Origin: an uncultured Opitutaceae bacterium
GTDB taxonomy: Bacteria > Verrucomicrobiota > Verrucomicrobiia > Opitutales > Opitutaceae
Direction: 5' to 3'
Length of the DNA stretch: 15,118 bases
Assembly: GCA_937128785.1 (NCBI GenBank)
Contig: CAKZMS010000297.1
Span: 1 to 15,118, forward strand
Of this stretch, positions 1-15,118 are shown piece by piece. Numbering within the stretch: the first letter of the stretch is position 1; every line of letters starts with the position of its first letter. The notes under the pieces were generated by a model, which worked only from the letters and a program-made list of their open reading frames with translations, ran no database searches and had not been told where the DNA came from. Made by a program: the position numbers and the translations under genes.

Positions 1-147
1 GAGGATGCGATGACCGCGGACTGGGTGGAACTGCCCTATTCGATCCTCAGGGAGACCAGCCACGACATCCTGAACGAAGTCGATGGGATCAATCGCGTCC
101 TTTACGACGTCTCCACGAAGCCGCCGGCCAGTATCGAGTGGGAATGA
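1..147 (+). CDS. guaA: GMP synthase (glutamine-hydrolysing), C-terminal end, partial
   Basis: Only the last 48 codons are in the window; the 5' part lies upstream. GuaA makes GMP from XMP, ATP and glutamine in the cytosol, the last step of guanine nucleotide synthesis. The reading frame starts at base 1 and ends in TGA at 145-147. It encodes the conserved GuaA tail: a TADW segment, then an [23 protein letters not shown] stretch ending in IEWE. From family knowledge, this tail belongs to the dimerisation domain and helps bind XMP, and an end in IEWE is typical of GuaA. The gene converges on the amidase gene with only 10 bp between the stop codons. Nothing suggests damage in the visible part. 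Confidence 0.93.
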
Positions 148-160
148 CCGTGCTCGGTCA
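145..160. terminator. Hairpin shared by two convergent stop codons
   Basis: A perfect inverted repeat has arms TGACCG (145-150) and CGGTCA (155-160) and a TGCT loop. The left arm begins with the TGA stop of guaA; the right arm, read on the minus strand, begins with the TGA stop of the amidase gene. It could act as a bidirectional terminator or an RNA end-stabilising hairpin. There is no T-tract on either side, so intrinsic termination is uncertain. Confidence 0.4.
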
Positions 161-1024
161 GTCCTGATTCCATCGTTTCAGGATATCGCCATAGGCGTCG
201 ATCCTACGGTCTCGGAAGAAGGGCCAGATCCTGCGGAAATCCTCGACTTGCTTCAGGTTGATGTCGTGGAGGATGATCTCCTCCTGGTCCTCGGTGCCCT
301 TGGCTTCAATCACGCCATAGGGATTGCAGACGAAGGACTGGCCCCAGAATTCCGTATCGGCTTCCTTGCCGATGCGATTCACGGCGGCAACATAGCATCC
401 ATTGGCGACCGCATGCCCTCGCTGGACTGTCTCCCATGCACAGTGCTGGGCTGATCCGAGTTCATCCTTTTCCTCGGGAAGCCAACCAATCGCGGTTGGG
501 TAGATCAAGATCTCGGCGCCGCCCAAGGCCATCAAGCGTGCCGCCTCCGGATACCATTGGTCCCAGCAGACCAGGACGCCAACGCGGCCAAACTTGGTGT
601 CGAAGGCCCGAAAACCCGTGTCCCCCGGGGTGAAATAGAATTTCTCGTAGAACAGCGGGTCATCCGGAATGTGCATCTTCCGATAAATGCCGGCCAGGGA
701 ACCGTCGGCATCAATCACCACCGCCGTGTTGTGATAGAGGCCGGAAGCGCGTTTCTCGAACAGAGACGCGATGACCACCACGCCATGTTTTTTGGCGAAC
801 GCCTGAAACGCCTCCGTGCTCGGTCCGGGGATCGATTCCGCCAGCGCAAAGTTGTCGTGGTCCTCGCTCTGGCAAAAATACTGCGAACGGAACAACTCCT
901 GCGTGCAAATGATGTTCGCGCCGCCTTCGGCTGCCTTGGCGGCAAGTTCCAGGGTCTTCGCTAAATTCGCCGCCGGGTCCGCGCCGCAGCCATGCTGTAG
1001 CAATCCAAGAGTTACATTGCGCAT
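158..1024 (-). CDS. aguB: N-carbamoylputrescine amidase, nitrilase superfamily
   Basis: This 288-residue protein is a carbon-nitrogen hydrolase that should convert N-carbamoylputrescine to putrescine, CO2 and ammonia, the last step of the agmatine route to polyamines in the cytosol. The nitrilase triad is visible: Glu43 in a QELF motif, Lys116 in YRKMHIPDDP, and the nucleophile Cys153 in VCWDQWYPE. The HIPDDP and EKFYFTPGD segments and the C-terminal WPFFRDRRIDAY stretch are characteristic of the AguB group rather than of generic nitrilases. Length is normal for the family. It lies 37 bp after hisG on the same strand, so the two are probably co-transcribed, although their pathways differ. I see no strong ribosome binding site before the ATG. 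No agmatine deiminase gene is in the window. Confidence 0.92.
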   Translation of the reverse strand: MRNVTLGLLQHGCGADPAANLAKTLELAAKAAEGGANIICTQELFRSQYFCQSEDHDNFALAESIPGPSTEAFQAFAKKHGVVVIASLFEKRASGLYHNTAVVIDADGSLAGIYRKMHIPDDPLFYEKFYFTPGDTGFRAFDTKFGRVGVLVCWDQWYPEAARLMALGGAEILIYPTAIGWLPEEKDELGSAQHCAWETVQRGHAVANGCYVAAVNRIGKEADTEFWGQSFVCNPYGVIEAKGTEDQEEIILHDINLKQVEDFRRIWPFFRDRRIDAYGDILKRWNQD

Positions 1025-1061
1025 GGCGAAAACGTTGGGCGACGACCGCGCGCTTGGCGAC

Positions 1062-1946
1062 TCAGTAGACGACTTTATTAAGCGGGTATTCCACGATGCC
1101 CTCCGCGCCCAAATCCTTGAGCTGCGGGATCATCTCACGGGCCACCTTTTCATCGATGATGATTTCCAAGGCCACCCACCCCGGCGTGTTCAATTTGGAA
1201 ATCGTGGGATTCCGCAACGCTGGCAATTTCTCCACCACGGTCTCGAGCGACGACTCTGCCAGGTTCATTTTCAAACCGACCTTGCTTTCGGCTTCGAGCG
1301 CGCCCTGCAACAGCATCGCAATGGTCTCGATCTTCTTTCGCTTTTCCGGGTTCGCCCAGCTTGCCTTGTTGGCGATCAGCTTGGTATTGGTTTCGAGCAG
1401 GGTGTCGATGATGCGCAGCTTGTTGGCCCGAATCGAATTCCCCGTCTCGGTAATATCAACGATCGCATCCACCAAGTCCGGCACCTTCACCTCGGTGGCT
1501 CCCCAGGAAAACTCGACCTTCGCTTCGACGCCTTTTTCCGCGAAATAACGCTGGGTCGAAGCCAACAACTCCGTCGCGACCCGCTTGCCCGCGAGATCTT
1601 CGGCTTTCTGCACCGGAGAGTCCTCCGGCACACACAGCACCCATTTCGATTTCAGAGTCGAAGCGCGGCTGTAGATCAAATCGCAGACTTCCACGACGTC
1701 GGACTCATTTTCGCGCACCCAGTCCCAGCCGGTCAGCCCGCAGTCAAAGAAACCGGACTCAACGTAGCGGCTGACCTCTTGGGCCCGCACAAAACGGCCG
1801 TCCAGTTCGGCGTCGTCGATCGAAGGTCGGTAAGACCGCGAGCGGGTGGAAATCTTCCAGCCGGCCTTGGCAAAAAGAGCTTTGGTGGATTCCTCCAAGC
1901 TGCCCTTGGGCAGCCCGAGCATAAGCAATGGTGTCGGTGCACTCAC
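1062..1946 (-). CDS. hisG: ATP phosphoribosyltransferase, long form
   Basis: HisG condenses ATP and PRPP to phosphoribosyl-ATP, the first and feedback-regulated step of histidine synthesis. The N-terminal part has the LGLPKGSLEE signature, followed by the DCGLTGWDWV segment. The PRPP-binding region has the family pattern near VDAIVDITETGNSIRAN. After this, the C-terminal 75 or so residues (ALRNPTISKL ... GWVALEIIIDEK ... LGAEGIVEYPLNKVVY) form the ACT-like regulatory domain that defines the long, HisZ-independent form. The start is uncertain. The frame is open to an ATG at 2018, but residues before the GTG at 1946 do not look conserved, and an ATG at 1922 is also possible. I prefer 1946, giving 294 residues, close to the usual length. 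No other his genes are nearby. It is probably the first gene of a two-gene unit with the amidase. Confidence 0.93.
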   Translation of the reverse strand: MSAPTPLLMLGLPKGSLEESTKALFAKAGWKISTRSRSYRPSIDDAELDGRFVRAQEVSRYVESGFFDCGLTGWDWVRENESDVVEVCDLIYSRASTLKSKWVLCVPEDSPVQKAEDLAGKRVATELLASTQRYFAEKGVEAKVEFSWGATEVKVPDLVDAIVDITETGNSIRANKLRIIDTLLETNTKLIANKASWANPEKRKKIETIAMLLQGALEAESKVGLKMNLAESSLETVVEKLPALRNPTISKLNTPGWVALEIIIDEKVAREMIPQLKDLGAEGIVEYPLNKVVY

Positions 1947-2011
1947 GCCTCGAACCGCACACGCCACCCCAGCGGCCTTCAAGCCCAATCTGTCTTGCCC
2001 CCCATCGAGTC

Positions 2012-2025
2012 GGCCCATTTGGGCC
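2012..2025. promoter_or_regulatory. GC-rich palindrome in the hisG upstream region
   Basis: GGCCCA (2012-2017) and TGGGCC (2020-2025) form a perfect inverted repeat with a two-base spacer. As RNA it can fold as a 5-bp G/C stem with a four-base loop. It sits just downstream of the predicted hisG promoter and within 12 to 25 bp of the response-regulator promoter, so it could be an operator or a leader hairpin. The most upstream possible hisG ATG (2018) would lie inside it, which argues for a start further downstream. Confidence 0.35.
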
Positions 2026-2036
2026 CAGTCTTTGCT

Positions 2037-2065
2037 TTGACAGGGAGGTCGAATTCAATTGTAAA
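2037..2065 (+). promoter_or_regulatory. Predicted sigma70-type promoter for the response regulator
   Basis: A perfect -35 box TTGACA (2037-2042) is followed after 17 bp by TGTAAA (2060-2065), which matches TATAAT at four of six positions. Transcription would start near 2072, about 40 bases before the ATG at 2111. This supports the short form of the regulator over the longer open frame that begins upstream at 1928. Confidence 0.45.
2037..2065 (-). promoter_or_regulatory. Possible divergent promoter for hisG, overlapping the plus-strand one
   Basis: On the minus strand the same two boxes read TTTACA (5 of 6 to the -35 consensus) and, 17 bp later, TGTCAA (3 of 6 to the -10 consensus). Each box would serve as -35 for one gene and -10 for the other. 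The -10 match is weak, and any TTGACA has some resemblance to a -10 on the other strand, so confidence is low. Confidence 0.25.
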
Positions 2066-2073
2066 AAACCGGA

Positions 2074-2093
2074 GGATGCCGTCGATAGCATCC
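2074..2093 (+). promoter_or_regulatory. Inverted repeat in the response-regulator leader
   Basis: GGATGC (2074-2079) and GCATCC (2088-2093) are perfect complementary arms with an 8-base loop, immediately after the predicted transcription start. The leader also contains a nine-codon frame including its stop (2076-2102, peptide MPSIASLP) that starts inside the left arm. The repeat could be an operator for autoregulation or an RNA hairpin; the sequence does not decide between them. Confidence 0.3.
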
Positions 2094-2110
2094 CTACCCT
2101 AATCATCCTG

Positions 2111-2866
2111 ATGTCGCGCCCTGAACCCAAACCGCTTATCCTCATCGTCGAGGATGAAGAGGAACTTGCCAAACTAATCTCCGTTCATCTCGAGGAAGCA
2201 GGCATGCAGGCGCAGATTTGCGGCCGAGCCTCCCACGCCGTGCGGTTCCTGAAACGCAACTTCGCGAACCTGATGCTGCTGGACATCAACCTGCCCGATC
2301 AATCCGGGTTTGCGCTACTGGAGGAACTGCGCCTCGCCGATGTTTCCATCCCCACGATCTTCCTGACCGGCAACGATCTCGAAACGGCCAAAGTCAAAGC
2401 TCTGGAAATCGGGGGCGACGACTACGTGACCAAGCCGTTCGGCTACGCCGAACTGGTCGCCCGCATCCGCGCTGTGCTCCGCCGGAGCGAGTCCCGCGAC
2501 GCCTACAAGGTCACCAAGAACGCCCGCGTGATCGACGAGCCCTTTGAGATTTGCGGTGGAAACGTGCATCCCGGTCGTCTCGAAATCCAGTTTGATGACA
2601 AAATTGAGAAGATCGGCCGCAAGGAGCTCGGCATCCTCTCCTATCTGCACGATCACGAAGGCATCGTCATAACGCGAAAGGCGCTCATTCATTCCGTCTG
2701 GGGCATCCACGCCGATGTGAAAAGCCGCTCGCTCGATCAATACATCGTGAAAGTGCGGGACTTGTTCAAACGGCACGGGCGATCGCTCGACGCGTTCCGC
2801 ACGGTGCACGGAGTCGGCTATATTTTCGATGCCAGCGGTCAGGCCTCGCCAGAGCCCGAAAGCTGA
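2111..2866 (+). CDS. OmpR/PhoB-type response regulator, orphan
   Basis: This 251-residue protein has a receiver domain (about 8-125) and a winged-helix DNA-binding domain (about 150-240). The receiver shows the acidic pocket Glu14-Asp15, the phospho-acceptor Asp58 (LMLLDINLPDQSG), Thr86 (IFLTGND) and Lys108 (YVTKPF), so it should be phosphorylatable. The C-terminal half has the OmpR-like pattern IGRKELGILSYLHDHEG, then a recognition region around KSRSLDQYIVKVRDLFKRHG and the wing segment FRTVHGVGYIF. It should be a cytosolic transcription factor. No histidine kinase lies on either side, so its partner is encoded elsewhere. The frame stays open to 1928, but the receiver begins just after the ATG at 2111 and a promoter-like sequence sits in between. 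Its stop is 3 bp from the convergent exonuclease stop. Confidence 0.9.
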   Translation: MSRPEPKPLILIVEDEEELAKLISVHLEEAGMQAQICGRASHAVRFLKRNFANLMLLDINLPDQSGFALLEELRLADVSIPTIFLTGNDLETAKVKALEIGGDDYVTKPFGYAELVARIRAVLRRSESRDAYKVTKNARVIDEPFEICGGNVHPGRLEIQFDDKIEKIGRKELGILSYLHDHEGIVITRKALIHSVWGIHADVKSRSLDQYIVKVRDLFKRHGRSLDAFRTVHGVGYIFDASGQASPEPES

Positions 2867-2869
2867 GCC

Positions 2870-3778
2870 TCAGAACAGCTCGCCTTGTTGGGCGCCGTAG
2901 CGTTTCTCAGCCTCGGTCGTGGCACCCTTCATTTCCAATTCGCGCAACTTGGCTACCAAGGCCGGGCCATCCACCGGAGGTTTGACGGAAGGCTGCACCG
3001 GCAGGTCGGGGTTGAAAGTCGTCAGCTGCAGGTTGACGCGCAGACGCTCGGCATCGGCGGCCAATTTCTCCCGAAAGCGATCGGGTTTGATTTCTGCCGC
3101 CGCCGCCAAAACACCCTCGAGGTCGCCGTAGGCATTTAACCACTTAGCCGCCGTCTTCGGGCCCACGCCCTGCACGCCCGGAATGTTGTCCGCCGTGTCG
3201 CCCACCAGCGCGAGGTAGTCGGCGATCTTGTCGGGAGTGACGCCAAACTTCGCTTCCACTCCAGCCTCATCCATGGTGCGCCAGCCCAGCCGCGGATTGG
3301 CCGTGGGCGGGGGCATGAGCATGGTGATGTTGCCGCCGACCGTTTGGGCGAAATCCTTGTCGGTGCTGACGATTTTCACGGTGTGACCTTCCTTCGCCAT
3401 GGCGACCGCCTGGGCGGCCAGCAGGTCGTCGCTCTCCACCCCGTCGATCTCGATTCCACCCAATCCCATCATCCGGGTGATTTCCTTGATGACCGGAATC
3501 TGCTGGCTGAGTGCATCCGGCATCTCCTCCCGATTGGCCTTATAGTCCGGCAGCAACTCGAGTCGGTCCTGCGCCCCCCCGAGATCAAAAAATACCAGAA
3601 TGCCGTCGGCCTTTTCCTGATCCTCCAGTTTCCAGATGGTCTTCACCCAGCCGTGCAAGGCGTTGGTGGGAAAGCCATCGGATCGGGTGAGCTCCGGGAT
3701 CGCAAAAAAGCAGCGGTAAGCGAGGTTGAACCCATCAATCAGTAACCAAGTCGACATGGCCGCAAAGTCAGCGGACAT
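2870..3778 (-). CDS. Stand-alone 5'-3' exonuclease (FEN-like, PolI N-terminal domain type)
   Basis: The 302 residues cover the 5' nuclease unit found at the N-terminus of DNA polymerase I, with no polymerase domain attached. Such enzymes cut flaps and 5' ends of branched DNA in replication and repair. Expected metal ligands are visible: Asp15 (LLIDGFN), Asp65 (FFDLG), Glu115 with Asp117 and Asp118 (GVESDDLLA), Asp140 and Asp142 (STDKDF), and Asp194 and Asp197 (VGDTADNIPG). The helix-3-turn-helix DNA-binding segment, IPGVQGVGPKTAAKWL, spans about 199-214. The C-terminus ends in GELF after a short basic tail. A second possible start, Met8 at 3757, directly precedes the conserved N-terminal strand and may be the true one. 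The gene is divergent from the ElyC-like gene. It resembles E. coli Xni in being free-standing, but I do not assign that symbol. Confidence 0.9.
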   Translation of the reverse strand: MSADFAAMSTWLLIDGFNLAYRCFFAIPELTRSDGFPTNALHGWVKTIWKLEDQEKADGILVFFDLGGAQDRLELLPDYKANREEMPDALSQQIPVIKEITRMMGLGGIEIDGVESDDLLAAQAVAMAKEGHTVKIVSTDKDFAQTVGGNITMLMPPPTANPRLGWRTMDEAGVEAKFGVTPDKIADYLALVGDTADNIPGVQGVGPKTAAKWLNAYGDLEGVLAAAAEIKPDRFREKLAADAERLRVNLQLTTFNPDLPVQPSVKPPVDGPALVAKLRELEMKGATTEAEKRYGAQQGELF

Positions 3779-3841
3779 GCTTCTGAGGGCTCAAACTCAA
3801 AACCACTTCCCACTCGACGATTGTCTCCTCAAGCTGCCGCA

Positions 3842-4597
3842 GTGTTTTGGCTGAAAAAATTGATTGGCGGACTCGCCGCACCCCTCCCCGTGGGCATGCT
3901 CCTCGTAGCAATCGGGGGTTACCTCGTCTGGAAAACCCAGCGACAAAAGCTCGGCCGGATCCTTCTCGCGATCGGTATCGGCATTCCGCTGTTGGCCAGC
4001 AATCGGGGATTTTCGGAGATATTGATCAGCCAGTTGGAGAACCAATATCCCCCTCAACACGCCACCACCGACATCCGCTACATCGCGATCCTGGGCGGAG
4101 GCCATGCCGACAATACCAACCTGCCGTGGACCACGCAGCTCTATGAGTCATCGCAGGCTCGTCTGGTCGAGGGAGTCCGCCTCCAACGCCAGAACCCCCG
4201 GTCCGTCCTGATCTGCCTCGGCCCGCAGGGGGATCGGTCTCACAGTCACGCGGAAGTGCTGGCCGGTGCCGCCCGGGAGCTCGGGGTGCATCCCATGAAT
4301 ATCGAAATTGAATCGGAGGTGCGCGACACCTTCGACGAGATCCAGACGATCAAACGCCTGGCCGGAAACGATTCGGTCGCGTTGGTGACCTCGGCGTGGC
4401 ACATGCCGCGAGCCATGGGCATTGCCCAGAAAACGGGCCTTAACGCCATCGCCGCTCCCACCGACTATCTTTCGCCGTTGGAGCACACTCCGGCCATCTA
4501 CTGGTTACAGTTCGGCGCCGAAGGACTCGGCCAATCATCCCGCGCCTGCCGGGAAGCCCTTGGTTTGATCTGGACCAAGCTGCGCGGTCAGCGGTGA
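3842..4597 (+). CDS. elyC: ElyC-like DUF218 (SanA/YdcF family) inner-membrane protein
   Basis: The 251 residues begin with two hydrophobic segments (about 12-29 and 38-52), followed by a DUF218 domain (about 78-215). This layout is that of E. coli ElyC, an envelope biogenesis factor linked to undecaprenyl-phosphate carrier use and peptidoglycan assembly. Similarities to ElyC as I remember it include the start FWLKKLIGG followed by PLP, the YIAILGGG motif (80-87), GVRLQRQNP, LVTSAWHMPRAM (181-192) and a C-terminal LGLIWTKLRG. The domain should face the periplasm. The frame is open from a TTG at 3821, but a GTG at 3842 places the conserved N-terminus right at the start, so I chose it; neither has a clear ribosome binding site. 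Family membership is secure; orthology to ElyC rather than another DUF218 member is likely but not proven. Confidence 0.82.
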   Translation: MFWLKKLIGGLAAPLPVGMLLVAIGGYLVWKTQRQKLGRILLAIGIGIPLLASNRGFSEILISQLENQYPPQHATTDIRYIAILGGGHADNTNLPWTTQLYESSQARLVEGVRLQRQNPRSVLICLGPQGDRSHSHAEVLAGAARELGVHPMNIEIESEVRDTFDEIQTIKRLAGNDSVALVTSAWHMPRAMGIAQKTGLNAIAAPTDYLSPLEHTPAIYWLQFGAEGLGQSSRACREALGLIWTKLRGQR

Positions 4598-4620
4598 GCA
4601 GGATTTCCTCCTGATCGCCG
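4592..4620 (+). terminator. Hairpin overlapping the elyC stop codon
   Basis: Bases 4592-4603 pair with 4609-4620 around a five-base TTTCC loop: 11 base pairs (one G-T) plus one G-A mismatch. The TGA stop (4595-4597) lies in the left arm. This is a plausible end for the elyC transcript, but no T-run follows, so it may only stabilise the mRNA 3' end. The rest of the gap up to 4684 shows nothing convincing. Confidence 0.4.
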
Positions 4621-4684
4621 ACGGTATGGCGGCAGCCGAGGGCGTTAACCTCGGTCATCCTCTCTGGCTGGTCCCAAGCCGGGA

Positions 4685-5662
4685 TTACGCAATGGGCAGG
4701 CCGTGGGCTGCCTTGAGTTTCGGTTGCTCCTTGATCAGTTCCAAGCCCCGCTGGGCGACGGCGATGAACTCGTCTTCATCCAGAGCCTCCAAGCGCGGGA
4801 ACGTCTCCAACAACTGCTCGAGATAAGCCATCTGGTTGATGCCGATCACCGCGGTGCTCAGACCCTTGAGACTCAGCGCGTAGCGCAGGGCGATCTCATA
4901 GTCCTCTGGCGGGAAACGAAACGTATAGGGACCACCGCCAAAGACCTTCATCGCCACCAGTCCAATGTTCTTATCCAAGGCGCGGGCCCACACCTTGTGT
5001 TCAAAATCATAGGTATGCTGGTTCACGTAGTTCACGGCATGCATGAACACGTCGATCTCACCTGAATCGATCGCGTAGTGAAACCGGCTGGGATGCACGT
5101 GCCCGCTGGCCCCGATGAAACGTACTTTACCTTGATCCCGCGCGTCTCGCAGGGCGCCCATCGCTCCGTCACTGCTGAAAGCCTTGTCCAAATCCGGCCA
5201 CCGCGAAGCCATGCCCAGGTTGTGCAGGTGCACAAGATCGACGTGATCGGTCTGCAGGTTGCGCAGACTTTGTTCGAGCAACTCCATCGTGCCGGCGTAG
5301 CTGGCGGATTCGGTCTTGGTGACCAAAAACACCTGATCGCGCTTGCCTTTCAGCGCGGGTCCGAGGCGGCGCTCTGATTCCCCCAGATTGTCCCCCGGAT
5401 AGTTGGGCGCGGTATCAACATAATTGATACCATGATCGATCGCCTTGGCGATGATCTCCACCACTTGGGCTCCGTTGACATTATCCCGCCCCAATTGGGC
5501 CGCCCCGATTCCGAGTTTCGAAACCTGCACGCCCGTGCGTCCCAAGGGCCCGTAGGGCATGGTATTGCCGGCAGCCGTCCAAGCCGTCGCGTGAGCATTT
5601 TTTAAGGCAAACAAACCACCGGCGGCCATTGCCGTGGTCTTCAGAAAATCTCTTCGTTCCAT
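4685..5662 (-). CDS. Aldo/keto reductase with twin-arginine signal
   Basis: The 325-residue protein starts with MERRDFLKTTAMAAGG, a good twin-arginine (Tat) signal with the RRDFLK core and a hydrophobic stretch to about residue 26. The mature part is an aldo/keto reductase barrel. Its catalytic set is visible: Asp83 and Tyr88 (YVDTAPNYPG), Lys116 (LVTKTES) and His147 (VDLVHLHNLG). These enzymes reduce carbonyl groups with NAD(P)H. Tat export suggests that the protein folds with bound cofactor in the cytosol before transport to the periplasm. The substrate cannot be read from sequence. It lies 100 bp downstream of the secretin gene on the same strand, with a hairpin between them, so it is probably not part of the pilus-like operon. 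Tat-tagged aldo/keto reductases occur in Verrucomicrobiota and Planctomycetota genomes, often without known roles. Confidence 0.88.
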   Translation of the reverse strand: MERRDFLKTTAMAAGGLFALKNAHATAWTAAGNTMPYGPLGRTGVQVSKLGIGAAQLGRDNVNGAQVVEIIAKAIDHGINYVDTAPNYPGDNLGESERRLGPALKGKRDQVFLVTKTESASYAGTMELLEQSLRNLQTDHVDLVHLHNLGMASRWPDLDKAFSSDGAMGALRDARDQGKVRFIGASGHVHPSRFHYAIDSGEIDVFMHAVNYVNQHTYDFEHKVWARALDKNIGLVAMKVFGGGPYTFRFPPEDYEIALRYALSLKGLSTAVIGINQMAYLEQLLETFPRLEALDEDEFIAVAQRGLELIKEQPKLKAAHGLPIA

Positions 5663-5736
5663 GGTAGTTGGGGGTTGCCGTCAGTCAGGACCGAAACCGC
5701 GGATAGAGCAAGCGTGCGTTGGAAGACAATACCCCG

Positions 5737-5754
5737 CCGGAAACACCCTTCCGG
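5737..5754 (-). terminator. Hairpin just after the secretin stop, possible operon terminator
   Basis: CCGGAA and TTCCGG form a perfect 6-bp stem with a six-base loop, starting 8 bases after the secretin stop codon in the minus direction. It separates the pilus-like operon from the aldo/keto reductase gene. There is no T-tract, so termination strength is uncertain. The rest of the 100-bp gap (5663-5762) shows only a weak promoter-like pair for the reductase. Confidence 0.4.
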
Positions 5755-5762
5755 GCAACAAA

Positions 5763-8396
5763 TCACTCCCGCTCGACGGCGCCGGCAGGCGTCACCACGG
5801 AGGGATTCTGGAAAGCGGAGCTCGGAGTCACCGAAGACAGCGCTTGCTTCTTGGGCGATCCACCGGGGCTGACCAAATTAGCGGTGACGAATATCAACAG
5901 ATTCCGTTTCTGCGTCGTCTCCCCTTCCGAGCGGAAGAGCCGGCCAAGGCCGGGGATATCGCCCAGCACCGGCACCTTGTCGTCCACCGTCTTGATCTCT
6001 TCGCGGGTCAGTCCGCCCATCACCAACGTGGCGCCGTCCCACAAGGTAACCTTGGTAGAGACTTCCCGGGTGGAGAAAATCGGTTGGTAGAAACCGGACG
6101 GCACGTTGACCGTGGTGTTGTTGGAGATGGCCACACTCTGGCCGCCGTATTCCACAAACCCTTCGAACTCGGTCACTCGCGGGTTCAGGTCCAGGCTGAT
6201 ACTGTAGTCGTCCTCCTCGACGGTCGGAGTCACCCGCAACTCCACGCCGACCTTGCGCATTTCAAAGTCCTGGGGCGTCCCGGCCGTAATCGTCACACCC
6301 GCCGAAGAGCTCTCCCGGGCGGAAGAGCCCACTTCGCTGCGCACTTCCCCGTAACTCGTGGGATAACGAAGCTCCTGTGCCACCGTGATGGTGGCGGGAT
6401 TGCCGGAGAGGACGGTGACTTTCGGCGCACTCAGGAGATCGGAACCGGTCTGGCGGGAAAGCGCGTTGACCACTGCGTTGACGTTAAAATCGCCGATCAT
6501 GCCCTGGATATTCGCCAACGGGTCCGCGCCCTCACCCAGATCCGCCGAACCGGGGAACTGCGGAGGATTGTTCGTGATGGGCACATCAGGAACCAAGGGT
6601 CGTGAAATGCGGCCGGGGGTCCCGGCGGAGTTGGTCGAGAACGCGTCGGAAAGCGTGCGGTTGGAAGTCCCGCCTTCGGCCAAATACGTCGGGTCGCCGC
6701 CGGTTCCATGCGTGACACTCCATTGGATCCCAAACTCCTCCAAGACGCCCTCCTGCACTTCCATGAACTTCGCTTCGATCTCGACCTGCCGCACGTCGTT
6801 GTAGCGGTTGAGGATGTTGCGAATGCGCTCAATGTTGCGCGAGGTCTGGGTCACGATCATCGCCGAACCGTCGTAAGCCAAATTGGCCCCAGGTTGGTTG
6901 GCGAAGTCCACTCCCGCCTGCTGCATGAACTGCTTGAGAGCTTCGGCTTCGCTGCCACCGCCGGGCGAACTCACAGCGGCGGCCGGGGCTGGCGAAAAAG
7001 GATCGTCGAACGCTGCCGATGTGCCCCCCGAAGCGAGACCACCGCCAATTCCCGTCATCCGAATCACGGTGGAACGCGTGATCGGAAAAAACTCGGTATC
7101 CAAAGTGGAGGTTTCTCCCCCCGGGCGCATCACCACGGCATCCGCCTGCACCTCGTATTGGTAGCCAATCGAATCGGTGATAAAATCGAGCACCCGCTTC
7201 AGGGACAGATCGCGCAGGGTGAGACTGACGGTAGGACGCCGGTCCTGTGGATCGATCACGATGATATTCACCCCAGGCATCCCCTGTTGATTGTCATCAA
7301 ACTCCCGAGACAAATCACTCAGGGTGCTCACCACGCGCTGCAATTCCACTGAGCTGAAACTCACACTCGGGATGCGGATGGATTCCAATTCCTGCATGAG
7401 GGGATTCGATCCTCCGGCGCCGAAGCCCGAGTCTTCCGCAGTCGCCACGGCGGCGCTGGGCCGTCGCCAGGATTGTTCGACTTCAGCAATGAGCGAGCGG
7501 CGCGTCTCCCGACGCCACAGCAGAGGGTCCGCTTCCATTTCCTCATCAATGCGTTCGGCCAGCCGGCGAGCCGCGTTGTGACTGGGATCAATGATCAGGA
7601 TCTCTTCCACCGATTCACGCGCCCGCTCCCAATAGCCAGAGGAGTAAGCCGCTCGGGCCTCCGACCAGAGTTGATCGATTTCGCTGGGAGGTTCATCCAC
7701 CGAGACCGACACCACCGGAGCCGATCGTTCCACCCGTGGTGGCGCAGTGACCTCATCGGCTGCCAAAGCCTGTTGGCGCATCCGATCGATTTCATTGCGT
7801 TGGGCCTTCAATTCGGCTGCGACCGGCGTGGTCAACGGATTCTCCGGCATCGAATATATCGCCGAGTCCAAACGGGAAAGTGCCGCGTCGTAGCGACCGG
7901 CTTCCGCCAGCCGGTCAGCCTCCATCGCCTCGCGCCGGGCATCCGTGATCAAGTCAAGTTGACGGGCCTCCTCTGCGGCCGCAGCGGCATCGATCTCCGC
8001 TTCCATCGCGGCCAATTCCGCCATGGGGTCGACCGCCGGTTCGCCTGGAGCGGCAAAAGGGTCATCAACCGGTGGGGAGACCTGCGCCGCCTTGGCCACG
8101 GTTTCCTCGTCCGGCAGGCTGGTGTCACCCGATTGATCGGCCATGTCCTCCTGCACACTCTTGAGCAGGCGCTGCACCGAGGGATCATCGGGAGCCATTT
8201 CAACCAGTTGCTGCAAATTGTGCTCCGCCAACGCGAGGTCGCCTTTGTCGCGGGCACGCAGGGCGTCGGCCATGAGACGGATTTTGGTTTCCGTGATACT
8301 CTGGCCTGAAGCTATCGGAACCGCCGACCCCACCCCCAGCACAAGGCCGAAGGCTACCAACGTGAGGCGCATATTCCGAGGGAAACGATTCATCAA
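5763..8396 (-). CDS. Secretin, PilQ/GspD superfamily (Amuc_1098-like pilus outer-membrane protein)
   Basis: This 877-residue protein should form the outer-membrane ring channel of a type IV pilus-like machine. A Sec signal covers about 1-31, ending near IASGQS. Residues 35-85 and 240-290 look like TPR helices, joined by an acidic, Ala-rich linker. A short N-domain follows (about 375-427: VNIIVIDPQDRRPTVSLTLRDLSLKRVLDFI), then a Gly/Pro-rich insert (about 449-482) and a second N-domain (about 483-560, with VEIEAKFMEVQEGVLEEFGIQW). The secretin core runs about 640-845 (LLSAPKVTVLSGNPATI; VGVELRVTPTVEEDD) and ends with the signature VPVLGDIPGLGRLF (808-821). There is no lipobox, and no peptidoglycan-binding AMIN domain is apparent. 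It is the last gene of the operon, 27 bp after the PilP-position gene. Secretin identity is certain; the Amuc_1098 family call rests on neighbours and architecture. Confidence 0.92.
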   Translation of the reverse strand: MMNRFPRNMRLTLVAFGLVLGVGSAVPIASGQSITETKIRLMADALRARDKGDLALAEHNLQQLVEMAPDDPSVQRLLKSVQEDMADQSGDTSLPDEETVAKAAQVSPPVDDPFAAPGEPAVDPMAELAAMEAEIDAAAAAEEARQLDLITDARREAMEADRLAEAGRYDAALSRLDSAIYSMPENPLTTPVAAELKAQRNEIDRMRQQALAADEVTAPPRVERSAPVVSVSVDEPPSEIDQLWSEARAAYSSGYWERARESVEEILIIDPSHNAARRLAERIDEEMEADPLLWRRETRRSLIAEVEQSWRRPSAAVATAEDSGFGAGGSNPLMQELESIRIPSVSFSSVELQRVVSTLSDLSREFDDNQQGMPGVNIIVIDPQDRRPTVSLTLRDLSLKRVLDFITDSIGYQYEVQADAVVMRPGGETSTLDTEFFPITRSTVIRMTGIGGGLASGGTSAAFDDPFSPAPAAAVSSPGGGSEAEALKQFMQQAGVDFANQPGANLAYDGSAMIVTQTSRNIERIRNILNRYNDVRQVEIEAKFMEVQEGVLEEFGIQWSVTHGTGGDPTYLAEGGTSNRTLSDAFSTNSAGTPGRISRPLVPDVPITNNPPQFPGSADLGEGADPLANIQGMIGDFNVNAVVNALSRQTGSDLLSAPKVTVLSGNPATITVAQELRYPTSYGEVRSEVGSSARESSSAGVTITAGTPQDFEMRKVGVELRVTPTVEEDDYSISLDLNPRVTEFEGFVEYGGQSVAISNNTTVNVPSGFYQPIFSTREVSTKVTLWDGATLVMGGLTREEIKTVDDKVPVLGDIPGLGRLFRSEGETTQKRNLLIFVTANLVSPGGSPKKQALSSVTPSSAFQNPSVVTPAGAVERE

Positions 8397-8423
8397 GAGG
8401 TATGGCGAAGCCTTTTAGCGGAT

Positions 8424-9299
8424 TTAAAATACGGTGTCGCTCTCAAATTGCACGTCCGGGCCACTATCCGGCACCAGCCGAATGGTCTCGCGCACGCCGG
8501 CGGGCATCGTCTTGACCGCCGTCAATGCATCGGGCCCGGTGAACACGCCGGTTATTTCGATGATCGCGTCGTCCAACTCGATCCGGTTGCCCGCTTCCAC
8601 CCGGCGCCGCTCGCCGGTGGATTCAATCAAGACCGTGGCTTTCGGTCGATCGGTCCAAGCCGGAAAACCCGACGTCAGTCGCACGGTGCGCTGCTCCCGC
8701 TGATCGTGGACCAAGGCCACGGCGACAATCTCCCGCAGCGGCATACTTTCCGGAACAATTAAATCCTCCCGCCTTATCTCCAACTTCCGGATCTCGAGGC
8801 CCAAATCAAGAAAACGGAAACCTTGCTGGGCGACTACCCCCTCCCCGCTGTCTTCATTGGCAAAAATCCCCCACGGATCATCCCACGCACCCGCGTAACC
8901 CACGAGTTGGAGCCGGTAAGGCTGGCGCTCCACTGCTAACAAGGAGATCCCAAACGGGGCCACCAGCGGTTCCTGATCCAGTTCCACCGCTTCCGGGGCC
9001 GAGACCGAAAACCGTCCGGTAGCCGGATCAAAAAAAATCCGGGGAGGCGTAAAAACATCGAAGGTCCACGCGGCGGGATCCGGCGACTCAGCGGGAACCG
9101 GCCAATCCACCTCCGGGAGCGGCCCGACCGGGATGCCCCCCGACTCCACGACTAAATCGGCCCCGGAGAGCGTCGGCACCTTTCCGAGATCGCTACGCGC
9201 CGACAGCGACGCCCACACGGCCCATCCCAGGGTCACCAAGAAAACCGCGCCGGCGGCACCCACCGCCATCAAGTCGGGAGATTCCTTGATCTTCACCAT
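8424..9299 (-). CDS. Membrane-anchored pilus-like protein in the PilP position (Amuc_1099-like)
   Basis: The 291 residues have a short cytosolic N-terminus, one membrane helix (about 11-31) and a long periplasmic part rich in beta strands. Two similar-looking modules follow a Pro-rich linker: about 115-182 (YRLQLVGYAGAWDDPWGIF ... VAQQGFRFLDLGLEIRKLE) and about 205-275 (ATVLIESTGERRRVEAGNRIELDDAIIEITGVF). Both recall the small beta domains of PilP and GspC that touch the secretin, but this is a reading by eye. Position supports it: the gene lies between the PilO-like and secretin genes, as pilP does in pilMNOPQ. Unlike classical PilP, it has no lipoprotein signal. Its ATG overlaps the previous gene by 7 bp, behind a strong ribosome binding site. 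The likely role is linking the inner-membrane complex to the secretin. Confidence 0.8.
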   Translation of the reverse strand: MVKIKESPDLMAVGAAGAVFLVTLGWAVWASLSARSDLGKVPTLSGADLVVESGGIPVGPLPEVDWPVPAESPDPAAWTFDVFTPPRIFFDPATGRFSVSAPEAVELDQEPLVAPFGISLLAVERQPYRLQLVGYAGAWDDPWGIFANEDSGEGVVAQQGFRFLDLGLEIRKLEIRREDLIVPESMPLREIVAVALVHDQREQRTVRLTSGFPAWTDRPKATVLIESTGERRRVEAGNRIELDDAIIEITGVFTGPDALTAVKTMPAGVRETIRLVPDSGPDVQFESDTVF

Positions 9300-10279
9300 A
9301 CCTCCTCCTCCGCGGCAGCCGCCGGCCGCGGGGTAAAATCCAAATACTCAAGCGTGACGTGAAACACCGACCGGTTTTCGTCGATCAACGGAACAATCGT
9401 GGTCTGCCCTTCCTCTGCCTCGGGCAAGGCGACGCTTTCATCGCGGAAGAGGTCGGCCAAGCTGCGGCGTCCACCGGCCGGTCGCCCCCCGTCGGTCAGC
9501 GGCTCGACTTCAATCTGGCGCACGACCAACGGCACAGGACTACGTTTCAGCTCACCGAGCCAAGCGCGCAGCGTGGCGGTATGTCCCACCCAGCTCAGCC
9601 GTAGCGCCAAGGCATCCATGATTCCAGCCCGGGAGAGACTCCGTCCGGACGGCCATTCCAACCACTCATCGGCCCGCGCTGCCCGCGCCGACGCCATGCC
9701 CCCGCTCTCGCTTAGGGCGAGTTTGAGCACCGGGTTCTCGCGTTTGACCAGCAGGAGTTCCTCCGGCTTCACCCGCCAAAGCGCCGCCAACGCAACCTGG
9801 ATTGCCTCCTTCTGTTGGTGAACCAACTCGAGATGCTCATCGGCGGGGCCGCTGTTACGATGAGCGGAAAATCCCAACGTCTCACCATCCGCCAGCGCCA
9901 CCCCAGCCTGCCGGGCTTGGGCAGCCTGATCTTCCATGAATTGCGCGAGCTCAAAAAAAGCATCGGCGCGCGCCGTGGGCACCGGTGCAGTCTGCACGGG
10001 ATCACGCGAAGACTCGCCCAGTTGCTTGCGCAACTCCTGTACCGAGCGGCGGGCGGTGTCGGTGCGCCGTTCCAACTCCGCCACGATCGCCGCCGTCGGG
10101 GCGGGGTCGCTCGCGGCCAGCGCCCGCCATTGCATCTGCTGCATCCGCCAACGTCGCTCCGCCTGGTCCGCGGCGGCCTTCTGTTGGAGGCTCCACCATA
10201 CCCCACCCGCGGTCAGTATGAGGAAACCAATCCCGCCGATTAATACCGGTCGGGAGAGCTCCCATTTGGCTGCCTTCAC
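9293..10279 (-). CDS. PilO-like single-pass pilus protein (Amuc_1100-like)
   Basis: The 328 residues comprise a short basic N-terminus, one membrane helix (about 12-29), a long helical coiled-coil region (about 33-135, rich in Gln, Arg and Glu) and a C-terminal alpha/beta part (about 150-315). This is the PilN/PilO layout, and length and position match the Akkermansia protein Amuc_1100 (about 317 residues), known for structure similar to type IV pilus assembly proteins and for immune signalling in the gut. A role as a periplasmic partner of the PilM-PilN fusion is inferred. It starts at a GTG (10277-10279) whose last two bases begin the TGA stop of the upstream gene, a 4-bp overlap that implies translational coupling. 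The C-terminus ends in an Ala-rich and Glu-rich tail. Sequence identity to Amuc_1100 itself could not be measured here and is probably low. Confidence 0.82.
   Translation of the reverse strand: MKAAKWELSRPVLIGGIGFLILTAGGVWWSLQQKAAADQAERRWRMQQMQWRALAASDPAPTAAIVAELERRTDTARRSVQELRKQLGESSRDPVQTAPVPTARADAFFELAQFMEDQAAQARQAGVALADGETLGFSAHRNSGPADEHLELVHQQKEAIQVALAALWRVKPEELLLVKRENPVLKLALSESGGMASARAARADEWLEWPSGRSLSRAGIMDALALRLSWVGHTATLRAWLGELKRSPVPLVVRQIEVEPLTDGGRPAGGRRSLADLFRDESVALPEAEEGQTTIVPLIDENRSVFHVTLEYLDFTPRPAAAAEEEVW
9301..9310 (-). promoter_or_regulatory. Strong ribosome binding site inside the upstream gene
   Basis: On the minus strand these bases read GAGGAGGAGG, one base before the ATG at 9299, so a GAGG or AGGAGG register with suitable spacing is available. 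The same bases encode the three-glutamate run at the end of the PilO-like protein. The site fixes the start of the downstream gene and suggests translational coupling. Confidence 0.65.
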
Positions 10280-11937
10280 AAGCCCGCCCTCGGGTTGATG
10301 ACCAACGTGAAATCGAAACGAAGCATGCCGGGTTCACTCGCATCGAATCGCTCGCCTTCGATGGCCGTAATCCGCGGGGACTCCACAAAGCGCGCCAACA
10401 ACGCGGTCGCCCGTTGATACGAATTTTGACTGACCCGGGTCAGCGGATTCTCCCGATCCAACAGGCGGCCGGAAATGCGCAAACGCAGCCGGTCTTCCGC
10501 CGCTTCAGCCATCGGCAAAGCCTGCAATCGCTCCAACCAAACATCTCCGGTCTGCCCCAGACTCGATTGCAGATCGGCCATCAAGCCTTCCCAAGCATGA
10601 CGACTCTGCAACTGCTCCTGCCAGACCCCGGCCTCATCCCGCAAATGAGCCAATTCGTCCAGATGGCTGGTAACCTGATTTTGCAGGACCTGCACCGGCA
10701 CCGTCTGCCGTCGCAGCTCCTCGGTCGACTCCATCCGCGCGGCCGCCAGCCGATTGAAATGGAGGCCGGGCAGAAACGTCGCCACCACCAGCAGGCTTGC
10801 CGCCATGATCCACCGGGGACGCTGCCGTTGCGCCGCCCGAGCCTCGCGCATCCTCGGCGGAGCCAGATCAAAGTGATACCCCCCTCGCTCAGATGCCGAA
10901 AAGTAAGCGCCAATCATATCGGCGATCCGGCCCGCTCCGACCCGACTCACTTCGCGGGCTGCGTCGTCCGTCACCACCAAGTCAGCTGGCAGGGACCACT
11001 CCGATGAAGGTTCGGATTCAGCCGCGCCGAAATTGAGCCCCGTCGGCAACCCCTGAACACCACCACCCGCCAAGCGAGTTTGGCGAGGCGGTGCGATGCC
11101 CGCGGGCCTCATTTGAGTGACCAGCGTGCGGCTGATTTCTTGCTTCAGCCGGGCCCCAAAACTTGCGGTTGCTTCCTTGACCGCTTCGCCGGCCCGGGTC
11201 TCTTCCGGCAGCGAAATCTTGCCACTGCCGATGCCCCGTTTCAGTTGCTCGGCTTCGGCGAAAGATTGGTCGAGTCGGTTTGCGATATCATGGGTCACGG
11301 AGTTGCCGGCCAGGGTCAGCGTGCGCAGGTGGACCCGCTCTCCGTCTTTAAAGAACAGATGCGTTGCCCGGGCTCCCACCGAAATGAGGGCGCTACTTCC
11401 CTCCGCTTGACCGACTAGCGACAACAGGGTGGGACCGGCGGCCATCACGGCCTTAACGGCCAACCCCACGGACGCGCAGACCTGCAGCAAACGATCGATG
11501 CCATCAGTCTTCGCCGCCACAATCATCACGTCCAACTCACCCTCATGGATACCCCGCTCCCGGTGCGCCCAGTATACCTGGTCCAGGTCAAAAGGAATGG
11601 CTTGGCGCACCTCGAATTCGATCAACTTGGGGCGCTGCTCCTCCGCCACGACCGGGACTTTAACCTGCTTGCAGAGGGCCAAGTGACCGGGGACGACCAG
11701 CACCACCTCACCCCGAATCCCTCGATCCGACTGGAGTTCGCCGAGTGCCCTTTCCATTCCGGCAAATGCAACGCTCTCCCCCCCCTCGTCCAGTGCCAGC
11801 TCAACATGGCGCAGATACTGTAATTCGCGGTGGTGATCCCGTTGGGTAAAAAGTCCGGCCGCTACGTGACTTGTTCCGATCTCGACCACCCATTGGCGGG
11901 CAGATTTTCGGCGGCGGCTGGACTTCGAGGATTTCAT
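10276..11937 (-). CDS. PilM-PilN fusion protein (Amuc_1101-like PilM family)
   Basis: The 553 residues join two proteins that are separate in most type IV pilus operons. Residues 15-350 are an FtsA/actin-like PilM domain: VVEIGTSHVAAG (17-28), the PilM pattern LIEFEVRQAIPFDLDQVYW (105-123), ISVGARATHLFF (185-196) and the adenosine-site motif LAGGGVQGLPTG (289-300). A basic linker (about 361-375) leads to one membrane helix (about 376-393), a coiled coil (about 396-445) and a ferredoxin-like C-terminal domain, as in PilN. PilM would thus be tethered to the membrane covalently, instead of binding the PilN N-terminal peptide. The acidic residue in phosphate motif 1 is Glu19 rather than Asp, and motif 2 has Ser186 where Asp is usual, so ATPase activity is doubtful. 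It lies 15 bp after the first gene of the operon and overlaps the next gene by 4 bp. Confidence 0.87.
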   Translation of the reverse strand: MKSSKSSRRRKSARQWVVEIGTSHVAAGLFTQRDHHRELQYLRHVELALDEGGESVAFAGMERALGELQSDRGIRGEVVLVVPGHLALCKQVKVPVVAEEQRPKLIEFEVRQAIPFDLDQVYWAHRERGIHEGELDVMIVAAKTDGIDRLLQVCASVGLAVKAVMAAGPTLLSLVGQAEGSSALISVGARATHLFFKDGERVHLRTLTLAGNSVTHDIANRLDQSFAEAEQLKRGIGSGKISLPEETRAGEAVKEATASFGARLKQEISRTLVTQMRPAGIAPPRQTRLAGGGVQGLPTGLNFGAAESEPSSEWSLPADLVVTDDAAREVSRVGAGRIADMIGAYFSASERGGYHFDLAPPRMREARAAQRQRPRWIMAASLLVVATFLPGLHFNRLAAARMESTEELRRQTVPVQVLQNQVTSHLDELAHLRDEAGVWQEQLQSRHAWEGLMADLQSSLGQTGDVWLERLQALPMAEAAEDRLRLRISGRLLDRENPLTRVSQNSYQRATALLARFVESPRITAIEGERFDASEPGMLRFDFTLVINPRAGL

Positions 11938-11952
11938 GACAGCCGATTCGGA

Positions 11953-12561
11953 CTAGCGCTCACTTGCGGTGGCAGCGGGCCGCATCACCACGGGATCGGG
12001 ATCACGGAAATCCGCCGCCCAGGGGGACAGATGGCGGGGCAACAACACCCCGTCGTTGACCGGGGAGAGCCGACTGTGCTGCTCGCGAAAATTAAGCACG
12101 GCGGATGCACTGGAAAACGCCGGCGCCACTTGCGTGGCAGTCGGTTCGACCTCACGGCCATCCACCGCCAAATCGCCGGCCCAAAACCGGGCTGCTCCGG
12201 TAATGCGATCGCGGCGCACAATTGCCGGCGGCAGATAAAATCGAAACACATGTCGTCCCGCCTCCAGGCTGGGCGCGACCACCGCCGCCCGATAAAACTC
12301 CAGCGGTCGTCCGTCCACCGGTCGCTGAAAGGCAAGGTCGAGCCCCACGCGCACCCGATTGGCGAATCGCCCCGCTCCGCCACCCTGAGCTTCGACGTTA
12401 AGTTCCACCGCCGCTTCCCACCATTCGGCTCCGCCTGGATCCCTCACCCGCTCAAAATCCACCTCCCGAACCGTCACCGCGGCTGATTGGGCTGCAAGAT
12501 GCCTTGCCCCGCCGGAAGCAAACGCGAGAAAGCCAAGCACTATTCTGAACCAAACAGTCAT
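11953..12561 (-). CDS. Small exported pilus-cluster protein (Amuc_1102-like)
   Basis: This is the first gene of the operon. The 202 residues begin with a Sec signal (about 1-25, ending HLAAQS). The rest is strongly beta-patterned (VTVREVDFERVRD, WWEAAVELNVEA, VRVGLDLAFQ, GRHVFRFYLPPAIVRRDRI), followed by a less regular C-terminal tail from about 140. Nothing shows a catalytic centre. Its place next to the PilM-PilN fusion matches Amuc_1102 in the Akkermansia cluster, a protein reported to have an immunoglobulin-like fold related to archaeal pilus proteins. A periplasmic or surface structural role is inferred. It has no membrane anchor beyond the signal, no lipobox and no type III prepilin cleavage motif, so it is not an ordinary type IV pilin. 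The family call depends mainly on gene order and general fold pattern. Confidence 0.75.
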   Translation of the reverse strand: MTVWFRIVLGFLAFASGGARHLAAQSAAVTVREVDFERVRDPGGAEWWEAAVELNVEAQGGGAGRFANRVRVGLDLAFQRPVDGRPLEFYRAAVVAPSLEAGRHVFRFYLPPAIVRRDRITGAARFWAGDLAVDGREVEPTATQVAPAFSSASAVLNFREQHSRLSPVNDGVLLPRHLSPWAADFRDPDPVVMRPAATASER

Positions 12562-12608
12562 GGAAGACCTGGAAATTCATTGAGCAGGACCCCGCCTCCG
12601 TCACGTTC

Positions 12609-12614
12609 ATTCTA
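12609..12614 (-). promoter_or_regulatory. Possible -10 box of the pilus-like operon promoter
   Basis: On the minus strand these bases read TAGAAT, five of six matches to TATAAT, placing a transcription start about 40 bases before the ATG at 12561. No good -35 box is found at the normal distance, so the call is weak. The 72-bp gap must also hold any promoter of the divergent Nudix gene, for which I see no convincing boxes. Confidence 0.25.
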
Positions 12615-12633
12615 CGATCTGAACCGCTAAATT

Positions 12634-13137
12634 ATGGCCGCTTCCTCTTCCCTAGACTACAAGATCGCCGTTCTGGTGTTCATGGAAAACGCCGCGGGTG
12701 AGCAACTGCTGCTACTCCGCGCCAAATCGCCCAATCTCGGGTGCTGGACGCCCATCGGGGGTAAACTGGAAACCGCCATCGGCGAATCCCCCTTCGAGTG
12801 CGCCGCCCGGGAAACCCGGGAGGAGACCGGTCACGCCATCGACCCGACCGATCTCCACCTCTTCGGCATGATCGCCGAAAAGGCCTACGAGGGAGAATCC
12901 CACTGGCTGCTCTTCCTGTTCCGCTGCACCCGTCCCATCGCGGCCCTCCCGCCGGCCATGGAGGAGGGCAGATTCGGGTTTTTCAGCCGATCTGCCATCG
13001 ATGAACTCGGCCTCCCCGCCACCGATCGCACGGCGCTTTGGCCCATTTTTGACCAGCATCGGAATGGGTTTGTCGCCCTGCGCGCGGACTGTGATCCGGG
13101 CAAAAAACTGGCCATCACGGTTGAACAGCAGCTTTGA
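12634..13137 (+). CDS. Nudix hydrolase
   Basis: The 167-residue protein is a single Nudix domain, a fold that hydrolyses nucleoside diphosphates linked to another group, such as oxidised dNTPs, sugar nucleotides or dinucleotides. The Nudix box runs about 43-66: GKLETAIGE, then SPFECAA, then RETREETGH. The catalytic REUxEE core is intact (Arg59, Glu60, Glu63, Glu64). The first loop between the Gly and the conserved Glu is two residues longer than the classical pattern. The first strand (YKIAVLVFM) and a WTPIGGKLE approach are typical of MutT-like enzymes. The substrate cannot be told from sequence. It is divergent from the pilus-like operon and 104 bp upstream of the pyruvate dehydrogenase genes, so it may share a transcript with them. 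No clear ribosome binding site precedes the ATG. Confidence 0.88.
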   Translation: MAASSSLDYKIAVLVFMENAAGEQLLLLRAKSPNLGCWTPIGGKLETAIGESPFECAARETREETGHAIDPTDLHLFGMIAEKAYEGESHWLLFLFRCTRPIAALPPAMEEGRFGFFSRSAIDELGLPATDRTALWPIFDQHRNGFVALRADCDPGKKLAITVEQQL

Positions 13138-13241
13138 GCGCGCTGGTTATAGATCAGGCAGGGTCGCTCTCGGACAATACACTTGCCACAAACAAGGGCC
13201 GCCGAACACTCGTCCTTTCCACTCTCAACTCACCCACTATC

Positions 13242-14303
13242 GTGAGCGAAACCAACACTTCCACATCCGCCTCCGCCGAGATCAACCAAAGCTTATCCTC
13301 CGAGGATAAGCTCGAACTCTACCGCCAGATGATGCGCATCCGCCGGTTCGAGGAGCGCAGCCTGCGCGCCTACCAAGCCAAGAAGATCGGCGGCTTCCTC
13401 CATCTTTACATCGGCCAAGAGGCCGTTGCCGTCGGTTGTTGCTCCCTCATGGGTGAGAACGACCACGTCATCACCGCCTACCGCGACCACGGTCACGCCA
13501 TCGCCGTCGGGATGGATACCAAGCCCCTCATGGCCGAGCTCTACGGCAAGGCCACCGGCTGTTCCAAAGGCAAAGGCGGCTCGATGCACTACTTCGACCC
13601 GTCCAACAACTTCTGGGGTGGTCACGGCATCGTCGGCGGCCAGATCCCCCTCGGCGTCGGACTCGCCTACGGAGTCAAATACAAGGGCCTGAAGGGCTCC
13701 GCCATGGCGTTCATGGGCGACGGCGCCGTGAACCAAGGCGCCGTGCACGAGGCGATGAACCTCGCCGCTCTCTGGGACCTGCCCTGCATTTTCGTGATCG
13801 AAAACAACCGCTATTCGATGGGCACATCCCAGATCCGCTCCTCCGCCGGTCCGGGTCTCGCCGAGCGCGCCGCGGGTTACGGCATGCACTGGGAAAAGTG
13901 CTTTGGTCATAACGTCTACGAAGTTCGGGAGACCATGGACAAGGTGCTCAAGCTCGCTCGTGAGGAGAACAAACCCTCCGTCGTCGAAATCGACACCTAC
14001 CGCTATCGCGGCCATTCCGTGGCTGATCCGGATAAAACCTACCGCACCCGCGAGGAAATTGACGAGAAGCGGAAGAACCGCGACCCCCTCATCATCTTCC
14101 AAACCCAGCTGACCGAAGAAGGCGTGCTGTCCGAGGAATCCCAAAAGCAAATCGACAAAGCCGCCCGGGCCGAAGCGGAAGAAGCGGCAAAATTCGCCGA
14201 AGAAAGCCCCTTCCCCACCGAGGCAGATATCCAAAAGGATGTTTACTGGGAAGCCGACCATCCCGAACAACGGACCTCCCAAGGCCGACTCTTTTTCAGC
14301 TAA
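13242..14303 (+). CDS. pdhA: Pyruvate dehydrogenase E1 component, alpha subunit
   Basis: Together with E1 beta this subunit decarboxylates pyruvate using thiamine diphosphate and passes the acetyl group to E2. Numbered from the GTG at 13242 (353 residues), the family features are LYRQMMRIRRFEERS (26-40), HLYIGQEAVAVG (54-65), the YRDHGH segment (80-85), GKGGSMHYF (111-119), GGHGIVGGQIPLGVG (126-140), and the thiamine-diphosphate motif from MGDGAVNQGAVHEAMN to IENN (158-189), then the YRYRGHSVADPD loop (253-264). These fit PDH rather than branched-chain E1. The frame stays open to a TTG at 13134, overlapping the Nudix stop, but the extra 36 residues are unlike the family. The first 20 or so residues are a Ser/Thr-rich tail with a perfect palindrome in their coding DNA at its end. 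It lies 18 bp before E1 beta. Confidence 0.93.
   Translation: MSETNTSTSASAEINQSLSSEDKLELYRQMMRIRRFEERSLRAYQAKKIGGFLHLYIGQEAVAVGCCSLMGENDHVITAYRDHGHAIAVGMDTKPLMAELYGKATGCSKGKGGSMHYFDPSNNFWGGHGIVGGQIPLGVGLAYGVKYKGLKGSAMAFMGDGAVNQGAVHEAMNLAALWDLPCIFVIENNRYSMGTSQIRSSAGPGLAERAAGYGMHWEKCFGHNVYEVRETMDKVLKLAREENKPSVVEIDTYRYRGHSVADPDKTYRTREEIDEKRKNRDPLIIFQTQLTEEGVLSEESQKQIDKAARAEAEEAAKFAEESPFPTEADIQKDVYWEADHPEQRTSQGRLFFS
13290..13312. repeat. Perfect 23-bp palindrome inside the start of pdhA
   Basis: Arms AGCTTATCCTC (13290-13300) and GAGGATAAGCT (13302-13312) are exact reverse complements around a single central C. It begins 48 bp after the proposed GTG start and encodes SLSSEDKL. As RNA it can fold into a 9-bp stem with a five-base loop. 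It could be an operator, an mRNA hairpin or chance. Confidence 0.7.
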
Positions 14304-14321
14304 CTCTTTATTTCGCGAACC

Positions 14322-15118
14322 ATGTCTGAACTCACTTACCGCGAAGCTGTCCGCGCCGCCCTCTCCGAGGAAATTGAACGGGACGAGAACGTCGTCCTCA
14401 TGGGCGAGGAAGTCGCCCAATTCAACGGTGCCTACAAAGTCTCCGAGGGCCTCCTCGATAAATTCGGTCCCGACCGCATCGTCGATACCCCGATCTCCGA
14501 AGCCGGTTTCATCGGCATGGGCATCGGTTCATCGATGCTCGGCGTGCGCCCCGTCATGGAACTCATGTTCTGGTCGTTCTACTCGGTGGCCTTCGACCAG
14601 ATCCTGAACAACGCCGCCAACGTGCGCTACATGTCCGGTGGCCAGATCCACTGCCCCATCGTGATCCGGGGCCCCGCCAACGGCGGCACCAACGTCGGCG
14701 CAACCCATTCCCATACTCCCGAGAACGTCTTGGCCAACCACCCCGGCGTGAAGGTGGTGGTTCCCGCGACGGCCGCCGATGCGAAGGGCCTGATGAAGAG
14801 CTCCATCCGCGACAACGATCCCGTCTTCTTCCTCGAGAACACCATTCTCTACGGCGAAAAGGGCGAAGTGCCGGATGATGAGGATTTTCTCATCCCCCTG
14901 GGCTCCGCCGACGTGAAGCGCGAAGGTGCCGACCTCACGATTGTGACCTACGGTCGTTGCGTCCTGCACTCTCTCGCGGCCGCCGAAACGATTGCCAAGG
15001 AAGATGGAGCCGAGGTCGAAGTGGTCGATCTGCGCACCATCCGTCCGCGCGACGTCGACACCGTGATCAAATCGGTAACCAAGACCAACCGGGTTCTCAT
15101 CGTTGAAGAGCAAAAGCC
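14322..15118 (+). CDS. pdhB: Pyruvate dehydrogenase E1 component, beta subunit, 3' end missing
   Basis: An ATG at 14322 opens a frame that is still open at the window edge, giving 265 codons; about 60 more are expected. The product starts MSELTYREAVRAALSEE and has the E1 beta pattern: VVLMGEEVAQFNGAYKVSEGL (24-44), the thiamine-site Glu60 in TPISEAGFIGMGIG, FDQILNNAANVRYMSGG, PIVIRGPANGG, THSHTPENVLANHPGVKVVVPATAADAKGLM, and the C-terminal domain segment DLRTIRPRDVDTV. With E1 alpha it should make the alpha2-beta2 tetramer of the pyruvate dehydrogenase complex. There is no lipoyl domain at the N-terminus, as is sometimes seen in other bacteria. The E2 gene is expected downstream, beyond the window. 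Confidence 0.93.
   Translation, partial: MSELTYREAVRAALSEEIERDENVVLMGEEVAQFNGAYKVSEGLLDKFGPDRIVDTPISEAGFIGMGIGSSMLGVRPVMELMFWSFYSVAFDQILNNAANVRYMSGGQIHCPIVIRGPANGGTNVGATHSHTPENVLANHPGVKVVVPATAADAKGLMKSSIRDNDPVFFLENTILYGEKGEVPDDEDFLIPLGSADVKREGADLTIVTYGRCVLHSLAAAETIAKEDGAEVEVVDLRTIRPRDVDTVIKSVTKTNRVLIVEEQK

Follow-up and report, generated by a model that had tools for sequence, protein, structure and literature searches.

Five same-strand genes from a member of the Opitutaceae resemble the Akkermansia Amuc_1098-1102 set, and they raise the question of what machine they encode and what could drive it. The locus was analysed within the window, i.e., the whole 15,118-nucleotide stretch of DNA, which is one contig (C297) of an assembly of 3.64 Mb that is 82% complete and divided into 774 contigs.

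Gene order and conservation of the operon

The five genes, with the coordinates and spacings given in the preliminary description, were confirmed on the window sequence (Table 1). Genes 1 and 2 are separated by 15 bp and genes 4 and 5 by 27 bp, and the two junctions between them are overlaps (4 bp for genes 2 and 3, 7 bp for genes 3 and 4). The TTG start codon of gene 5 has an ATG one codon downstream.

Table 1 Features of the operon and its divergent neighbour in the window.
Feature	Coordinates	Strand	Length	Basis
Gene 1, Amuc_1102-like exported beta protein	11953..12561	-	202 aa	family model and hhalign
Gene 2, PilM-PilN fusion, Amuc_1101-like	10276..11937	-	553 aa	sequence against solved structures
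Gene 3, Amuc_1100-like, PilO slot, GTG start	9293..10279	-	328 aa	
Gene 4, Amuc_1099 slot	8424..9299	-	291 aa	iterated profile and predicted fold
Gene 5, Amuc_1098-like secretin, TPR-like N-terminal region	5763..8396	-	877 aa	
NUDIX hydrolase, divergent neighbour	12634..13137	+		Pfam NUDIX 2.1e-16

Family models, iterated profiles and hhalign supported the proposed mapping of these genes, in order, onto Amuc_1102 to Amuc_1098. When synteny was compared, the 1101-1100-1099-1098 genes were found in the same order and on one strand in 95/95 loci with all four detected (window included, 93 distinct secretin C-termini), so the arrangement is not a matter of chance. The genes are separate in 91 of these loci, and 1100 and 1099 share one reading frame in the other 4. 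The 1102 gene lies directly upstream of 1101 in 74 of 97 eligible loci, a cleaned count whose E-values refer to a small, position-filtered set.

Among the 91 loci whose sequence extends 2 kb or more beyond the 5' end of 1101, 45 contain a divergent NUDIX hydrolase, which is probably not part of the machine. The other window genes that were compared with family models were identified as CN-hydrolase, HisG, response regulator, 5'-3' exonuclease, DUF218, aldo-keto reductase, NUDIX, and dehydrogenase E1 alpha and beta. No pilin, motor ATPase, platform protein or prepilin peptidase was present among the window genes tested with family models, as had been noted before. A plasmid search of the window gave no match, and Rfam and tRNA scans of it found nothing. 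Two promoter-like sites were counted in the window (1.3 in shuffles) and 12 terminator-like sites (6.3 in shuffles, sd 2.6).

A homologous branch outside the Amuc equivalog families

Searches against NCBIfam linked four of the five proteins to the Amuc models, all below the curated cut-offs: gene 5 to Amuc_1098_fam (E 3.4e-115, 385.9 bits, cut-off 750), gene 2 to Amuc_1101_fam (E 4.6e-54, 184.3 bits, cut-off 650), gene 3 to Amuc_1100_fam (E 1.6e-16, 60.6 bits, cut-off 180) and gene 1 to Amuc_1102_rel (E 7.6e-4, 19.1 bits, cut-off 55). The expected family-model matches thus held for genes 1, 2, 3 and 5 and failed for gene 4, for which neither Pfam nor NCBIfam gave a family at E ≤ 1. Given these scores, the operon is a homologous branch and not a member of the NCBIfam Amuc equivalog families.

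Iterated profile searches joined the 1101, 1100 and 1099 slots across 42 loci, some of them from the same genome and including Akkermansia (locus L055 of genome G021, recognised by its close match to solved Amuc_1100). Strong profile matches to solved Amuc_1100 and Amuc_1102 were set aside, as the profiles contained Akkermansia sequences, and the searches were repeated without these. The profile of gene 3 relatives lacking Akkermansia still matched solved Amuc_1100 at 4e-7, and it is through this kinship that gene 3 is placed, putatively, in the PilO slot. The secretin identity of gene 5 was evident from Pfam (PF00263, 1.3e-36), with TPR and STN models matching only under their cut-offs, and the protein shares 29% identity with the Akkermansia L055 secretin.

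Gene 1 has the weakest homology link to its Akkermansia counterpart. A profile of its relatives (21 sequences) aligned with one from other groups (12 sequences, with Akkermansia) at an hhalign probability of 97.5 (E 7.5e-12); with Akkermansia left out, the gene 1 profile gave no match to solved Amuc_1102 at E ≤ 1. Gene 1 was not found in four genomes that all retain the rest of the core operon (G018, G099, G122 and G060), and in G172 it sits apart from the operon; it is therefore more likely accessory than core, and unlikely to be an essential pilin. An apparent tandem duplication of gene 1 in relatives was rejected: the search covered all six frames, and the extra matches were antisense frames over the opposite-strand NUDIX gene.

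Gene 2 resembles PilM and PilN, and gene 4 carries a predicted HR domain

The claim that gene 2 fuses PilM to PilN was borne out by comparison with solved structures (PilM 9.3e-62), with positions 352-481 matching Myxococcus PilN at 2e-7 in a PDB profile search. The predicted model of gene 2 contains a long helix followed by a beta-beta-alpha-beta-beta arrangement. PilM was favoured over the type II counterpart by both Pfam (PilM_2 52 bits, T2SSL 24.7) and NCBIfam (pilM 50.4 bits, gspL 23.7).

Gene 4, said to occupy the PilP slot, is predicted to comprise an N-terminal membrane helix, a poorly predicted stretch, an HR domain (~127-212) and a second beta domain (~215-278). The predicted fold supports a GspC/PilP HR domain, and it scores at least as well against GspC as against PilP. 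Foldseek alone gave no match for gene 4, and the gene 4 profile matched nothing in PDB by sequence. In the fold comparison that supports the HR domain, the second beta domain had no convincing match. PilP is typically a lipoprotein. No lipobox pattern was found in gene 4; among 103 relatives, 99 have a membrane-helix-like stretch within the first 60 residues, and the lipobox-like pattern of 7 was read as lying inside such a stretch. The HR domain would give the Amuc_1099 slot, formerly without a family match, a likely role.

A candidate motor encoded elsewhere in the genome

Of the pilus genes sought outside the window, PilB, PilT, a prepilin peptidase and prepilin-like proteins were found in the genome, and the cognate PilC was not. 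On contig C570, rho and PilB are followed by pilT, inside which the contig ends; further PilT matches lie on contig C441. PilB1 of this genome scores 817 bits, and PilB1 scores fall into two classes among the matches listed (at least 817 bits, or at most 654). The best PilC match in this 82% complete assembly (4.8e-111) belongs to another T2SSF class, and the cognate PilC adjoins the second PilB in the congeners G091 and G271. One prepilin peptidase match (PF01478, above cut-off but partial) and 10 N_methyl matches at E ≤ 0.01 were also detected.

Within the order of the window, the motor genes follow coaE-rho as PilB, PilT (in most loci), a second PilB and PilC. The rho gene directly precedes PilB in 12 of 12 qualifying loci inside the order and in none of 6 outside it. 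Outside the order, coaE-rho follows 1098 in 16 of the 22 fetched loci holding 1101 and 1098 (the others are L057, L191, L193, L196, L209 and L217). Stretches that would join operon and motor through coaE-rho were also sought; in L198-L204, the sequence read beyond rho contained no PilB. A published figure legend also lists coaE and rho as neighbours of the MUL2 locus, i.e., Amuc_1099-1102 (PMC13174399).

In three loci the two gene sets meet. All four core genes adjoin PilB-PilT-PilB-PilC in L136 and L147, and in L153 the secretin at the contig start adjoins the same cluster. Their secretins are 45-47% identical to one another (33-38% to two other secretins compared) and their PilB1 proteins 76-79%, so the three probably represent one lineage.

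Co-occurrence of operon and motor

In the family of the window (f1), the strong PilM_2 match was gene 2 in 9/9 operon-bearing genomes examined, with an additional weak match (6.9e-4) elsewhere in G122, and none of the five f1 genomes without the operon had a PilM_2 match at E ≤ 0.01. No PilB1-class match occurred among the matches listed for four operon-less genomes (G010, G080, G088 and G143); in another, G283, PilT is whole, and PilB1, the second PilB and PilC are each split across multiple frames.

A clean co-occurrence of operon and motor was seen in the first 20 genomes and was not kept when 177 genomes of the order were scored, with presence cut-offs placed by eye at gaps in the score lists (secretin 1e-80 or better, PilC 1e-116 or better). 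Both the Amuc_1098-type secretin and the cognate PilC were present in 94, the secretin only in 56, PilC only in 12 and neither in 15, a weak association (Fisher p = 0.09). Without seven small-genome families (f66, f67, f72 and f80-f83), which were picked after seeing the data, the counts were 94/17/12/12 (p = 5.5e-4, uncorrected for phylogeny). The f1 genomes in this sample comprised 9 with both, 4 with neither and 2 with the secretin only, namely the fragmented assembly of the window, which has PilB1, and G060.

Exceptions occur in both directions. G108 (99% complete) has the motor and no Amuc_1098-type secretin, and G060 (100% complete), G295 and G296 have the core operon with no cognate PilC, and no PilB1 among the matches listed. 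The 12 PilC-only cases may include false absences: in G330 the secretin was scored as missing, yet a PilM_2 match of 53.8 bits is present, and the operon occurs in G370, a member of its genus. Given the joint losses in f1 and the exceptions of G060 and G108, operon and motor go together in the family of the window, yet they can uncouple.

Proposed function and alternative readings

The operon probably specifies the alignment complex that spans the envelope in a retractile type IVa pilus, paired with a motor encoded elsewhere. Gene 2 would join a cytoplasmic actin-like PilM covalently to PilN, which would contribute a membrane helix and a periplasmic domain. The PilO partner would be gene 3. 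Gene 4 would act in place of PilP as a connector with an HR domain, anchored by a membrane helix like GspC, and gene 5 would be the outer-membrane secretin; gene 1 would be an exported beta protein with an accessory role, lost from some lineages. The motor (PilB, PilT, second PilB and PilC), encoded behind coaE-rho, may drive extension and retraction through the secretin, serving attachment to, and the gathering of, polymers or surfaces. We infer the physical complex, its pairing with the PilB-PilT-PilB-PilC motor and the purpose of the pilus from the gene content and order, the homologies, the predicted HR domain and the genomic linkage in relatives.

There is a small chance that the alignment complex is separable from the pilus, Amuc_1098-1102 being a trans-envelope conduit that has its own function and is put to use in the pilus among other things. 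Several lineages would then keep the complex without the PilB/PilC motor, first in a slimmed form and then as a secretin without recognisable partners. Slimmed operons occur in some members of family f4, as in locus L159 (433, 224, 230 and 682 aa), the first gene of which matches a GspL model (9.4e-5) and not the 1101 profile, and for the secretins of the small-genome loci L169-L174 no 1099-1101 partner was detected even at E ≤ 0.5.

It is unlikely that genes 2-5 are instead GspL, GspM, GspC and GspD of a type II secretion-like exporter, which would release proteins and build no filament. The Pfam and NCBIfam comparisons of gene 2, together with its PilN match, point away from GspL, and the linked motor includes PilT in most loci. 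Type II secretion systems are not known to have PilT. The congener G091, moreover, has a separate secretin-ATPase-platform cluster.

A trans-envelope conduit or surface structure that works independently of any pilus motor, e.g., in glycan capture, is a still poorer candidate. It draws on the three genomes that keep the core operon with neither the cognate PilC nor, among the matches listed, PilB1, and on the partnerless secretins of L169-L174. Against it, operon and motor are absent or broken together in the family of the window, and L136, L147 and L153 place the operon or its secretin end beside the motor. Further GspE/PilB-like and PilC-like proteins are also encoded in the apparently motor-less genomes, and a weak PilC match (129 bits) lies close to the secretin of L169.

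That the motor belongs to a second secretin of this genome, on contig C308, and that the window operon serves another system is highly improbable: the C308 secretin is nearer PilQ (245.8 bits, 129.5 for gene 5) and has a weak PilO match beside it (Pfam 3.8e-4, just under cut-off), but PF00263 matches of the same class, equated by size and score and not by tree, persist in G010, G088, G143 and G283 without an intact PilB1/PilC motor, and Akkermansia G021 has the motor yet no C308-class secretin.

The type IVa reading can also be approached by elimination in Akkermansia, where both of the genomes G021 and G024 contain two secretins, a single platform protein, a single strong PilM match and a single prepilin peptidase. 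The second secretin of G021 is, like the first, nearer the Amuc_1098 type, scoring 168.5 bits from the window secretin and 95.7 from the C308 secretin. If Akkermansia has a type IVa pilus, its alignment complex has no strong candidate other than the Amuc_1098-1102 operon.

Distribution and significance

An Amuc_1100 match at E ≤ 0.001 was obtained in 223 of 288 Verrucomicrobiota genomes (29 above the cut-off); among 14 control genomes only Bacillus subtilis gave one, under the cut-off. The six listed genomes of f8, presumably Methylacidiphilaceae, had no Amuc_1100 match at this threshold. The genus of the window (congeners G091 and G271) is not known to include gut organisms.

The suggestion that the system predates the gut niche is right, and had already been published for Akkermansiaceae and other Verrucomicrobiales (PMC13174399). 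That study reports that MUL2 synteny is conserved in aquatic Akkermansiaceae, and that the locus is frequent in other Verrucomicrobiales families, less conserved in Chthoniobacterales and absent from Methylacidiphilales; it predicts a pilus-biogenesis complex for attachment. The operon and its age are therefore already in print. Among the literature matches listed, none described the operon in the order of the window or a pairing with a motor, and the additions made here are the PilM-PilN assignment, the HR-domain assignment and the candidate motor.

Amuc_1100 has been studied as a host-signalling outer-membrane pili-like protein (PMC5332112). Our results suggest that it is an internal part of a pilus machine. 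Should the whole set form the type IVa alignment complex of the phylum, Amuc_1100 would be anchored in the inner membrane as a PilO-type component and would not be a filament subunit; such a placement, if true, matters for how the protein could come into contact with host cells. With the motor genes identified here, the operon-motor pairing can be tested directly by gene removal, and a genetic system for A. muciniphila is cited in PMC13174399.

Comparison with known systems

The closest known system is that of Akkermansia muciniphila, in which Amuc_1098-1102 comprise the same five genes in the same order. There, coaE-rho lies downstream of 1098, whereas in the order of the window it lies upstream of the motor cluster.

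The alignment genes of type IVa pili are ordered M-N-O-P-Q (Myxococcus, Thermus and Pseudomonas). The operon resembles PilMNOPQ in the sequences of PilM and PilN, in an HR domain as in PilP, and in the secretin. It differs in that PilM and PilN are fused, gene 4 is predicted to sit on a membrane helix and not to be a lipoprotein, the secretin has a TPR-like N-terminal region, and the motor lies outside the operon.

With GspL-GspM-GspC-GspD of type II secretion the operon shares a membrane-anchored HR-domain protein and a secretin. GspL is likewise a fused actin-like and periplasmic protein, as is gene 2; unlike GspL, however, gene 2 favours PilM in sequence, and the linked motor has PilT in most loci.

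Variant forms of the operon

The conserved genes of the Amuc_1102-1098-type operon occur in fused and reduced forms at some loci. A single reading frame spans the Amuc_1100 and Amuc_1099 slots at four of the compared loci (L051, L100, L107 and L111), and as predicted from their sequences these genes are PilO-PilP-type fusions. A slimmed operon was found at four loci of family f4 (L159, L160, L162 and L163), with a gene of 409–437 aa at the Amuc_1101 position, short genes (where visible) at the Amuc_1100 and Amuc_1099 positions, and a secretin of 553–682 aa. The Amuc_1101 profile matched only L162 and L158 in this family, both weakly. Six loci from small genomes (L169–L174) encode an Amuc_1098-type secretin, for which the Amuc_1099-1101 profiles detected no partners at E ≤ 0.5. 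Tandem Amuc_1098-type secretin genes, in two or three copies, are present at L057, L138, L141, L143, L149, L152 and L196. The genome with the broken motor cluster (G283) lacks the operon.

Features at and beyond the operon locus
Feature	Location	Remark
NUDIX hydrolase gene	window 12634-13137	divergent from operon
DUF218 protein, related to envelope factor ElyC	window 3821-4597	E 1.4e-49, below cut-off
Motor cluster, G283 contig C65	L059 7227-15755	PilB1, second PilB and PilC each split across several frames; PilT intact
Second Amuc_1098-type secretin with TPRs, Akkermansia	L076 9343-11865	apart from operon

Neighboring genes and a second secretin

Of 91 loci whose upstream sequence extends for 2 kb or more, 45 carry a divergent NUDIX hydrolase gene beside the operon; none of the genome-survey loci from outside Opitutales has it. 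Elsewhere in the same assembly as the window, contig C308 (L069) encodes a second secretin, which is PilQ-like and follows a gene weakly matching PilO and one for a 171-aa protein; this locus probably represents another pilus system.
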